This document shows, piece after piece, positions 1 through 64,000 of a stretch of 64,000 nucleotides of DNA (the stretch's first letter is position 1; the number at the start of each line of letters is the position of its first letter). The notes under the pieces are model-generated. The model worked only from the letters and a program-made list of their open reading frames with translations. It was not told the DNA's origin and searched no databases. Both the position numbers and the translations under genes were made by a program. Origin of the DNA: Bacteroidetes bacterium 47-18 (GTDB lineage Bacteria > Bacteroidota > Bacteroidia > Chitinophagales > Chitinophagaceae); assembly GCA_001897155.1 (NCBI GenBank), contig MKSF01000007.1, positions 92,457 through 156,456 on the forward strand. Direction: 5' to 3'.

Positions 1-831
1 GAGGAGATGGGTCCGGAAGTCAAGGGATTTAACAAAGGGGATGCGGTGCTGGTATATGGTCCCTGGGGATGCGGGCATTGCAAGCCCTGCCAGGAGTCCT
101 TTGAGAACTACTGTGACCACCAGGCAGAGCAGGCCTTCGGTGGCGGGCTCGGGTTTGACGGCGGTATGGCGGAATATATGCTGGTGCCTTCATCACGTCT
201 GCTGGTACCTATTCATGACCTGGACCCGGTGATGGCTGCCCCGCTGACGGACGCGGCCCTGACGCCCTATGCCGCTATCAAGCGGTCGCTGGATAAGCTC
301 ACCGCGGACGAATTTGTGGTGGTCATCGGTGTGGGCGGCCTGGGACATATGGCGCTGCAGATACTGTCTGCCATGACCGGCGCTGCCATCATAGCCTGTG
401 ACATCTCGCAGGAGAAGCTGGACTTTGCCAAGGAGCTGGGGGCCGCTTATGTGGTCAATTCGGGCGATAAGGATGCGGCAGCGCAGATCACCCGTATCAC
501 GGGCGTGAAAAAAGCCAGGGTGGTGCTGGACTTCGTAGGCGCCACGCCTACTATTGAGCTGGGCGCTGAAGTGGTGGCCCTCAACGGAGACCTGACGGTA
601 GTAGGGCTGGGCGGCGGCAATTTTCCTTTTACTTTCGGTAAGGTGCCGCTGGGAAGCAATCTGAGCATACCTTACTGGGGAGCCCGTACCGAGCTGATGG
701 AAGTAATAGGGCTGGCACGGCAGGGAAAGATCCACGTGACGGTGGAGCAATTCCCGCTCGACCAGGCCCTGGAAGTATATGATAAGATGCGGAAGGGCGC
801 CCTGAAGGGCCGGGCGGTGCTGGTGCCCTGA
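1..831 (+). CDS. Zinc-type alcohol dehydrogenase, 5' end outside window
   Basis: The reading frame is open from base 1, so the true start lies upstream; the methionine at base 7 is internal. Visible are the structural-zinc cysteine cluster (CGHCKPC followed by NYC, about residues 24-40 of the visible part) and a Rossmann nucleotide-binding stretch GVGGLGHMALQ. This is the medium-chain dehydrogenase/reductase pattern, an NAD(P)-dependent oxidation of an alcohol in the cytoplasm. The N-terminal catalytic-zinc cysteine region is missing because of the window edge. The C-terminus ends normally with KGRAVLVP. Substrate cannot be told from sequence. Confidence 0.9.
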   Translation, partial: EEMGPEVKGFNKGDAVLVYGPWGCGHCKPCQESFENYCDHQAEQAFGGGLGFDGGMAEYMLVPSSRLLVPIHDLDPVMAAPLTDAALTPYAAIKRSLDKLTADEFVVVIGVGGLGHMALQILSAMTGAAIIACDISQEKLDFAKELGAAYVVNSGDKDAAAQITRITGVKKARVVLDFVGATPTIELGAEVVALNGDLTVVGLGGGNFPFTFGKVPLGSNLSIPYWGARTELMEVIGLARQGKIHVTVEQFPLDQALEVYDKMRKGALKGRAVLVP

Positions 832-961
832 CGGGCCTTATTCCCGCCGCCGGTCCTCCCGGCCTTTGTGCAACGGCCTGTATGCTCACAGGGGCTTACA
901 GGTCCGATGCCTTAGTGGTTTCCTGCTGTAAAGTGCACCCTTTTTTGAAAAAAATCGTGTC

Positions 962-990
962 TTGCAAACCGTACAATTAGCTTATCTTTG
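962..990 (+). promoter_or_regulatory. Bacteroidota-type promoter of ubiE
   Basis: A TTG at 962-964 and TATCTTTG at 983-990 with 18 bases between them match the Bacteroidota -33/-7 pattern. The ubiE start codon is 8 bases after the -7 box, so the transcript would have a very short leader. Confidence 0.65.
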
Positions 991-998
991 TAGTAATT

Positions 999-1730
999 AT
1001 GAATACAAGAAATGTAGTACCTGTTCCGGGGCTGAATGAAGGCAAAAAAGAGCAGGTAGCCGGAATGTTTGACAGGATTGCCCATAAATATGATTTTCTG
1101 AATCACTTGTTTTCTATGGGTATTGATAAGGGTTGGCGCCGTAAGGCGATCAGGAGCATATACGACATACACCCGTCCCTTATACTGGACGTGGCTACCG
1201 GCACCGGTGACTTTGCTATGGCGGCTATGGCGATACACCCCGAAAAGGTGACAGGCATAGATATCTCGGAAGGTATGCTGGAGGTAGGCAGGAAAAAGAT
1301 GGCGGAGGCCGGACTGGAGGACCGCATACACCTGGAATACGGCGACAGTGAAACCATGCAGTACGAAGATAATTCCTTTGATGCCATCACCTGCGGGTAT
1401 GGTGTGAGGAACTTTGAGAACCTTGAAAAGGGACTGACCCAGATGCACCGTGTGCTGAGGCCGGGCGGCAAGGTAGCCATACTGGAATTTTCCAGGCCCA
1501 AAACTTTCCCTGTTAAACAATTATATTATTTCTACTTCCGTTATATAATGCCGAAAATGGGTAAAATGGTTTCAAAGGATGCTACTGCCTATACCTACCT
1601 GCCAGAATCTGTGATGGTATTCCCCGAAGGCAAAGAATTTACCGCCATTATGGAAAAGTGCGGATTCAGGAATGCCAAGGCGCAGCCGCTGACGTTCGGG
1701 ATCACCACGCTCTATACGGCTACCAAATAA
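999..1730 (+). CDS. ubiE: Demethylmenaquinone methyltransferase UbiE/MenG
   Basis: SAM-dependent C-methyltransferase that converts demethylmenaquinone to menaquinone, the last step of the respiratory quinone pathway, acting in the cytoplasm at the membrane. The protein has 243 residues, normal for the family. It carries the SAM-binding motif DVATGTGDFA (residues 64-73), the N-terminal FDRIAHKYDFLNHLFSMG signature and the C-terminal FGITTLYTATK ending typical of UbiE. It is followed after 18 bases by porT, so the two are probably co-transcribed; this pairing is common in Bacteroidota. Bacteroidota use menaquinone, so the MenG role is favoured over ubiquinone synthesis. Confidence 0.96.
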   Translation: MNTRNVVPVPGLNEGKKEQVAGMFDRIAHKYDFLNHLFSMGIDKGWRRKAIRSIYDIHPSLILDVATGTGDFAMAAMAIHPEKVTGIDISEGMLEVGRKKMAEAGLEDRIHLEYGDSETMQYEDNSFDAITCGYGVRNFENLEKGLTQMHRVLRPGGKVAILEFSRPKTFPVKQLYYFYFRYIMPKMGKMVSKDATAYTYLPESVMVFPEGKEFTAIMEKCGFRNAKAQPLTFGITTLYTATK

Positions 1731-1748
1731 TAATATTGTAAAGAACGC

Positions 1749-2453
1749 ATGAGATTTCTGAAAAAATATATCGTAATGGCGCTGGCTGCCACGCTGGTCT
1801 GCCAGTCCCTTGCGGCACAGCGGCGTATCCAGAGTATGCCCGAGCATGATACCAAATTGTATTATTTCGGTATCGCGCTGGGGGTGAATATGAGCGCCTA
1901 CAAACTATCCTATACCCAGCAGTACGCCACCTCCGATGAGTTCAGCCTGATACAGCCCGTCAACGGCCCCGGCTTTACCATGGGTATCATAGGCAACCTG
2001 AAGCTGAGTAATTTTATCAACCTGCGTTTTATCCCTGCGCTCACCTTTGCCAACAAAGGCATACAAAGTATCGGGGTGCTGGAAAAAAATACGGCCGTCC
2101 GTAATGTGGAGTCCATCTTTACCAGCCTGCCGCTGCAACTGAAGTTCAAGAGCGACCGGATCAACAACTTCAGGTTTTACGGTATTGTCGGCAGCAAATT
2201 CGACTATGACCTGGCCTCCAATGCCAAAAGCAGGCGGGAGGACGAATGGCTCAAGATCAGGCCCTATGATATGGGCGTGGAGCTGGGGGTCGGCTTTGAA
2301 TTTTACTTCCCCAATTTTATTCTGAGCCCGGAGCTGAAGATCAGCCATGGCCTGATGGACCTTCACGAACGGGACAAGCTGATCCCTATGAGCAACCAGA
2401 TAGACCAGATCAAGACAAGGTGCGTTATGCTGACCTTTATGATAGAAGGATAA
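1749..2453 (+). CDS. porT: PorT-family outer membrane beta-barrel protein
   Basis: The 234-residue protein starts with a signal peptide ending near QSLAAQ. The rest has alternating hydrophobic strands with a glycine-rich pattern, as in the PorT/outer-membrane beta-barrel family. PorT is a component needed for T9SS function in the outer membrane. The position directly after ubiE is the usual one for porT in this phylum and supports the name. T9SS cargo proteins with sorting tails are encoded elsewhere in the window (15.6 kb and 22.7 kb), as is the regulator PorX (51.2 kb), which fits. Two terminator hairpins follow. Confidence 0.85.
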   Translation: MRFLKKYIVMALAATLVCQSLAAQRRIQSMPEHDTKLYYFGIALGVNMSAYKLSYTQQYATSDEFSLIQPVNGPGFTMGIIGNLKLSNFINLRFIPALTFANKGIQSIGVLEKNTAVRNVESIFTSLPLQLKFKSDRINNFRFYGIVGSKFDYDLASNAKSRREDEWLKIRPYDMGVELGVGFEFYFPNFILSPELKISHGLMDLHERDKLIPMSNQIDQIKTRCVMLTFMIEG

Positions 2454-2460
2454 GCTTACA

Positions 2461-2490
2461 GGCTGACCGGGAGAACGGCCGGCCTTTTTT
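2461..2490 (+). terminator. Intrinsic terminator after porT
   Basis: Stem GGCTGACCG / CGGCCGGCC with one A-C mismatch and one wobble pair, six-base loop, then six Ts. Confidence 0.7.
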
Positions 2491-2536
2491 CTTATTCCCG
2501 TATGATAAAGTTTATTTAACGTGCCATATGACTGCG

Positions 2537-2562
2537 GAAGCCTACTTTTAGGCTTCTTTTTT
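2537..2562 (+). terminator. Second intrinsic terminator, before the nucleotidase pair
   Basis: Perfect 8-bp stem GAAGCCTA / TAGGCTTC with loop CTTT, followed by six Ts. It lies upstream of the next gene and argues against a GTG start at 2521 for that gene. Confidence 0.8.
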
Positions 2563-2610
2563 ATTGGAAATAATACTTGTTTTGCTTACATTAGAGGATG
2601 TGATAATATA

Positions 2611-3363
2611 ATGCCTATGAAGCGCCTATACCAACCGATACTATACCTGTTTATCGCTGCAGGCCTTACGCTGGGAGCCTGCCGTACCGCCTCCTATGCG
2701 CCGCAGCAGCAGGTGGCGTACACCTATACTGCCGTTCGGCTCCCGGAGCGGGCGCCCAACAGGCTGGATACCTTCCTGGATGCCTACAGGCAGGGTAAGG
2801 ACTCCGTGATGAATGTGGTGATCGGCAGCACGGCGGTGCCGCTTACCAAAACACAGCCGGAAAGTACGATGGGCAACTTTATGGCGGATGCCCAGCTACG
2901 CTATGCGAAAGGCAGGGATGCCCAGGTGGCGGCCAGCGTGCTCAACTACGGCGGCATGCGCATTCCTTACCTGGCCCCCGGTCCCGTAACGGTAGGCAAT
3001 ATCTATGAAATGATGCCTTTTGACAATACCCTGGTCATTGCGGAAGTGCCGGGCAGCACCGTCAGGGAAATGTGCAGGCTTATAGCGGATAAAAAGGGCT
3101 GGCCGGTGGCAGGCATCACGTTTGTGATCGCCAATGACCGCTCCGTAAAGGATATCCGGATAGACGGCCGGGACATTCATGATAATATCATCTATAAGAT
3201 CGCTATTTCCGACTACCTTGCCAACGGCGGCGATGACTGTGAATTCTTCAGGAAATGCAAGCGTAAGTTTTACAATGTATTCATAAGGGATATACTCATA
3301 GAGTATGTGCAGGAACATAAAAATATCAATCCCGTACTGACACAACGGATAAGCTATGAATAG
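2611..3363 (+). CDS. Lipoprotein with 5'-nucleotidase C-terminal domain
   Basis: About 250 residues. I start it at the ATG at 2611 (alternative 2617), because an open frame from 2521 runs through a terminator hairpin. The N-terminus is a lipoprotein signal (LYLFIAAGLTLGAC, cysteine at the lipobox). The body matches the substrate-recognition C-terminal domain of 5'-nucleotidase/UshA enzymes: LxxFMADA-like, NYGGMRI, IYEMMPFDN and YLANGGDDC are family motifs. The catalytic metallophosphatase half is encoded by the next gene, whose start overlaps this stop by 8 bases. Together they probably hydrolyse nucleotides or sugar-nucleotides outside the cytoplasmic membrane. Confidence 0.88.
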   Translation: MPMKRLYQPILYLFIAAGLTLGACRTASYAPQQQVAYTYTAVRLPERAPNRLDTFLDAYRQGKDSVMNVVIGSTAVPLTKTQPESTMGNFMADAQLRYAKGRDAQVAASVLNYGGMRIPYLAPGPVTVGNIYEMMPFDNTLVIAEVPGSTVREMCRLIADKKGWPVAGITFVIANDRSVKDIRIDGRDIHDNIIYKIAISDYLANGGDDCEFFRKCKRKFYNVFIRDILIEYVQEHKNINPVLTQRISYE

Positions 3364-4285
3364 AAGATATTTTTTGACGAAGGGCGTGCTGGCAGGCGGC
3401 CTGCTGGCTACGGGCGGCTTTCCCTACAGCGCACTGGCACAGCAGCAGCGTGAGCGGCTGGTGATACTGCATACCAACGATACCCACAGCAGGCTGGACC
3501 CTTTCCCCGATACCGATAAGAGCTTTGCCGGCCGCGGCGGGGTGGCCGCGAGAAAAGCCATCATTGACGCGGTAAGGGCCCAGGAGCGTAATGTATTGCT
3601 GCTGGATGCGGGAGATATCTTCCAGGGCACGCCTTATTTTAACCTGTACAAGGGCGAGCCGGAAATAAAGGCCATGTCCATGATGGGGTATGACTGTGCC
3701 ACTATGGGGAACCATGATTTTGACATAGGACTGGACGGCTTCCTGAAGCAACTGCCGCATGCCACCTTCCCGTTCGTAACGTCCAATTACGACTTTTCCC
3801 GGACCATACTGCATAAGAAGACCCTGCCTTATACCATTATCCGTAAAGGCGGCATCAGGATAGGCATACTGGGACTCGGGGTGCAGTTGTATGGACTGGT
3901 ACCGGCGGAAGCCTACGGTAAGACCTATTATAAAGACCCACTGGCAACGGCGCTGGAAGTGAGCAGCCATCTGAGGCATAAGAAAGGATGCGACTTCATA
4001 ATCTGCCTGTCGCACCTGGGCTACCGGTACGACTTTGACAAGGTCAGCGATATACGGATAGCGGAACAGACCGAGGAGATCGACCTTATTATCGGGGGGC
4101 ATACCCATACCTTCCTGGAGGCCCCGGTGGTGATCAAAAACAGGAAGCAGCGGGATGTGGTCATCAACCAGGTGGGCTGGGGTGGCGTCAATTTAGGTCA
4201 TCTTGTTTTTGAATTTGAAAAAAATAAAACTAAAAATTCTTTGAAACAGTATACTGTTATTCCCGCCAAACAAACAAGAGGTTGA
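3356..4285 (+). CDS. Periplasmic metallophosphatase (5'-nucleotidase catalytic half)
   Basis: A 309-residue calcineurin-like phosphoesterase. The N-terminus has a Tat-like signal (NRRYFLTKG, then a hydrophobic run ending ALAQ). Metal-binding motifs are all visible: HTNDTHS, LLDAGDIFQG, GNHDFDIG, LSHLGYR and GGHTHT. It lacks the C-terminal nucleotidase domain, which is supplied by the upstream overlapping gene. In UshA-type enzymes the order is catalytic then C-terminal domain in one chain; here the two are separate genes in the reverse order. The product is probably exported folded with its metals. The substrate is inferred only from the family. Confidence 0.92.
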   Translation: MNRRYFLTKGVLAGGLLATGGFPYSALAQQQRERLVILHTNDTHSRLDPFPDTDKSFAGRGGVAARKAIIDAVRAQERNVLLLDAGDIFQGTPYFNLYKGEPEIKAMSMMGYDCATMGNHDFDIGLDGFLKQLPHATFPFVTSNYDFSRTILHKKTLPYTIIRKGGIRIGILGLGVQLYGLVPAEAYGKTYYKDPLATALEVSSHLRHKKGCDFIICLSHLGYRYDFDKVSDIRIAEQTEEIDLIIGGHTHTFLEAPVVIKNRKQRDVVINQVGWGGVNLGHLVFEFEKNKTKNSLKQYTVIPAKQTRG

Positions 4286-4476
4286 AAATTTTTTTTTTCA
4301 ACATTTTGTGTATTATTTCGTAGCTACAAATTTTGAAAATAGAATGTAATGAAATAGTGGAAATTTGTGGTCAGGAACATCCCGTCCGGGCTGTTCAAAA
4401 AGGAATATGAAGAATCTTTAATACAGATACCATCCCAAAACCTTATCTACGGAATATCTGATACTTATAGCACACA

Positions 4477-5952
4477 ATGAACGAAGGAACAACCATATTA
4501 CAGAACAATGCCTCTGACCCAGTGACAGTGTGGGAAAGATGTCTTGCTATTATAAAGGATAATGTTAACTGGAGAGCTTATCAAACCTGGTTTGAGCCTA
4601 TTACTGCTGTTGATTTAAGTAAAAATATTTTGACTATTCAGGTGCCCAGCCAGTTCTTCTATGAATGGCTGGAAGAACACTACGTGGAGCTGCTGGGCAA
4701 GACCATCAAAAGAGTGCTGGGAAGAGAAGGCGGGCTTGCATACAGGATACAGATGGAAAACCCCAACAGGAGGGATAATCCTGCCACTATGCAGCTGCCG
4801 GCGAGCAAGCATCCCAAGGTTCAGAAAGACTCCAACTTTGTGAATATGGATTACGTAATGGAGGATCCTATGAAGATCAAGAATCCGTTCGTAATACCAG
4901 GGATGAAACGGGTGCAGATAGACCCGCAACTGAACGTTAATCTGACATTTGATAATTATATAGAAGGGGAGTGCAACAGGCTGGCAAGAACGGCCGGTCT
5001 GCATATTGCCCAGAAGCCGGGTACCACTTCCTTCAACCCGATGATGGTATTCGGAGGCACGAGCTGCGGTAAGACCCATTTGCTGCAGGCCATAGGAAAC
5101 GAGACCAAAAGGCTGAACGCCAATAAGACGGTGCTGTACGTAAGCGCTGAAAAGTTCATTAACCAGTTCATTGAGCACAGCAAGAACGGAGAGGTCAATA
5201 ACTTTATCCATTTTTACCAGCTGATAGATGTGCTGCTGATAGATGATATTCATCTTTTTGTCACTGCTCCCAAGTCCCAGGATGCCTTTTTTGCCATCTT
5301 CAACCACCTGCAGCAGAACGGCAAGCAGATCGTGCTGACATCCGATACGCCGCCCAAGGACCTGGATGGTATGCAGGAAAGGCTGCTCTCCCGTTTCAGG
5401 TGGGGGCTGCATGCTGAGATCACGGCGCCCGATTTCGATACCCGCAGGGCTATCCTGGAGATGAAGATGCACAATGAAGGCCTGGTGATCCCCGAGGAGG
5501 TGATCCACTATGTGGCTTACAATGTACAGAACAATATCCGCGACCTGGAAGGGATCGTTATTTCCCTGTTCGCGCAGGCTACGCTCAACAAAAAGGAGAT
5601 CGACCTGGAGCTGGCGAAGAAAGTCATGAAGAACTTCGTGAAAAGCTCGTTCACCGAGCTGAAGATCGAAGATATCCAGCATATGGTATGCGATTTTTAC
5701 GGGGTAGGTTATGATGCGCTGCTGAGCACTTCCAGGAAAAGAGAGATCGTGCAGGCCCGTCAGATCACGATGTATCTTGCCAAAAAATTTACCAAGAACT
5801 CTCTGAAATCCATAGGAGAGCACTTTGCGGGCAAAGATCATACTACGGTGATCCACTCGTGCCAGACGGTAGAAAACCTGATGGATACGGACGGGGAATA
5901 CAGGGAAAAGCTGGAGGAGATCATGCAGAAAGTACAGATCGCTTCTATTTAG
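4477..5952 (+). CDS. dnaA: Chromosomal replication initiator DnaA
   Basis: A 491-residue AAA+ ATPase that binds DnaA boxes at oriC and melts the origin. Domains in order: N-terminal DnaB-interaction domain (residues 15-80, WxxYQTWFEPI), a variable linker, AAA+ core with Walker A GGTSCGKT (193-200) and Walker B LLIDDIH (253-259), and a C-terminal helix-turn-helix with GKDHTTVIHS (from about residue 452). The Walker A has Ser-Cys where most DnaA proteins have Gly-Leu (see findings). The start at 4477 gives the usual N-terminus. No cluster of DnaA boxes is visible upstream, so oriC is probably elsewhere, as is common in this phylum. Confidence 0.97.
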   Translation: MNEGTTILQNNASDPVTVWERCLAIIKDNVNWRAYQTWFEPITAVDLSKNILTIQVPSQFFYEWLEEHYVELLGKTIKRVLGREGGLAYRIQMENPNRRDNPATMQLPASKHPKVQKDSNFVNMDYVMEDPMKIKNPFVIPGMKRVQIDPQLNVNLTFDNYIEGECNRLARTAGLHIAQKPGTTSFNPMMVFGGTSCGKTHLLQAIGNETKRLNANKTVLYVSAEKFINQFIEHSKNGEVNNFIHFYQLIDVLLIDDIHLFVTAPKSQDAFFAIFNHLQQNGKQIVLTSDTPPKDLDGMQERLLSRFRWGLHAEITAPDFDTRRAILEMKMHNEGLVIPEEVIHYVAYNVQNNIRDLEGIVISLFAQATLNKKEIDLELAKKVMKNFVKSSFTELKIEDIQHMVCDFYGVGYDALLSTSRKREIVQARQITMYLAKKFTKNSLKSIGEHFAGKDHTTVIHSCQTVENLMDTDGEYREKLEEIMQKVQIASI

Positions 5953-5982
5953 AAAAATAGCAGAAAAATTCTCCTGAAATAT

Positions 5983-6013
5983 TTGGCAAATAAAAACTTA
6001 GCATATACATTTG
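5983..6013 (+). promoter_or_regulatory. Probable promoter of tRNA-Ser
   Basis: TTG at 5983-5985 and TACATTTG at 6006-6013, 20 bases apart, upstream of the tRNA gene. Confidence 0.5.
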
Positions 6014-6053
6014 CAATCCCAAACGCTCCCTGAGCGCTGAGGGAAAATGAAAC

Positions 6054-6140
6054 GGTGAGGTGGGTGAGTGGCTTAAACCAACAGTTTGCTAAACTGTCGT
6101 ACGGGAAACTGTACCGGGGGTTCGAATCCCCCCTTCACCG
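6054..6140 (+). tRNA. tRNA-Ser (anticodon GCU)
   Basis: An 87-base class II tRNA. Acceptor strands 6054-6060 and 6133-6139 pair with one wobble, discriminator G at 6140. The anticodon stem ACAGT/ACTGT (6081-6085, 6093-6097) encloses loop TTGCTAA with anticodon GCT at 6088-6090. A long variable arm (CGTACGGGAAACTGTAC region) and T-arm GGTTCGAATCC follow. The long variable arm and GCT identify serine. CCA is not encoded. It stands alone and is closed by a terminator. Confidence 0.96.
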
Positions 6141-6147
6141 CGCCTGA

Positions 6148-6176
6148 GGGCCTTCTTTAAGAAGGCCCTTATTTTT
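6148..6176 (+). terminator. Intrinsic terminator after tRNA-Ser
   Basis: Near-palindrome GGGCCTTCTT / AAGAAGGCCC at 6148-6168 followed by a T-rich run. Confidence 0.85.
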
Positions 6177-6180
6177 TAAT

Positions 6181-6548
6181 ATTCAACAGGTAAAGCTTAG
6201 CTTATTTATATCCATTCTCTTGCCTGCCACTCTTTAATATATATGTCATATACGGAACAATTAATTGATCCGGTTGCTTTCCTGCAAAATTGAAATAGCA
6301 TGACTTTAAGTTTTAAGCTTTGGTGCGGTATTGCAGTTACCTGCAAAAAGAATGCACTTACGGCCTTATTCAACTCAATTGCTCATTCCCTTTAAGCTAA
6401 CTAAAATAAAAACATTAAAATTGCTTAATTGACTGTGAATTGCATCCGGGCAACGATCATACCCGGGTACAAGTCAATTGCATATCACCGTGTTTTCGTC
6501 AGATACTAATTTTTGCAACCCAATTATTAACCATAAATAAGTAATGAA
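6181..6548. other. Intergenic stretch without a recognised gene
   Basis: AT-rich spacer between the tRNA terminator and a lipoprotein gene. I see no gene or repeat. The last 60 bases contain a near-match to the -7 box (TAATTTTTG around 6508-6515) that could serve the lipoprotein gene. Confidence 0.5.
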
Positions 6549-7601
6549 ATGAAAAAAATCCTTATCCTTTCTGCCTTTGCCCTGCTGGCATTGGCTTCAT
6601 GTAAAAAAAATGCCTCCGAAAATCAAAGAGAGACAAATAAAGTGAGCTTAATATCCGGCTCAACGGAAACATTCAGTGTTACCGAGGATGGGTATCTGCA
6701 TTTCGCGTCGCCGGAGGCCTATAATGCCGTTTTGAATGACTTGAATGCACTGACAGAGGAAGAGCTCAATAACTGGGAGGAAGTTATAGGCTATACTTCT
6801 TCTTATACACATTACGGCATAGCCAATATTGATGAAGATGATTCTGTGGCCATTTCAGGACTGAGCGATGATTTTAGGAACAAAGGTTTTGTCGATCCTT
6901 TCCTGCTGCGGATCATTGATAAAGACGGTATGCTGAGGATCGGAGACTATTTATTTAAATTTATGATCGACGACGGCTATATATTACAGATGTATGCAAA
7001 AGACATGCGGGTGGCTTACCAGGATTTCAGGGACGGGATATTTAAAAGCCGGTTCATGAATAAGCTGGAAAATGCCCATTTGGATCAATTGGATGACAGC
7101 GAGGATATTTTTGACTTATTGGGTACAGGCGTTGTCGGGTTGCAACCCATGAGCTTCACCGTAAGAGATATTTTCGGGAATAAGGATGTTTCCTGGCATG
7201 ACGGACCTGTAACCGGTACCCCTAATGAAGTAAATCCTTATAAGTTTAAACTGGTAGGTGTTTACCAGAATGCGATTGTGTACCGGGCTTTCAGGGCTAA
7301 GTTCAAATATTATACACGAGGGGTTGGAAATATAGAGATTCCTCATCCTACAGTAATTAATATAGATTATAATAATGCAACAGCCACCTATAAAAAGCGT
7401 GATAATACCATAGAAACAGTAACTCCTACGACCGCAGATGTTGATTATACTACGAACACAAGAGACAACGTGACCTGGGTGATCTACGGAGGCGCCTTTA
7501 AGCAAAGGCTGAGAAACGGTAGTTTCAGTATCCAATGGAGCTATAAAGAGAAATATACAGGAGCGACCCTTATAGCGAACCACTATTATTCTTTCAATTG
7601 A
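6549..7601 (+). CDS. Lipoprotein of unknown function
   Basis: A 350-residue protein with a clear lipoprotein signal (MKKILILSAFALLALASC, lipid cysteine at residue 19). The motif DGYLHFASPEAYNAVLNDL near residue 50 resembles a recurring start of surface lipoproteins in Bacteroidota, but I do not recognise a family with known function. The C-terminal half is rich in Tyr, Asn and Thr in alternating patterns, suggesting beta structure. No T9SS tail is visible. It is a single-gene unit, followed by a repeat copy and a terminator at 7840. The gene is more AT-rich than the core genes nearby. Confidence 0.7.
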   Translation: MKKILILSAFALLALASCKKNASENQRETNKVSLISGSTETFSVTEDGYLHFASPEAYNAVLNDLNALTEEELNNWEEVIGYTSSYTHYGIANIDEDDSVAISGLSDDFRNKGFVDPFLLRIIDKDGMLRIGDYLFKFMIDDGYILQMYAKDMRVAYQDFRDGIFKSRFMNKLENAHLDQLDDSEDIFDLLGTGVVGLQPMSFTVRDIFGNKDVSWHDGPVTGTPNEVNPYKFKLVGVYQNAIVYRAFRAKFKYYTRGVGNIEIPHPTVINIDYNNATATYKKRDNTIETVTPTTADVDYTTNTRDNVTWVIYGGAFKQRLRNGSFSIQWSYKEKYTGATLIANHYYSFN

Positions 7602-7627
7602 TCTAACTGAGCGTCATTCCATGAAGG

Positions 7628-7814
7628 GACTATCTGCTTACAGGCAACAAGTTTTTATTACCGATACGCCTCGCTGAACGTTGTTCTCTCTGCGGGTCAA
7701 AAAACGCTTTTACTATAAAGGAACTGAGGGTGGTGGCCATTCCGAACGAATGTGAGGAATCTCTTATAATAATTTATAACTGATAACGACTTTGTTGCCT
7801 ATATATAGATAGTC
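7628..7814 (+). repeat. Dispersed inverted-repeat element, copy A
   Basis: 187 bases bounded by GACTATCT (7628-7635) and AGATAGTC (7807-7814). Behind these ends, AGGCAACAA on the left is matched by its complement TTGTTGCCT on the right, so each arm is about 23 bases with six unpaired positions. The core contains CATTCCGAACG...GAGGAATCTC. No ORF is inside. Other copies are at 7964, 11618, 11770, 47736 and, shortened and inverted, at 60312. Confidence 0.85.
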
Positions 7815-7839
7815 AGTTTCCATTAATATGATACAGCAA

Positions 7840-7874
7840 GCTGCCGTCCGGATAAGGACGGCAGCCTCTTTTAT
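7840..7874 (+). terminator. Intrinsic terminator
   Basis: Perfect 10-bp stem GCTGCCGTCC / GGACGGCAGC (7840-7849, 7856-7865) followed by CTCTTTTAT. It probably ends the transcript of the 6549 lipoprotein gene, so repeat copy A lies in that gene's 3' untranslated region. Confidence 0.8.
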
Positions 7875-7963
7875 ATGAGCTTTTAAGCTCTGCATCAGAT
7901 TCCCGCTCAGCCATTTGAAAGATCAGCCGCGACAGGTCGTAACCCGCAAACCGGTGAGGCAGT

Positions 7964-8090
7964 GACTATCTGCTTGCAGGAAACAATCTTGTATTACGGA
8001 TACGCTTCGCTGAGCAGTGTCCTTTTCGCGGGCCGGAAACCGCTTTTGCTATAAAGGTGCTGAGGGGGTCATTTGTTTCTATATATAGTC
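7964..8090 (+). repeat. Dispersed inverted-repeat element, copy B (short)
   Basis: 127 bases from GACTATCT (7964) to ATATAGTC (8090). The inner core CATTCCGAACG...TAATAATTT is missing compared with copy A. The left arm has GGAAACAA and the right arm TTGTTTC, so the arm pairing is kept with a different sequence. Confidence 0.75.
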
Positions 8091-8227
8091 AGTTAAAGTG
8101 TTTATATACATTAAACGGCGTTGCTGCCTTCGTGTAAAGACCGGAGAGGATGTTTATAGAGACCGGACAACTGTAGCTCGAGGCTCTCGTATAGCCAGCG
8201 GGTTTGCCGTTTCTTAAAGGTGCAGCC

Positions 8228-8267
8228 ATAAAAATAAAAACCCATAAATGAATAAACATTTATGGGT
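8228..8267 (-). terminator. Intrinsic terminator of the 8297-8680 gene
   Basis: On the minus strand: 11-bp perfect stem ACCCATAAATG / CATTTATGGGT, then a long T run (plus-strand 8228-8240). It is 30 bases after the stop codon. Confidence 0.85.
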
Positions 8268-8296
8268 CTGGCATTAAGCCTCTTTTTTAGCAACGA

Positions 8297-8680
8297 TTAC
8301 ATTCGTCGGTATTGCAGTATAAAGCCTTCACCGCTCCACCGGAGTGTTTGTGTAGGTACATAATAGGTATTTACCTGGTCGTTCTCTCTGTCCTCAAATG
8401 TAAATTCCTCAATAGTCTCGCCTTCGTAGCTCTGGTCGAACTGGGCTATTTTGGCACTTAAATGGGATGATGACTCAAAGCGGATGCGGATGTCGATGGT
8501 ACAACTGGATCCGGACCACAGACAAAGTCTTCCCCTGGATATGTGTATATGTATTTCTCTGGCTGCTTCTGCTGTTGCTTCGATCCCATTGGCTGCACAT
8601 GATGTAACAGGAGCTTCTTTAGCATTACCCATTCCTAAAACGGAGAGCAATAATCCGGCGGTTAAAATAATTTGTTTCAT
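8297..8680 (-). CDS. Small exported protein, unknown
   Basis: I start at the ATG at 8680 (127 residues), because it gives a clean signal peptide (MKQIILTAGLLLSVLGMGNA); a longer frame reaches 8761 with no signal at its start. The mature part has three cysteines (TSC, RLC, SSC) and is otherwise polar with a beta-like pattern; I recognise no family. A dyad GTAGTG-caga-CACTAC lies just upstream at 8691-8706 and could be an operator. The strong terminator downstream supports a real single-gene transcript. Confidence 0.65.
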   Translation of the reverse strand: MKQIILTAGLLLSVLGMGNAKEAPVTSCAANGIEATAEAAREIHIHISRGRLCLWSGSSCTIDIRIRFESSSHLSAKIAQFDQSYEGETIEEFTFEDRENDQVNTYYVPTQTLRWSGEGFILQYRRM

Positions 8681-9083
8681 GGCTGAATGTGTAGTGCAGA
8701 CACTACGGGTCTTGAAGGTTGAAATGAAAATTGAATTACATGTAATCTTTGCTGTTAACAAGCACTAAAGTAACGCAAGTTAAAAAGTTACCAAAGGGAA
8801 AAACCCTCCTGTTATTTTTTTATCTTCCTTCCTGTTTTGCATAGGGAAAGCATCGCTTCCTGAAACATATCATCAAACGATTCACAAAGCTGGCCGATGT
8901 TACGTTGATTCCGTGTCTGAATGTGGGAGTAAGAGCTTTATCAGCGATGACTCCGGCTTTAACTGCTCTAACATACATGATGTGCCAGGATTCTTCCCTT
9001 AAAAAATCAATTTATTTATCACCCCGGGCAACTAATTCCGGCAGCACTGCATTTATTAATTAAAGGCATTCGGAAAATATTAC
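8681..9083. other. Intergenic stretch between divergent genes
   Basis: Holds the 6-bp dyad at 8691-8706 and AT-rich sequence up to the sigma-factor start. No convincing promoter box, ORF or repeat is visible. Confidence 0.45.
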
Positions 9084-9644
9084 ATGCAGCATCCATACGA
9101 AAAAGACGAATACAGGTTATACCGGGATTGTAAGCAGGGAAATCATGCCGCACAACGGTGGATATATAACGCATACTACCCGATGGCCGTAGCTGTATGC
9201 CTGCGCTATGTTGGCAGTGTATCTGATGCGGAAGAGGTCGTTGCCGACTGCTTTATCAGTTTCTTTAAAGCGCTGCAGCAGACATTCCGGTATCAGGACG
9301 GCGGCAGCATGAAGGCTTACCTTAAGAAGATCGCAGTGAACCAGTCGCTGATGTTCCTGCGGAAGCAGCGCCATTCTTTTGAAGAAATGGATGAGCGGTA
9401 TGAGCAGGTGGCCGATGTGGACCTGGACGCGCTGGGGCAATTGTCAGCAAAGGATATCCTGAAAGTGTTACAGCGGTTGCCTCCCGGCTATCGCACGGTC
9501 TTTAATATGTATGTGCTGGAAGGCTACAGCCATGCTGAGATCGCGGAAGCGCTGCACATATCTGAGGCTACTTCCAGGACCCAGTTGATGAAAGCCAAAT
9601 TACAATTACAAAAAATATTGAGCACCTATGAAAGATATGTTTGA
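9084..9644 (+). CDS. ECF-type RNA polymerase sigma-70 factor
   Basis: 186 residues with the two sigma regions of the extracytoplasmic-function class. Region 2 (residues 15-85) contains the core-binding and -10 recognition segment with SDAEEVVADCFISFFK. Region 4 (about 125-180) is a helix-turn-helix with LPPGYRTVFNMYVLEGYSHAEIA. It directs RNA polymerase to a small regulon. The next gene overlaps by 17 bases and encodes a single-pass membrane protein, the usual arrangement for a sigma factor with its anti-sigma or effector partner. Confidence 0.93.
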   Translation: MQHPYEKDEYRLYRDCKQGNHAAQRWIYNAYYPMAVAVCLRYVGSVSDAEEVVADCFISFFKALQQTFRYQDGGSMKAYLKKIAVNQSLMFLRKQRHSFEEMDERYEQVADVDLDALGQLSAKDILKVLQRLPPGYRTVFNMYVLEGYSHAEIAEALHISEATSRTQLMKAKLQLQKILSTYERYV

Positions 9645-10299
9645 GGAACAGCTAAAAGCTAAGCTGGAAGAGCTGGAATCGGACCCGGAAGTAGCAGGGA
9701 TGCTGTCTTCAGGAGCGATCTGGGACAAGATAAGCCGGGCACAAAATCCGCTGCCGCAGAAAAGGCTATGGCTGCCGCGAATGGCTAAGATAGCGGCGGC
9801 GCTGGTGATATGTTCCGGTATCGCCCTGCTGCTGAGGCCCCGGCAGGAAAGCACAGGGCTGCTGACACAGGCGGTGGATCAGGCAGGGACCGGGAAGCCC
9901 CTGAAGGACAAGCCTGTATTGGAGCAGGCGCCGGATATTCCTGCTACAGCCGGTCTGCCGCCTGCCTTACGGAAGGAGCAGGCAGCTACCGGCCGCAAAG
10001 AAGCGCCTTCACCGGCCGGCAAGGTACAGCCCGTACCGGCGCACAGGGATGTTGCGGAACGGGTACCGGATTCTATCTATGTCTCTGTCGTACCCGAAAT
10101 ACAGGTCCCCCCGGAGGTAAGTGCCCCGGCCAGGCAAACGACGATAGTGTACCTGAGCGACCTGGAAAAAGAAACGCCTGCGGCGCCCGCACCCCGGAAA
10201 GCCCTGGCATCCAGTAAGACGCTGCGTTATATTGAAAGTAACCAGGGAGCATATACCTGTATTCCTCCTATGGTATTCCTGAACCAAATCTTAAAATAA
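9628..10299 (+). CDS. Single-pass membrane protein, probable partner of the sigma factor
   Basis: 223 residues. A cytoplasmic N-terminus of about 50 residues is followed by one transmembrane helix (MAKIAAALVICSGIALLLRP) and a Pro/Ala-rich periplasmic region. This is the topology of anti-sigma factors, but I see no zinc-binding anti-sigma motif, so the role is inferred from topology and the 17-base overlap with the sigma gene. The proline-rich middle (PAPRKA, PVPAHRD) is probably a disordered linker. The following gene starts 7 bases after the stop. Confidence 0.7.
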   Translation: MKDMFEEQLKAKLEELESDPEVAGMLSSGAIWDKISRAQNPLPQKRLWLPRMAKIAAALVICSGIALLLRPRQESTGLLTQAVDQAGTGKPLKDKPVLEQAPDIPATAGLPPALRKEQAATGRKEAPSPAGKVQPVPAHRDVAERVPDSIYVSVVPEIQVPPEVSAPARQTTIVYLSDLEKETPAAPAPRKALASSKTLRYIESNQGAYTCIPPMVFLNQILK

Positions 10300-10305
10300 A
10301 TAGCA

Positions 10306-11382
10306 ATGAATCTGAAAAAAATCCTGGCCGTGACCATATTCGGCCTGACCGGCACCTGCCTCTATGCGCAACAGACCCGTACCAATTTCATGCTTGATAC
10401 GGTGCAAAAAAGGATCACCCTGACCAAAGAGCTGCCCGGAAAAGGGAAAGCGATCGTACAGATGGCCTTTAAGGAAGACTGGCAGGGTGAAGCGGAAATG
10501 CAGCACCTGGCGACCCTTGCGGGTGATCAGCTCAAACGTTTGCAGCCTGATTTTAAAGATGCGCTGACGCAAAAGAAAGTATATATAGAGCTGCCCCAGG
10601 ATGAAAGCTATGTGAAGATCGCCTATGAAGAGATAGCCCCCGCTCATAGGGAGCTGGTCTATAAGGACAATGCCTATCACCCGCTCAAAACTATGCAGGA
10701 TTCGGTATTTATATTGAAGTCTTACGGCACATACTCCAAGCCGCTTACCTTATCGGATAATAAGGATACCCTCAGCCGTATGGTATTGTACACCTTTGTG
10801 GTCAATGACGTCAGCGCATTTGACAGGGAGCCTTTGCGTGACAGCATCGGGCGGGCCGCTTCGTCCTTTTCTGCCTATCTTAACGATCCCCGTCGCCAGC
10901 GGGCCTTGAATGCGGCAGGGAACAGCAGGCGTTTCATGCAGGATGTAGGTATCGGGCTGACCTATTTCAATGACCGCTTCGGCATAGCGATGGATGTCGG
11001 TTACGGGATATTATTCAACAAATACTCGCGCAATGCTTTCTTTGTAATGGGAAAAGTGGGAATGATCATGAATTACCGCTATCCTTTGTACCAATCCAAT
11101 ATGTACATGAACTATAACATTGAGTTCGGATCGGCTGATATGAGCACCAGCAGGGGCTTATGCAATAAATATTCGATTGGTTTCGGCTTTTTCCATGGGA
11201 ACTATGACTACGGGAATCATACCGTTACGCAGCAGATACCCAATATGGCCAGGATGTACATTAACCTGCCCGTTGCGGCCAAGCTTAATTTTGGACTGGA
11301 TCTCTATACCAATTTTATATTGAATAAGGATAATCCCAGGCAGGCGGCAATGATAGCGTTGTACCTGAAATACAATCTTTAA
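10306..11382 (+). CDS. Exported protein of unknown function in the sigma operon
   Basis: 358 residues with a signal peptide (MNLKKILAVTIFGLTGTCLYAQ). The N-terminal half is mixed and carries a lysine- and glutamate-rich globular segment; the C-terminal half (from about residue 205) has aromatic-rich alternating strands (YFNDRFGIAMDVGYGILF, MNYRYPLYQSNMYMNYN) that suggest an outer-membrane barrel. I do not recognise a family. It is the third gene of the ECF sigma operon and may be its main target or envelope sensor. A hairpin terminator lies 83 bases downstream. Confidence 0.7.
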   Translation: MNLKKILAVTIFGLTGTCLYAQQTRTNFMLDTVQKRITLTKELPGKGKAIVQMAFKEDWQGEAEMQHLATLAGDQLKRLQPDFKDALTQKKVYIELPQDESYVKIAYEEIAPAHRELVYKDNAYHPLKTMQDSVFILKSYGTYSKPLTLSDNKDTLSRMVLYTFVVNDVSAFDREPLRDSIGRAASSFSAYLNDPRRQRALNAAGNSRRFMQDVGIGLTYFNDRFGIAMDVGYGILFNKYSRNAFFVMGKVGMIMNYRYPLYQSNMYMNYNIEFGSADMSTSRGLCNKYSIGFGFFHGNYDYGNHTVTQQIPNMARMYINLPVAAKLNFGLDLYTNFILNKDNPRQAAMIALYLKYNL

Positions 11383-11464
11383 AAAAAGATCATAATGGTA
11401 CCCGGTCAGTTATATCTGGCGCTGCTGGTCCAAGGCCGCCCGGAAATAGATAGTCAGTTAAATG

Positions 11465-11498
11465 AAAGCGCCCGATAGGTTATCGAGCGCTTATACTT
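11465..11498 (+). terminator. Probable terminator of the sigma operon
   Basis: Stem AAAGCGC-c-CGATA / TATCG-a-GCGCTT with loop GGT at 11465-11492 followed by ATACTTTT. An isolated AGATAGTC (11448-11455), the right end of the dispersed repeat, precedes it. Confidence 0.6.
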
Positions 11499-11617
11499 TT
11501 GGGAGCTATGGAGTTATGCTTACGACTACTCATTTTTTATGCTCTATCTCCTGCAGCTTTTCCCGGAAAAATTCTTTTTATGTGATCTGCCTGCCGTTCT
11601 TAAGCTTAATATAAAGT

Positions 11618-11766
11618 GACTATCTGCTTACAGGCAATAACCTTTTATTACCGATACGCCTCGCTGAACGGTGTTCTCTCTGCGGATCAGATACCGCTTT
11701 TGCTATAAATGTACTGAGGGTTTTGGTCATTCCGAACGGATGTGAGGAATCTCTTATAATAATTTA
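11618..11766 (+). repeat. Dispersed repeat, copy C (lacks right end)
   Basis: Begins with GACTATCT at 11618 and carries the full core through GAGGAATCTCTTATAATAATTTA, then stops where copy D begins. The two form a direct tandem. Confidence 0.8.
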
Positions 11767-11769
11767 AGT

Positions 11770-11961
11770 GACTATCTGCTTATAGGAAACAGCTTATTCT
11801 TACAGATACGTTTTGCTCAAAAGTGTCCTCTCTGCTGATCAGATACCGCTTTTACTATAAATGTACTGAGGGTTTTGGTCATTCCGAACGGATGTGAGGA
11901 ATCTCTTATAATAATTTACTTTGTAGCTTATAACGACTTTGTTTCCTATATATAGATAGTC
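11770..11961 (+). repeat. Dispersed repeat, copy D
   Basis: 192 bases from GACTATCT (11770) to AGATAGTC (11961). The left arm has AGGAAACA and the right arm TGTTTCCT, where copy A has AGGCAACAA and TTGTTGCCT, so both arms changed together. The sequence 11962-12194 after it holds no recognised feature. Confidence 0.85.
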
Positions 11962-12194
11962 AGTTAATATAACTGGGTGTCCCGCCCGGGCAGGAAGAAC
12001 ACGCGATACCTGTAGTAAATCATGCGATGTTTTTATCCTGCTGCCGGCTTTTTCAGCCTGGTGTGTAAATAGCGTATCACAGCCCGCGATAAAAAACCGG
12101 GCGGAAGACCTGTCCGGCACACGCCTCAATACCTGGTCGTCTGCGTTAATAGCCGGGTTGCGCTTATGTTCATCTTCAGGCAGTCCTGCTTATA

Positions 12195-12836
12195 TCACAG
12201 GTTATTGAACGCATACACATAATCCAATTCAATAATGGCGTGATGCGCACGGCCGATATTCTTTTGTGTACCGGTAATTTCATAAACTGCCGTAAGGTGT
12301 TCTCCTTTTTTCTCTACTCCTTTCCTTTGAGGGGTCAGCTGATGTGTTTTCAGGAAATTTTCAAACGCGTCCAGGTGTGATGTCCGGAGGCTTTGAAAAG
12401 TGATATGGATGACCTGTACGGAATAAACCCCGGACAGTAAGCTTTCCATCTTCTGGAAGAGCGAAAGGATCACTACCATGCACAGGGTAAGCATAAAACC
12501 CAGGGGATAATTACCAAACCCGATGATCATACCGATGCCTGCCATCGACCAGATAACAGCCGCTGTTGTCAGTCCCTGCACGTTAAACTTACCCTGGTAA
12601 ATAACGCCGGCGCCTATAAAGCCGATCCCGGTGACGATATTGGCGGCTATACGGTCATCAGAAATATTGCCCATACGGGAAGTGAGCGTGAAGATGGTCG
12701 AACCCAGGCAGATGAGAATGATGGTCCGGAATCCCGCGGATTTATTTTTGAATTCCCGTTCAAAGCCCACTATAGCCCCACACAGGACGGATATCAATAC
12801 AGTCAGGACGGGCAGATCTTCTAATCGGTCCAGCAT
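12195..12836 (-). CDS. MgtC/SapB-family membrane protein
   Basis: About 213 residues from the ATG at 12836, which gives the usual family N-terminus; an in-frame ATG at 12875 would add 13 residues. The first 140 residues hold four to five transmembrane helices with the MgtC hallmark GAIVGFEREFKNKSAGFRT and a conserved LGSTIFTLTS. A soluble C-terminal domain follows (about 75 residues, ACT-like). The family modulates magnesium homeostasis and, in some bacteria, F-ATPase; the role here is not shown. It is a single gene. Confidence 0.88.
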   Translation of the reverse strand: MLDRLEDLPVLTVLISVLCGAIVGFEREFKNKSAGFRTIILICLGSTIFTLTSRMGNISDDRIAANIVTGIGFIGAGVIYQGKFNVQGLTTAAVIWSMAGIGMIIGFGNYPLGFMLTLCMVVILSLFQKMESLLSGVYSVQVIHITFQSLRTSHLDAFENFLKTHQLTPQRKGVEKKGEHLTAVYEITGTQKNIGRAHHAIIELDYVYAFNNL

Positions 12837-12976
12837 ATTATGTCTTAGGTTAATGATGAATAATCGTACTGCCAAAGCATTGATGCTATAACGGTTTCGG
12901 GTTTGGAAAGTTTATTTATGAACATTTTGAAAGCGCTGTTGCCTGGGTATCCCGGGCGCTGTGGGTTCCAATAAAT

Positions 12977-13012
12977 AACCCCTTAACAAAACAAGCGTTT
13001 TGTTAAGGGGTT
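12977..13012. terminator. Perfect hairpin between mgtC-like and hmp genes
   Basis: 16-bp perfect arms AACCCCTTAACAAAAC / GTTTTGTTAAGGGGTT with loop AAGC. No T run follows on either strand, so use as a terminator is uncertain. The remaining spacer (12837-13189) shows no gene. Confidence 0.5.
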
Positions 13013-13189
13013 GCGCCCTGATGCTATCTTTATCGGTGTTTTTGCCTGATAACCCGATAAGCTAATATTATCCTACAGTGATGAAAAAACGATACCCGGA
13101 AAAACAGGACTACCGCAATACGCCCTTGCTTTAGGCAGCCTCAATCCATTGTCGGGTCCGGCCTGTAAGATCATCCAGTTTTGAGCAGC

Positions 13190-14398
13190 TTATTGCAACT
13201 GTAAGGAAGAAGGACCAAACTCCTCGAAATGTATGGCGTCCTGCTGTATACCATTAGCGACCAGGAACCGGTAATGCTTGCTGATAAACGGTGCCGCTCC
13301 GCAGATATAATAGTCGGTCTCCTGGTTCAGGATTTCATTTTTTAGCAATTCCAGCTCTACCTGCCCCTGGTAGTGATTTTTATGTTGCAGCGGCGCGTCC
13401 TCATAAAAAATATGCTGGTTGAGGTTCCGGTAATGTTGTCCTATTGCAGCTACCTTGTCCTTAAAGGCGTGGACCCGCTCGCTGCGGCAGCCGTGTATCC
13501 ATGTCACGGGGAGCTGCTGTGCTGCCGGATCACCGGCAATATCTTCCAGCATAGAGAGCAACGGCGTCTGTCCCACACCGCCGCTGATGAATACCTTGTG
13601 CGACCGACTTTGCTTATTCAGCACGAAAGAGCCGGCGGGAGCAGTCAGCTCGACAATAGCGCCTTCCTGTATATGGTCGTGGAGCCTGTTGCTGATCATA
13701 CCGTCCGGGTGCTGGCTCCCGGCTTCACGTTTTACGGAAATACGGTAATACCGGCCGTTAGGGGAACAGGATATGCTGTACTGCCGGGGCTGCATAAGGT
13801 TCAGCTCTGGCAGGAACAGGCGGAGGCTGATATATTGCCCCGGCAGGTATGAGGCCACATCGCCGCCATCCGCAGGGTAGAGGTAAAAGGAAGTGATCTC
13901 TGCCGATTCCCGGACCTTCTCTTTTACGATAAACGGTCGCCAGCCGGTCCAGCCGCCTTGCTTTGCTATCTGCTCATCGTATATTTTCTGCTCGTGACCG
14001 CTCATGATGGCCGCCAGTTGCTGGTAGGCCAGGGTCCAGGCTTCCAGTAACTGCGGGCTGGCCGCCTCTCCCAGCACTTCCGCAATAGAAGCGATGAGGT
14101 GCCGGCCTACGATGGCGTAATGCTCGGGGCGGATATCCAGGCTAGTATGCTTCTGCCCGATATGATCTACGGCCGGCATAAGCGCAGCGGGATTTTCGAT
14201 ATGTTCGGCATAGGCCAGCACAGCCATGGCCAGGGCGGTCTGCTGCTTGCTGTTCTGCTGGTTGCCCATATTGAACATATGCTTCAGCTCCGGGTTATGT
14301 GTGAACATGCGGTTGTAAAAATGGGTGGTCAGCGATACGCCGTGTTCTCTCAATACGGGTACGGTGGCTTTCACTAATTGCATTTGATCTGTTGTCAT
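13190..14398 (-). CDS. hmp: Flavohemoprotein, nitric oxide dioxygenase
   Basis: 402 residues in the Hmp order: globin domain (1-145, proximal heme histidine at about 84 in IGQKHTSL), FAD-binding ferredoxin-reductase domain (about 150-255, RQYSIS) and NAD-binding domain (from about 265, ISGGVGQTPLLSML). It oxidises nitric oxide to nitrate with O2 and NAD(P)H in the cytoplasm. An Rrf2-type regulator gene lies upstream on the same strand, and an AATAAAxGAC dyad sits 47 bases before the start, so expression is probably NO-controlled by that regulator. Confidence 0.97.
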   Translation of the reverse strand: MTTDQMQLVKATVPVLREHGVSLTTHFYNRMFTHNPELKHMFNMGNQQNSKQQTALAMAVLAYAEHIENPAALMPAVDHIGQKHTSLDIRPEHYAIVGRHLIASIAEVLGEAASPQLLEAWTLAYQQLAAIMSGHEQKIYDEQIAKQGGWTGWRPFIVKEKVRESAEITSFYLYPADGGDVASYLPGQYISLRLFLPELNLMQPRQYSISCSPNGRYYRISVKREAGSQHPDGMISNRLHDHIQEGAIVELTAPAGSFVLNKQSRSHKVFISGGVGQTPLLSMLEDIAGDPAAQQLPVTWIHGCRSERVHAFKDKVAAIGQHYRNLNQHIFYEDAPLQHKNHYQGQVELELLKNEILNQETDYYICGAAPFISKHYRFLVANGIQQDAIHFEEFGPSSLQLQ

Positions 14399-14444
14399 AG
14401 CTATGAATGATTAAAAATTATTTCTTATTTCCTGTATTTTCTTT

Positions 14445-14470
14445 AATAAAGGACAAAAATGTCTTTTATT
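14445..14470. promoter_or_regulatory. Operator dyad upstream of hmp
   Basis: AATAAAGGAC-aaaaat-GTCTTTTATT, arms matching at 9 of 10 positions. A second copy is at 15351-15376. Both precede genes of the NO module, so they are the likely binding sites of the Rrf2-family protein encoded between them. Confidence 0.75.
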
Positions 14471-14483
14471 TGGGTAAAAAAAA

Positions 14484-14921
14484 CTATTTGTTCAGGGTGA
14501 GGGCACCGTCCAGCAGCTCCTGCTTAAACGCGCCGATGCTGGTATTATAAAGCATTTGCGTGAGCCGGTTCCTTACCTGCTTAAATTCATGGTGCAGCGG
14601 GCAGGGGTTGCTTTCCGAGCAATAGCTCAGGCCCATAGCGCAGCCGGTAAATATCTCATTTCCTTCCAGGGCGGTGATAATATCTGCCAGTGGACGCTTA
14701 AGCCCTTGGGGCTCGATATAGAAGCCGCCGTTGGGGCCTTTAACGGAGCAGATGATCCCTTCCTTGCTCAGCTTTTGCAGGATTTTGGCGAGGAAGTGCC
14801 CGGGCGAATTGATATTTTCGGCAATCTCCCTGATACCGGGACGGGCGCCGTCCGATGAACGGCTGGCGATATAAAAGACCGCCCGCATCGCATACTCGCA
14901 TGTTTTAGAAAAAAGTCCCAT
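14484..14921 (-). CDS. Rrf2-family regulator, NsrR-like
   Basis: 145 residues. An N-terminal winged helix (1-60, with SPGHFLAKILQKLSKEGI as recognition segment) is followed by a wing with KGPNGGF, and by three cysteines (C94, C101, C107) spaced as in iron-sulfur Rrf2 proteins such as NsrR and IscR. NsrR senses NO through its cluster and represses hmp. The position between hmp and a cupin gene, with matching dyads before each, supports the NsrR role over IscR; no isc genes are nearby. The cupin gene upstream ends 4 bases before this start. Confidence 0.9.
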   Translation of the reverse strand: MGLFSKTCEYAMRAVFYIASRSSDGARPGIREIAENINSPGHFLAKILQKLSKEGIICSVKGPNGGFYIEPQGLKRPLADIITALEGNEIFTGCAMGLSYCSESNPCPLHHEFKQVRNRLTQMLYNTSIGAFKQELLDGALTLNK

Positions 14922-14925
14922 TTGC

Positions 14926-15270
14926 TTAATTGTCCTTTATGACCTGTTGCACCCTGTCCGGCTGATCATTTTTATAGAGTGACAGCCTGACGATGCTGTC
15001 AGCAGCAGCTTTCAGGTCATGTACGATATGGCTTTCCAGGCTTACAAGGGAGCCTTTGGGCAAAGGGTGACGAACGCCTTCTACACCAAGATCAATAAAT
15101 CCTTCTACGATCTCGATGACAATAGGATAGGGAGCCTTATGGGCTTTCATTTCCTGTCCTTCCCGGAACACGATCCGTATTTCTTTACTATGGTCATTAT
15201 GGATCAGCACCTGGGCGGAAGGATGATGGTCGGAATAGCTTATATTGTCCAGCAGGGATGTTATTTTCAT
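14926..15270 (-). CDS. Small cupin-fold protein of the NO module
   Basis: 114 residues from the ATG at 15270 (MKITSLL...); an ATG at 15294 would add eight. The sequence shows a single conserved beta-barrel pattern with MKAHKAPYPIVIEIVEG, HPLPKGSLVSLESHIVHDLKA, matching small cupins. The metal ligands are partly present (His in MKAH and in SHIVHD). Its role is not known; similar small cupins occur beside NO and Rrf2 genes. It is transcribed with the Rrf2 gene, and the second operator dyad is 81 bases upstream. Confidence 0.75.
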   Translation of the reverse strand: MKITSLLDNISYSDHHPSAQVLIHNDHSKEIRIVFREGQEMKAHKAPYPIVIEIVEGFIDLGVEGVRHPLPKGSLVSLESHIVHDLKAAADSIVRLSLYKNDQPDRVQQVIKDN

Positions 15271-15350
15271 GACATTGTGACGCTCCCGGTACACAACGCC
15301 GGGGCCTTATCTTAATTGTGTATCACTCAGGTCAAAGGTAGGTATAATTT

Positions 15351-15376
15351 AATAAAAGACAAAAATATCTTTTATT
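15351..15376. promoter_or_regulatory. Operator dyad upstream of cupin-Rrf2 operon
   Basis: AATAAAAGAC-aaaaat-ATCTTTTATT, arms matching at 9 of 10 positions and almost identical to the dyad at 14445-14470. It implies autoregulation of the Rrf2 operon. Confidence 0.75.
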
Positions 15377-15596
15377 GTTCATCAAGCCGGGCAGGCTTAC
15401 AGGAGGCCTTTCTGCGGGGTATTCCTGTTGACATGCAGGGTGACTTTAATGGACCGGAGTGTGAGCACCCGGCGCACAGACCGGGCCAATCCTTTAAGCT
15501 CCCGCTATAATGTACCTGGAAAAAAAACGGACGGACCAAAGGAACAATGTACATTTTACGTCTGCTTTATATTGTTCACTTATCAAATCAGTATAT

Positions 15597-16436
15597 ATGA
15601 AAAAACTATTTACCAGCTTAACCTTATTATTGGCCGTATGCTCCCTGCATGGCCAGACTATTGCCGATTTATCCGTACAGATCATAAGCCCCCAGTCCGG
15701 CGCCAAATTTCATTATCTGGATGATGATATTTCCATCAGCTATATCCTGAAGAACAATGGACAGGATGCGATTGACTTTATAACGGATTCCATGGTTTCC
15801 GTAGGCGTTTACAGCTCAATAGACAGTGCTTTCCCTTCACCCGCCACGCAGCAGATGACTTATCTGCTTTCTCCTGAAAGCCGCTTTACCCTGGGAGTTG
15901 ATGAAGAGCTGACCTTTCATACCGATACCGTGAAAACGGGACGTTTATTTTCCCTCTATGAAACGCCGTTCCAGCCCGGGAATCAACCTTTCCTGTATCG
16001 TGATATGCCCAGGGCCGGTCACTTCGTCCTGTTCGTGCGGTCTATCGGGTTCGGCAGCGGGGATGCTACCGGTAATTGGGTAGAATCAAGCGATTATAAT
16101 GATCCTGTTGATTCCAATAATTTTAGCTTCGTCATCATTGAAATGCAGAGACCTATCAGCATTGGTGAGATAAATGCCTGTTCCGATGCCTTGCAGCTCT
16201 ATCCCAACCCCGCTGTTTCGGGAACCATATATTTCGATTACGAATTTGCAGGTACGGAGTCCGCGGCCGTCCGGGTGGCTGATGCAACAGGTAAGACTGT
16301 ATTGGTAAAGGATATTACCGGGAGCGGCATGCAGACCGTACAGGTAGATGTGTCAGCCCTTAATGCCGGCCTGTATATCATGGAGATCAGTACCGGCGGC
16401 CGGCGTGGTATCAGCAAGTTCACGGTGGAAAATTAG
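15597..16436 (+). CDS. Secreted protein with T9SS type A sorting tail
   Basis: 279 residues from the ATG at 15597, chosen because it begins a signal peptide (MKKLFTSLTLLLAVCSLHGQ). The middle (30-185) looks like an Ig-like/CARDB extracellular module: LSVQIISPQSGAKF, ISYILKNNGQD, VSVGVY. The last 80 residues are a T9SS sorting domain with LQLYPNP, an AG-rich VDVSALNAGLYIMEI and the ending SKFTVEN. It is exported through Sec and T9SS and probably anchored at the cell surface. It is a single gene closed by a strong terminator. Confidence 0.88.
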   Translation: MKKLFTSLTLLLAVCSLHGQTIADLSVQIISPQSGAKFHYLDDDISISYILKNNGQDAIDFITDSMVSVGVYSSIDSAFPSPATQQMTYLLSPESRFTLGVDEELTFHTDTVKTGRLFSLYETPFQPGNQPFLYRDMPRAGHFVLFVRSIGFGSGDATGNWVESSDYNDPVDSNNFSFVIIEMQRPISIGEINACSDALQLYPNPAVSGTIYFDYEFAGTESAAVRVADATGKTVLVKDITGSGMQTVQVDVSALNAGLYIMEISTGGRRGISKFTVEN

Positions 16437-16526
16437 CCGATACGGCAGAGACCCGGAAAAGAGCGACTGGCGGTCAGAAAGGTCTGCCAGGGTACAACAC
16501 TTGTAATGAAAAACAGGTCAGAATAA

Positions 16527-16563
16527 AAATGACCGGGTAAAACCTGATTTTACCCGGTCATTT
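16527..16563. terminator. Bidirectional terminator
   Basis: 16-bp perfect stem AAATGACCGGGTAAAA / TTTTACCCGGTCATTT with a five-base loop between the convergent T9SS cargo gene and ligD. Confidence 0.9.
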
Positions 16564-16607
16564 CTTTAAAGCCAACTAAAAAAGCGAGGTTTCCCGGCGC
16601 CTTCATT

Positions 16608-19271
16608 TCAGCCTAATTTCCGCAGCACGGCTTTCAGGTCTATGCCTTTCCCGAGCACCGGCTTAAAAATATCTCCTTCCGACCTGATGCGGTCCAAAGC
16701 GTTGGCTATGGTAAAATCTTTCATACTCAGTCCTTCCTTCACCTCTTCCCAATGCAGGGGCATAGAGACCGTAGCGCCCGGCTTGGGGCGGACGGAATAG
16801 GGTGCTGCCAGGGTAGCTGCCGCCCGGTTCTGTAAATAATCTATATAGATCCGGCCTTTGCGCTTACCGGTCATCCGCTCAATGCTCGTAAAGTCAAACA
16901 ACTGGCTTACCTCGCCGGCAATGAACCTGGCGAACATCTGCGACTGGTCGTAGCTGTATTTATTGCCCAAGGGTATATAGATGTGCATGCCGGTGGATCC
17001 CGATGTCTTGCAAAAGGAAGGTACTTTTATGGATTCCAGGAATTCATGAATGGCCTGCGCTACCGCTATTACCTGGTCAAAAGTATTGGTCTTATCGGGA
17101 TCAAGGTCCAGCGCGCACCAGGTGGGATTTTCAGGCCGCTCTATGGTGCTGTTCCAGGGATTGACATCTATGGCGCCCAGGTTGGCCATGAACAGCAGGC
17201 TGGCCTTGTCCTGGCAAAGCATATAATTCTTTTGCTCGTTGTCGCCTTCCGCCTTGTAAGGGTAGGTGGCCACCCAGCCGGGGGCCTTGTCCGTCATATC
17301 CTTCTGGTAAAAGCTGTCCTTATCGATACCGTTGGGAAACCTGTGAAGCGACATGGGCCGGTTCCTGATATGCGGCAATATATACCTGGCTACCGATGCG
17401 TAATAATCTATCAGGTCGCCTTTGGTAAACCCGTCATCCGGCCATAATACTTTATCCAGGTTGGTAAATACCAGCTCATTGTTATTCACCTTTACTGTCT
17501 TCTTTTGAGGCTTCTTCGCGGTTTTTGCAGGCGATTTACGGCTTTGGGGAGGCCCTGCTTCGTCTGTGACGACAGCCCCGGTAGGAAGCTCCTTTTCCTC
17601 CTTCACTGCTGTCGGCTTCTTATCTTCCCTTAAGGCAATGAATGCGGGATGGCGGAATACGCCTCCTTCCGTGATCTCCGTAAAACGGATCTCGCATACC
17701 AGCTCCGGCTGCAGCCAGACCACTGCTGCTCTGGGAGGGCGCGGTCGGAACGGGGAGGAGGTGTCCACGTCCGGCGTTTCGTCAAACGGGCTGGTCTTGC
17801 GGATCAGCGGTTCGAACAGCGCCAGGAGCGTGCGTTGTTCCTGCTCCTTGAACCCGGTACCGGCTTTGCCTACATATCTGAACTTTTTACCTTCAAAGAC
17901 GCCCAGCAACAGGGAGCTGAAAGCCTTTGAGCTGCCCTGGTTCCTTGTATAGCCTCCTATCACCACTTCCTGCCTTTTCTGCGCTTTGATCTTCAGCCAG
18001 TCCCTGGAACGCTCCCCGGGATGATAGCGGCTGTTGGATCGTTTGGCTATGATGCCTTCAAGGCCCATACCAGACACCTGCTTAAAAAGCGTGGTACCGG
18101 CAACATTCAGGCTGTCGCTTAGCTTGATGATAGGATGCTTATCCGGGATTATGCTGCTTAGAATGGCCTTTCGCCGGGATAAGGGCAGCCCCCTCAGGTC
18201 TTTGCCTTCATACCAGAGCAGGTCAAAAATATAGTACTGCAAAGGTCCGTCCGATGGCTTCTGCCAGTTCTGAAGCCTGTTGAAATCAGGCAGGCCCTCA
18301 TCGTTGACCGCGACGATCTCACCATCCAGCACCGCGCGTATGTGCCATGCCTTCACAGCGTCCGTTACCGGGTAGAACCTGTCAGAGAAGGACTTCTCAT
18401 TCCTGGACAGCAGTTTTGTCGTCCTGTTATTGCAGAATGCCAGTGCCCTGTAACCGTCCCATTTTACTTCATATTCCCAATCGTCATTATCAAAAGGCTC
18501 ATCCACCAGCGTGGCCAGCATAGGTATGACAGATTTTGGGAAGGCTGCCTCAGGCGCCCCGGCAAGTATTTTTTTAATATCCTCACCTGTGCCGGAAATA
18601 GCCCCCTTCTTTTGAACGTTCTTTTTGGCTGCCTTCTTCGGGGCTGCGGTTTTACGGGGAGGAGGAGCGACAGCTTTAGCGCCTGGACCTTTACTACTGG
18701 CTTTGGCCATCTGCGCTATGGTCTTTCGTGACACTACCGATTTATCTTTAGTAGTTATATCTGCTTCGGAGGCATAAGCGTCCTTATGCTTGATCAGCAG
18801 CCAGGCATTCTTTTCCCGGCCTTTCATCCTTACCAACGCAAACTCTCCCCTGAGCTTTTTGCCGTTGAGCCTGAACTTCATGCTGCCGGCCTTCCACTGC
18901 TTCAGCAGGTCCTTTTCCATCTCCTGCTTGCTCTCCGCCGGAACGAGAGGTTCATAGGTGCCCTCGTCCCAGACAATGACGGTACCGGCCCCGTAATTGC
19001 CTTTCGGTATGATACCCTCAAAATCTTTGTAATCGTACGGGTGATCCTCCACTTCCATGGCCAGTCGCTTGTCCGCAGGATTGAGCGATGGACCTTTGGG
19101 TACCGCCCAGCTTTTCAGGACGCCCTGTATTTCCAGCCGGAAATCATAATGCAGGTGGGATGCATCATGCTTCTGGACCACGAACCTGAGCTGCGTTGGG
19201 CCTGGCTTTCCGCCTTCCGGCTCCGGCGTATCATTAAATGATCTTTTCTTTCGGTAGGTAGCAAGTGCCAT
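16608..19271 (-). CDS. ligD: ATP-dependent DNA ligase D (end joining)
   Basis: 887 residues with all three LigD modules in the order phosphoesterase - ligase - polymerase. The 3'-phosphoesterase domain (about 25-170) has HYDFRLE (H41) and DHPYDYK (H77). A Lys/Ala/Pro-rich linker follows. The ligase domain has adenylation lysine K270 in EVKWDGYRA. A second Lys-rich linker leads to the primase-polymerase domain (about 590-887) with LDLDP metal ligands. It repairs double-strand breaks with Ku. No ku gene is in this window. The gene stands alone between a terminator and a hairpin. Confidence 0.96.
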   Translation of the reverse strand: MALATYRKKRSFNDTPEPEGGKPGPTQLRFVVQKHDASHLHYDFRLEIQGVLKSWAVPKGPSLNPADKRLAMEVEDHPYDYKDFEGIIPKGNYGAGTVIVWDEGTYEPLVPAESKQEMEKDLLKQWKAGSMKFRLNGKKLRGEFALVRMKGREKNAWLLIKHKDAYASEADITTKDKSVVSRKTIAQMAKASSKGPGAKAVAPPPRKTAAPKKAAKKNVQKKGAISGTGEDIKKILAGAPEAAFPKSVIPMLATLVDEPFDNDDWEYEVKWDGYRALAFCNNRTTKLLSRNEKSFSDRFYPVTDAVKAWHIRAVLDGEIVAVNDEGLPDFNRLQNWQKPSDGPLQYYIFDLLWYEGKDLRGLPLSRRKAILSSIIPDKHPIIKLSDSLNVAGTTLFKQVSGMGLEGIIAKRSNSRYHPGERSRDWLKIKAQKRQEVVIGGYTRNQGSSKAFSSLLLGVFEGKKFRYVGKAGTGFKEQEQRTLLALFEPLIRKTSPFDETPDVDTSSPFRPRPPRAAVVWLQPELVCEIRFTEITEGGVFRHPAFIALREDKKPTAVKEEKELPTGAVVTDEAGPPQSRKSPAKTAKKPQKKTVKVNNNELVFTNLDKVLWPDDGFTKGDLIDYYASVARYILPHIRNRPMSLHRFPNGIDKDSFYQKDMTDKAPGWVATYPYKAEGDNEQKNYMLCQDKASLLFMANLGAIDVNPWNSTIERPENPTWCALDLDPDKTNTFDQVIAVAQAIHEFLESIKVPSFCKTSGSTGMHIYIPLGNKYSYDQSQMFARFIAGEVSQLFDFTSIERMTGKRKGRIYIDYLQNRAAATLAAPYSVRPKPGATVSMPLHWEEVKEGLSMKDFTIANALDRIRSEGDIFKPVLGKGIDLKAVLRKLG

Positions 19272-19387
19272 AATCTATATGTTTGAATGCATACAGAACA
19301 TTCCGCTACTTAAATAGTTGCGTTCAAAATTGTAAAATCTGCCGGGCATGGCTTCACTCCCGGGTGGCTTACCTCGCTATATGCAGT

Positions 19388-19423
19388 TACAACAACGCCC
19401 GGTGATAACCGGGCGTTGTTGTA
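19388..19423. terminator. Strong hairpin between ligD and brkB-like gene
   Basis: Perfect 16-bp stem TACAACAACGCCCGGT / ACCGGGCGTTGTTGTA with loop GATA. It lies downstream of the brkB-like gene (minus strand); no T run follows, so the terminator role is likely but not certain. Confidence 0.6.
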
Positions 19424-19504
19424 TATTGTATGAACGATTCCGTGTATGATCCGGAATATCCTTTCCAGGCCCTGCGGACTTGGCTGATTGATGGTGACAA
19501 TGAT

Positions 19505-20488
19505 CTATGTATCTGTTCTTTTTCCCTTGGCCATATCCGTCTCTGTGAGTGGTGCAGGCGGCACCTGGTCGGTCTCTTTCTCTACTTCTTTGACTTCCAC
19601 ATACACTGCAAACTCAGACGGCTCTATCGGTACGCCTTTATAGGCCGCATACTCACGCGTGTACACCGCTCCAAAATACAGGATAGCAGCAGTATAATAC
19701 ACCCATAACAATATAAGCACTATTGCGCTGGCTGCCCCGTAAGTGCTCTCTGTGCTGGACCTTTCGATATAGATGCCGATCAGGAAATGCCCGATCACGA
19801 AAAGAATAGCGGTGAACAGCGCTCCCGACCGCACCATTTTCCACCGGATGTTTACGTCGGGCAGCACTTTGAAGATAATACAGAACATAAAAAAGATCAC
19901 ACCGAATGACACGAGGAAATTGATACCGCTGAACAATGAAACGGTCGAATCCGGGAAGAAGTGCTGGAGCCTGTCTGTAAGCGCGAGCACGGTACCGTTG
20001 ACAATAAGGGTAACCACGAGCAGGAAGCCCAGCCCGATGACCAGCGAGGAGGAAAGCAGGCGGTCCTTGATCATCTTCAGCCAGCCCTTTTTGGCCTTGG
20101 CACGCACATGCCAGATATTATTGATGGAATTCTGGATATCGCCAAATACGGTGGTCGCAGCCAGGAGAAGCGTTACCACGCTGATGATAAGGGCCAGGTT
20201 GGACTTGCCCGAGAGCGAAAGGTTCCTGATGATATCCTGGACCTGGCTGGCGACGCTGGGTCCTATTAATCCCCGCAGCTCGCTAAAGATCTTCCCCTGG
20301 ATAGCGTCTTCACCCAGGAAGATGCCTGCCAGCGAGATCACCAGTACCAATATCGGTCCGATTGAAAAAACAGTATAGTATGCCAGCGAGGCGCTGTATT
20401 TTAATGCCGGTTCGTTCATAAACCCCGTTACCGTGTTCTTTAATATGGTAAAGTGGGATCTGAAAAAATTGCCTTTATCCTTTGCCAT
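19505..20488 (-). CDS. YihY/BrkB-family membrane protein
   Basis: 327 residues with six predicted membrane helices between about 35 and 285, and the family motifs ALKYSASLAYYTVFSIGPIL near the start, NIWHVRAKAK in the middle and YGAASAIVLILLWVYYTAAILYFGA near the end of the membrane part. The C-terminus is a charged tail (EVKEVEKETDQ). The family is a widespread inner-membrane protein of uncertain function, once called ribonuclease BN in error; no enzymatic motif is visible. Single gene. Confidence 0.9.
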   Translation of the reverse strand: MAKDKGNFFRSHFTILKNTVTGFMNEPALKYSASLAYYTVFSIGPILVLVISLAGIFLGEDAIQGKIFSELRGLIGPSVASQVQDIIRNLSLSGKSNLALIISVVTLLLAATTVFGDIQNSINNIWHVRAKAKKGWLKMIKDRLLSSSLVIGLGFLLVVTLIVNGTVLALTDRLQHFFPDSTVSLFSGINFLVSFGVIFFMFCIIFKVLPDVNIRWKMVRSGALFTAILFVIGHFLIGIYIERSSTESTYGAASAIVLILLWVYYTAAILYFGAVYTREYAAYKGVPIEPSEFAVYVEVKEVEKETDQVPPAPLTETDMAKGKRTDT

Positions 20489-20864
20489 AGACGTTTAATT
20501 TTTGGTATAATAACTTCAAATGCAAAGGAATAGTTCATCAGGATGCTTGATCCGTTTTTTTTTGATTTTTTAAGCGGTACATAACTTGGGACAGGATACC
20601 TGTAAAATTGTTGCCATCCTTCCCAACATTCAAGGGGAAACAGGCGTTATTTTTTTCTGCCCTGTTTAAACGGCCGGAACAGATAAACATATTCGAAAGC
20701 CCGGGAATCGGGCAGTACAGTTGTTTGTCAGGCTGTTTCCTGTATCCGGGCAGCCGGCTGATATTATAATATATAAAATAAAAAACGTTATCTTTAATAA
20801 AAAGCCAATTCCTTTATTATCTTTCTGGATATAAAGCTTATTCACTATAACAACAATCAGAACC
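20489..20864. other. AT-rich intergenic stretch before the PIN gene
   Basis: No gene recognised. TATCTTTC at 20818-20825 is a one-mismatch -7 box 40 bases before the PIN gene. A 74-codon minus-strand frame here has no signs of being real. Confidence 0.4.
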
Positions 20865-21944
20865 ATGGTAAACCTGGTTTTAGATACCAATGCCTGGATG
20901 TACCTGGCTAAAGGGTTCTATGCAGATACGGAGAAAATTGAGCATGAAGGTCACTTTGAGATTGCTGCCCGCATGCTGGACGGCATTGAAAACGGGACAT
21001 GGAGACTGTTTTCCAATTATATAATCAGGCTGGATTGGGAAAGGAATAGGCTTATCTCTCAAAAATCAATAGAGCAGTATGAGCAGGAGATAGAAGAGGA
21101 AGAGCATCTGCTCAGGAAAAAACGCAACAAAGATTATGCGGAAGCGGTGCAGCTCTATTATAGGAAAAAGGGTAGCCTCCGGCAGAAAATAAACCGTAAT
21201 AAAAGCCAGATCGAAATAATAGATGCATTATTGAAAAGGTCTGTCGATATACCGGTAAAGGATGATCATAAGAAAATAGTAGTGGACTGGATGATCGGGA
21301 AAAGGACACCATTTCACAGGAAATCCTATAATGTAGGGGATGCGCTTACCTTCCTGAGCACTGTTGATTTCTTCTGGTATGATGCAGACAGCCTCTATAC
21401 GGAAAATACGATTTTTATATCCAATAATACTGCAGACTTTTACCTGGAAAATGATAGTATGCATTCCGGGCTGCAGGAAATGCTGCAGAACAAGCCGTTT
21501 ATTTTTGAAAAGAACCTTGCAACAGCGCTGCAGGCGGAAAGCACGATAATAGCTGAATATAATGCGTATTTAAGCTATGCCAACCGGGACGTGATCACCT
21601 GCTTGAAGCACTGTAAAGGTATGGAATACAATATGGCAACCGTGGAATTCAACCATAAGGTCATCATAGAAGAGGATAAGGAAGGCTTTATATACAACCC
21701 GCATCAGGGAAGACTGGATTTCGGGGAGGGCTTTGATCTGACGGAAAGGGAATTGATCGAACGCGACGGGAAAAGATTTAAGACCATTGACTTGGGCTCA
21801 TGCAGCTTTTGCAACGCCGTTCATATCAGGTGCTGCTGCGGGGAAGAGCACGCCACGGACACCGGTGATATCATTTGCGGATGCGGAAGGCAATATCACT
21901 TCTCCGACCTGAACAATAATTTCCGCCAGGGATCGCTTCATTAA
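20865..21944 (+). CDS. PIN-domain protein with C-terminal zinc-finger-like end
   Basis: 359 residues. The N-terminus VLDTNAWMYLA is the PIN nuclease motif with its first acidic residue. Further acidic positions are near residue 50 (LDWERN, IIRLDWE) and 165 (NVGDALTFLSTVDF), followed by IFISNNTADF, the usual last acidic strand. A charged helical stretch (65-120) interrupts the fold. The C-terminal 50 residues carry CSFC, RCCCGEEH and CGCG, a probable zinc-binding unit. PIN proteins cut RNA as toxins or in defence and decay; no antitoxin partner is beside it. It sits alone in an AT-rich pocket, suggesting transfer. Confidence 0.75.
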   Translation: MVNLVLDTNAWMYLAKGFYADTEKIEHEGHFEIAARMLDGIENGTWRLFSNYIIRLDWERNRLISQKSIEQYEQEIEEEEHLLRKKRNKDYAEAVQLYYRKKGSLRQKINRNKSQIEIIDALLKRSVDIPVKDDHKKIVVDWMIGKRTPFHRKSYNVGDALTFLSTVDFFWYDADSLYTENTIFISNNTADFYLENDSMHSGLQEMLQNKPFIFEKNLATALQAESTIIAEYNAYLSYANRDVITCLKHCKGMEYNMATVEFNHKVIIEEDKEGFIYNPHQGRLDFGEGFDLTERELIERDGKRFKTIDLGSCSFCNAVHIRCCCGEEHATDTGDIICGCGRQYHFSDLNNNFRQGSLH

Positions 21945-22283
21945 TGCCGGTCAGCCCGGGACTGTATGGCTGGCGCTTAATACCCCATTTGGGGAAGTGC
22001 TTATACAGTTTGATATTTTTTTTAATGTATATTATTTTGGTTTTTAATGTGGGGTTGGTCTGGCAGGAGACTTGTTGCTGTTACTGTATCATTTCCTGTG
22101 AACTGCGGTTTCCGGGAATGAAAGCATACGATGCGGATATAGGGTGAAGATAAATGCCCCGGTTACTTCCGGAAATGGTCAGCAGCTTTATCCCGGTCCG
22201 TTCTGCCTCTTTTGACCATCCTGTGCTCAGGTGATTGCTACAGGTCAGAGAGTGCTTTTTTTATCACTTTAAAATGATGCAGG
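21945..22283. other. Intergenic stretch
   Basis: No gene, repeat or clear promoter seen. A 67-codon frame starting at the PIN stop is hydrophobic and cysteine-rich but has no support. Confidence 0.4.
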
Positions 22284-22523
22284 ATGAACAACATGTATAA
22301 GCCCAACCTGGTACTTCTGTTGCTGATGGCCGTAATAACGGCCCTGGCTGTCGGCTGTGAGCAGAATACCCATGGTTACAGGGACAGGGATAATTATGAA
22401 AGCAACACGCTGGAACCTTCTGATGAGACCGGAGCACCTGTTGCTCCGGACCATACGGATACTTCTACGAGCTCCGGTAACAATACGGGCGGTTCCGTGG
22501 ATTCTGCCGGAGGTATGCAATAA
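22284..22523 (+). CDS. Small lipoprotein
   Basis: 79 residues. A lipoprotein signal with lipid cysteine (MAVITALAVGC, Cys 31) is followed by a short, polar, Gly/Ser/Thr/Asp-rich tail that is probably disordered. The start could also be the Met at residue 4. No family recognised. A hairpin terminator lies about 115 bases downstream, shared with the convergent gene. Confidence 0.6.
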   Translation: MNNMYKPNLVLLLLMAVITALAVGCEQNTHGYRDRDNYESNTLEPSDETGAPVAPDHTDTSTSSGNNTGGSVDSAGGMQ

Positions 22524-22638
22524 ATTACCGCGCTTAATTTTCCTGTCTGCACCTTATCAGGTCCTGTTGAACGGATTGGTTTGGCGGCGCTTACCGCGTA
22601 CCGGTCCTGGAGGCAGGATATGACTGAAACCGGCAAAA

Positions 22639-22676
22639 ACAAAAGAGACTGCCCTTTTGGGACAGCCTCTTTTGTA
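22639..22676. terminator. Bidirectional terminator
   Basis: Imperfect inverted repeat ACAAAAGAGACTGCCC / GGGACAGCCTCTTTTGT between convergent genes. Confidence 0.75.
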
Positions 22677-22717
22677 AGGTGTTAATATTACTGGTGCCTG
22701 TATAATACTTTCAGGCT

Positions 22718-25243
22718 TTAGGGTTTAACCAGTTTATCTGTATAGACTTCACGGGAGGTGCTTACTTCAAGATAATAATTACCTGGAGGTAAGTGAGTCA
22801 CATCCAGATGTAAAGATGTGCTGCCGTTAGCGCCTTTAAAATGATCTGCAACGGATATCGCCCCTTTGCTGTCATATATTACAACGCTTATAGCCTCATC
22901 CTGTTCCGTTTGCTGTAATTTGATGCTGATATATTCTGTAAAAGGGTTCGGGGCTGTTATCATCCGTGCTGCCGCGATGTTATGAGACACGATGATCACT
23001 TTACTATAGCTGTTACTTTTATCCAGGTCCGTCATTTGCAGTTTATACAGATTTATGCCGCTGTAAGGGTGCTGATCCGTGAAGCTGTAATGATTTGCTG
23101 CCGGCTGGCTTTGTGCTTGCACGCTGCCTATGGTGGCCCACTGAGACCCGTTGGTGCTGCGCAGGATATCAAAGTGGCTTACATTTTTTTCCTCTTCTGT
23201 AGTCCATTCAAGCACAGTCTGCTGTTCCCGGGCATACCCGCTGAAAGCTGTCAGTTGCAGTGGCAGCGGTTCTGCGGTGATGATGGTATAGGAAACGGGA
23301 GCGCTGGAAGAGCCGGCAGCATCCGTCATAGTATAGTTAAAGACTAATGGGTTGGAGGCATCGCCGCTGTTCAGGGCACCGTAGATGACCATTTTATTGT
23401 AATCAAAGTCAGGGATAATGGCTGTAGCGGTATTAGGGATCACCTGCTGTACGCCACCGTTTGCAGCCCCGAAATCATACCAAAGCCGGGTATTGTTTTT
23501 CACAGAAGTTACCGTAAAGGTCGCACCTGTACCGCCGCTTCCGTTACAGGCTGCTGCTGCGGGGCAGTCTTCCGCGTCAGAGCCGGATAGGGAGCCGTTG
23601 CCACCCGGCCCCGATAAGGCTGCAGCATTCATTGGTATATACCGGAAGCCGGCTACTGCGGGAAAGTCGCCGCCCGGTGAGCCGTATAATGCTGAAAATG
23701 CGCTGTTGGGCACCTGGTATTCTTTAGGATCCGCAACTGGTGTCTGCTGAATGCCGAATTTCACTTCAATCATATCCCTGTCGCGTATTTCTACCGGCAC
23801 GATGCCGTTTTTAACGGATGAAGGACTGTTGTATCCGGTTCCTGATCCGTCCTTTACGCCGGAACCGCTGCCATTATTTATTCCGAAATGCTCACCTGCA
23901 TACTCCCATCCGGATGGCAGCTTTTTAAGGCTGCTGTTCCATGTGCCGCCTTCTGTACCGCTGCCGTCCGTAGATAAAATCAGTTCCAGGTTGCCGAAAG
24001 TGATTTTGTCTATTTCAAAAGTACCGTCATTCGCGACAGGAACTTTTGAAATAATGTTATGGGTGGAAGGATTGACCAGGTATACATACAGTTGCTCACC
24101 GGAAGGACTATATATGCCATCGCCGTCTACAGCGGCGTTTGTCAGACCGTTACCATCATGGTGTACGGAACCGCTTATAATCATTTTTTTTACAATGCCC
24201 GCTACCATGGAAAGATCTATGCCGCCATTGGTTTCGGTAGTATTGTTGGGAAACACGGTGGTGTTGGTCCAGTCTACAGCGCTTGCAGACCTGTTGGCAG
24301 GGGTGGTAGTGTTCCAGAAATCAACAGGAAAGATAGAGTAGCCGTATATGACAGAATGATTACTGAGATTGAAATCCATAAAGCTGAAATATACGCCGCC
24401 GATACCCTGGTTGCTGACAATATCGGATATTTGCAGCAAATTGTTGGTATTGACGTTTCTCCTCGTTATAAAATAATCCGCCGTATTGCCTCCGTATATA
24501 TTGCCGGCAGTATAATAATTTGAGCTGTTTACCCGGAGGAAAGTGGGAGCGTAGGCCGTGGGAGTGCCGTTGGCGTCCACGGCGGTGACAATACCCACTA
24601 CGCAGGCATCGTGTGCGTTGGAGGCGCCCCGTTCCAGGATGGCAAAGCCGGTGGCGGCTGCATTTTCAATATTGTAGCCTGATGCTATGATGGCGTCTAC
24701 CCTTTCAATGGCATTATTATTAACCTGGTTGACATCGTTTGTAAACAGGTTGTCCGTTCCCATACCCAGAAAGCGATGGGCGAAATTGTCTTCCATTTTG
24801 GGATAATACGGATAATTGGTTCTCACCTCTGTATTGCCTGAGCTTAAGGTGCCTTCGTAAAATATAAGGTCTACATTCCGTAAATTGGCGGGAGGGGTGG
24901 TTTGCCTCCTGACAAATATCTGGAGGGGGAGTGACTGCCCGATATAATAGCTGTAGGTGGAATTTGTTGTCTGGAAGCTTTGGAGTTGCTGTGCTCTCGG
25001 TACTGCGGAACCGCTGAGATTGCCGTAATAATAATCCTTATTATTGCTCCCGACCGATGATGCAGCACCGGGAGCGGCTCCCGTATTATATGTGTTTCCG
25101 ACTGAAGGAATGAATGTGGTGTGGTAAGCTGCAGATATCCCGGTCTGGGCATAGGCTGCTTCACAGTAAGCGCTGCAAAGGCCGATCACTAAGGACGGGC
25201 ATATAAAAGCACTTACTGCTGTTGACTTTAAGTAGTGTTTCAT
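22718..25243 (-). CDS. Large secreted protein with T9SS type A sorting tail
   Basis: 841 residues. Signal peptide at the N-terminus (cleavage near AYAQ). The first 350 residues are Asn/Ser/Thr/Tyr-rich and look like an extracellular beta domain. Residues 360-470 contain a carboxypeptidase-like or SdrD-B-like insert (VDGDGIYSPSGEQLYVYLV, TFEIDKITFGNLELILSTDG). The region around 660-760 has QLTAFSGYAREQQTVLEWTT, a module often found just before T9SS tails. The last 80 residues (APNPFTEYISIKL, HLPPGNYYLEVST) form the sorting domain. It is a surface protein or adhesin; its ligand is unknown. Single gene. Confidence 0.88.
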   Translation of the reverse strand: MKHYLKSTAVSAFICPSLVIGLCSAYCEAAYAQTGISAAYHTTFIPSVGNTYNTGAAPGAASSVGSNNKDYYYGNLSGSAVPRAQQLQSFQTTNSTYSYYIGQSLPLQIFVRRQTTPPANLRNVDLIFYEGTLSSGNTEVRTNYPYYPKMEDNFAHRFLGMGTDNLFTNDVNQVNNNAIERVDAIIASGYNIENAAATGFAILERGASNAHDACVVGIVTAVDANGTPTAYAPTFLRVNSSNYYTAGNIYGGNTADYFITRRNVNTNNLLQISDIVSNQGIGGVYFSFMDFNLSNHSVIYGYSIFPVDFWNTTTPANRSASAVDWTNTTVFPNNTTETNGGIDLSMVAGIVKKMIISGSVHHDGNGLTNAAVDGDGIYSPSGEQLYVYLVNPSTHNIISKVPVANDGTFEIDKITFGNLELILSTDGSGTEGGTWNSSLKKLPSGWEYAGEHFGINNGSGSGVKDGSGTGYNSPSSVKNGIVPVEIRDRDMIEVKFGIQQTPVADPKEYQVPNSAFSALYGSPGGDFPAVAGFRYIPMNAAALSGPGGNGSLSGSDAEDCPAAAACNGSGGTGATFTVTSVKNNTRLWYDFGAANGGVQQVIPNTATAIIPDFDYNKMVIYGALNSGDASNPLVFNYTMTDAAGSSSAPVSYTIITAEPLPLQLTAFSGYAREQQTVLEWTTEEEKNVSHFDILRSTNGSQWATIGSVQAQSQPAANHYSFTDQHPYSGINLYKLQMTDLDKSNSYSKVIIVSHNIAAARMITAPNPFTEYISIKLQQTEQDEAISVVIYDSKGAISVADHFKGANGSTSLHLDVTHLPPGNYYLEVSTSREVYTDKLVKP

Positions 25244-25574
25244 AAGTATAATATATCCATATCAGCTTGGGTAACAGTATCTTTCCGGGACAGGCAGCCA
25301 TGTTAAGGATTTAACCTGGATGCGCTGTAATATTTTGCAGGACAATAATATCAGCTACCCGTTAATCATATTTAATGTATATGATTTCAAATACTGTGCC
25401 AGACGATGTTATTTAATACTTATTTGCCCTGTACATTATGCCGGTTTGCCGGTATGGGAGCCATTCTGGACGGGATGTAATAATAGTATGTTTTTGGAAA
25501 GAGCGTTGCGCAGCAAATACGCGCCGCTCTTTAACTGGGGCGTTGAGCAGACGGGCCGTCTTGCCTGGTCCATA
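25244..25574. other. Intergenic stretch with a hairpin
   Basis: Holds an inverted repeat AAAGAGCG / CGCTCTTT at 25498-25505 and 25525-25532 with GCG/CGC pairing inside. No gene seen; short frames across it show no support. Confidence 0.45.
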
Positions 25575-26063
25575 CTACTTTAAAAGAGGACGTATAATGC
25601 CGTCCAATTCTTTATACGTTACGGATGCTTCTGTAAAATAGCGGTAAGTTTTTCTTTTATAAAGAATGGTTGTAGCGGGCAGGCTGCCGGACCAGTCATT
25701 ATTGAGCCGGGGAATGAACTCATCCGGCACGGATTCATTCATCCATACCACTTCACTCTTTAATTGCTTCTGCTGTACCCATTTTTCCAGTTGCTCGGGA
25801 TATTGCTCCTTAAAATCGAAGCTGACCAGCAGGACTTTTACGGGCTTGTCCTTATACTGCTCCTGTATCTTTTCCAGTGCCGGCAGCTCTTTGACGCATG
25901 GGATGCACCAGGTGGCCCAGTAATTGACCACATAGATGGTATCCGTACCGGCATTTAGCCTTTCGTTCAGCTGTACGGCGCTGACGGCGCTGATAGCCTG
26001 GCTGTATGCTGGGGCGGCATACAGCAGCAGGATCGCGATAAGAAGATGATGGATAACGTTCAT
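25575..26063 (-). CDS. TlpA-like exported thioredoxin-fold protein
   Basis: 162 residues with a signal peptide (HHLLIAILLLYAAPAYSQ). The active site is WCIPC with cysteines at 53 and 56, and the cis-proline loop is LPATTILY. It is a periplasmic thiol-disulfide oxidoreductase of the TlpA/ResA class, probably reducing exported proteins or heme-carrier cysteines. Its start lies 11 bases after the gpmI stop, so the two genes are likely co-transcribed, although their functions are not linked. Confidence 0.9.
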   Translation of the reverse strand: MNVIHHLLIAILLLYAAPAYSQAISAVSAVQLNERLNAGTDTIYVVNYWATWCIPCVKELPALEKIQEQYKDKPVKVLLVSFDFKEQYPEQLEKWVQQKQLKSEVVWMNESVPDEFIPRLNNDWSGSLPATTILYKRKTYRYFTEASVTYKELDGIIRPLLK

Positions 26064-26074
26064 AAGAGGAAGAT

Positions 26075-27604
26075 TTAATCGATCAGGATATCCCCGGTCA
26101 TAGCTGCCGGTATCTCCAGTCCCATTCTTTTAAGGATAGAAGGAGCGATATCTCCCAGCTTCCCGTTGCGGAGCGGTCCCCTGTAATCATTGGATATGAG
26201 TATCAGCGGTACCGGGTTCAGGCTGTGTGCAGTATTGGGGCTGCCGTCTGCATTGACAAGGAAATCTGAATTGCCATGATCTGCTGTGAGGAAAATGGTG
26301 TAATGATGCTCCAGCGCTTCCGGTATGATCCTGGACAGGCAGAGATCCACCGTTTCAGCGGCTTTTATGGCGGCTTCCCATACGCCGGTATGACCTACCA
26401 TATCGGTATTGGCAAAATTAAGGCAGATGAAATCGGCCGATTCCTGCCTGATCTCCGGGAGGATAGCGGCTGTGATCTCGTTGGCGCTCATTTCCGGCTT
26501 CAGGTCGTAGGTAGGTACATCCTGCGGGGAGGGGATCATAATACGGCTTTCCCCTTCAAAAGGCACTTCACGCCCTCCGGAAAAAAAGAACGAAACATGG
26601 GGATACTTCTCTGTTTCAGCAATGCGTATCTGCCGCAGGCCATGATCCGCTATTACTTCTCCCAGCGTTTTACTGAGATTGTCTTTGGTGAAAAGCACGC
26701 CGACATTGCTGAAGCTGGCATCGTATTCTGTCATTGTTACATACTTCAGGTGCAGGGGCTTCATATTGAACTCGGGTATGGCTGTCTGGGTCAGTACTTC
26801 CGTGATCTCCCGGCAGCGGTCGGTACGGAAATTAAAGCAGATCACCGCATCGCCCTCATTGATAACGGCCAGCGGGCTGCCTGCCTCATCCGTATGGATG
26901 ATAGGCTCTATAAATTCATCGGTTATATCTTTTTCATAGGATTCCGCGATGGACCGGATAATATCGGTGGTACGCTCTCCGCGTCCCAGGGTAAGCGCTT
27001 CGTAAGCCTTCTGCACGCGTTCCCAGCGTTTATCGCGGTCCATGGCGTAATAGCGGCCTATGACAGTGGCTATCACGGCAGGTGTGCCGGAGATGCTGTC
27101 CATCAGGTCCCGGAGATAGCCTATGGCGCTTTTGGGATCGGTATCCCGTCCGTCTGTAAAGGCGTGAATATATATCTTTTCTACCTGTGCCGCATGGGCA
27201 TACTGCACCAGGGCTTTTAGGTGGTCCAGTGAGGCATGGACGCCGCCGTCGCTGGTCAGTCCTATCAGGTGCAGGGCTTTATTCCGCGACCTGGCGTAAT
27301 CAAAGGTTTCCTGCAATACCGTATTGCTTTGTAGCAGACCTGTCCTGATAGCAACGTTGATCCGCTGCAATTCCTGGTAGACGATGCGTCCCGCTCCCAG
27401 GTTCAGGTGGCCCACTTCGGAATTGCCCATCTGGCCTTCCGGCAGGCCTACGGCCTCTCCGCAGGTTACCAGGGTACTATGGGGATATCGTGTATAAAGG
27501 CTGTCCACGAAAGGGGTGTGCGCATGCGCTATGGCGTCTGCAGACGGCACCTGGCCCAATCCCCAGCCGTCCATTATTATAAGGATGGTCTTGTTGATAT
27601 TCAT
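26075..27604 (-). CDS. gpmI: 2,3-bisphosphoglycerate-independent phosphoglycerate mutase
   Basis: 509 residues, the normal length for GpmI. It interconverts 3- and 2-phosphoglycerate in glycolysis using two Mn ions. Visible are the N-terminal metal aspartate (IIMDGWG), the phosphoserine nucleophile Ser62 in GQMGNSEVGH, the substrate-binding DGRDTDP, and the C-terminal metal motifs NFANTDMVGHTG and FLTADHGNSD. A TAAATTTG box on the minus strand at 27609-27616 lies so close to the start that the transcript would be nearly leaderless if used. Confidence 0.97.
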   Translation of the reverse strand: MNINKTILIIMDGWGLGQVPSADAIAHAHTPFVDSLYTRYPHSTLVTCGEAVGLPEGQMGNSEVGHLNLGAGRIVYQELQRINVAIRTGLLQSNTVLQETFDYARSRNKALHLIGLTSDGGVHASLDHLKALVQYAHAAQVEKIYIHAFTDGRDTDPKSAIGYLRDLMDSISGTPAVIATVIGRYYAMDRDKRWERVQKAYEALTLGRGERTTDIIRSIAESYEKDITDEFIEPIIHTDEAGSPLAVINEGDAVICFNFRTDRCREITEVLTQTAIPEFNMKPLHLKYVTMTEYDASFSNVGVLFTKDNLSKTLGEVIADHGLRQIRIAETEKYPHVSFFFSGGREVPFEGESRIMIPSPQDVPTYDLKPEMSANEITAAILPEIRQESADFICLNFANTDMVGHTGVWEAAIKAAETVDLCLSRIIPEALEHHYTIFLTADHGNSDFLVNADGSPNTAHSLNPVPLILISNDYRGPLRNGKLGDIAPSILKRMGLEIPAAMTGDILID

Positions 27605-27770
27605 TTGGCAAATTTATAATAATCGGCTGATATTTCAGAGGGCGTCATGGACGTCACAGCCGTTACAGGCTGCTGCTGTAAATGATATGGCGGCTGCCGG
27701 GCTGCTGCTGTACTTATAGCCTAAGGGATGAATGCTCCGGAACTTAAAAAAATAACCAGGTGAAAATAAT

Positions 27771-27799
27771 TTGTTATTTCCAATTAATTAATATCTTTG
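27771..27799 (+). promoter_or_regulatory. Promoter of the arginine operon
   Basis: TTG at 27771-27773 and TATCTTTG at 27792-27799, 18 bases apart, an exact Bacteroidota promoter. Transcription should start near 27806, leaving a leader of about 170 bases. Confidence 0.7.
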
Positions 27800-27805
27800 T
27801 GCCTC

Positions 27806-27975
27806 CATTTAAAATTCTGAACTGAAATTGGCACAGATATTTATTACATCTCATCTTTCTTTTGAAGCGGCGGACTATACCGCTTCGTTGCCAGCTTCCC
27901 CGAAGTCTATACGACGATAGGGCTGAAAAGTAGCTGACGCTGCTTCACATTGCCCCAAACTTACTATCCTTAAAG
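27806..27975 (+). promoter_or_regulatory. Long 5' leader of the arginine operon
   Basis: About 170 bases without a clear ORF. It holds a 7-bp hairpin GAAGCGG / CCGCTTC (27864-27886) with a nine-base loop. Such a long leader could carry an arginine-responsive control element, but no known riboswitch is recognised. The remaining bases from 27605 are AT-rich spacer. Confidence 0.4.
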
Positions 27976-28656
27976 ATGCGCCGGAATTTCCCTGGTGTAT
28001 CGTCATCTGTTTTTTTAATTTATCGTTGTTTTCATTACGTGAAAAAGAATCGTAAGATCATTTTTCGTACTGCGTCCGTATTGGATGTGCAGTATGCGGA
28101 ACAGATCTGTACTGAAATGGAAAGCAGTGCCCGTGTCAGAGGTACGGGGATTGCCAAGCGCTCTCCTGACTATATCATCCGGAAAATGCTGGAAGGTAAT
28201 GCTGTAGTAGCTGTTACTCCGGGAGGGGAATGGGTCGGGTTCTGTTATATTGAGACCTGGAGCCACGGTGCCTTTGTTGCCAACAGCGGCCTCATTGTTA
28301 ACCCCGCCTTCAGAGGATTGGGTGTAGCTAAACGTATCAAATCGGGAATATTTAGGCTGAGCCGGAAACGCTATCCCAAGGCCAGGATATTCGGGCTTAC
28401 CACGGGGCTTGCCGTCATGAAGATCAACAGCGACCTGGGATACGAGCCGGTCACCTATAGCGAGCTTACCCAGGACGAAGCATTCTGGGCAGGCTGTAAA
28501 AGCTGTGTGAACTTTGATATCCTTACCCGCAAGGAACGGAAGAACTGCCTGTGCACTGCTATGATGTACGACCCTGAGCAGGAAAAGAAGCTGACGAAAA
28601 ATGTGGCATCCGCCATCAGGTCCCGGTTTAAAAAATTATTGGTGATGCCGCTGTAG
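27976..28656 (+). CDS. GNAT acyltransferase, probable N-acylglutamate synthase of arginine synthesis
   Basis: GNAT fold with acyl-CoA pyrophosphate loop NPAFRGLGVAKRIK and a C-terminal extension with two CxxC-like cysteines (AGCKSCVNF). It heads the arginine operon and replaces a classical argA or argJ, which are absent; it probably acylates glutamate with acetyl- or succinyl-CoA. The start is uncertain: 27976 gives 226 residues, while a GTG at 28039 (VKKNRKIIFRTAS) would fit the usual family N-terminus better. The next gene argG starts 36 bases after the stop. Confidence 0.8.
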   Translation: MRRNFPGVSSSVFLIYRCFHYVKKNRKIIFRTASVLDVQYAEQICTEMESSARVRGTGIAKRSPDYIIRKMLEGNAVVAVTPGGEWVGFCYIETWSHGAFVANSGLIVNPAFRGLGVAKRIKSGIFRLSRKRYPKARIFGLTTGLAVMKINSDLGYEPVTYSELTQDEAFWAGCKSCVNFDILTRKERKNCLCTAMMYDPEQEKKLTKNVASAIRSRFKKLLVMPL

Positions 28657-28692
28657 CGGCGGGTCATCAGGTGTTAAATATATCCATTTAAA

Positions 28693-29886
28693 ATGAAAAA
28701 AAAAGTTGTATTAGGGTTCAGCGGAGGGCTGGATACCTCCTTTTGTGCCAGGTACCTGGCTGATGAAATGCAATACGAGGTGCACAGCGTTATTGTCAAC
28801 ACCGGCGGATTTGACACCGGGGAGCTGGAAGCAATAGCGGCGCATGCATATCGCTTGGGCGTACACACGCATACGGCTATTGATGCAGTACAGGAATATT
28901 ATGACACCATTATCAGGTACCTGGTATTCGGCAACTGCCTCAAAAATGATACCTATCCTTTAAGCGTGAGCGCGGAGCGCTTATGCCAGGCATTGCAGAT
29001 AGCCCGGTATGCCCGGTCGGTAAAGGCGGATGCGGTGGCGCATGGCAGTACCGGCGCGGGCAATGACCAGGTGCGCTTTGATATGATCTTCCGGCAGTTG
29101 CTGCCGGGTGTGGAGATCATTACTCCTGTCAGGGACCTGCAGCTAAGCCGCGAAGCGGAAATAGCCTATCTCACCGGCGCGGGTGTGATGATGAACTTTG
29201 AAAAGGCGGCCTACAGCATCAATAAAGGATTATGGGGCACCAGCATCGGCGGAAGGGAAACGCTCCACAGCTACGGTGTGCTGCCCGAAGACGCCTGGCA
29301 GACTGCCTGTACCAAAGACGGAACGGAAGAGGTCTGTCTGCATTTCACGGCCGGTGAGCTGACGGGCATCAACGATACGGTATATGCTCATCCGGTAGCC
29401 GCCATACAGGCATTACAGCAGATAGCCGGTCCCTATGGCATAGGCCGTGATATGCACATCGGTGATACCATTATAGGCATCAAGGGCAGGGTGGCATTTG
29501 AAGCTGCTGCCCCGATGGTGATCATCAAAGCGCATCATACCCTGGAAAAACATGTGCTTACCAAATGGCAGTTGAGCTGGAAGGACACGCTGGCACAATT
29601 CTATGCTAACTGGCTGCACGAAGGACAGGTGCTCGATCCTGTAATGAGGGATATAGAGCAGCTCTTCCTCTCCTCGCAACAGGTGGTGACCGGCAGCGTT
29701 TATGTGCAGTTGTTCCCTTACAGGTTCCGGGTCAACGGGATTGAAAGCCGGTATGACCTTATGAAAAGCGCTTTCGGCCAGTACGGTGAGATGAATACGG
29801 GCTATACAGGACAGGATGTAAGGGGCTTCAGCGCTATTTTCGGTAATCAGACCAGGATATGGAATGCCATTCAGGAAACTATTTAA
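28693..29886 (+). CDS. argG: Argininosuccinate synthase
   Basis: 397 residues. It joins citrulline and aspartate with ATP to argininosuccinate in the cytoplasm. The ATP-pyrophosphatase P-loop is GFSGGLDTSF (residues 8-17), and GSTGAGNDQVRF is the aspartate/citrulline-binding motif. The end overlaps the annotated frame of argC slightly, but the real argC ATG lies 13 bases after this stop. It is placed early in the operon, as in other Bacteroidota arginine clusters. Confidence 0.97.
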   Translation: MKKKVVLGFSGGLDTSFCARYLADEMQYEVHSVIVNTGGFDTGELEAIAAHAYRLGVHTHTAIDAVQEYYDTIIRYLVFGNCLKNDTYPLSVSAERLCQALQIARYARSVKADAVAHGSTGAGNDQVRFDMIFRQLLPGVEIITPVRDLQLSREAEIAYLTGAGVMMNFEKAAYSINKGLWGTSIGGRETLHSYGVLPEDAWQTACTKDGTEEVCLHFTAGELTGINDTVYAHPVAAIQALQQIAGPYGIGRDMHIGDTIIGIKGRVAFEAAAPMVIIKAHHTLEKHVLTKWQLSWKDTLAQFYANWLHEGQVLDPVMRDIEQLFLSSQQVVTGSVYVQLFPYRFRVNGIESRYDLMKSAFGQYGEMNTGYTGQDVRGFSAIFGNQTRIWNAIQETI

Positions 29887-29899
29887 AAATACACAGCAT

Positions 29900-30886
29900 A
29901 TGAAACAGGTTAAAGTGGGCATTATAGGGGGTGCCGGGTATGCCGGCGGCGAATTGATAAGGCTGCTGCAGCAGCATCCTTACGTTGTCCTCTCCTTTGC
30001 GCACAGCAGGAGTAACGCGGGTAAGCCGCTGGCGGCAGTCCATACGGACCTGTCGGGTATGACAGACCTGCTGTTTACGGATGATGTGGATATGACCGTG
30101 GATGTGCTGTTCCTGTGCCTGGGTCATGGAGAATCCGCAGACTTTATGGCGCAGCATCATATCCCGGAGCAGCTCACTATCATAGACCTTGCCAACGATT
30201 TCAGGGTGAACGCGCACTGTACGGCAGCGAACCGCCACTTTATCTACGGACTGCCGGAAAGGAACAGGGAACATATAGCCGGAGCGGCGTCTATTGCCAA
30301 TCCCGGTTGCTTCGCTACTGCCATACAACTGGCGCTGCTGCCGCTTGTACAGCAGGTACAACCCTGGACAGGCGTATATATAACAGGTATCACGGGAAGC
30401 ACGGGCGCGGGACAGGCGCTTTCCCCGACATCGCACTTCAGTTGGCGTGCCAATAATATACAGCCGTATAAAACCCTGGTGCACCAGCACCTGGATGAAA
30501 TAGCCTGCTCGCTTCAGGCTGTCAATACTACGGTGACTAAGCAGGATATACACTTCGTGCCCTGGAGAGGTGACTTCGCAAGGGGCATCTTCCTGTCGCT
30601 GCAGGTAAAGAGCCCGGTACCGAAAGCGCAGGTGTACGAATGGTTCGATGCTTATTATGAGCAGCATCCCTTTGTGCACATCAGCAGGGATCCCATCCAC
30701 CTGAAGCAGGTGGTCAATACCAACCGTTGCTTTATCCATATTGAACAAGAGGGAGATATCCTTGTAGTGCATGCTGCCATTGATAATCTCCTGAAAGGTG
30801 CTTCCGGGCAGGCCGTTCAGAATATGAACATCCGTTTCGGATGGGAGGAAACGGCAGGGCTACAACTGAAACCCTCATTTTTTTAG
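29900..30886 (+). CDS. argC: N-acyl-gamma-glutamyl-phosphate reductase
   Basis: 328 residues from the ATG at 29900, which begins MKQVKVGIIGGAGYAGGELI, the NADPH-binding start of ArgC; an upstream ATG would overlap argG and add 12 unrelated residues. The catalytic cysteine is in SIANPGCFATAIQLALLP. It reduces N-acylglutamyl phosphate to the semialdehyde. It is followed after 21 bases by argD. Whether the acyl group is acetyl or succinyl is not visible here. Confidence 0.96.
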   Translation: MKQVKVGIIGGAGYAGGELIRLLQQHPYVVLSFAHSRSNAGKPLAAVHTDLSGMTDLLFTDDVDMTVDVLFLCLGHGESADFMAQHHIPEQLTIIDLANDFRVNAHCTAANRHFIYGLPERNREHIAGAASIANPGCFATAIQLALLPLVQQVQPWTGVYITGITGSTGAGQALSPTSHFSWRANNIQPYKTLVHQHLDEIACSLQAVNTTVTKQDIHFVPWRGDFARGIFLSLQVKSPVPKAQVYEWFDAYYEQHPFVHISRDPIHLKQVVNTNRCFIHIEQEGDILVVHAAIDNLLKGASGQAVQNMNIRFGWEETAGLQLKPSFF

Positions 30887-30907
30887 CCTTTAATTATTGC
30901 ATTGATT

Positions 30908-32050
30908 ATGAAACTCTTTGATGTATACCCCTTATTGCCTGTGAATATCGTACGCGCGGAAGGCGCTTATGTATGGGATGACCGGGATAACCGGTACCTG
31001 GATATGTACGGCGGTCACGCGGTGATCAGTATAGGACATAACCATCCCAGGTGGGTGGAAAGGATAACGTCGCAGCTCCGGAAAATTGCCTTTTATTCCA
31101 ACTCCGTTATCAATACGCTGCAGCAGGAGCTGGCAGAGCGTCTGGGCATAATGTCGGGACGCCCTGACTACAATCTGTTTTTATGCAACAGCGGTGCCGA
31201 AGCGAATGAAAATGCCCTGAAGCTGGCGTCCTTTTATACCGGCAGGAAAAAAGTAGTGGCATTTACCGGCGCTTTCCATGGCAGGACCTCGCTGGCGGTA
31301 AGCGCAACGGATAACCGCAGCTATACGGCTCCCGTCAACGAAACAGGTAACGTGGTATTCTTACCGTTCAACGATGTGGCGGCCCTGCAGGAATACTTCG
31401 GCCGCCATGGCAGGGAAGTGGCTGCCGTCATTACCGAGGGCATACAGGGGGTAGGCGGTATCAGGATAGCGTCCGGTGATTTCCTGGCGGCTATCAGGGA
31501 GCTGTGTGATACCTATGGCGCCGTGTTCGTAGCGGACAGCGTACAATGCGGTTACGGCCGTTCCGGCAGATTTTACAGCCATGACCATGGAAACGTAGCG
31601 GCCGATATCTATACGATGGCCAAAGGTATGGGCAACGGCTTTCCCGTAGCGGGTATCAGCATTGCGCCGCATATTCCGGCGCGTCATGGGATGCTGGGCA
31701 CCACCTTCGGGGGCAGCCACCTGGCCTGTGCGGCCGGTATTGCTGTACTGGAAGTGATGGAGACGGAAGGCCTGGCAGGTAATGCGCTGGAGATGGGCGC
31801 TTATCTGACGACGCAGCTCCAGGATATAAAAGAAATTGAAAATGTAAGGGGCAGAGGCTTAATGATAGGCTTTGATGTGCCGGGAGCGCTGGCGCCGCTT
31901 AAAAGGCACTTGCTGGAACATTACCGTATACTGACCGGCGAGGCGGCCCCGAATGTGATCCGCCTGCTGCCCGGCCTGGCTCTCAGCCGGGAGGAGGCAT
32001 CGGTATTTGTGCAGGCTTTAAGGTCTGCTGTTAACGACCTGACCAGATAA
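30908..32050 (+). CDS. argD: N-acylornithine aminotransferase
   Basis: 380 residues from the ATG at 30908 (a TTG at 30902 is also in frame). PLP-dependent class III aminotransferase: NSGAEANENALKLA binds the cofactor phosphate, FHGRTSLAVSAT is conserved, the PLP aspartate is in VFVADSVQCGYGR and the Schiff-base lysine in TMAKGMGNGFP. It converts the N-acylglutamate semialdehyde to N-acylornithine. Part of the arginine operon; next gene begins 13 bases later. Confidence 0.96.
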   Translation: MKLFDVYPLLPVNIVRAEGAYVWDDRDNRYLDMYGGHAVISIGHNHPRWVERITSQLRKIAFYSNSVINTLQQELAERLGIMSGRPDYNLFLCNSGAEANENALKLASFYTGRKKVVAFTGAFHGRTSLAVSATDNRSYTAPVNETGNVVFLPFNDVAALQEYFGRHGREVAAVITEGIQGVGGIRIASGDFLAAIRELCDTYGAVFVADSVQCGYGRSGRFYSHDHGNVAADIYTMAKGMGNGFPVAGISIAPHIPARHGMLGTTFGGSHLACAAGIAVLEVMETEGLAGNALEMGAYLTTQLQDIKEIENVRGRGLMIGFDVPGALAPLKRHLLEHYRILTGEAAPNVIRLLPGLALSREEASVFVQALRSAVNDLTR

Positions 32051-32063
32051 ATCCATTATTATA

Positions 32064-33035
32064 TTGAAACAGTTTACTTCCGTAAAGGACATAGCGATGC
32101 AGGGCATTCCTTTGTCCGCATCTATCGACCGTATGATTGCCCGGGCACTGGACTATAAAAAGAACCCCTGGCGGGATGTGCAGGCGGGCGCCCGTAAGCG
32201 GATCGGCCTTATATTTTTAAACCCCAGCCTGAGGACACGGCTCAGCACCCAGGTAGCGGCGCAGCAGTTGGGCATGGAAGCCATAGTCTTTAACATAGGT
32301 AGCGAAGGCTGGTCCTGGGAGCTGGAGGATGGCGCTGTTATGAACGGTACTTCCGTAGAGCATATCAGGGATGCGGTGCCGGTACTGAGCAGCTACTTTG
32401 ATGTGCTGGCCATAAGGACCTTTCCCGGCCTCTCCGACAGGGAAGCCGATTATGCGGAAACGGTATTGCAGCAATTTATAGCGTATGCCTCGGTGCCCGT
32501 CATCAGCCTGGAAAGCGCCACCCTGCATCCCTTGCAGTCGCTGGCGGATCTCATTACCATACAGGAGCTGGAGCTGAAGCGGCCTAAAATAGTGCTGTGC
32601 TGGGCCCCGCATATCAAGCCTTTGCCCCAGTGTGTGGCCAATAGCTTTGCCCAGTGGGTCGGTGCCTGGGACCGTGCAGACTTTGTTATAGCGCAGCCCC
32701 CGGGTATGGAGCTGTCTGAAACGTTCACCACCGGTGCGCAACTGGTCTATGATAAGGCAGCGGCGCTCCGGGATGCTGATGTAGTGTACGTCAAGAACTG
32801 GAGCGCTTACCGCTCCTACGGTGCCATGGGTACGGATCAGGACGGCTGGATGCTGCAGCCGGAAGATATGGAAAAGACCAACCGGGCAAAGATCATGCAC
32901 TGCCTGCCGGTAAGGCGGAATATAGAGCTGAGCGATGCCTTGCTGGACAGCAGCAGCAGTATTGTCACCAGGCAGGCCGCCAACAGGGTATGGGCGGCGC
33001 AGGCGGTCCTGTCAAACATTATTCAATCATTATGA
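32064..33035 (+). CDS. argF': N-acylornithine carbamoyltransferase (ArgF' type)
   Basis: 323 residues starting at a TTG codon. It transfers carbamoyl phosphate to N-acylornithine instead of free ornithine. The carbamoyl-phosphate loop is NPSLRTR in place of the STRTR of ornithine enzymes, which marks the acetyl/succinyl-ornithine branch; HCLPVRRN is the second conserved site. In the specificity loop the residue before EH is Val98 (NGTSVEH). From memory, Xanthomonas acetylornithine enzyme has Glu and Bacteroides succinylornithine enzyme has Pro there, so the acyl preference is open, with succinyl more likely. Its stop overlaps argB by four bases. Confidence 0.92.
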   Translation: MKQFTSVKDIAMQGIPLSASIDRMIARALDYKKNPWRDVQAGARKRIGLIFLNPSLRTRLSTQVAAQQLGMEAIVFNIGSEGWSWELEDGAVMNGTSVEHIRDAVPVLSSYFDVLAIRTFPGLSDREADYAETVLQQFIAYASVPVISLESATLHPLQSLADLITIQELELKRPKIVLCWAPHIKPLPQCVANSFAQWVGAWDRADFVIAQPPGMELSETFTTGAQLVYDKAAALRDADVVYVKNWSAYRSYGAMGTDQDGWMLQPEDMEKTNRAKIMHCLPVRRNIELSDALLDSSSSIVTRQAANRVWAAQAVLSNIIQSL

Positions 33036-33814
33036 CGGAACATATAAAGATCATAAAAGTAGGCGGTAATATTATCAACAGCCCGGCGGCCTTGCAGGCA
33101 TTCCTGAAAGAATTCGCAGCGCTGGAAGGTAAAAAGATCCTGGTCCATGGCGGTGGCGCGCTCGCTACAGAGCTGGCAGGACGGCTGGGTATTACGCAGC
33201 AGATGATAGACGGCCGGAGAGTAACAGATGCCGAAACGCTGAAGATAGTGACCATGGTCTATGCAGGCTATGTCAACAAGCAGGTAGTGTCCGGCCTGCA
33301 ATCTTACGGGTGCAACGCGATAGGCATTTGCGGAGCCGACGGGCATATCATAACCGCCCGCCGGCGTACCTTCCCGGCGGATTTCGGGTTCGCCGGCGAT
33401 ATAGACCGTGTGGATACGGACGCTTTAAGCGCACTGCTGCTGCACTTTGATACTGTAGTGGTGGCACCGCTGACAATGGATGTGTCCGGTCAGCTACTGA
33501 ATACCAACGCAGATACCATTGCCCGGTCTGTGGCTGCGGCACTGTCTGCAGCAGCGCCTTGTGAGCTGATCTATACTTTTGAGAAGAATGGTGTGCTGCA
33601 GGATGTTGAACAGCCGGATAGCGTGATACCCTTGCTGACAGCAGCTCACTACCAGCAGCTCCGGGAAGAACAGCGGATATTCGCCGGTATGCTGCCCAAG
33701 CTGGATAATGCCTTCCTGGCCCTCCGGGAAGATGTCGGGTCGGTATATATAGGACCGGCAGACCAATTAAAAGCGCTGTCGGAAGGGCGGTGCGGCACAA
33801 AGATAATATTATGA
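33032..33814 (+). CDS. argB: N-acylglutamate kinase
   Basis: 260 residues from the ATG at 33032, which overlaps the argF' stop (ATGA). Amino-acid kinase fold: IIKVGGNII at the N-terminus, the glycine loop LVHGGGALATEL, the substrate motif DGRRVTDAETL and NTNADTIARSVAAAL for nucleotide binding. It phosphorylates N-acylglutamate with ATP. The upstream frame open to 32990 lies inside argF' and is not used. The tight overlap on both sides indicates translational coupling. Confidence 0.95.
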   Translation: MTEHIKIIKVGGNIINSPAALQAFLKEFAALEGKKILVHGGGALATELAGRLGITQQMIDGRRVTDAETLKIVTMVYAGYVNKQVVSGLQSYGCNAIGICGADGHIITARRRTFPADFGFAGDIDRVDTDALSALLLHFDTVVVAPLTMDVSGQLLNTNADTIARSVAAALSAAAPCELIYTFEKNGVLQDVEQPDSVIPLLTAAHYQQLREEQRIFAGMLPKLDNAFLALREDVGSVYIGPADQLKALSEGRCGTKIIL

Positions 33815-34914
33815 CAGCATCACTTTCATCATTACAGTCTGACGCGATACTGTTGCTGCAGCAATTGGTCCGTACACCTTCTTTCAGTAAAGAGGAAGCA
33901 GGCACGGCAGCGCTTATTGCAGGCTTCCTGCAGGAGCGGGATATACCCTGTATCCGTATAGGCCATAATATCATCGCGAAAAATAAGCATTATGATGCCG
34001 GGAAGTCGGTCATTGTCCTGAACTCCCATCATGATACGGTAAAGCCTGACAGCGGCTATACCCGTGATCCTTTCAGCGCAGCGATAGAAAATGATATGCT
34101 CTTCGGGCTGGGCAGCAATGACGCCGGTGCGAGCCTGGTCGCGCTGCTGGCAGCTTTCCTGTACTTCTGGCCGCGGCAGGAGCTTCCTTTCAACCTGGTA
34201 ATGGCAGCTACGGCAGAAGAGGAAATAAGCGGATCCGGCGGTGTGGAAGCCGTATTCAGGAGCGATGTTTTCCAGGCTTTCTGCGGCACGTCGGATTACA
34301 GTAACTGTTGCGGTATCGTGGGTGAACCTACACAGCTACAACTGGCAGTGGCAGAAAAAGGACTGCTGGTGATAGACGCCCTGGCGGAAGGCTGTGCCGG
34401 CCATGCTGCCAGGGATGAAGGTGTCAATGCCATCTATATAGCCCTGCAGGATATTGCTTTCCTGCAGCAGTTGCGTATGCAGGAGGTAAGCCCCCTTACG
34501 GGAGAGGTAAAGACGACTGTTACGGTCATCGGTACGGACAACACGCAGCATAACGTGGTGCCTTCCCGCTGCCATTTTGTAATAGATGTGCGTTATAATG
34601 AATGCTACAGCCCGGAAGCGCTCTTCAGCTACCTGCAGCAGCAGCTCCGCAGCCGGCTCACCCCCCGGAGCATGCGCCTGCGGGCTTCAGCCATCGGCCG
34701 GGAGCACCCGCTGGTACGTGCCGGGCTGCAAATGAACAGGCGGGTCTTTGGCTCACCCACGCTCAGCGATAAGGCGCTGCTGCCGTTCCCTGCCCTTAAA
34801 ATGGGGCCGGGGGACAGCGCGCGGAGCCATACTGCCGATGAGTATATACATCTTTCAGAGATCAGGCAGGGTATTGCGGATTATATTCAATTACTACAAA
34901 ACGTTACTTTCTGA
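33811..34914 (+). CDS. argE: N-acylornithine/N-acylcitrulline deacylase (ArgE-like, M20)
   Basis: 367 residues from the ATG at 33811, overlapping the argB stop by four bases. M20 metallopeptidase: first metal site LNSHHDTVKP, GLGSNDAGASLV with the bridging aspartate, catalytic ATAEEEISG. A dimerisation lid lies in the middle. In an ArgF' pathway this enzyme removes the acyl group from N-acylcitrulline, so the cluster would form citrulline before argG and argH act. Confidence 0.93.
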   Translation: MTASLSSLQSDAILLLQQLVRTPSFSKEEAGTAALIAGFLQERDIPCIRIGHNIIAKNKHYDAGKSVIVLNSHHDTVKPDSGYTRDPFSAAIENDMLFGLGSNDAGASLVALLAAFLYFWPRQELPFNLVMAATAEEEISGSGGVEAVFRSDVFQAFCGTSDYSNCCGIVGEPTQLQLAVAEKGLLVIDALAEGCAGHAARDEGVNAIYIALQDIAFLQQLRMQEVSPLTGEVKTTVTVIGTDNTQHNVVPSRCHFVIDVRYNECYSPEALFSYLQQQLRSRLTPRSMRLRASAIGREHPLVRAGLQMNRRVFGSPTLSDKALLPFPALKMGPGDSARSHTADEYIHLSEIRQGIADYIQLLQNVTF

Positions 34915-34915
34915 T

Positions 34916-36217
34916 ATGAAAAAATTATGGCAAAAAGAGCATTCGGACTTGTCGGAGCTGGTAGAGCAATTTACAGTAGGCAGGGATCCCGAATTTGATG
35001 TATTGCTGGCAAAATACGATGTACAGGGCTCTGTGGCGCACGTGACCATGCTGGGCGAGTGCGGGCTGATGAGCGCGGAGCAGGCGGCTGCGGCTATAGA
35101 AGGCCTGCAGGAGATCGCCGGTGAAATAGAGCAGGGCCGCTTCCGTATCCGTCCGGGTGTGGAGGATGTGCATTCACAGGTGGAGCTTTTGCTGACCGAA
35201 AGGATAGGTGATACCGGTAAGATGATCCACAGCGGCAGAAGCCGTAACGACCAGGTGGCTGTAGATATCAAGCTGTACCTGAAGGATGCCTGCCAGGACA
35301 TCAAAAAAGAGATGCAGCAGCTTTTCGGGCTGCTGATCAGTCTCAGCGATCGGTATAAGGATATATTGATCCCGGGTTATACGCATCTGCAGGTAGCGAT
35401 GCCTTCTTCAGCCGGTATGTGGCTGGGCGCTTATGCCGAGAGCCTTACGGATGACCTGGCGCTGCTGGCCGCTGCTTACGGGATCTGTGATAAGAACCCG
35501 CTGGGCAGTGGGGCCGGCTATGGATCTTCGTTCCCGATCAGCAGACAAAGGACAACGGAGCTCCTGGGATTCCGGACACTGCACTGGAACAGTATCTACG
35601 CACAGATGAGCAGGGGTAAAACGGAAAAGTTCCTCAGCATGGCTGTTGCGTCTGTGGCGGCTACCTTAAGCAGGCTGGCTATGGACTGCTGTCTGTTCAA
35701 CAGCCAGAACTTCGGCTTTATCTCCTTCCCGGAACAGCTCACTACGGGCAGCAGTATCATGCCGCATAAAAAGAACCCGGATGTGCTGGAGCTGATACGC
35801 GGTAAATGCAACCGGCTGCAGGCCCTGCCCAATGAGCTGAACCTGCTGCTCACCAACCTGCCTTCCGGTTATCACCGGGAGCTGCAGCTCACCAAGGAGA
35901 TCATATTCCCTGCCATCCGGGAGCTGCTGCAATGCCTGGAGATGATGCGGCTGATGCTGTCAGGCATTCGTATAGCGGATCATATTCTTGAAGATGAGCG
36001 GTACAAATACCTGTTCAGCGTGGAAGCCGTTAACAGGCTGGTGGCGGAAGGCGTGCCTTTCAGGGATGCCTACGGGCAGGTGGCCCGCCAGATATCGGAA
36101 GGCTCTTTTGCATACAAGGGTGATATACGGCATACGCATGAAGGCAGCATCGGGAATCTCTGCAATGAAGCGATCGCGGAAGAATTTAACAGGGTATTGG
36201 GCCGGATGGATAGCTGA
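34916..36217 (+). CDS. argH: Argininosuccinate lyase
   Basis: 433 residues from the ATG at 34916, one base after the argE stop; a longer open frame upstream lies inside argE. It splits argininosuccinate into arginine and fumarate. Family signatures are VEDVHSQVELLL, HSGRSRNDQVAVD, GYTHLQVAMPSSAGMWL and the catalytic GSSIMPHKKNPDVLE. It is the last gene of the arginine operon. No clear terminator is seen within the following 160 bases. Confidence 0.97.
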   Translation: MKKLWQKEHSDLSELVEQFTVGRDPEFDVLLAKYDVQGSVAHVTMLGECGLMSAEQAAAAIEGLQEIAGEIEQGRFRIRPGVEDVHSQVELLLTERIGDTGKMIHSGRSRNDQVAVDIKLYLKDACQDIKKEMQQLFGLLISLSDRYKDILIPGYTHLQVAMPSSAGMWLGAYAESLTDDLALLAAAYGICDKNPLGSGAGYGSSFPISRQRTTELLGFRTLHWNSIYAQMSRGKTEKFLSMAVASVAATLSRLAMDCCLFNSQNFGFISFPEQLTTGSSIMPHKKNPDVLELIRGKCNRLQALPNELNLLLTNLPSGYHRELQLTKEIIFPAIRELLQCLEMMRLMLSGIRIADHILEDERYKYLFSVEAVNRLVAEGVPFRDAYGQVARQISEGSFAYKGDIRHTHEGSIGNLCNEAIAEEFNRVLGRMDS

Positions 36218-36379
36218 TGGCGGCGCATCGGTACTCCGCATGTGCCCGTAAAAAATCTGCTGCATTTTAAACTAAGACGACAGTACCGGGTCTATTATAC
36301 TATAAACAACATAATTGCTACGTACCAATTTTAGTTTACAGGAATACAACTATTATTCATTTCTTAAAATGCAGATATT

Positions 36380-36913
36380 ATGAAAAAGATCATCATTGCG
36401 GCAGTTATAGCATTGGGTATTATGAACTTTACGGCACAGGATGCCCGCGCACAGGTTTCTGTAAATGTGAATATAGGCAGTCAGCCGATGTGGGGACCTG
36501 CCGGGTACGATTATGTACAATATTATTATATACCCGAATACAATGTATATTATGATGTCATGAGCCGTCAGTATATCTACCTCAACGGCCAGCGGTGGAT
36601 ACATGCCAGGGCCTTACCGCCACGCTTCGGACATATAGATATGTACCGTACCTATAAGGTGGTAGTGAACCGGCATAACCCTTACCGTTACAATCATATG
36701 CATATGAGGGATTACGGGCATTACAGGGGCCACCGCAACCAGCGTATGCTGAGAGATTACGGCGGGCATCACGCGCACCGTCCGCATCAGGACATCCGTC
36801 GTGAGCCGTATGGCAGGGGACAGCACCGGACTGCCGGCAGGATGGACCGTCGCGATAATGGCCACCAGCATAGCAGGCAGGACAACGGCCGTCACCAGCA
36901 GCACAGAAGATAG
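36380..36913 (+). CDS. Exported Tyr/His/Arg-rich protein
   Basis: 177 residues. A signal peptide (cleavage near DARAQ) is followed by VSVNVNIGSQPMWGPAGYDY and a Tyr-rich segment YYYIPEYNVYYDVMSRQYIYL. The last 90 residues are dominated by His, Arg, Gln, Gly and Asp and are probably disordered. Similar exported proteins with the YYYxPxxxxYYD pattern occur in this phylum without known function. Metal binding by the His-rich tail is possible but unproven. A terminator follows. Confidence 0.7.
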   Translation: MKKIIIAAVIALGIMNFTAQDARAQVSVNVNIGSQPMWGPAGYDYVQYYYIPEYNVYYDVMSRQYIYLNGQRWIHARALPPRFGHIDMYRTYKVVVNRHNPYRYNHMHMRDYGHYRGHRNQRMLRDYGGHHAHRPHQDIRREPYGRGQHRTAGRMDRRDNGHQHSRQDNGRHQQHRR

Positions 36914-36970
36914 GCCGGGGGTGTGCAGGATAAAGACTGCCTGCCGTTGTCCTACCTGACAGGATATATA

Positions 36971-37007
36971 AAAAAATCACCTGATTTTAAATCAGGTGAT
37001 TTTTTTT
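36971..37007. terminator. Bidirectional terminator
   Basis: 12-bp stem ATCACCTGATTT / AAATCAGGTGAT flanked by A and T runs, between convergent genes. Confidence 0.9.
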
Positions 37008-37024
37008 ATGCGTGCCTGTATGTT

Positions 37025-37381
37025 TTACTGGGGTACATCCTTGTTATCTTCCATCAGCTTTTCTTCCGCTTTCTTCCGGAAGCTTCTGGCAAATTCTTTC
37101 AGCTCATCGGACAGATCCTCATTACGCGTTGCCCTGACATAGGTATCGGCCATGGTCATCAGCGTCTGGAAAAAGAAATCGTTCATTTCATCCACCATCA
37201 TCTTTTTGGTCCAGAGGTCCATACGGAGCGCAGTGCGCTCTTTAGGGTCCCAGAATGAGGCCATAAAAGCCTTGGCCTGCTGTGGAGTGGCTTCAGCGCT
37301 GCCGGTAGCGTTCCAGTCTATATGTTCCGGCAGGTTCTGGTTATCCAGCAATACATTTATTGTTATGGAGTGCTTTGTCAT
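37025..37381 (-). CDS. gldC: Gliding motility protein GldC
   Basis: 118 residues, the usual small GldC size. The sequence (SITINVLLDNQNLPEHIDWNA near the start, PQQAKAFMASFWDPKERTALRMDLWTKKMMVDEMNDFF in the middle) is characteristic of GldC, a soluble protein that assists gliding motility in Bacteroidota. It acts with T9SS-dependent machinery; no other gld gene is adjacent. A TACCTTTG -7 box lies 18 bases before the start on the minus strand. Confidence 0.92.
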   Translation of the reverse strand: MTKHSITINVLLDNQNLPEHIDWNATGSAEATPQQAKAFMASFWDPKERTALRMDLWTKKMMVDEMNDFFFQTLMTMADTYVRATRNEDLSDELKEFARSFRKKAEEKLMEDNKDVPQ

Positions 37382-37398
37382 AAAATTGTAAATATGTG

Positions 37399-37437
37399 CA
37401 AAGGTAAGGGAATTACTTTATCTATCTGTATAGATAA
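37399..37437 (-). promoter_or_regulatory. gldC promoter with adjacent dyad
   Basis: TACCTTTG on the minus strand (plus 37399-37406). The dyad TTATCTA / TAGATAA at 37418-37437 sits where the -33 element would be and could be an operator. Confidence 0.5.
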
Positions 37438-37785
37438 CCGGTTGCCGGTATCACTCTCACTGTGTCGCCGGTATCCGGGCGATGGGACGCAGACAGCCTT
37501 ATGAAATGCTTTTTCATATAGTGCCGTTTTGCTGCAGCAGGGGTGACACTTCTCCCACCCCCCCCCCATGCCGGTGCAAAGCCTTCCGCTCGTTTCCTGC
37601 AGCCGGTTTGCTCTAACGGTACCGCTGTTGATACAGGTTGTAATGCCTCATAATTAAGGGGTTATACAGCATAACAATTTAGTAATACTGGGGTAAGGTT
37701 TACATAACGTTACATTCATCCTGGGTTAATATTAGGTGTGGAGTTTTGCAGTGAAAATTAAAAAGCATTGCATAATAAGAATTAT
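37438..37785. other. Intergenic stretch before the TonB receptor
   Basis: Contains a run of ten Cs (37558-37567) and AT-rich sequence. No gene or clear promoter box was found. Confidence 0.45.
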
Positions 37786-40653
37786 ATGAAAAAAACATCC
37801 AGGCTGCTTCTGAAAAATATCCCCTTATTTTTAATCCTTCCGTTCCTCCAGGCGCAGGAGCTCAATGCCCAGACAGGTGTCATTAAAGGGCAGGTGATCG
37901 ACAGCCTGCTGCAGGAGGGTGCTCTGGTGGATGTGGAAGCAGTGGGTCCCCTGAAACAGGTGACCATGAGCGATGCCGACGGTAGCTTTATCATTACCAA
38001 CCTGCTGGAAGGCAACTACAAGGTGGTGGTGACTGGCGACGATTACCAATCCAGGACCTATGAAAATATCCAGGTAAAAAACGGTGATACGGTAGCGCTG
38101 ACACTCTATATTACTGCACCGGTGGCCGTGAAGGAAAAGATGGCCGGGGTGCTGGATGAAGTTAAATTTTCCTCCGCGAAGAATACCAATACCGTAGACG
38201 CCCTCATTGAGGAAACAAGGCTGAGCTCCCAGGTAGCCAACGGTATTTCCCAGGAACAGATCAAAAACTCACAGGATAAGAATGCCGCACAGGTTATGAG
38301 CCGTATCCCCGGCATCACCGTGGTAGACGGCAGGTTCGTGATGGTAAGGGGCATCCCTGAGCGTTACAACCAGGTGCTGCTGAATAATTCCATTGCCCCG
38401 AGCACGGAAGTGGATAAGCGGACCTTCTCCTTCGACCTCATACCGAGCAATGTGCTGGACCGGATGCTGATCTACAAATCGGGAGCGCCGGAAAATACCG
38501 GTGACTTTGCGGGCGGTCTTATCAAAGTATATACGGCCAATGCCAACGAGGACCACCTGACCTCCGTCAACCTTTCTTTCGGCTACCGGACCGGTACTAC
38601 CGGGAGCGATTATATCCAGTCCAAAGGCTCCGGTACAGATGCCCTGGGCTTTGATAACGGTTACCGCCAGATGCCTGCTGCGTTCCCGGTGGAAAACCTG
38701 CGGACATTGCCTAACAGGTCGCAGAAGCGGGTGGACGCCGCCAAAACCCTGCAGAACAACTTTGCGCCTGCCACGCACACCGCTATGCCGGATGTAAGCG
38801 CGGGATTCAACCTGGCGCGCAGGTTCTTTATCAAGGGTGTGCAGGTCAATACCATCAATGCCATCAACTACAGCCAGGCCTTCCTGACCTATGATAAAAG
38901 CTTCTCCCGTTACCTGGAGCTGGGCGCCGGGCAGCCGGAAGCCACCAAAAGGTTCCGGTACAGCGATAACTATAATGAGAAGGAGAACAAGATAGGCGTT
39001 ATCAGCAACTGGTCCTTCAGGTTCAACAGCAGGAATAAGCTGGAATTCCGCAACCTCTTCAACCAGATCGGTGAAAATATCACGGTCATCAGGAATGGCG
39101 AGGATTATATACAGCAAGTGGGACTGGACAGGCGCAATTACCTGTACCAATACCGCAGCAGGTCCATCTACAGCGGGCAGCTGGAAGGTACCCACGATCA
39201 CAAGATGGCCAATAAAACGGCTAAGCTGAACTGGGTACTGGGTATGAACTACCTTTTTGAAGACCAGCCGGACCTGAGAAGGTTTCGTATGATTGAGACC
39301 GCCGAAGGCTCCGGTGAGATGCGGATGATCCTGCCGCCGTCCTCCAACCTGTACGATGCGGGAAGGTTCTTCAGCAAGCTGAATGAGACCGGCTTTAACC
39401 ACAGCCTGAACTACATCCTGGATCTGAATGATAACCCGCGCCCGGTGCAGCTCAAGCTCGGGTATATGCTGGATTACAGGATGCGCAACTTCGATACCCG
39501 TTACTTCTCCTATATCTATCCCGGCAGCTCCTCGTTGGAAGTCCTGCAGCAGCTGGAAAGGCAAAGCCTGGACCGGATATTCTCCGGCGATAATATGAAG
39601 ACCACGGACGGCTTCCTGATGGAAGAAGGCACCAGGGCTTCAGACAGCTATACCGCCAGTAATTTCCTGACGGCAGGCTATGCCGGGCTGGTGCTGCCCC
39701 TGGGCAGGCTGACGCTGTCCGGCGGTGTAAGGGTGGAATACAACGTGCTGAAGCTGAACACATCGAATGATGCAGGTGGCGAGATCAATGTGAACAATCC
39801 CGTATTGTCTCCCCTGGGCTTCTTGAACTCCGATTATAACCTCACTGAAAAGACCAAGCTGAGATTCGCCTACTACAGGGCGGTGAACAGGCCTGAATTC
39901 AGGGAACTGGCTCCGTTCCTCTTTTACGACTACCAGTTCGATGCTGAAAAATACGGTAACCCTGACCTGAAAACGGCCAACATAGACAACTTCGACCTGA
40001 GGTATGAAATATACCCGAGGAAAGGAGAGGCTATCAGCATCGGCGCATTCTACAAGCACTTTACCAATCCTATCGAAACGCTGATCCTGATCCGGTCCGA
40101 ATCGCCGGCCTTTTCTTACCAGAACGCTGCCAGCTCTTACAGCCGGGGCCTGGAGCTGGAATTCCGGAAATCCTTCGAGGGTATGACCCGTTCCGGCTTC
40201 GTGGACAAGCTCAGCGCCAATGTGAATGCCGCATATATCCAGTCGCAGGTGGACTACGGTGAGAACGTGGTTACCGGGCAGGAAACGAAAAGGGCTTTGC
40301 AGGGACAATCCCCCTATATTATCAATGCTACCCTGAGCTATAATGACAAGAAATCAGGACTGCAGGTAAATACCTCCTACAATATCTTCGGAAAAAGAAT
40401 TTTTGCGGTAGGCAGCGCCCTGTTCCCTACCATATATGAAATGCCAAGGCACGCTCTGGATCTGACCGTCAGCAAATCTTTCGGGAATAACTGGGGTATC
40501 AAGCTGGGTATACAGGATCTGCTGAACTATGAAAGCAGGTTCTACCAGGATACCGACAGGGACGGAACTATCAATATGAAAGGCATGGATGATGCTATCT
40601 TCAAATTCAGGCGCGGCACACTGTACAGTTTATCACTTTCCTATAAATTTTAA
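37786..40653 (+). CDS. TonB-dependent outer membrane receptor
   Basis: 955 residues from the ATG at 37786 (a TTG at 37768 is also in frame). Order: signal peptide (to about residue 30), a carboxypeptidase-regulatory-like beta domain (GQVIDSLLQEGALVDVEAVG, to about 110), the plug domain with QVMSRIPGITVVDGRFVMVRGIPERYNQVLLNN, then a 22-strand barrel ending in LYSLSLSYKF. It imports a ligand across the outer membrane with TonB energy. A beta-helix lipoprotein and a second lipoprotein follow at 20 and 77 bases, so this is a three-gene uptake locus. It is not a SusC type; no SusD is present. The ligand is unknown. Confidence 0.93.
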   Translation: MKKTSRLLLKNIPLFLILPFLQAQELNAQTGVIKGQVIDSLLQEGALVDVEAVGPLKQVTMSDADGSFIITNLLEGNYKVVVTGDDYQSRTYENIQVKNGDTVALTLYITAPVAVKEKMAGVLDEVKFSSAKNTNTVDALIEETRLSSQVANGISQEQIKNSQDKNAAQVMSRIPGITVVDGRFVMVRGIPERYNQVLLNNSIAPSTEVDKRTFSFDLIPSNVLDRMLIYKSGAPENTGDFAGGLIKVYTANANEDHLTSVNLSFGYRTGTTGSDYIQSKGSGTDALGFDNGYRQMPAAFPVENLRTLPNRSQKRVDAAKTLQNNFAPATHTAMPDVSAGFNLARRFFIKGVQVNTINAINYSQAFLTYDKSFSRYLELGAGQPEATKRFRYSDNYNEKENKIGVISNWSFRFNSRNKLEFRNLFNQIGENITVIRNGEDYIQQVGLDRRNYLYQYRSRSIYSGQLEGTHDHKMANKTAKLNWVLGMNYLFEDQPDLRRFRMIETAEGSGEMRMILPPSSNLYDAGRFFSKLNETGFNHSLNYILDLNDNPRPVQLKLGYMLDYRMRNFDTRYFSYIYPGSSSLEVLQQLERQSLDRIFSGDNMKTTDGFLMEEGTRASDSYTASNFLTAGYAGLVLPLGRLTLSGGVRVEYNVLKLNTSNDAGGEINVNNPVLSPLGFLNSDYNLTEKTKLRFAYYRAVNRPEFRELAPFLFYDYQFDAEKYGNPDLKTANIDNFDLRYEIYPRKGEAISIGAFYKHFTNPIETLILIRSESPAFSYQNAASSYSRGLELEFRKSFEGMTRSGFVDKLSANVNAAYIQSQVDYGENVVTGQETKRALQGQSPYIINATLSYNDKKSGLQVNTSYNIFGKRIFAVGSALFPTIYEMPRHALDLTVSKSFGNNWGIKLGIQDLLNYESRFYQDTDRDGTINMKGMDDAIFKFRRGTLYSLSLSYKF

Positions 40654-40672
40654 ACATTAACAGTAAAACAAT

Positions 40673-42079
40673 ATGAAAAAACAATTAATCTCGGTAGCGG
40701 CTTTAGCAACAATATTACTGGCTGCATCATGTAAGAAAAAAGATCAACCCGGCGGTGGCGATAAACCGGCAGACTCAACCGAAATCGTGCAGTTGTCCGG
40801 AGAGTTATCCAGCCAGACTTTGTCAAAAGATAAAAAATATATGCTGGTAGGCCAGGTATTCGTAAGAGATGGCCAGACGCTGACCATCGAGCCGGGTACT
40901 GTTATCCTGGGTGAGAAAAAATCCAAAGGTACGCTGGTCATTGACAGAGGTGGTAAGCTTATGGCCAACGGTACCGCTTCAGAGCCTATCGTCTTTACTT
41001 CCAACCAGGAAGTAGGAGACAGGGACCGCGGAGACTGGGGCGGCCTTGTGATCCTGGGTAAAGCCAAAGTGAACATTCCTAACCCGTCTATCGAAGGCAT
41101 CGAGCCTGCTGTGGTATATGGCGGCAATGATGACGGCGATAACTCCGGTTCTTTACAGTACGTACGCGTGGAATTTGCAGGTATCGAGCTGACCCCCAAC
41201 AATGAGACCAACGGTATCACATTGGGTGGTGTAGGCAGCGGAACCAAATTTGAAAATATCCAGGTGTCCTACGGTGGTGATGACGGTATTGAGTGGTTTG
41301 GCGGCGCCGTGAACGGTAAATACCTTGTGGTATTCGGTACATGGGATGATTGCTTTGACATTGATAACGGTTTCTCCGGTAACCTGCAGTTCGGCCTGTC
41401 CGTACGTTACCCGAGCTATGCTGACCAGTCAGACTCCAACGGCTTCGAATGGGATACCAACGGTACCAACGAAGCTACTGACCGCCCGACAACAGCTACG
41501 GTATCTAACTTCACCATTCTCGGACCTTCCCTGGACGGTAATTCCTACTCCGGTAACTACAAATACGGTATGGACCTGAGAAGAAGGGTAGCGGCCAACC
41601 TGTTCAACTCTGTAGTAGTAGGTTTCCCTACTGCTGTAAGGATGAACCAGAATACCGTACTGCCTAACTACCAGAACGGTGACGCGCAGGTTGCCAACAA
41701 TATCTTCTACGCTAAGACCAATAAGACCGTATCCGGTAACGGTGACTTCACTGCAGATGATATCCTGAACTACCTGACTGCCAATGAGAATATCGTAGAG
41801 GCCGGTAGCGACTTCCAGGTGACTGCCGCTTATACGGCGCTGGGACTGAATACTAGCCAGTTCTTCGGCAAGACCATCAATACCAAATACCCTGCACATC
41901 CTAACTTTGCTGTGACCGGCGGTACGCTGGCTTCCGGGGCCAAGTTTACCTATGCTGCCTTCAGCCAGGCTAACAGGAGCGCTCATTTTGACAAAACTGT
42001 TGCTTTCCGCGGGGCATTCGGTTCTCAGGACTGGACCCAGGGCTGGACCAACTTTGATCCTATCAATGTAAAGTACTAA
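40673..42079 (+). CDS. Surface lipoprotein with predicted beta-helix
   Basis: 468 residues, lipoprotein signal (LATILLAASC, Cys 20). The body has repeating short strands with G/N turns (GTVILGEKKSKGTLVIDRGGKL, GDWGGLVILGKAKVNI, GLQYVRVEFAG), the pattern of a right-handed parallel beta-helix. Such proteins regularly follow TonB receptors of the carboxypeptidase-like type in Bacteroidota and are probably the exposed partner of the receptor. No catalytic motif is evident. The next lipoprotein gene starts 77 bases later. Confidence 0.82.
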   Translation: MKKQLISVAALATILLAASCKKKDQPGGGDKPADSTEIVQLSGELSSQTLSKDKKYMLVGQVFVRDGQTLTIEPGTVILGEKKSKGTLVIDRGGKLMANGTASEPIVFTSNQEVGDRDRGDWGGLVILGKAKVNIPNPSIEGIEPAVVYGGNDDGDNSGSLQYVRVEFAGIELTPNNETNGITLGGVGSGTKFENIQVSYGGDDGIEWFGGAVNGKYLVVFGTWDDCFDIDNGFSGNLQFGLSVRYPSYADQSDSNGFEWDTNGTNEATDRPTTATVSNFTILGPSLDGNSYSGNYKYGMDLRRRVAANLFNSVVVGFPTAVRMNQNTVLPNYQNGDAQVANNIFYAKTNKTVSGNGDFTADDILNYLTANENIVEAGSDFQVTAAYTALGLNTSQFFGKTINTKYPAHPNFAVTGGTLASGAKFTYAAFSQANRSAHFDKTVAFRGAFGSQDWTQGWTNFDPINVKY

Positions 42080-42156
42080 TGACAGGTATTGTACCATAAC
42101 ATCAGCTTCCGCCTGCCCGTACAGGGCAGCGGAAGCTCTCTTAAAAGAATCGTATC

Positions 42157-42741
42157 ATGAAAAACATAATTCCTTTATTTTATTTATTGTCGCTCACTTT
42201 GCTCTTTACTGCGTGCAAAGAAAAAAATGCGGACTATGATCCTGCGGCAGTTTTATCTGAAGCGGAAGCAGGAAATTTTAAATACAGCATCTCCCGTTAT
42301 GTCGGCAGGTTGCCGAAATATGCGACGGAGGACACCAAATTTGAGCTGAAATTCGATAACGATTACCGGATGATAGCCTCAAAGATCAAACTGGACAAAT
42401 ACTACGCCGGCAACGGTGATACCATATATTTCGAGATCATCAAGATAGCGCCCAGCCTGCACCTTAAGAAAACAGCCACCGGCGGGAAGCTGGTGAAGAA
42501 TGAAGCAGGCGAGATCACTTATTACGAGGAAGTGTACAGGACCTGGAAAATGACAGATAGTCTCCTGGCTGTCCGTACCCCGCTGTTTTTTGAAGCGATG
42601 ATCCGTAATCGGGATTTAACAAAATATTACACGGAAAATATAAATAATGACACATATATTGAATTTCCGAATAAATTTGTTATATTTGATGTGAAATTGC
42701 GAAAGTGGATTTCAAATTCAGATTTGGCTTATAACCGTTAA
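42157..42741 (+). CDS. Lipoprotein at the TonB receptor locus
   Basis: 194 residues with a lipoprotein signal (LLSLTLLFTAC). The mature part is mixed alpha/beta with many charged residues and no family I recognise. It is the third gene of the receptor locus and ends at a strong terminator, so it is probably part of the same uptake unit. Confidence 0.7.
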   Translation: MKNIIPLFYLLSLTLLFTACKEKNADYDPAAVLSEAEAGNFKYSISRYVGRLPKYATEDTKFELKFDNDYRMIASKIKLDKYYAGNGDTIYFEIIKIAPSLHLKKTATGGKLVKNEAGEITYYEEVYRTWKMTDSLLAVRTPLFFEAMIRNRDLTKYYTENINNDTYIEFPNKFVIFDVKLRKWISNSDLAYNR

Positions 42742-42775
42742 GCGAGTTTTTTTCATATACATTCTATTAAAGTTG

Positions 42776-42807
42776 AAGGCGCGTTTTTACGCGCTTTATT
42801 TTTTTCC
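42776..42807 (+). terminator. Intrinsic terminator of the TonB receptor locus
   Basis: Stem AGGCGCGT / ACGCGCTT with one wobble, loop TTTT, then a T-rich run of about ten. Confidence 0.85.
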
Positions 42808-42878
42808 TTTTGCCTGAGCTCTTTCAGGAAGCGCACATCCTGTCTTCTTGCCGCTGTCTTTTAAATGCTTTTAATCTT

Positions 42879-42886
42879 TAATTTTG
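42879..42886 (+). promoter_or_regulatory. Possible cinA promoter (-7 box)
   Basis: TAATTTTG matches the -7 consensus about 100 bases before cinA; no good -33 TTG is present. Confidence 0.4.
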
Positions 42887-42984
42887 TAAGTCTCCGGGCG
42901 CTTTCAGCCTTTTGCCCGGAACTGTCCCGCAACGGAATATGTTGTTTATGCGGACAGATCATTTAAAAGACATAATAACAACTT

Positions 42985-44232
42985 ATGAATGCTGCTATAA
43001 TTGCTATCGGTGGTGAGCTGGTCAACGGTCATACCCTTGATACCAACTCGCAATGGATAGCAACACACCTGGAAAACCTGGGATTTAACGTACAACTGCA
43101 TATAAATATTGCCGACCGCGAGGAAGATATCGTCAACGCGGTCCGGTACGCGATGCGGCATTGCGGGGTACTGGTGCTTTCGGGCGGGCTGGGTCCTACC
43201 CAGGATGACGTCACCAAGCTGGCGCTTTGCCGGGTATGGGGCTGCGCGATGGAGCCCCGGGAAGCCTACAGGCTGCACCTGGAGCAGCTTTATATAAAGC
43301 GCAACAAGCCGGTTCCCGAAAACCTGGGCATACAATACACCTTTCCTGCCATTGCCCGGCTGATCAGCAATGAGCTGGGAACGGCCCCGGGACTGTATAT
43401 CGGGCAGGACGATCATCATCTTATCGCGCTTCCCGGTGTACCTTTTGAAATGAAGCATATCTGGGTCCGGGAAGTGGAGCCGCTCTTGCAGGAGCACTTC
43501 CCGGCGCAAAAGCTGCTGCGGCATCATTTTGAGGTGGCGCTTGTGGGGGAGGTGTACATTGAAGAGCGGCTCACAGCGCTCAGGATGCAATACCCGGATC
43601 TGTATTTTTCCTACCTGCCGTTTTACGGCTCGGTCGATTTCAGCATTACAGCCACACGTCCCGGTTTTGATGCGGCAGTGTTCAATGGCGTAGTGCGGGA
43701 TATCCGCCGGCTGCTGGAACCCTATATTTACAGCGAATCCTCTGAAAGCATAGCTGCGGCAGTGATAAGGCTGCTGCAAAAGCATACGCTTTCCATCGGC
43801 TGTGCGGAAAGCTGTTCGGGGGGCTTTATCGGTCACCAGCTCACCAATGTCCCGGGAGCTTCGGAAGTGTACCTGGGCAGCCTGAACACTTACAGCATCA
43901 GCGCCAAAATAAATATCCTGGGTGTACCGGCAGACCTGATCTCCGTTCATACGGCGACCAGCAGGGAAGTGGCCGAGGTCATGGCGCAGCGGGCGCATAC
44001 CGTCTTCGGTTCTGATATCGGCATCAGCACTACCGGCTATATAGAAACGAGCGAAGAGCAGCCGGTGGCCTTTGTGCATACGGCCATCACCAACGGCAGG
44101 GAGCTGGAACACCACCTCATTACCCTGCCTTACGACAGGGATGCCAATAAGCAGTACCTGGCCAACCGCCTGCTATTCCACACCTATGCCTTTATCCGGA
44201 AATATGCCATCGCCGGCGGTGCCGGTTTCTGA
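42985..44232 (+). CDS. cinA: CinA-like protein, nicotinamide-nucleotide amidase
   Basis: 415 residues with both CinA domains. The N-terminal COG1058/MoaB-like domain (1-170) has AIIAIGGELVNGHTLDTNSQ and LSGGLGPTQDDVTK. The C-terminal PncC-type deamidase domain (about 260-410) has the catalytic CAESCSGGFIGHQLTNVPGAS and STTGYIE. It recycles pyridine nucleotides by hydrolysing NMN; the N-terminal domain of related proteins hydrolyses ADP-ribose. The name from competence induction is historical. It precedes carbonic anhydrase by 73 bases. Confidence 0.95.
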   Translation: MNAAIIAIGGELVNGHTLDTNSQWIATHLENLGFNVQLHINIADREEDIVNAVRYAMRHCGVLVLSGGLGPTQDDVTKLALCRVWGCAMEPREAYRLHLEQLYIKRNKPVPENLGIQYTFPAIARLISNELGTAPGLYIGQDDHHLIALPGVPFEMKHIWVREVEPLLQEHFPAQKLLRHHFEVALVGEVYIEERLTALRMQYPDLYFSYLPFYGSVDFSITATRPGFDAAVFNGVVRDIRRLLEPYIYSESSESIAAAVIRLLQKHTLSIGCAESCSGGFIGHQLTNVPGASEVYLGSLNTYSISAKINILGVPADLISVHTATSREVAEVMAQRAHTVFGSDIGISTTGYIETSEEQPVAFVHTAITNGRELEHHLITLPYDRDANKQYLANRLLFHTYAFIRKYAIAGGAGF

Positions 44233-44305
44233 TAAAAATGTATATATTTACCTGTGATTTTTGTCCTCTCCGGAGGATATTATACCCTTTATAAAAACTG
44301 ATCCT

Positions 44306-44962
44306 ATGTGTGACTACGATAAACTCTTTGACAATAACAAAGCCTGGGTGAGCAATAACCTGGCTGCAGACCCTGATTTTTTATCCAGGCTCTCCGCCGA
44401 CCAGCATCCCGATTACCTGTATATCGGCTGCAGTGACAGCAGGGTGCCTGCCAACGAGATCATGGGCCTGGCCCCCGGGGAAGTATTTGTGCACCGCAAT
44501 GTGGCCAACCTTGTCAATAATACGGACCTGAACGTAATGGCGGTCGTCAACTACGCGGTTGTGCACCTGAAGGTAAAGCATATCATTGTATGCGGGCACT
44601 ATACCTGCGGCGGCGTAAAAGCGGCCATGCAGGCCAGGGATATGGGCATACTGAACCCCTGGCTGCGCAACATCAGGGACGTTTACAGGCTGCATAAGGC
44701 GGAGCTGAATGGCATTACGGATGAGGAAGCCCGTTATGACCGCTTGGTGGAGCTGAACGTGGAAGAGCAATGTATCAACATCCTGAAATATGCTTCCGTG
44801 CAGGAATCCTACATAGCGCATGGCTATCCGGAAGTCCACGGCTGGGTCTTTGACCTGAAGTCGGGGCTTATCAAAGACCTGCAGATAAACCATAAGGAAA
44901 AGCTGCAGCAGATCCAGGAGATCTACAACCTTACGGATAAGGACTGGCATTCGCTGTTTTAG
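44306..44962 (+). CDS. can: Beta-class carbonic anhydrase
   Basis: 218 residues from the ATG at 44306; an in-frame TTG at 44261 is less likely. Zinc ligands are Cys42 (GCSDSRVP), His98 and Cys101 (CGHYTCGGV), with the Asp44-Arg46 dyad. It interconverts CO2 and bicarbonate in the cytoplasm, supplying bicarbonate for carboxylations. It is similar in length and motifs to E. coli Can. A terminator hairpin directly follows. Confidence 0.96.
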   Translation: MCDYDKLFDNNKAWVSNNLAADPDFLSRLSADQHPDYLYIGCSDSRVPANEIMGLAPGEVFVHRNVANLVNNTDLNVMAVVNYAVVHLKVKHIIVCGHYTCGGVKAAMQARDMGILNPWLRNIRDVYRLHKAELNGITDEEARYDRLVELNVEEQCINILKYASVQESYIAHGYPEVHGWVFDLKSGLIKDLQINHKEKLQQIQEIYNLTDKDWHSLF

Positions 44963-44985
44963 GGAATGAACCTTAAAATGTACAT

Positions 44986-45017
44986 AACAGTATCATTGGA
45001 AATGGTACTGTTTTTTT
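44986..45017 (+). terminator. Terminator after carbonic anhydrase
   Basis: 12-bp stem AACAGTATCATT / AATGGTACTGTT with one wobble, loop GGA, then Ts. The possible -33 TTG of the next promoter lies inside this hairpin. Confidence 0.75.
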
Positions 45018-45020
45018 GTT

Positions 45021-45028
45021 TAATTTTG
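45021..45028 (+). promoter_or_regulatory. Promoter (-7 box) of the aldehyde dehydrogenase gene
   Basis: TAATTTTG 31 bases before the start codon; TTG at 44996-44998 is 22 bases upstream of it. Confidence 0.55.
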
Positions 45029-45058
45029 ACACCTCAGAGATCATTTTATTCAGAAATT

Positions 45059-46588
45059 ATGAACATACAAGACATTTTGAAGCAATTGAACATTGCTGCG
45101 GATAACCAGGGCGTAAGTACAGGGACCGTATGGTCTGAAGGAAAAGGCGCCAGGCTGGAATCCTATTCCCCCATTAATAATGATTACCTGGCCGCTACGC
45201 AGCATACCACCAGGGAAGCGTATGATGAGGTCGTGGAAAAAGCGCGTCAGGCCTTTAAGACATGGCGGACCGTACCGGCTCCCAGGCGTGGTGAGATCGT
45301 AAGGCAGATCGGTAATAAAATGAGGGAATATAAAGAGCCGCTGGGCAGTCTTGTATCCCTGGAAATGGGCAAAAGCTACCAGGAAGGGCTGGGAGAGGTA
45401 CAGGAGATCATTGATATCTGTGACTTTGCCGTTGGGCTGTCCAGGCAATTATACGGCCTGACCATTGCCAGTGAGCGCCCCCAGCACAGTATGATGGAGC
45501 AATGGCACCCGATAGGCGTGGTGGGCATCATCTCCGCCTTCAACTTCCCGGTGGCGGTATGGAGCTGGAATGCAATGCTGGCGCTGGTATGCGGCGACGT
45601 ATGTATCTGGAAGCCGAGCTCTAAAACGCCGCTGTGCGCTATTGCCTGCCAGCACATCATTGCAGAAGTATTTAAGGAGAACAATATAGAGGAAGGGGTG
45701 TGTAACCTTGTTATCGGCGATGATGCCGGTCCGTGGCTGTCCGGAGACCAGCGTATAGCGCTGGTGAGCTTTACGGGCTCCACGCGTGTGGGCCGTATCG
45801 TAGGCCAGACGGTAGCGCAGCGTTTCGGAAAATCCCTGCTGGAGCTGGGCGGTAACAATGCCATTATCGTGACCGAAAGCGCCGACCTGTCTATGGTATT
45901 GCCGGGCGTGGTGTTCGGTGCGGTAGGTACGGCCGGGCAGCGTTGTACCACGACCCGCCGCCTGATCGTGCAGGAAAGCGTATATGACAAGACCATTGAG
46001 GTGCTGAAAAATGCTTACGGTCAGCTCAGGATCGGTAACCCGCTGGACGCTAACAATCATATCGGTCCGCTGATCGATGAAAATGCGGTCAATACTTACC
46101 TGAAAGCTATAGAGACGGCCAAGGCCGCAGGCGGCCGCGTGATAGTGGAAGGCGGCCGCTATACACCGGAAGGCTATGAGAACGGGTTCTATGTGAAGCC
46201 CTGTATCATTGAAGCAGCCAATGACCTGGACATCGTGCAGGAAGAAACCTTTGCGCCTATCCTCTACGTTATGAAATATACCACGCTGGAAGAGGCTATT
46301 GAGCTGCAGAACAGTGTGCCGCAGGGCCTTTCTTCTGCTATCTTTACCAGCAATCTCCGCGAAGCGCAGCGTTTCCTCTCTGCCGAAGGCAGCGATTGCG
46401 GCATTGCCAACGTCAACATCGGCACCAGCGGCGCCGAGATCGGCGGAGCTTTCGGAGGAGAGAAAGAGACCGGCGGCGGAAGGGAAAGCGGTTCCGACAG
46501 TTGGAAAGCCTATATGAGACGCCAGACCAATACGATCAACTACGGTAACTCCCTGCCGCTGGCACAGGGCATTAAATTCCATATTTAA
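45059..46588 (+). CDS. ALDH7-type aldehyde dehydrogenase (aminoadipate semialdehyde)
   Basis: 509 residues from the ATG at 45059, after the promoter; a longer frame from 44966 crosses a terminator. NAD-dependent aldehyde dehydrogenase with the general-base glutamate in LLELGGNNAIIV and the nucleophile cysteine in AGQRCTTTRRL. The motif EQWHPIGVVGIISAFNFPVAVW and the ending GGGRESGSDSWKAYMRRQT are typical of the ALDH7/antiquitin class, which oxidises alpha-aminoadipate semialdehyde in lysine breakdown. It is the only lysine-related gene nearby, so the physiological substrate is inferred. Confidence 0.93.
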   Translation: MNIQDILKQLNIAADNQGVSTGTVWSEGKGARLESYSPINNDYLAATQHTTREAYDEVVEKARQAFKTWRTVPAPRRGEIVRQIGNKMREYKEPLGSLVSLEMGKSYQEGLGEVQEIIDICDFAVGLSRQLYGLTIASERPQHSMMEQWHPIGVVGIISAFNFPVAVWSWNAMLALVCGDVCIWKPSSKTPLCAIACQHIIAEVFKENNIEEGVCNLVIGDDAGPWLSGDQRIALVSFTGSTRVGRIVGQTVAQRFGKSLLELGGNNAIIVTESADLSMVLPGVVFGAVGTAGQRCTTTRRLIVQESVYDKTIEVLKNAYGQLRIGNPLDANNHIGPLIDENAVNTYLKAIETAKAAGGRVIVEGGRYTPEGYENGFYVKPCIIEAANDLDIVQEETFAPILYVMKYTTLEEAIELQNSVPQGLSSAIFTSNLREAQRFLSAEGSDCGIANVNIGTSGAEIGGAFGGEKETGGGRESGSDSWKAYMRRQTNTINYGNSLPLAQGIKFHI

Positions 46589-46608
46589 TATCGGCATAAG
46601 CCAAGATT

Positions 46609-46644
46609 CAGCGTAGCTGCCGGACCCGGTGCTACGCTGTTTTT
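46609..46644 (+). terminator. Terminator after the aldehyde dehydrogenase
   Basis: Perfect 9-bp stem CAGCGTAGC / GCTACGCTG with internal pairing in the loop, then TTTTT. Confidence 0.85.
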
Positions 46645-46671
46645 ATGTGTAAAATTATTTTTATATGAAGG

Positions 46672-46704
46672 TTGCGCAATTAATAGCAAAACCTGTTATA
46701 TTTG
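46672..46704 (+). promoter_or_regulatory. Promoter of the L,D-transpeptidase gene
   Basis: TTG at 46672-46674 and TATATTTG at 46697-46704, 22 bases apart. Confidence 0.6.
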
Positions 46705-46753
46705 AACATGAATTTTTGATTCATACCAGCGTAAACTTTTAATACCGCTTTTG

Positions 46754-47713
46754 ATGCATAAATCCCTTCACTACCTGTTTATTGCTAGCTGCATGCTGGC
46801 TATCTGCTCCTGCGGCAATACTTCCGACAACCCCGGGAAAACGGCTTCCCCGGCACCACATCAGGATACCGCGGCCGCGCCTCCTGCACCCGAACCGGTC
46901 AAATCAGCCGATGCGCCGGAGAAAGATCTTACCTATACGGCCTGGCCGGTCAAAAGATCGGATTCACTGAAAAAAGCCTTCCGGGCGCTGGACGATGCCC
47001 AGGTAAAGATACTCGCCGCGATCAACAGGGCGGATAAACGACATATGCCGGGCCTGGACACCCTGCTGGTACCGGACAAGTTTAAAGAGCTGGAGGCTTA
47101 CAGTCCCTTCCCGCTGCGGATGGATATGCTGTCCAAGGTCAATAAGCTGGTGCTCTTTTCCTATCCTATACAGGCATACGCCGTATATGAGCAGGGCACA
47201 CTGAAGACCTGGGGCCCTACCAATATGGGTAAGAAAGCTACCAAAACCCCGACAGGGCTGTTCTTTGCCAACTGGAAAGGAAAAGAGATCAAAAGCTCGG
47301 TGAACAGCTCCTGGGTACTGAAATGGAACTTTAACGTGCATAATACGCAGGGAGTAGGCTGGCACCAGTATGACCTGCCGGGCTATCCCATATCGCACTC
47401 CTGTATGCGCCTGCTGGCGGAAGATGCCCAATGGCTGTATGACTGGGCGGACCAGTGGCAACTGAAGAACGGGCAACTGGTGGCCAGGGGCACGCCGACC
47501 GTCATTTACGGCGACTACCCGTGGGGACAGCGCAGGCCCTGGATGAGCCTGCTGGAAAACAGCGCCGCCAATGATATAACGGTAGAGCAGCTCGAAGCAG
47601 TGCTGCAGCCTTACCTTGAAAAGATCATGGAGGCACAGCAGGAAAGAGCTGATTATCTACGCTCAAAAGAGCCGTCTGAAACAGCACCCGCACAGGAAGT
47701 AACGGCTTCCTGA
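46754..47713 (+). CDS. L,D-transpeptidase (YkuD) lipoprotein
   Basis: 319 residues from the ATG at 46754. A lipoprotein signal ends at Cys20 (MLAICSC) and leads into a Pro/Ala-rich linker (25-60). The catalytic domain (about 130-250) contains HNTQGVGWHQYDLPG and SHSCMRL, the YkuD His...Ser-His-x-Cys pattern, with Ser where glycine is usual. Enzymes of this family form 3-3 cross-links in peptidoglycan or attach proteins to it. It is lipid-anchored at the periplasmic side. A repeat copy begins 22 bases after the stop. Confidence 0.9.
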   Translation: MHKSLHYLFIASCMLAICSCGNTSDNPGKTASPAPHQDTAAAPPAPEPVKSADAPEKDLTYTAWPVKRSDSLKKAFRALDDAQVKILAAINRADKRHMPGLDTLLVPDKFKELEAYSPFPLRMDMLSKVNKLVLFSYPIQAYAVYEQGTLKTWGPTNMGKKATKTPTGLFFANWKGKEIKSSVNSSWVLKWNFNVHNTQGVGWHQYDLPGYPISHSCMRLLAEDAQWLYDWADQWQLKNGQLVARGTPTVIYGDYPWGQRRPWMSLLENSAANDITVEQLEAVLQPYLEKIMEAQQERADYLRSKEPSETAPAQEVTAS

Positions 47714-47735
47714 TGTATATAAGATAAGATTGAGT

Positions 47736-47881
47736 GACTATCTGCTTACAGGGAACAACCTTTATTACAGATACGCCTCGCTGAACGGTGTCCTCTCTGC
47801 GGGTCAGAACCGCTTTTACTATAAAGACACTGAGAATGTTGGTCATTCCGAACGGATGTGAGGAAGCTCTTATAATAATTT
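47736..47881 (+). repeat. Dispersed repeat, copy E
   Basis: Starts GACTATCT at 47736 and carries the full core (CATTCCGAACGGATGTGAGGAA, then TTATAATAATTT) but not the usual right arm; a 40-base perfect palindrome takes its place. Confidence 0.8.
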
Positions 47882-47921
47882 AAAAAACCTTTGCCTATCT
47901 ATAGATAGGCAAAGGTTTTTT
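47882..47921. terminator. 40-base perfect palindrome, likely bidirectional terminator
   Basis: Arms of 20 bases without a single mismatch or spacer (starts AAAAAACCTTTGCC, centre CTA|TAG, ends in six Ts). The centre resembles the AGATAG end of the dispersed repeat. Confidence 0.7.
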
Positions 47922-47943
47922 AAGATACTGCCCCCAAAGGCAG

Positions 47944-48042
47944 TCATTTCAAGCGAAACGCAGTGAAGACCTTGTAAGTCAAGGACTATGAGATCTTGCT
48001 TTACAAGAGCATAGTTTCTTTATTCCGCTCCGCTTGAAATGA
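47944..48042. repeat. Second inverted-repeat element
   Basis: 99 bases with 12-bp perfect terminal inverted repeats TCATTTCAAGCG / CGCTTGAAATGA. Inside, CTTGTAA/TTACAAG and ACTATG/CATAGT can also pair. No coding content. It differs from the GACTATCT family. The rest of the 47714-48098 gap is spacer. Confidence 0.7.
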
Positions 48043-48098
48043 AGGTAAGGTGCTTTTTAAATACCTCTTTAATGGATGGTATATTTGCTGACCGCGGC

Positions 48099-48356
48099 CT
48101 ATTTATTGCCGAACATGCCTTTCAGCGTATCCAGCGGGGAGCCGCTGTCGTTACCTTCTGACTGGGAATTACCGCTCATAAAGGCGTTCATCAAGGACAT
48201 AACATCAAACTTCCCTTCCAGGATGTCGTCTATTTTATCCTGGAAAGCCGGTGGTACCTTGCTTTTGATAAAATCTTTGGTAACGCTTACCGATTTCTGG
48301 GCCATCTCTTCACTGAGACCTGCCTTGGCTATTAATTCTTTGATTAATTCCTGCAT
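48099..48356 (-). CDS. Small helical protein, unknown
   Basis: 85 residues, no signal peptide. The N-terminal 50 residues form two to three amphipathic helices (ELIKELIAKAGLSEEMAQKSVSVTKDFIK), followed by a Ser/Gly/Asn-rich stretch and a short helix LDTLKGMF. Such small cytoplasmic proteins are common in Chitinophagaceae with no assigned role. Single gene. Confidence 0.7.
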   Translation of the reverse strand: MQELIKELIAKAGLSEEMAQKSVSVTKDFIKSKVPPAFQDKIDDILEGKFDVMSLMNAFMSGNSQSEGNDSGSPLDTLKGMFGNK

Positions 48357-48584
48357 AGTATAATGTGTTTAAAAGTAATTTTTTAAAAAAAGTATGTTCT
48401 GTCTGTAGCTACGGGTATAGCTGTATCATTGTATTTCCGGTGAATGGTCGTATAAGCTTTTCAGACCATTATTGAATTTCCCGGTTTTGTTACGGTACAG
48501 CCGAAATGACACCTTCTTCAACCATAATACCGATGCAAAGTACGAAGCTCTTTCGTTGTTTCCTACACCCGGGTGTTAAATTGA

Positions 48585-49832
48585 TCAGTTGAGCAGGAAA
48601 GTTCCGTCCGCTACCTGCTCCTGCAACTGCTCCATAGCAGCGTGATTGCCTGTCAGCAGGGCCAGGCGCTCTATGACCCTTTCTACCAATGCGTCGGGAC
48701 AGGAGGCGCCGGAAGTGACCATAACGGTGAGCGGCAGCCGCTCAGGCAGGAAGCCTGCTGTCAGGATCTCCTGCTTGTCGTGAAAATTGAAGTGCTGTAC
48801 CCGGTCCGCATCCACCAGGCATCTTTCATGATTGATGAAATAAGTGGGCAGCTTTTCTTCGCACAATTCTACGAGGTGGGAGGTATTGCTGCTGTTATAG
48901 CCGCCTATGACGAGCGCAAAATCGGCGGTCTCTTCCAGCATACCGGTCACAGCGGTCTGGTTGTCATTGGTAGCATAGCAAAGGGTATCGCGGGTGTCGG
49001 CAAAACGTGCTTTCAGATGCTCATCGTCCAGGTTATAGCGGGTCCGGACAACATTCTTGAGAAAATCGGCTATGCCCTGCGTATCGCTGGCCAGCATCGT
49101 GGTCTGGTTGACCACGCCTATTTTCTGCAGGTCCTTTTCTACGTCAAAGTCCCTGGAATACTGGCCTTTGAATTCCTCGTAGAACCGGGCCGCGGGCTTC
49201 TCCCCAGTAATATAGCCCGCCAGCTCCACTGCTTCCTTCATATCATTGACCACTACAGTGGGCGCATTCTGCTTGCTGTGGGAAAAGGTGGCGCGGGTCT
49301 CTTCGTGACGCGGCTTGCCGTGCACTACTATGGTATAGCCGTCATTGCCTATCTTCTCGCTCCTGTTCCATACTTTCTCCACGAAAGGGCAGGTGGTATT
49401 ATAGGTTTCTATCCGGATGCCCTTGGACTGCAGCAGCGTTTCGATCTCTATAGTGGTGCCGAAAGCCGGCACGATCACCACATCTTCGCTGCTGATGGCC
49501 TCCCAGGGGATCAGCTGGTTGCCGTAGGTATCCATGATGAAGGTCACGCCCTCTGCCTGGAGGTCTGCATTGACCTGGGGATTGTGGATCATCTCGCTCA
49601 GCAGGTAGATCCTGCGTCCCGGATTTTCATGCACGGCACGGAAAGCGATCTCTATGGCATTCTCCACACCGTAGCAAAAGCCGAAATGCCTGGCTATCAC
49701 CACTTCCAGCGTTCCTATGCGGATGCGGGTAGGGGTGAAGTCCTTTTTCAGCTTATCCTGGGCCTTCCGCTGCTGCTTGATAGAGGAGATTAAGGGGCTT
49801 CTGTAGTGTACCGGAACATCAAATGACTTCAT
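48585..49832 (-). CDS. ispH: 4-hydroxy-3-methylbut-2-enyl diphosphate reductase
   Basis: 415 residues from the ATG at 49832; an ATG at 49862 would add ten residues. It makes IPP and DMAPP in the last step of the MEP isoprenoid pathway, using a [4Fe-4S] cluster held by three cysteines: in HFGFCYGVENA, in YNTTCPFVEKV, and in TSGASCPDALV. The chain is longer than E. coli IspH (about 316), with an N-terminal extension (SPLISSIKQQRKAQDKLKKDF) and an insert after the second cysteine, the long form also seen in other Bacteroidota. Confidence 0.95.
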   Translation of the reverse strand: MKSFDVPVHYRSPLISSIKQQRKAQDKLKKDFTPTRIRIGTLEVVIARHFGFCYGVENAIEIAFRAVHENPGRRIYLLSEMIHNPQVNADLQAEGVTFIMDTYGNQLIPWEAISSEDVVIVPAFGTTIEIETLLQSKGIRIETYNTTCPFVEKVWNRSEKIGNDGYTIVVHGKPRHEETRATFSHSKQNAPTVVVNDMKEAVELAGYITGEKPAARFYEEFKGQYSRDFDVEKDLQKIGVVNQTTMLASDTQGIADFLKNVVRTRYNLDDEHLKARFADTRDTLCYATNDNQTAVTGMLEETADFALVIGGYNSSNTSHLVELCEEKLPTYFINHERCLVDADRVQHFNFHDKQEILTAGFLPERLPLTVMVTSGASCPDALVERVIERLALLTGNHAAMEQLQEQVADGTFLLN

Positions 49833-49952
49833 ATCTTGGGAAAATGCATGTATGTAGCTCAAAGTTAAAGAATATTCCCCGCTTTACCGGGGCTGCCTGC
49901 GCGAATAAATGCAATTAATGTTTTATTAAGTAATTTTCCATCCCTGATTCAA

Positions 49953-49960
49953 TATCTTTG
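49953..49960 (+). promoter_or_regulatory. Possible mltG promoter (-7 box)
   Basis: TATCTTTG 34 bases before the start; no clear -33 TTG. Confidence 0.5.
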
Positions 49961-49994
49961 GTAATACTAATGATTTTCAAATACATATTCTGAT

Positions 49995-51038
49995 ATGCCT
50001 CGTACTCCCGGTAAGCAACGCAAAAGAAGTAAGGTCTTCCTGATAGTGATCCTCATCCTGCTGGCCCCGGTCGGCTGGCTGGCTTACCGCACCTTTCTGA
50101 ATAATGTCAGCGGCGGCTTCAGGGAAGGGTATGTATATATCAGGACCGGGTCTTCCTTTGATGACCTGCTGCGGCAACTGGAGGAACAGCACGTGCTGAA
50201 CAATATGACCTCTTTCAGGCTGCTGGCACAGCAGGTTGGGCTGGACAAAAAGGTGAGGCCGGGGAAATACAGGATCGGGTCGTACGAGGGCAATTATGCC
50301 ATTGTCAGGAAGCTGCGCAACGGGCAGCAGGAGCCGGTGAAGCTGGTGATCAATAAATTCCGGACCAGGGATGACCTGATCGCTTTTGTATCGCAGCGGC
50401 TGGAGACCGATACGGCAGCCCTGAGACAACTGCTCCTTGACCGGGATTTCCTGCAGCAATACGGCCTCAATGAATATACGGCCATGAGCCTGGTGCTGCC
50501 GGATACTTATGAATACTGGTGGAATACGGATGCGGAAGGCCTGCTGAAAAAGCTGGCGGCCTATTATGAAAAGTACTGGACGGACGAGCGGAAAGCCAGG
50601 GCCGCGGCGCTGCAACTGCAACCCGCTGAGGTGGTCACGCTCGCTTCCATCGTGGAGGAGGAGACCAATAAGCCTGATGAAAAGCCGGCTGTGGCCAGCG
50701 TGTACCTGAACCGCCTGCGGAAAGGCATGCCGCTGCAGGCAGACCCTACAGTGAAATTCGCCTGGAACGATTTTACCATTAAGCGGATCCTTAACGAGCA
50801 TACACAGATCAGCTCGCCTTACAATACCTACAGGCATACCGGGCTGCCGCCGGGACCCATCTGCACACCTTCCAAAAGATCCATCGAGGCGGTGCTGGAT
50901 CCCGCGAAGACAGGTTACCTGTATTTCTGCGCCCGTGAGGACTTCAGCGGCTACCACGTTTTCGCGGAAACCTATTCGCAGCACCTGGTGAATGCCCGGC
51001 GTTACCATGAAGCGCTTAACGCAAGGAACATCAGGTAA
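49995..51038 (+). CDS. mltG: Endolytic murein transglycosylase MltG
   Basis: 347 residues. A basic N-terminus (RTPGKQRKRSK) and one membrane helix (VFLIVILILLAPVGWLAY) anchor it in the inner membrane. A LysM-like segment (about 45-110) precedes the YceG catalytic domain with the active glutamate in LASIVEEETNKPDEKP and the motif GLPPGPICTPSKRSIEA. It cuts nascent glycan strands and so limits their length. It is transcribed alone, head-to-head with ispH. Confidence 0.95.
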   Translation: MPRTPGKQRKRSKVFLIVILILLAPVGWLAYRTFLNNVSGGFREGYVYIRTGSSFDDLLRQLEEQHVLNNMTSFRLLAQQVGLDKKVRPGKYRIGSYEGNYAIVRKLRNGQQEPVKLVINKFRTRDDLIAFVSQRLETDTAALRQLLLDRDFLQQYGLNEYTAMSLVLPDTYEYWWNTDAEGLLKKLAAYYEKYWTDERKARAAALQLQPAEVVTLASIVEEETNKPDEKPAVASVYLNRLRKGMPLQADPTVKFAWNDFTIKRILNEHTQISSPYNTYRHTGLPPGPICTPSKRSIEAVLDPAKTGYLYFCAREDFSGYHVFAETYSQHLVNARRYHEALNARNIR

Positions 51039-51217
51039 GGCAGGTGATCTTAAGGCAGGAAGCTGCCTGTCTTTCTGTAAACTATTTATAAAAAAACATT
51101 CATATCTTTTATTTGATTGTATATTGATCTATATTTGATAGGACAGCATATTATTTCCTGAGGGCCATACTAAATCAGCGAATAGTAAGTTTATATAAAG
51201 CAACAAAAACGAATCTT

Positions 51218-52777
51218 ATGTCAGCAAAAATTATCTGGGTAGACGACGAAATAGCCTCACTGAAGCCTATCATCTTATTTCTCACGCAAAAAGGGTATGA
51301 AGTAGCGTCCTTCAATAACGGCTATGATGCCCTGGAATATATCAACGATAATAACGAAACGGATGTGGTGCTGCTGGATGAAAGCATGCCGGGTATGACC
51401 GGCCTGGAAACCCTGCAGAAAATAAAGGAGAGCAAGCCCACGCTCCCGGTGGTGATGGTCACCAAGAACGAAGCGGAATATATTATGGAGGAGGCCATCG
51501 GGTCGCAGATATCCGATTACCTGATCAAGCCGGTGAATCCCAACCAGGTGCTGATGTCCCTGAAGAAGATCGTGGACTCCAGGAGGCTGGTATCTGAAAA
51601 GACGAATACCGAATACCAGAAAGAGTTCCGGAATATGATGATGACGCTGAATGATAACCTGAGCGCCAGGGAATGGCAGGACCTGTACAAAAAGCTGGTG
51701 TACTGGGAAGTGGAGATGAGCAAAAGCGACAGCCCGGAAATGCTGGAGGTGTTCCAGACGCAGAAGAGCGAAGCCAATACGGAATTTTATAAGTATATCA
51801 GTAAAAATTACCTGGACTGGATCAGGAACCCGGATGAGAGCGGGACTCCCGTCCTGTCGCATAACGTGTTTGCCAAAAAGATCGCGCCTTCCATAGGAAA
51901 GGGTAAGCCCACTTTTATGGTGCTGATAGATAATCTCCGGTTTGATCAGTGGAGAGTGATAGAGCCTATCATCAATCAGCACTTCCGCCTGGCGGAAGAG
52001 GATATGTTCTACAGCATCCTGCCGACCTCCACGCAGTACAGCCGCAATGCCATCTTTGCAGGCCTGATGCCGCTGGAGATAGAGAAGCGCTATCCTATAG
52101 AATGGAAGAACGATGACGAGGAGGGCGGGAAGAACCTGTACGAGCAGTTGTTCCTGGAAGGCCAGTTGAGACGGCTGAACATGAAGGATATCAAATGGTC
52201 GTATGTGAAGATCACCAATAATGACGATGGCAAGAGCCTGGAAGATAATATCCATAACTATCTTAATAATGACCTTACGGTGATCGTGTACAACTTCGTG
52301 GATATGCTGTCGCACGCCCGTACGGAAATGGAAGTGCTGAAGGAGCTGGCCGGTGATGAAAAGTCCTACCGCTCCCTGACACAGAGCTGGTTCGAGCATT
52401 CACCGCTGTACAGCGCCCTGAAAAAGATAGCTTCCCGCGACATTAATCTCATCATCACCACAGACCACGGCACCACCCAGGTCAAGACGCCGAGCAAATG
52501 CGTGGGGGATAAGCAGACCACTACCAATCTCCGTTATAAGCACGGCAGGAACCTGCAGTACGAGGATAAGCATGTATTTGCCATTACCAATCCCAAAGAG
52601 GCGGGTCTGCCGCAGCCGAATGTAAATTCCAAATATATATTTGCCAAGGAAGATTATTTCCTTTGTTATCCCAATAATTATAATTATTACGTTAACTATT
52701 ACAGGAACACCTTCCAGCATGGAGGGGTCAGCCTGGAGGAAATGATCGTCCCCGTATTGCGGTTTACAAACAGGTAA
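51218..52777 (+). CDS. porX: PorX: response regulator with PglZ phosphatase domain
   Basis: 519 residues. The receiver domain (1-125) has the acid pocket VDDE and phosphorylated Asp54 (LLDESMPGM). A helical linker (130-200) leads to a PglZ-type alkaline-phosphatase-fold domain with MVLIDNLRFDQW, TSTQYSRNAIF, VYNFVDMLSHARTE and TTDHGTTQV metal motifs. This is the PorX architecture; PorX with kinase PorY controls T9SS gene expression. porT at 1.7 kb and sorting-tail proteins in the window fit this. No porY is adjacent. TATATTTG at 51130-51137 is a possible -7 box. Confidence 0.94.
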   Translation: MSAKIIWVDDEIASLKPIILFLTQKGYEVASFNNGYDALEYINDNNETDVVLLDESMPGMTGLETLQKIKESKPTLPVVMVTKNEAEYIMEEAIGSQISDYLIKPVNPNQVLMSLKKIVDSRRLVSEKTNTEYQKEFRNMMMTLNDNLSAREWQDLYKKLVYWEVEMSKSDSPEMLEVFQTQKSEANTEFYKYISKNYLDWIRNPDESGTPVLSHNVFAKKIAPSIGKGKPTFMVLIDNLRFDQWRVIEPIINQHFRLAEEDMFYSILPTSTQYSRNAIFAGLMPLEIEKRYPIEWKNDDEEGGKNLYEQLFLEGQLRRLNMKDIKWSYVKITNNDDGKSLEDNIHNYLNNDLTVIVYNFVDMLSHARTEMEVLKELAGDEKSYRSLTQSWFEHSPLYSALKKIASRDINLIITTDHGTTQVKTPSKCVGDKQTTTNLRYKHGRNLQYEDKHVFAITNPKEAGLPQPNVNSKYIFAKEDYFLCYPNNYNYYVNYYRNTFQHGGVSLEEMIVPVLRFTNR

Positions 52778-52813
52778 GCGAAGGCGACAGCGGTCTACAG
52801 AGATCAGGGAAAT

Positions 52814-52861
52814 TGTCTCCTGTATTTGTTTTTTACAAACACGGGAGACATCTTCTTTTTT
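52814..52861 (+). terminator. Terminator after porX
   Basis: 16-bp stem (TGTCTCC... / ...GGAGACA, one mismatch and one wobble), five-T loop, then TCTTCTTTTTT. Confidence 0.9.
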
Positions 52862-53027
52862 CATAAAAAAGCATTTGCCGGCTCGCATTTACCCTTCATT
52901 ACCGTATTGCCGGGAACAGGAGAGCAGGTCTCTCATGAACAATATTTGATATGTGCAATACCCTGAATTTGGTATTTTTTTGTTAAAAAATATAAAATTT
53001 ATGAACTTCTATATTATATTAGCTGTT

Positions 53028-53045
53028 GAATATGTGAACATATTC
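53028..53045. promoter_or_regulatory. Palindromic operator-like site
   Basis: GAATATGT-ga-ACATATTC, perfect 8-bp arms, 20 bases upstream of the -7 box of the following response regulator gene. Confidence 0.5.
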
Positions 53046-53065
53046 GATCAGATAGTATAATAGGG

Positions 53066-53073
53066 TATTTTTG
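53066..53073 (+). promoter_or_regulatory. Promoter (-7 box) of response regulator gene
   Basis: TATTTTTG 23 bases before the start; the -33 region lacks TTG and instead holds the end of the palindrome at 53028-53045. Confidence 0.5.
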
Positions 53074-53096
53074 CAGTTTTAAAAACATAAACAATA

Positions 53097-53561
53097 ATGG
53101 CCGAAGGAAAGATCAACATATTATTTGTGGATGATGAAGAAAGTAACCTGTTTTCTTTCAAAGCCAATTTCCGGATAAAGTATAATGTATTTACGGCTAT
53201 CAGCGGAGATACGGCCCTGCAGTTGCTGGAGACCCAGCCTGTGGACATCATTATTACCGATCAGCGTATGCCCGGCATGACCGGCGTAGAGTTCCTCAGC
53301 AAAGTACTGGAAAAATATCCTGAGCCTATGCGTATCCTGCTTACCGGTTTCGCGGATATGAATGCCGTGATAGATGCCGTTAACAAAGGGAAAATCTACC
53401 ATTATCTTACCAAGCCCTGGAATGAAGAGGAGCTGGATAATACCATCCAGAAGGCTTACCAGGAATATCTCCTTCAGAAAGAAATAAAAACGGCCAACGA
53501 AAAGCTGGCCATTTCAAACGATCAGCTGGAGTTCCTGCTGCGCCAGAAACTGCTTTCCTGA
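53097..53561 (+). CDS. Single-domain response regulator with helical tail
   Basis: 154 residues. Receiver domain (1-120) with acid pocket VDDE, phosphorylated Asp55 in ITDQRMPGMTG, and the ITDQRMPG...LLTGFAD...KGKIYHYLTKPW signature of the HD-GYP/hybrid-kinase receiver subclass. A short coiled coil (ANEKLAISNDQLEFLLRQ) follows, with no output domain. Its receiver closely resembles that of the convergent hybrid kinase, so they may be paralogues. The last 40 bases overlap that gene's end on the opposite strand. Confidence 0.9.
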   Translation: MAEGKINILFVDDEESNLFSFKANFRIKYNVFTAISGDTALQLLETQPVDIIITDQRMPGMTGVEFLSKVLEKYPEPMRILLTGFADMNAVIDAVNKGKIYHYLTKPWNEEELDNTIQKAYQEYLLQKEIKTANEKLAISNDQLEFLLRQKLLS

Positions 53562-54679
53562 TCCGCATTATCTTGCGCGATGGTATAGATCGTAGGAACG
53601 GTAACGGTGAAAGTGGTCCCTTCCCCGAACCTGGATGTTACGTCTATGGTACCGTTCAGCTTGGTCAGCGCTGATTTCAGGTTATACAGCCCGAAGCCAA
53701 AGCCCGCTTCCTTGGAGCTGGACCTATAAAACAATCCGAATATCTCGTTGATCTCATCTTCCGGGATGCCTATCCCATTATCCGAAACGGTAATGACCGC
53801 CTTGTCGGCATCTGTTATAATAGTGAGCTTTACCCATTTTTCTTTCGCATCCTGCCGCTGGAATTTTATAGCGTTGCTCAGTAGGTTGGTCAGTATCAGC
53901 TTCAGGGACATCTCATCGCTGTAGAAAGGGTGCGGTGACTGCTGCACATCTACATACAGGGGTATTTTGCCCGCCAGGCTGAAAGTGCTGTAAATATCTT
54001 TCTGGTCACTGGCGATCTTCTCAAAATCAATACGGGAGATTTTCAGATCCCCTCGCTGCACATTATAATAGTCATGCATATTCAGGATAAACGTGTCCAG
54101 CTTCTTGACCGATTTTTCCATCAGGGTCAGCAGGTCCTTTATCTCTGTGATATCGTCCAGGTCGCGTGCAAAGTTGATAGCGGTGATGAGGCCGATGATG
54201 GGTCCGCGGATGTCATGGCTGACGCTGTAAGCGAATTTATCCAACTCCTTATATGCTTTCTGCAGTTCCTCATTCTTGATGGACAGCATGGATATGGCCA
54301 TATAAAACTTATTGGCTTCCTCGATGGAGGACATAATGTCCACATTGCTCCAGGGCTTTTTAATATAGCGGAAAATATTGCCTTTATTGATGGCGTCGAT
54401 CACGGCTTCCACATCGGTATAGGCTGTGATCAGTATGCGTACGGGCAGGGGAAATTCGCGGCGTATTTCATCAAAGAATTCCACCCCTGTTTTGCCGGGC
54501 ATCCGCTGGTCGCAGAAGATGATCCTGATATCAGGATGCTCGCTTAATATCTGCCGGGCTTCCGTAGTATCCAACGAGGTAAATAAATCATAATCCATTC
54601 TGAAGGCGGCTTTAAACCCCAGGAGGTTATGCGGTTCGTCATCAATGTACAGAATCTTGATTTTCTCAGGCATGATCAT
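53522..54679 (-). CDS. Receiver-histidine kinase hybrid
   Basis: 385 residues (an ATG at 54673 is an alternative start). N-terminal receiver (1-125) with phosphorylated Asp57 in FCDQRMPGKTG, a coiled-coil linker, HisKA with His155 in SVSHDIRGP, and an HATPase domain with N-box NLLSNAIKF, DNGIGIP and FGFGLYNLKSAL. No membrane helix, so it is cytoplasmic; input probably comes by phosphorylation of its receiver. It starts 34 bases after the upstream sensor kinase gene and is the last gene of the minus-strand operon. It overlaps the convergent regulator gene by 40 bases. Confidence 0.92.
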   Translation of the reverse strand: MIMPEKIKILYIDDEPHNLLGFKAAFRMDYDLFTSLDTTEARQILSEHPDIRIIFCDQRMPGKTGVEFFDEIRREFPLPVRILITAYTDVEAVIDAINKGNIFRYIKKPWSNVDIMSSIEEANKFYMAISMLSIKNEELQKAYKELDKFAYSVSHDIRGPIIGLITAINFARDLDDITEIKDLLTLMEKSVKKLDTFILNMHDYYNVQRGDLKISRIDFEKIASDQKDIYSTFSLAGKIPLYVDVQQSPHPFYSDEMSLKLILTNLLSNAIKFQRQDAKEKWVKLTIITDADKAVITVSDNGIGIPEDEINEIFGLFYRSSSKEAGFGFGLYNLKSALTKLNGTIDVTSRFGEGTTFTVTVPTIYTIAQDNADQESSFWRSRNSS

Positions 54680-54713
54680 TGGTTTAATTATATTGCAGCT
54701 AATAGTTTAAGGT

Positions 54714-56855
54714 TTAGGAGGCTGTCTGCCGTAAAGGGAATTGTAGCACAAATTCCGTGCCTACTTTTTCTTCTGTATGGACCTCTATCTGCCCGTTATG
54801 CTTTTTCAGGGTATTATAGACAATGGACATGCCCAGACCTGTGCCTTCACCCACTTCCTTCGTGGTAAAAAACGGCTCAAATATCTTCTTTTTCGTTTCT
54901 TCGCTCATTCCTGAGCCGTTGTCGGCAATGCTGATGAATACGTCCTGCTCGTCGCAGCGTGTGCTGATGGTCAGCTTGCCTCCCGGCTGCTGCCCGTATT
55001 TTTCGCCTATGGCGTATATCGCGTTGGTAAAGATGTTGAGGAATACCTGGTTGAGCTTACCGGGATAGCATTCCACCAGGGGGATGTTGCCGTAACGCTT
55101 TTCCACCGCTATATGGTCCAGCAGGTTATTGATGATGATAATGGTGGATTCCAGGCCTTCGTTAATGTCCGCGAACTTCAGGTCGTCCTCGTCCACCCTT
55201 GAAAATATACGCAGCCCCTTCACGATCTCCGCGGTACGGGATGCGCCCTCGCTGATGCCTTTAAGCAACTGGTCCAGCTCCATTTTCAGGTAATCAAAAT
55301 CCGTTTCCCGCTTATGTGCCGCTATCTGTCTTTTCTTTTCTTCCGTGCTGATATCCTCTTGTAGTCCTATGCTTTCTATGACATTCATGGAATCCAGCAG
55401 CATGCCTACATCTCTTTTCAGCGGTGAGACGTTGCTGGTGACAAAGTTGATCGGGTTATTGATCTCGTGGGCGATACCGGCGGTCAGTTGTCCCAGCGAT
55501 GCCATTTTCTCTGATTCCACCAGTTGCGCCTGTGCCTGCTTCAGGTCGTCCAGCGTCTCGGTCAGCTCCTGATTGGTGTCCAGCAGCTCCTGGGTACGTT
55601 CCTGCACCCGCAGGGCCAGCTCCGCATTTTTCTCCTCGATGATCCTCAGGTTCTCCTTCGTTACCCGTATGGTGGTAGCCTGCAGGATATTGATCTTATC
55701 GGCGAGGGCGAAAGACAGCAGCACGACCTGTACGGCAGAGCCGGTAAGCATAAGCGTGGCGGTAAAGGTATTATAAGGTATGATATTGAAGTCCTTCAGG
55801 GCAAACACGATAATGCTTACCATGAACAGGCTCCAGCTCAGCAGGTAGAACCGCGCCTGCTTGAAGCCCCGCCGTACCAGGGTGCCGGCCAGGTACAGGA
55901 TAAATACGGCCACCAGCATCTGGGTGGGCTGGAGCATCTTGTAGGCCGTGGTGCCGAAGCCCGCAAGCGACAGCAGCATAATGATGCCGTAACAGGCGAA
56001 GAATATGGAGAACAGCCGGTTAAGTCTCGGCGTGAATTTTCTTGTCTGCAGGAATGCCTGCATAAATAGAATACCGACGATGCTGACCAGGCAGGTCAGT
56101 ATAAAGAAGCTCTGCTGCGCGATCCATGGATGGTCCGGCCAGAGGAACTGGAACGGGTAGCCCAGGAAGCTGGCCTGTGTAAGCGCTACAAGAAAAGTAT
56201 GGATCACATACCATATGTAGCTTTTGTCGTCCCTGATGCTGAACATAAGGAAGGCATTGTAAAAGAACATGCAGGCCATCAGGCCCAGGTACCCGTAAAA
56301 GACCGCGTTACGTTCGTTGAGATATTCCAGCGCCACCCGTTTGCGGGAAACCATGATAGGCACCAGCAACGGTGAGTTGCCTTTGGCCTGTATATAGACC
56401 ACTGCGCTGTCTCCGTTCCTGATATCGGCGGTAAAAATATAAGTGGGCGCATTGGTCTCCCGCCAGGAAAAAGGAAAGTTGGTCCCCGCTACGTGCGTAC
56501 GGTGGTACACGCCCTGGCTGTCGGCCTGGAACATCTGGACCAGGTTCAGTGTGGCCTGATCTATATTGACAGATAGTGAGGCTCCGCCGGTGCGGTTGAC
56601 CAGCGGTAGCCGTATCCAGTAATAGGAGTCGCTCAGGCCAAAGTTCAGGATGTCTTTATCGTTCGTAATCCATTCGCCGTTCTTCAGCGCTTCCTCCAGG
56701 GAGGTGGAGTCCTTCATTTCAATATAGGAAAGGTTCCTGCCGGCAAGCAGGCGCTCATCACCCGAGACCACGAGGTATTCCTGCGCATCCAGCCGCAGGC
56801 AGGCCAGGAGCAAGACCAGGAATAAGGGGATGCGGATGTGTTTATAGATGTTCAT
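54714..56855 (-). CDS. Sensor histidine kinase with 7TMR-DISM input
   Basis: 713 residues. Signal peptide (1-24), an extracytoplasmic 7TMR-DISM beta domain (about 40-170; [14 protein letters not shown] is typical), seven membrane helices (185-390), coiled coil (395-450), HisKA with His463 in [12 protein letters not shown], and HATPase with [15 protein letters not shown] and [10 protein letters not shown]. The input domain type binds small carbohydrates or other ligands. Its start overlaps the stop of the upstream GNAT-like gene by 14 bases, so production is coupled to that gene. Confidence 0.93.
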
Positions 56856-57549
56856 AATGCTCTGGGCCGGTTATCAGGTTGAGATTAAATGAAAAGGAGC
56901 CTTTCGGACCGGTATCAGAGGTCAGTTGTACCGGATTAGCTGAAAAGTTATAGATTTTTTCTTTATAAGCGGCATCCGCCGTGGGCAAATTTTCCAGGTC
57001 TTTGATCAGGAGCGCGGTTGCCACCAGGTCCAGCTTGGGGTAGTTGAAGGTGCCGCGGCTCCCCACGGATTCCTCGATCTCGAAACCGGCTGCCTGGCAC
57101 ATGGCTACGGTGTAGGGAGCGCAGAGCACAAAGAGGGACGACATTTCCAGCCGTCGCGCCATGGCTACTCCCAGCTTGGTCAGCAGGTTGCTGAACCCCC
57201 TGCCGGCTATGGCCCTGGAGTTCCACAGTCCGCACAGCTCCCCGGTGAGTCCCCGGGCTCGATACTGTGCCGTGAGGTCAAAGATGTTCTCGTCCACTAT
57301 GCTTACGGCGTCCTCTATCGGGAGCTTGGCGTAGTCATTGGCCAGGTGTATCCTTTCTCCGCCGTAAGCGATGCTGCCATCCTCCGATTCTATCAGCACT
57401 ACATATACGCCGGGGTTGTGAAACCAGCTAAGATTGGCGGTCGTTACCTTGGTTACGCCGTATTCCAATAATACATTCAAATGCCCTTCTGCAAATTTTT
57501 TGCAGGATTCTGGATCGTCTATAGCTCTGAAAGCCCTTATTCTATACAT
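56842..57549 (-). CDS. GNAT-fold protein, possibly an N-acyl synthase
   Basis: 235 residues. The middle reads as a GNAT core: VYVVLIESEDGSIAYGGERI as central strands, GELCGLWNSRAIAGRGFSNLLTKLGVAMAR as the acyl-carrier-binding strand-loop-helix, and SSLFVLCAPYTVAMCQAAGFEI as the last conserved part. This resembles the FeeM/LuxI-like branch that joins acyl chains to amino-acid derivatives more than ordinary acetyltransferases, but similarity is weak and the assignment is an inference. It lies between the E1/nitroreductase fusion (61-base gap) and the sensor kinase (overlap) in one operon. Confidence 0.65.
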   Translation of the reverse strand: MYRIRAFRAIDDPESCKKFAEGHLNVLLEYGVTKVTTANLSWFHNPGVYVVLIESEDGSIAYGGERIHLANDYAKLPIEDAVSIVDENIFDLTAQYRARGLTGELCGLWNSRAIAGRGFSNLLTKLGVAMARRLEMSSLFVLCAPYTVAMCQAAGFEIEESVGSRGTFNYPKLDLVATALLIKDLENLPTADAAYKEKIYNFSANPVQLTSDTGPKGSFSFNLNLITGPEHYEHL

Positions 57550-57610
57550 ATAGTTGCGGTATGGTTTTATAGGTTGATTACAAAGGTTTCTCAGTCTATA
57601 GATAGTAGGG

Positions 57611-59911
57611 TCAGTCTGTCAGAAAAACAGCTACTTTGTCCCTTCTCAGCGATCTTACTTCCGGGTCCGGAGCTATGGCCAGCCGGAAGATGAACATGGG
57701 CTGCTCACCGCCGGGCAGTGGCACCAGTCGCCTGAAATGTTCCTGGAGCTGTTGCAGCGCCTGCCGGAATTCCGGTCCTAATTCCCGGTCTTCCGGGTCG
57801 TTGGCCCTTTCGCTGAGAAAGATGTACTGGGCGAATGGCTGTAAAGCGATGCCGGCTTTATTGGCTTCTATCCACAGCCGTTCCACCGCACGGCCGGTAT
57901 TCAGGTAGTCCAGGCCGGTATGATGCGGCATAGTGACGATACCGATAGCAGAGGCGCCGGCTATGGCCTTCCTGGCTATCTTTTTCATCCCCTTACCGCC
58001 GTCCACCGAACGGATAAAGCTGATGGCTTCCGGGTCGGCAGCCACTTTCAGCGCCAGGGTTTCGGCCTTGCTGACGCCCAGGGTCGCCACATCCATGCCA
58101 TCGCGCTTGGCCTCATTCTCTTCCGGCGTCCAGCGCAGCTCATTGACAAAGGTATCATAATGGCCGCGGGGGTGCAGCATGCGCAGCATCTCGGCGGTGG
58201 CCAGCACCTCTCCCAGCTGCTGTATGGCGGCGGGTTCGGTAATGAAATGTACCTTAGCGCCCTGATAGTCGCTAATGGCGGCTTCCAGGTCTTCATAGGC
58301 CGATGGCGGCAGCGGAACGCGTTCGCTGACGGTCCGGTTGGTCAGCCTCCGGGTGATGAAGGCTGCCACTTCCTGCCGGGAGCTGCCCTGCGGCGCCGGG
58401 CTAAAATCTGCTATTGCCACGAGGGTCCTGTTATCTTTTAAAGGGAAATATTGTATCTCCGTGTCATAACCTTCGGCACGTGCCTGCAGGCTGATATTTT
58501 CTATGGCAGCGCCGATGGACACATAAGAGCCCAGGTCCTTATGATCCAGCAGCGAGTAGGAGTAATACCGGTCGTGGAAGATATAGATCCTGCCGCCACG
58601 GTAGTAGAACTTCCAGGGCTGTGCATTGCCGCCCGAAGGTGCGGCTATGGCAGCATCAGCTATTTTCTGAAGTGTGCTTCCCGGAATATCCGCTGCCTGG
58701 CCCGGTGGCGGCAGCTGTGACATGGCTGCTTCCATAGTGGCTATATCTATCGGTGCGGGTGCTTCCTGCGCATAGTCCCTGGCAGTATTCCCGGTTGTTG
58801 CGGTACCGTCGCCTACCAGCGCTTCCAGGTCGATATAATACCGCCCGCTTTGATGGTACTGGTCCAGGAAGATACGGCGTACCACATCTGTGGTGACCGC
58901 GCCGCCCAGCACCACGGAAGATGCCAGTTGCGGCCAGGTATTGATGCTTTGCTCCACTTCCATCATGGAAGCCTTCATCCTGGTTGACAGGGTATCGGCG
59001 CCTACCATCTTCAGGATATAGGGTATCTTATCTTCGTTGCTGAGGTCCTTGATCTTTTCCGGGTTCAGGTCGCCGGCCAGGCCATGCAGAACGGGGCGGT
59101 CCGGCTCCAGGTCAAAGCGCTCCACATCCAGCATACCGCGGTCGTTGGTGTCCATCACTACGGGAATACCCATGGAGCGGGCCTTGAAGCGGCTGATGAT
59201 CTTGATGTCCAGCCCGTCGCACACTTCCACCAGCAGGTCTAAGGGTTTACCGTCATCAAAGAAGGTGTCTATATTATCCCGGGTCAGGCCGTCGCTGAAT
59301 ATTTTTACCTTAAGAAAAGGGTCTATTTCGGCGATCTCCCTGGCCGCTATGATCGTTTTAGGCAGTCCCAGGTTGTAGGTAGCGGTACGGATGCGGTTGA
59401 GGTTGCTGAGCTCGGCGGTATCGAAATCAGCGAGGCGGAGCTCGCCGCAGCTTCTTTCCATAGCCAGTGTCAGCGCGATGGATTGTCCTACGGACAGGCC
59501 TACGATCCCTACGATTCTGGTCTGCAGGGCCTGCTGTTCCGCGTCGGTGATCTTATAGCGGTTGCGGTTGGTACGTACGGTGACGAATTCCGCTTCATCC
59601 AGCAGGTGCACCATTTTGCGGTTCCAGGGAAAGTAGACCCACACCCCGTACTCATCGGCAGGGCGACCGTCCAGGTGCTGCCGTATCTTTTGTTCATAGT
59701 CTGCCGCGCTCAGCTTCTGCGCGGGGTGCAGGCATTTGACCAACTCTTTCAGTTGGCCTTCTATTTCATCGTAGAGAAAAGCCACCTCACCTGAAGCCAG
59801 CAGGTCTTCAAAAGCTTTTTTATCTGTTGACTGACCGAGCCGGAAGAAAACCGGGGTAGCGGAGGGGCGGGAAGTATGTCCGGACTGCCGCAGCATTTCG
59901 ATATTTTTCAA
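57611..59911 (-). CDS. Rv1355c-family fusion: E1-like (ThiF) and nitroreductase domains
   Basis: 766 residues. After about 100 residues of unique N-terminus, an E1-like Rossmann domain (about 130-370) has IVGLSVGQSIALTLA for ATP, the ADFDTAELSNLNR motif and LVEVCDGLDIKI. The catalytic cysteine usual for ubiquitin-like transfer is not obvious. The second half (about 415-766) is an FMN nitroreductase fold with DAAIAAPSGGNAQPWKF. The domain order matches Mycobacterium Rv1355c (called MoeY). E1-like domains adenylate carboxyl groups, so a role in modifying a small molecule is possible. It is the first gene of the four-gene operon. Confidence 0.85.
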   Translation of the reverse strand: MKNIEMLRQSGHTSRPSATPVFFRLGQSTDKKAFEDLLASGEVAFLYDEIEGQLKELVKCLHPAQKLSAADYEQKIRQHLDGRPADEYGVWVYFPWNRKMVHLLDEAEFVTVRTNRNRYKITDAEQQALQTRIVGIVGLSVGQSIALTLAMERSCGELRLADFDTAELSNLNRIRTATYNLGLPKTIIAAREIAEIDPFLKVKIFSDGLTRDNIDTFFDDGKPLDLLVEVCDGLDIKIISRFKARSMGIPVVMDTNDRGMLDVERFDLEPDRPVLHGLAGDLNPEKIKDLSNEDKIPYILKMVGADTLSTRMKASMMEVEQSINTWPQLASSVVLGGAVTTDVVRRIFLDQYHQSGRYYIDLEALVGDGTATTGNTARDYAQEAPAPIDIATMEAAMSQLPPPGQAADIPGSTLQKIADAAIAAPSGGNAQPWKFYYRGGRIYIFHDRYYSYSLLDHKDLGSYVSIGAAIENISLQARAEGYDTEIQYFPLKDNRTLVAIADFSPAPQGSSRQEVAAFITRRLTNRTVSERVPLPPSAYEDLEAAISDYQGAKVHFITEPAAIQQLGEVLATAEMLRMLHPRGHYDTFVNELRWTPEENEAKRDGMDVATLGVSKAETLALKVAADPEAISFIRSVDGGKGMKKIARKAIAGASAIGIVTMPHHTGLDYLNTGRAVERLWIEANKAGIALQPFAQYIFLSERANDPEDRELGPEFRQALQQLQEHFRRLVPLPGGEQPMFIFRLAIAPDPEVRSLRRDKVAVFLTD

Positions 59912-60394
59912 AATTATGGGCGTTTATGGGTTTATAAGTACCCTTCAAGGGCGTTAGCATTTATACAGCCGAAGCTTTGGACGGCATTGTAAAAGCCTCC
60001 TATCTGCTTCTGAATGAAAGCTGTATAAGTCCTCACAAAATAAATACTTTTTCCCTGTACTTGCTACAGATGGCCTATAATTTTGTTTGATGTTTAAAAG
60101 TATTGCTGATCTTGGTTCGATCTTATTAAATTATTGCTTTATTAAGCAAAATATAATACAAATTGTTAAGGCTTCTACCTGAGCGAATTGCCGAAAAATG
60201 TTAAAATGTTGGTTTTTAAAATTTATGTTCGGGGTGAGGTTATGTCCAGTCGTTATTGTACCATTTAATATAAAAACAAGCCATCATATAGAAGCGGTAG
60301 GATACCCCTATAAGATGCTATAATTTTTTTTATTATAAGAGATACCTCACATTCCCTTCGGAATGATCAGCATGCTATAGCAGATAGTCACTTG
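59912..60394. other. Intergenic stretch at the edge of the AT-rich island
   Basis: Contains a shortened repeat copy at its right end (60312-60389) and AT-rich sequence with the small dyad GCTTtattAAGC near 60140. No gene and no exact promoter box for the minus-strand operon was found. Confidence 0.45.
60312..60389 (-). repeat. Dispersed repeat, copy F (shortened, inverted)
   Basis: Read on the minus strand it begins GTGACTATCTGC (plus-strand AGATAGTC at 60382-60389), jumps to the core CATTCCGAAGGGAATGTGAGG and TCTCTTATAATAA, and ends after a repeat of TATAGCAT. It starts six bases after the WYL gene's stop codon and has the same orientation as that gene. Confidence 0.75.
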
Positions 60395-61417
60395 TCATTT
60401 TTCTGCTTGCATATACAACTTATTCATCTTTTCAATCCGCATTTTAATTTTCTTTTGCAGCAATCTTGGTGCTAACACCTTTATACTTTCGCCGAAGCCT
60501 AAGATCTCTCTTTCCAGTTCAAAATTCAAAACCACGTCTATACGAATGGTAATGCCCGTTTCGTCCTCTTTCAATAATTGTTGGGAAGTGTGAATAGGCT
60601 TGGTCAGTACATAAGGTGCATTGTATTTATTGACCCAGAGAATGATTTTATATGCTCTGTCTTTCTGCGTTTTGGTTACGCCGATTGTATCTTCAAAATA
60701 ACGCTCAAAATCCACGCCCGTATAGGGTTTGTAATCCTTTGGAGTCATTTCCATAAAGTCAATAATCCTGTCCAATGCCAAAGTAACCAAGGTTGTTCCC
60801 CTTTGCGGCACGGCAATCAGAAACCACCTGTTGCGGTATTCTTTCAGCAGGTAGGGAGAGTAAACAGACTGTCGGGCTTCGCTCGCCTTGAAAGATTTGT
60901 AATTGATGAGCAATGGGATTTTCTTTTTTATTGCCTGATACAATGGCAGAATATGCCCGATGCCTTTCAGCAATTTGTTGCCCTCAAGCTGAATGTAGTT
61001 GGCTGACTCATTGGCAGATTTGTTCAGACTGTTTTCCAAACGCGCGATAATGTCGTTCATATCATCGAAATAATCAAAACCGTTCATCTGCCGCAGCACA
61101 CTTACGATTTCATTCATCTTGTCAATGTCTGCGTCTGTTATTTTGGTGTGGTTGATGCTGTATTCGGCATCTTCGTAAATATAATACTTCTTCTCCTGCA
61201 CCACAATTGGCGCATTATAGCCGAGCTTATCGCTGCGCATGAGTTGTATATCTGCCTGAATGGTGCGTTTGCTCACACCCGTTGCGATGCCCTCATAATC
61301 ATACAAAGCATCAGCTACTTTCTCTATCAAATCTTCCAAAGTCCAGCATCGCAAACGGTTTTGCAGACATTGGTCTATGGTTTTGTAGCGGATAAGCGCC
61401 AATTTGTTTACAGCCAT
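60395..61417 (-). CDS. WYL-domain transcriptional regulator
   Basis: 340 residues. N-terminal winged helix (1-75: ALIRYKTIDQCLQN, LEDLIEKVADAL, VSKRTIQADIQLMR) and a C-terminal WYL domain (about 150-340) with KIPLLINYKSFKASEAR, SPYLLKEYRNRWFLIA and the WCX extension. WYL proteins bind nucleic-acid or nucleotide ligands and control defence and RNA/DNA-damage genes. Divergent from the structured RNA array and the RING/TerD-like gene, it is the likely regulator of both. The codon use is more AT-rich than that of the flanking chromosome. Confidence 0.92.
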   Translation of the reverse strand: MAVNKLALIRYKTIDQCLQNRLRCWTLEDLIEKVADALYDYEGIATGVSKRTIQADIQLMRSDKLGYNAPIVVQEKKYYIYEDAEYSINHTKITDADIDKMNEIVSVLRQMNGFDYFDDMNDIIARLENSLNKSANESANYIQLEGNKLLKGIGHILPLYQAIKKKIPLLINYKSFKASEARQSVYSPYLLKEYRNRWFLIAVPQRGTTLVTLALDRIIDFMEMTPKDYKPYTGVDFERYFEDTIGVTKTQKDRAYKIILWVNKYNAPYVLTKPIHTSQQLLKEDETGITIRIDVVLNFELEREILGFGESIKVLAPRLLQKKIKMRIEKMNKLYMQAEK

Positions 61418-61432
61418 TTGTATTATTTTGCC

Positions 61433-61464
61433 TAAAAGTAAATCATTTCAAATGATTACGCAAA
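61433..61464 (-). promoter_or_regulatory. WYL gene promoter with operator between its boxes
   Basis: On the minus strand: TTTG (plus 61461-61464), 20 bases, then TACTTTTA (plus 61433-61440), one mismatch from TAnnTTTG. Exactly between the boxes is the palindrome AATCATTT-c-AAATGATT (61441-61457), a typical repressor position. Confidence 0.6.
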
Positions 61465-61465
61465 C

Positions 61466-61492
61466 AATCTGCGCAATACATCTGCGCAGATT
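61466..61492. promoter_or_regulatory. TGCGCA dyad upstream of the WYL promoter
   Basis: Arms AATCTGCGCA (61466-61475) and TGCGCAGATT (61483-61492), perfect, seven-base spacer. It is directly upstream of the WYL -33 element. Confidence 0.6.
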
Positions 61493-61580
61493 TTATTTTT
61501 TACTCCTAAGAAGAATATTTTTGAAAATTTATAGTCAATTCTGTAAAGGGTTTCAGGCATTTCTTTAAAATTTTATTCTA

Positions 61581-61618
61581 CTGCGCAATTCTGCTGCACA
61601 CTGCGCATAGCATCTTTG
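61581..61618 (+). promoter_or_regulatory. Probable promoter of the RNA array with paired TGCGCA sites
   Basis: CATCTTTG (61611-61618) is a one-mismatch -7 box. Two CTGCGCA copies (61581-61587, 61601-61607), 20 bases apart, replace the -33 region, suggesting an activator-dependent promoter. Transcription would start near 61625. Confidence 0.5.
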
Positions 61619-61642
61619 CATTGTTGATAACAACAGCGGAAA

Positions 61643-61676
61643 AGACCTATAAGGTATCGCAAAACCTTATGGGTCT
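61643..61676 (+). ncRNA. Leading hairpin of the RNA array
   Basis: 12-bp stem AGACCTATAAGG / CCTTATGGGTCT (one wobble) with ten-base loop, about 20 bases after the predicted transcription start. No T run follows, so it is not a terminator. It probably forms the 5' end of the array transcript. Confidence 0.55.
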
Positions 61677-61727
61677 AAACAGGGCAAGAATCAACAAAGA
61701 AGCTCTTTAAAATATTCAAAAATATTT

Positions 61728-61790
61728 CGGTCAAGTATAAGATACTTCATACTCAACTTCCAATTGAATCATTCTCTTATACCATTACCG
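61728..61790 (+). ncRNA. GGTCAA-type RNA unit 1
   Basis: Outer stem CGGT (61728-61731) / ACCG (61787-61790), internal loop CAA opposite CATT, inner 8-bp stem GTATAAGA (61735-61742) / TCTTATAC (61775-61782), then TACTTC opening a 32-base loop. The same fold, with different paired bases, occurs four more times in the next 420 bases. Confidence 0.75.
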
Positions 61791-61796
61791 AAACTC

Positions 61797-61915
61797 GGGG
61801 CAGTAGCTCAGTTGGTAGAGCAGGACAATCTTTTAATTACCTTATTCGGGTCAAAACAGGATTTACTTCTGCACTTTTAATGCCCGTGTCGTAGGTTCGA
61901 ATCCTACCTGCCCCG
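61797..61915 (+). ncRNA. tRNA-Lys(UUU)-shaped RNA with 46-nt insert carrying unit 2
   Basis: Acceptor GGGGCAG / CTGCCCC (7 bp), TA, D-arm GCTC/GAGC, anticodon stem GGACA / TGCCC (4 of 5 pairs), variable GTGTC, T-arm GTAGG-TTCGAAT-CCTAC, discriminator G, no encoded CCA. The seven bases before the 3' anticodon strand are CTTTTAA, a standard lysine loop. Between GGACA and this loop lie 46 extra bases (61828-61873). They hold a permuted GGTCAA unit: AATCTTTT (61827-61834), AATT, ACCT, loop, GGGT, CAAA, ACAGGATT (61856-61863), TACTTC. Without the insert the gene would be a near-normal tRNA-Lys. Confidence 0.75.
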
Positions 61916-61923
61916 CAAAAAAT

Positions 61924-62042
61924 GGAACAGTAGCTCAGTGGTTAGAGCACTATAATAAAGATTTGTCATTATCTCAAAAGGTCAAATAAATCTTACTTCC
62001 TTGCGCATATAGCGGTCGCGGGTTCGAGTCCCGCCTGTTCCA
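61924..62042 (+). ncRNA. tRNA-shaped RNA with 46-nt insert carrying unit 3
   Basis: Acceptor GGAACAG / CTGTTCC, D-arm GCTC/GAGC, perfect anticodon stem CTATA (61950-61954) / TATAG (62008-62012), variable CGGTC, T-arm GCGGG-TTCGAGT-CCCGC, discriminator A, no encoded CCA. The seven bases TTGCGCA before TATAG would be the anticodon loop (anticodon GCG if used). The 46 bases before them (61955-62000) hold a permuted unit: AGATTTGT, CATT, ATCT, tetraloop CAAA, AGGT, CAA, ATAAATCT, TACTTC; the 8-bp stem has one wobble. Confidence 0.75.
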
Positions 62043-62054
62043 CAAACAAAAAAA

Positions 62055-62135
62055 TGGTCAAGTATAGCTTACTTCAATATGGGTAATCGCCCAATGGCGA
62101 AGAGGTTCGAATCCTTAAAAGCTATACCATTATCA
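62055..62135 (+). ncRNA. GGTCAA-type RNA unit 4 with mini-tRNA in its loop
   Basis: Outer stem TGGT (62055-62058) / ATCA (62132-62135, one wobble), internal loop CAA opposite CATT, inner stem GTATAGCT (62062-62069) / AGCTATAC (62120-62127), then TACTTC. The loop holds a 5-bp arm TCGCC-caat-GGCGA (62087-62100) and a T-arm-like GAGG-TTCGAAT-CCTT (62102-62116): a tRNA-like body without anticodon arm. Confidence 0.75.
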
Positions 62136-62140
62136 AACCT

Positions 62141-62205
62141 AAAGGTCAATTATCGCTTACTTCAGCTATCCTTTTAAGACAGACGACAGCGATAAAATTA
62201 CCTTT
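62141..62205 (+). ncRNA. GGTCAA-type RNA unit 5
   Basis: Outer stem AAAGGT (62141-62146) / ACCTTT (62200-62205), internal loop CAA opposite AATT, inner stem TTATCGCT (62150-62157) / AGCGATAA (62188-62195), then TACTTC and a 24-base loop. It ends 16 bases before the start codon of the next gene, so it may also influence translation. Confidence 0.75.
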
Positions 62206-62221
62206 TAAAAACAAATAAAAA

Positions 62222-63997
62222 ATGAATAACGAACTATTGAAAATCGCTATCCGCTACAATGCGGTTTATGTGGAAAACGTACAGTCTGTAACAGCTAAAA
62301 CCATTAGGCAACCTGCGGCTAATCTGGCTGCCAACCTAAACAAAATCGGTTATACCGTTAGTGAGGATTTGCTGCATCAGCTTAATTTTATGACCGCTCA
62401 GCAACTGTTGGCTATTTACGAAGCGTTTGTAGATGTGTTGCAAATCAAAAACAACTGGAATCCTTTGGTAAAAGGTTGGGATATTCCTACCCTTGAAACG
62501 AGGGAAGACCATTGGTTTACCTTTATCGCCAATATTTTCAAAAATCCGAAAGGTGTAACGCTGGCTTGCGGACACCTGATACCCGAAAATACTTTTGCTC
62601 TGGAAAGATACAACGGTTGTCCGTTTTGCGGTACGCCTTTCGAGCTGAATGATGCGGTGTATCTGTCGCAGGGTTCTAAAATGAAAGAGCTGGCTTTGTG
62701 GGAAGATGAGGACGCGCAAGCGGTTTTGAACAATTTACTGGCTTCCAAAACAGCTTTGGACGCTACGCAGATTGACACGCTGAAAGTGCTGTTGCGCTAT
62801 TTCGATATTCCAGATGTGGCTATCGGAATGAAAGAAACAATGGTTGTGGTGGCAGATGCCTTGAAAGAAGCCGGAAAGGCAGAGCAGGCAAGCGTTTTGT
62901 TTACATCGCCTGTTGATATTATGCGCTACTTGTGGTATAAGCATACGGGATTTTTGCAGTTGATAGAGCCGAAAACCATTCTGAAAAGAATAGCGAACAA
63001 CAACCGCCATATGCTTCCGTTTCTGGATACGGCAAGGCAATCTCAAAAAACTGCCGAAGCTGTTTTGAAATTGAAATACTCCCGTTCGGAATCTAAAATA
63101 GTGGTGCAATGGTTGAACAATCTGCCGATGAATACGGAGCAATCCGCTATATTGATGCACCCTAAAAGAGCGATGTGGGTTCGGTTTATCCGTGCTTTGC
63201 GCCTGGCAGAGTACAGCAAACAGAAAGGCATGGAAAAGCTGAAAGAGTTGCTGGACGTGTTTTACAATCAGTTGTACGAAGTGCCTGCGGGCGTTATTGA
63301 GCATTACCGTTTGAAAGCAGATGCCGAGAAAACATTTGCTTTGCTGCAAGCCCGTCCAAGTATGTTTGCACGTTCTTTGTTTGCCAATATGTTGTGGTTC
63401 GGAGCAGCAGAAACCTTGTCGGCATTCTCGGCAGTCGCCGATAAGATTCCTGCAAGATTGTTGTTCACGCTGAATAGCTATGCAAAGAATTATTTTGACA
63501 GAACGCAAAACAGAATCGTAAAACCTTTGGGCGGAACAAACAAAACAATCAAAGCAAACCGCTTGCTGGAATTGTACACCGACGCGCAGCTGCAGGCAAT
63601 GATTGATGCGGTGGAAGATATGTGTCTGCACGAAATGGAAAGACGTTATGCTTCCGTTGAAAATGAAAACAAAACCATTTTCATCGACAAATCCCTGTTC
63701 TATATGCCTATTCCAATCGGCGACAGGGCAGCGTCTGTTCAGAATTTGCCCGTAGCACTAATGGGTACACATTTTCCTTTGGAGGGCAATGCCGTAAGGT
63801 TGTTTATGCAGTGGGGTAAAGGTATGAAAGCACAACATCTGGACATGGATTTGAGCTGTCTGATTGCTTACGACGACAAAATGGATAATTGCAGTTACTA
63901 TAATTTGTCCACCACAGGTGCAAGACATTCGGGCGATATTCGTTCCATTCCGAATGATGTGTGTAAGTGTAAGCTCACCTTGACTACTAACGATTAA
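62222..63997 (+). CDS. MXAN_6230/SCO0854-type protein: zinc finger and TerD-like domain, C-terminus apparently cut
   Basis: 591 residues. The N-terminal module (VYVENVQSV, LNKIGYTVSEDLLHQL, EDHWFTFIANIF) leads to a four-ligand zinc site C116-x-H118...C133-x2-C136, a reduced RING-like finger. A long helical region (160-480) follows. The last part (about 520-590) is TerD-like, with LDMDLSCLIAYDDK and YYNLSTTGARHSGDIR. The TerD domain should continue for some 80 residues after SGD, but the frame stops after VCKCKLTLTTND, so a frameshift, insertion or intron near 63957-63997 is likely. The family occurs with tellurite/stress and RNA-repair genes. AT-rich codons. Confidence 0.8.
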   Translation: MNNELLKIAIRYNAVYVENVQSVTAKTIRQPAANLAANLNKIGYTVSEDLLHQLNFMTAQQLLAIYEAFVDVLQIKNNWNPLVKGWDIPTLETREDHWFTFIANIFKNPKGVTLACGHLIPENTFALERYNGCPFCGTPFELNDAVYLSQGSKMKELALWEDEDAQAVLNNLLASKTALDATQIDTLKVLLRYFDIPDVAIGMKETMVVVADALKEAGKAEQASVLFTSPVDIMRYLWYKHTGFLQLIEPKTILKRIANNNRHMLPFLDTARQSQKTAEAVLKLKYSRSESKIVVQWLNNLPMNTEQSAILMHPKRAMWVRFIRALRLAEYSKQKGMEKLKELLDVFYNQLYEVPAGVIEHYRLKADAEKTFALLQARPSMFARSLFANMLWFGAAETLSAFSAVADKIPARLLFTLNSYAKNYFDRTQNRIVKPLGGTNKTIKANRLLELYTDAQLQAMIDAVEDMCLHEMERRYASVENENKTIFIDKSLFYMPIPIGDRAASVQNLPVALMGTHFPLEGNAVRLFMQWGKGMKAQHLDMDLSCLIAYDDKMDNCSYYNLSTTGARHSGDIRSIPNDVCKCKLTLTTND

Positions 63998-64000
63998 AAG

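Follow-up and report, generated by a model that had tools for sequence, protein, structure and literature searches.

In Y RNAs encoded beside Ro60 genes, UACUUC together with an 8-bp stem serves for protein binding. One review presents TROVE proteins with a tRNA-like partner as a platform for RNA repair (PMC7824862), and a study on Salmonella names cleaved tRNA as the trigger of the rsr-yrlBA-rtcBA RNA repair operon (PMC7790460). We analyzed a 64,000-nt stretch of the Bacteroidetes bacterium 47-18 genome (the window), in which an array of five RNA units is located between a divergent WYL regulator and a RING/Ro60-like/TerD gene (Table 1). These five units are probably the protein-binding stems of a variant bacterial Y RNA family, predicted to be carried on one leader transcript and bound by the adjoining RING/Ro60-like/TerD protein.

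Table 1. Coordinates of the array and of the adjacent features in the window.
Feature	Position	Strand	Evidence or remark
WYL/WCX-domain transcriptional regulator	60395..61417	-	Pfam WYL 37.4 bits, WCX 40.3 bits; divergent to array
Palindrome CTGCGCA-N7-TGCGCAG	61469..61489	.	sequence; perfect copy
Imperfect CTGCGCA palindrome	61580-61609		in the WYL-array intergenic region, as is the perfect copy at 61469-61489
AnnTTTG, candidate promoter element (Bacteroidota-type -7 box)	61612..61618	+	sequence
Strong hairpin AGACCTATAAGGT...ACCTTATGGGTCT	61643-61676		start of presumed leader; outside the unit family
GCTCTTTA, boxA-like	61702-61709		5' of unit 1
Unit 1, hairpin type	61725..61793	+	R1 56.0 bits
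Unit 1 loop CAA-CTTCCAA-TTG	61754-61766	+	exact tRNA-Gly(UCC) anticodon loop (loop match)
tRNA-shaped sequence 1, split by unit 2	61797..61915	+	Rfam RF00005 49.2 bits
Unit 2, tRNA-embedded type, complement first	61827..61869	+	6/8 pairs
Lys(UUU)-type anticodon loop GCA-CTTTTAA-TGC in tRNA-shaped sequence 1	61871-61883	+	
tRNA-shaped sequence 2, anticodon loop interrupted by unit 3	61924..62042	+	Rfam RF00005 55.9 bits; anticodon stem CTATA/TATAG intact
Unit 3, tRNA-embedded type	61959..61999	+	8/8 pairs
Unit 4, hairpin type	62052..62138	+	R1 44.6 bits
T-arm-like hairpin GAGGTTCGAATCCTT in the unit 4 loop	62102-62116	+	
Unit 5, hairpin type	62140..62206	+	R1 57.1 bits
RING - Ro60-like helical domain - TerD protein gene, 5' part	62222..63997	+	truncated at contig end

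The units share a module consisting of P1 (GGU/ACC), an internal loop (CAA/NAUU) and an 8-bp P2 followed by UACUUC, which is conserved and covarying. All five GGTCAA...TACTTC strands listed by the initial annotation are present in the window sequence (61729-62163); the 8-nt spacer it gave for every unit holds in four of them, unit 2 having 9 nt. Each strand does have a complement of its own, that of unit 2 being imperfect, as had been stated, and in the five window units each complement is followed by (C/A)ATTA(C/T)C, which agrees with the CATT or AATT described. Units 1, 4 and 5 have the complement 3' of the strand and units 2 and 3 have it 5', which defines two topologies of one two-strand module. 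The module thus occurs in two circular permutations, as a hairpin and as an insert in a complete tRNA body of normal order, placed at the anticodon arm. The two tRNA bodies around units 2 and 3, which match Rfam RF00005, had been overlooked. Across the 3.87 Mb genome, a search for the exact 8-nt pattern yields four sites, and a search with R1, a covariance model derived from 28 hairpins, yields three; every one of them is in the array, and neither search identified a site elsewhere.

As five units of one genome are thin evidence of covariation, units of relatives were used instead. In the hairpin alignment (n=28), 88.8% of the cells are paired, compared with 61.1% (sd 1.8) after shuffling and at most 50.4% in slid registers, and all eight P2 pairs show changes on both sides. 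The covariation score is 0.708 against 0.207 in shuffles; according to the tool's own warning kinship inflates such scores, while the slid-register control retains relatedness. In the tRNA-embedded alignment (n=32), 96.5% of the cells are paired (84.2%, sd 0.6, in the control), with 99.6% in the acceptor stem, 100% in the D arm, 100% in the T arm and 90.2% in P2. Covariation is thus clear in both alignments of relatives, and homologous units were found in other genomes; both support the selected RNA structure that had been proposed from fixed loops and changing but paired stems.

Neither of the two tRNA-shaped sequences of the window lacks any part of its acceptor, D or T arm; unit 2 in the one and unit 3 in the other are inserted at the anticodon arm. 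RF00005 and the alignment show the acceptor, D and T arms with D- and T-loop signatures, as in a translating tRNA; 53 positions, against seven in the RF00005 model, separate the two strands of the anticodon stem, and ARAGORN reports neither split tRNA of the window. RF00005 matches are split by a unit in relatives as well. Three arrangements were seen among the 32 tRNA-embedded cases: in 18 the 27-31/39-43 anticodon stem persists (four or five pairs, a measure reached by 11% in the mispaired-row control) around the unit, with no local hairpin; eight, including tRNA 1 of the window, show directly 3' of the unit a stem of 3 bp or more that carries a 7-nt loop, two of these also reaching four pairs in the 27-31/39-43 stem; and six have neither. 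The hairpin right after the unit in the eight cases makes the unit a side branch of the anticodon stem. Most tRNA bodies have the acceptor base CAG/CTG in common; when 27 distinct tRNAs, from 30 of the 55 hits, were compared, the best own-genome tRNA agreed at only 47 of about 62 aligned positions. One tRNA-shaped sequence in the array of locus L007 (7446-7514) has no unit, and ARAGORN assigns it a two-base anticodon.

In part of the cases the hairpin loop displays a hairpin that resembles an anticodon arm or a T arm. Eighteen of 116 hairpin loops contain a T-arm motif, and in 12 of the 96 loops without it seven nucleotides closed by 3 bp or more are identical to the anticodon loop of a real tRNA (Leu, Pro, Trp, Lys, Asp, Gly and Asn); exact anticodon loops were also found in six of 35 tRNA-embedded 3' flanks (Arg, Lys and Met). 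The majority of loops have no exact anticodon-loop match. The reference set comprised 26 anticodon loops of ARAGORN tRNAs in the fetched loci, six odd ones having been removed. The means for shuffled loops are 0.34 and 0.06 for hairpin loops and flanks, respectively, and permuted loop sets gave 0.28-0.36 and 0.07-0.09, the observed counts never being reached in 500 trials, whereas dinucleotide shuffling of the 7-mers themselves (means 7.8 and 4.1) does not separate from the observed counts.

Relatives of the gene were found on 27 contigs titled Bacteroidota or Campylobacterota, the closest by protein being Bacteroidota, in 14 of 195 genomes of the family (its own and one fragment counted) and in 11 of 395 genomes of the phylum (its own counted). 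We scanned 51 loci (27 + 14 + 10; L010 and L083 are near-identical) and found 173 sites with the GGTCAA-type strand up to 1.5 kb upstream of the gene, of which 172 have a partner strand. The partnered sites, 126 of the hairpin and 46 of the tRNA-embedded type, 11 long-range assignments among them being doubtful, occur in 47 of the 51 loci. When spacing was left free, the distance from the GGTCAA-type element to TACTTC was 8 nt in 141 of 144 exact sites. R1 adds L023 and L025 to the loci with units, and neither the scanner nor R1 detected a unit in L027 and L032.

In the window and 27 loci, 64 of 67 R1 matches are upstream of the gene; the Campylobacterota locus L029 has two matches downstream (10264-10401; 32.3 and 21.9 bits, one of them weak), and L009 has one far away on the minus strand (22.8 bits). 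The 23 other gene-bearing genomes gave 67 R1 matches, without exception within about 1 kb upstream of the gene and on its strand. At the class level, R1 units were found in four of 247 genomes: in G000, G213 and G781 only beside the gene, and in G676 both beside the gene and at a second, intergenic place. This place (L115:2940-3160, contig G676:C222) contains a stand-alone hairpin unit and a tRNA-embedded unit, with no gene copy in the 6 kb read. Relatives on Hymenobacter and Segatella plasmids have units and a split tRNA; no units were found beside three distant relatives, one each from Variovorax, Streptomyces and Niallia. Among ten order-level genomes with MXAN_6230-type matches six have units, and 13 of the 16 hits are beside the gene match. 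The other three (G867:C250:10867-11473, L127) are on a contig other than that of the gene match, in a fragmented genome.

The protein family is about 745 aa long, and the window copy, with 591 aa, is cut by the contig end, which is also the end of the window. The reading frame stops there (63960-64000), and the last residues, which do not align to relatives, are probably an effect of the assembly end. The helical domain has a predicted Ro60-like fold, and the protein has no Pfam match to TROVE (PF05731) or vWA; hhalign against TROVE gave 0.1%, and no TROVE gene was found in the own genome. The profile of the MXAN_6230/SCO0854 family RING proteins (NF041916) scores 132.8 bits, best over residues 356-696, while its curated cut-off is 600, and the protein was not assigned to that family. 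At E 0.001 or better, 3481 relatives were found among 7999 candidates scored, mostly unnamed or 'hypothetical'. A distant RING finger family 4 relative on a Variovorax plasmid (L120) is annotated near a divergent rtcR regulator, and in Flavobacterium jejuense (L009:11844-12973) genes for an Endonuclease V-like protein and bpX4 of a MoxR-vWA-beta-propeller system follow the gene.

The association with WYL and RING/TerD genes suggested initially holds for the RING/TerD gene, but the WYL gene is found in part of the loci only. By tblastn, the WYL regulator is present in 19 of 50 loci and rtcB (RNA ligase) is nearby in 13 of 50; these are minimum counts, since many loci are only 4-5 kb long, and in the window any rtcB would lie beyond the end of the contig. 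A palindrome TRCGYA-N5-8-TRCGYA occurs in the 250 nt before the first unit at 34 of 45 loci compared with 10 of 535 control stretches; the window's own copy, a likely operator of the WYL regulator, is just beyond that limit. In many loci about 31 nt separate the palindrome from AnnTTTG, presumably the -7 box of Bacteroidota-type promoters; 38 of 45 loci have this box, but as 213 of 535 control stretches have it too, it is weak evidence alone. The sequence before unit 1 that we take to resemble boxA has counterparts in only 10 of 45 loci. In 37 of 44 loci, 17-35 nt separate the end of the last hairpin from the point where the protein match begins, and the same range holds for the start codon in 19 of the 23 loci where it was located; in the window, the final conserved base of unit 5 (62202) is 19 nt 5' of the start codon. 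The window also encodes a fusion of ThiF (E1-like) and nitroreductase domains (57611-59911, minus strand; Pfam).

TROVE genes are present in 23 of 296 genomes of the phylum, one of which (G474) has both systems. TACTTC sites lie behind the gene in 13 of the 15 TROVE loci taken (L100-L114; none in L101 and L108). These loci contain 60 TACTTC sites in 12.8 kb, against a mean of 3.6 (at most 13) for shuffled hexamers, and a perfect 8-bp stem at 31 sites, against 0.34; in 31 units selected with a loose pattern the stem has the form GGTGYYGTA-8-N-TACTTCG ... P2'-GNNTGTTRCC. With the Rfam models of YrlA or Deinococcus Y RNA, matches below gathering were obtained in 13 loci, all except L104 and L108, and a better family model of these tandem arrays seems possible. 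Locus L108, which has no usual Y array, has a Flavo-1 RNA beside its TROVE gene (698-779; 62.3 bits). In the window, YrlA (RF02553) gives 26.5 bits (E 0.0024; gathering 69) from the T arm of tRNA 1 to the D arm of tRNA 2. The opinion that the motif has no name therefore stands at Rfam thresholds but not for UACUUC with the 8-bp stem, which the Y RNAs of TROVE loci in this phylum also have. R1 and the TROVE-linked RNAs do not cross-match, so the two kinds are distinct.

The common stem and UACUUC make it likely that the units are RNA components of a Ro60-like particle whose predicted function is to help the cell deal with broken tRNAs. One leader transcript would carry all five units, the helical domain would form a Ro60-type ring that holds the module, and the WYL regulator could switch the whole set on when tRNAs are broken. 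The RNAs may be tRNA mimics that occupy or tether tRNA-acting enzymes, as suggested for YrlA, either as decoys for anticodon nucleases or as adaptors for RtcB and decay enzymes, and the last unit, 5' of the start codon, may let the protein control its own translation. By analogy, the array likely supplies tRNA-mimicking RNAs to the particle in an RtcB-linked repair response. A bolder version, which we regard as doubtful, is a second, Ro60-like RNP lineage whose leader transcript is a bait array: baits cleaved by anticodon nucleases would be sensed and repaired in place by the protein with RtcB, providing RNA-based immunity against tRNA-cutting toxins and phage defences. The mimics would then bear Gly, Lys, Leu, Pro, Trp, Asn, Asp, Arg and Met anticodon loops across loci, and the anticodon arm of the whole tRNAs would be the protein handle.

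The array might instead be only a cis-acting leader, its 5' UTR units acting on the translation of the RING/TerD gene or on transcription elongation into it, be it through autoregulation by the protein or in response to uncharged or cleaved tRNAs, to name two examples. The position of the last hairpin before the start codon and the 67 matches directly upstream of the gene in 23 genomes agree with this, yet such a leader has no need for whole tRNA bodies with acceptor stems that are almost completely paired; moreover, units stand apart from the gene in G676 and G867 and downstream of it in L029, and TROVE-linked Y RNAs are downstream of their gene. We therefore consider a purely cis-acting role unlikely.

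Still less probable is that genuine tRNA genes contain units 2 and 3 as introns, excised and joined by RtcB, that is, a bacterial protein-spliced tRNA intron. The interruption at the anticodon arm, the rtcB genes near 13 of 50 copies and the eight cases with a 7-nt loop just 3' of the unit would fit, but the insertion point varies among the three arrangements, three of the five window units are reverse-ordered and have no tRNA to splice, ARAGORN recognizes neither split tRNA, and the bodies mostly share the acceptor base and are not close to own-genome tRNAs. We give the lowest probability of all to a new self-cleaving or otherwise catalytic RNA, for which speak the conserved unpaired internal-loop nucleotides (GGUCAA, UACUNC and NAUUAYC with 8-nt spacing), the circular permutations like those of small ribozymes, and RtcB, which joins RNA ends of the kind that small self-cleaving ribozymes leave. 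The window has no Rfam ribozyme match, UACUUC and the 8-bp stem recur in Y RNAs beside Ro60 genes, and the linkage to one protein family is strict, all of which argues against catalysis.

The variant Y RNA reading would add a compact, widespread and differently built version, in which a predicted Ro60-like fold is joined to RING and TerD domains, Y-type stems sit on whole tRNAs in true tRNA order, and some hairpins have real anticodon loops. It makes the choice between decoys and adaptors directly testable through anticodon-loop swaps and would point to a function of a large protein family whose members are mostly unnamed or 'hypothetical'.

In comparison with known bacterial Y RNAs (YrlA, RF02553; Deinococcus, RF01053; those of L100-L114), the array is alike in the 8-bp stem followed by UACUUC, found likewise in the TROVE-locus Y RNAs of the same phylum, in P1, which is often GGU/ACC, in tandem arrangement, and in tRNA-like arms on the protein-binding stem, as RF00005 indicates for the window and its relatives. 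The internal loop is CAA/NAUU here and GYYGUA/GNNUGUU in TROVE-linked Y RNAs; the array precedes its gene, whereas TROVE-linked Y RNAs follow theirs; and the partner is a RING/Ro60-like/TerD protein without TROVE or vWA Pfam match instead of Ro60/Rsr. The tRNA bodies, which keep the order of a true tRNA and leave the acceptor end free, appear to be circular permutants of the YrlA order: the TROVE-linked RNA (stem, T arm, acceptor, D arm, stem) would have the same circular order as the tRNA-embedded RNA (acceptor, D arm, stem, T arm, acceptor), the latter being opened elsewhere. The MXAN_6230/SCO0854 RING proteins (NF041916) show profile similarity far below the cut-off. The Salmonella rsr-yrlBA-rtcBA operon likewise brings together a Ro60-type protein (here a predicted Ro60-like one), tRNA-like noncoding RNAs and RtcB, but has RtcR and its own Ro-like protein where the array has a WYL regulator and a different Ro-like protein (PMC7790460).
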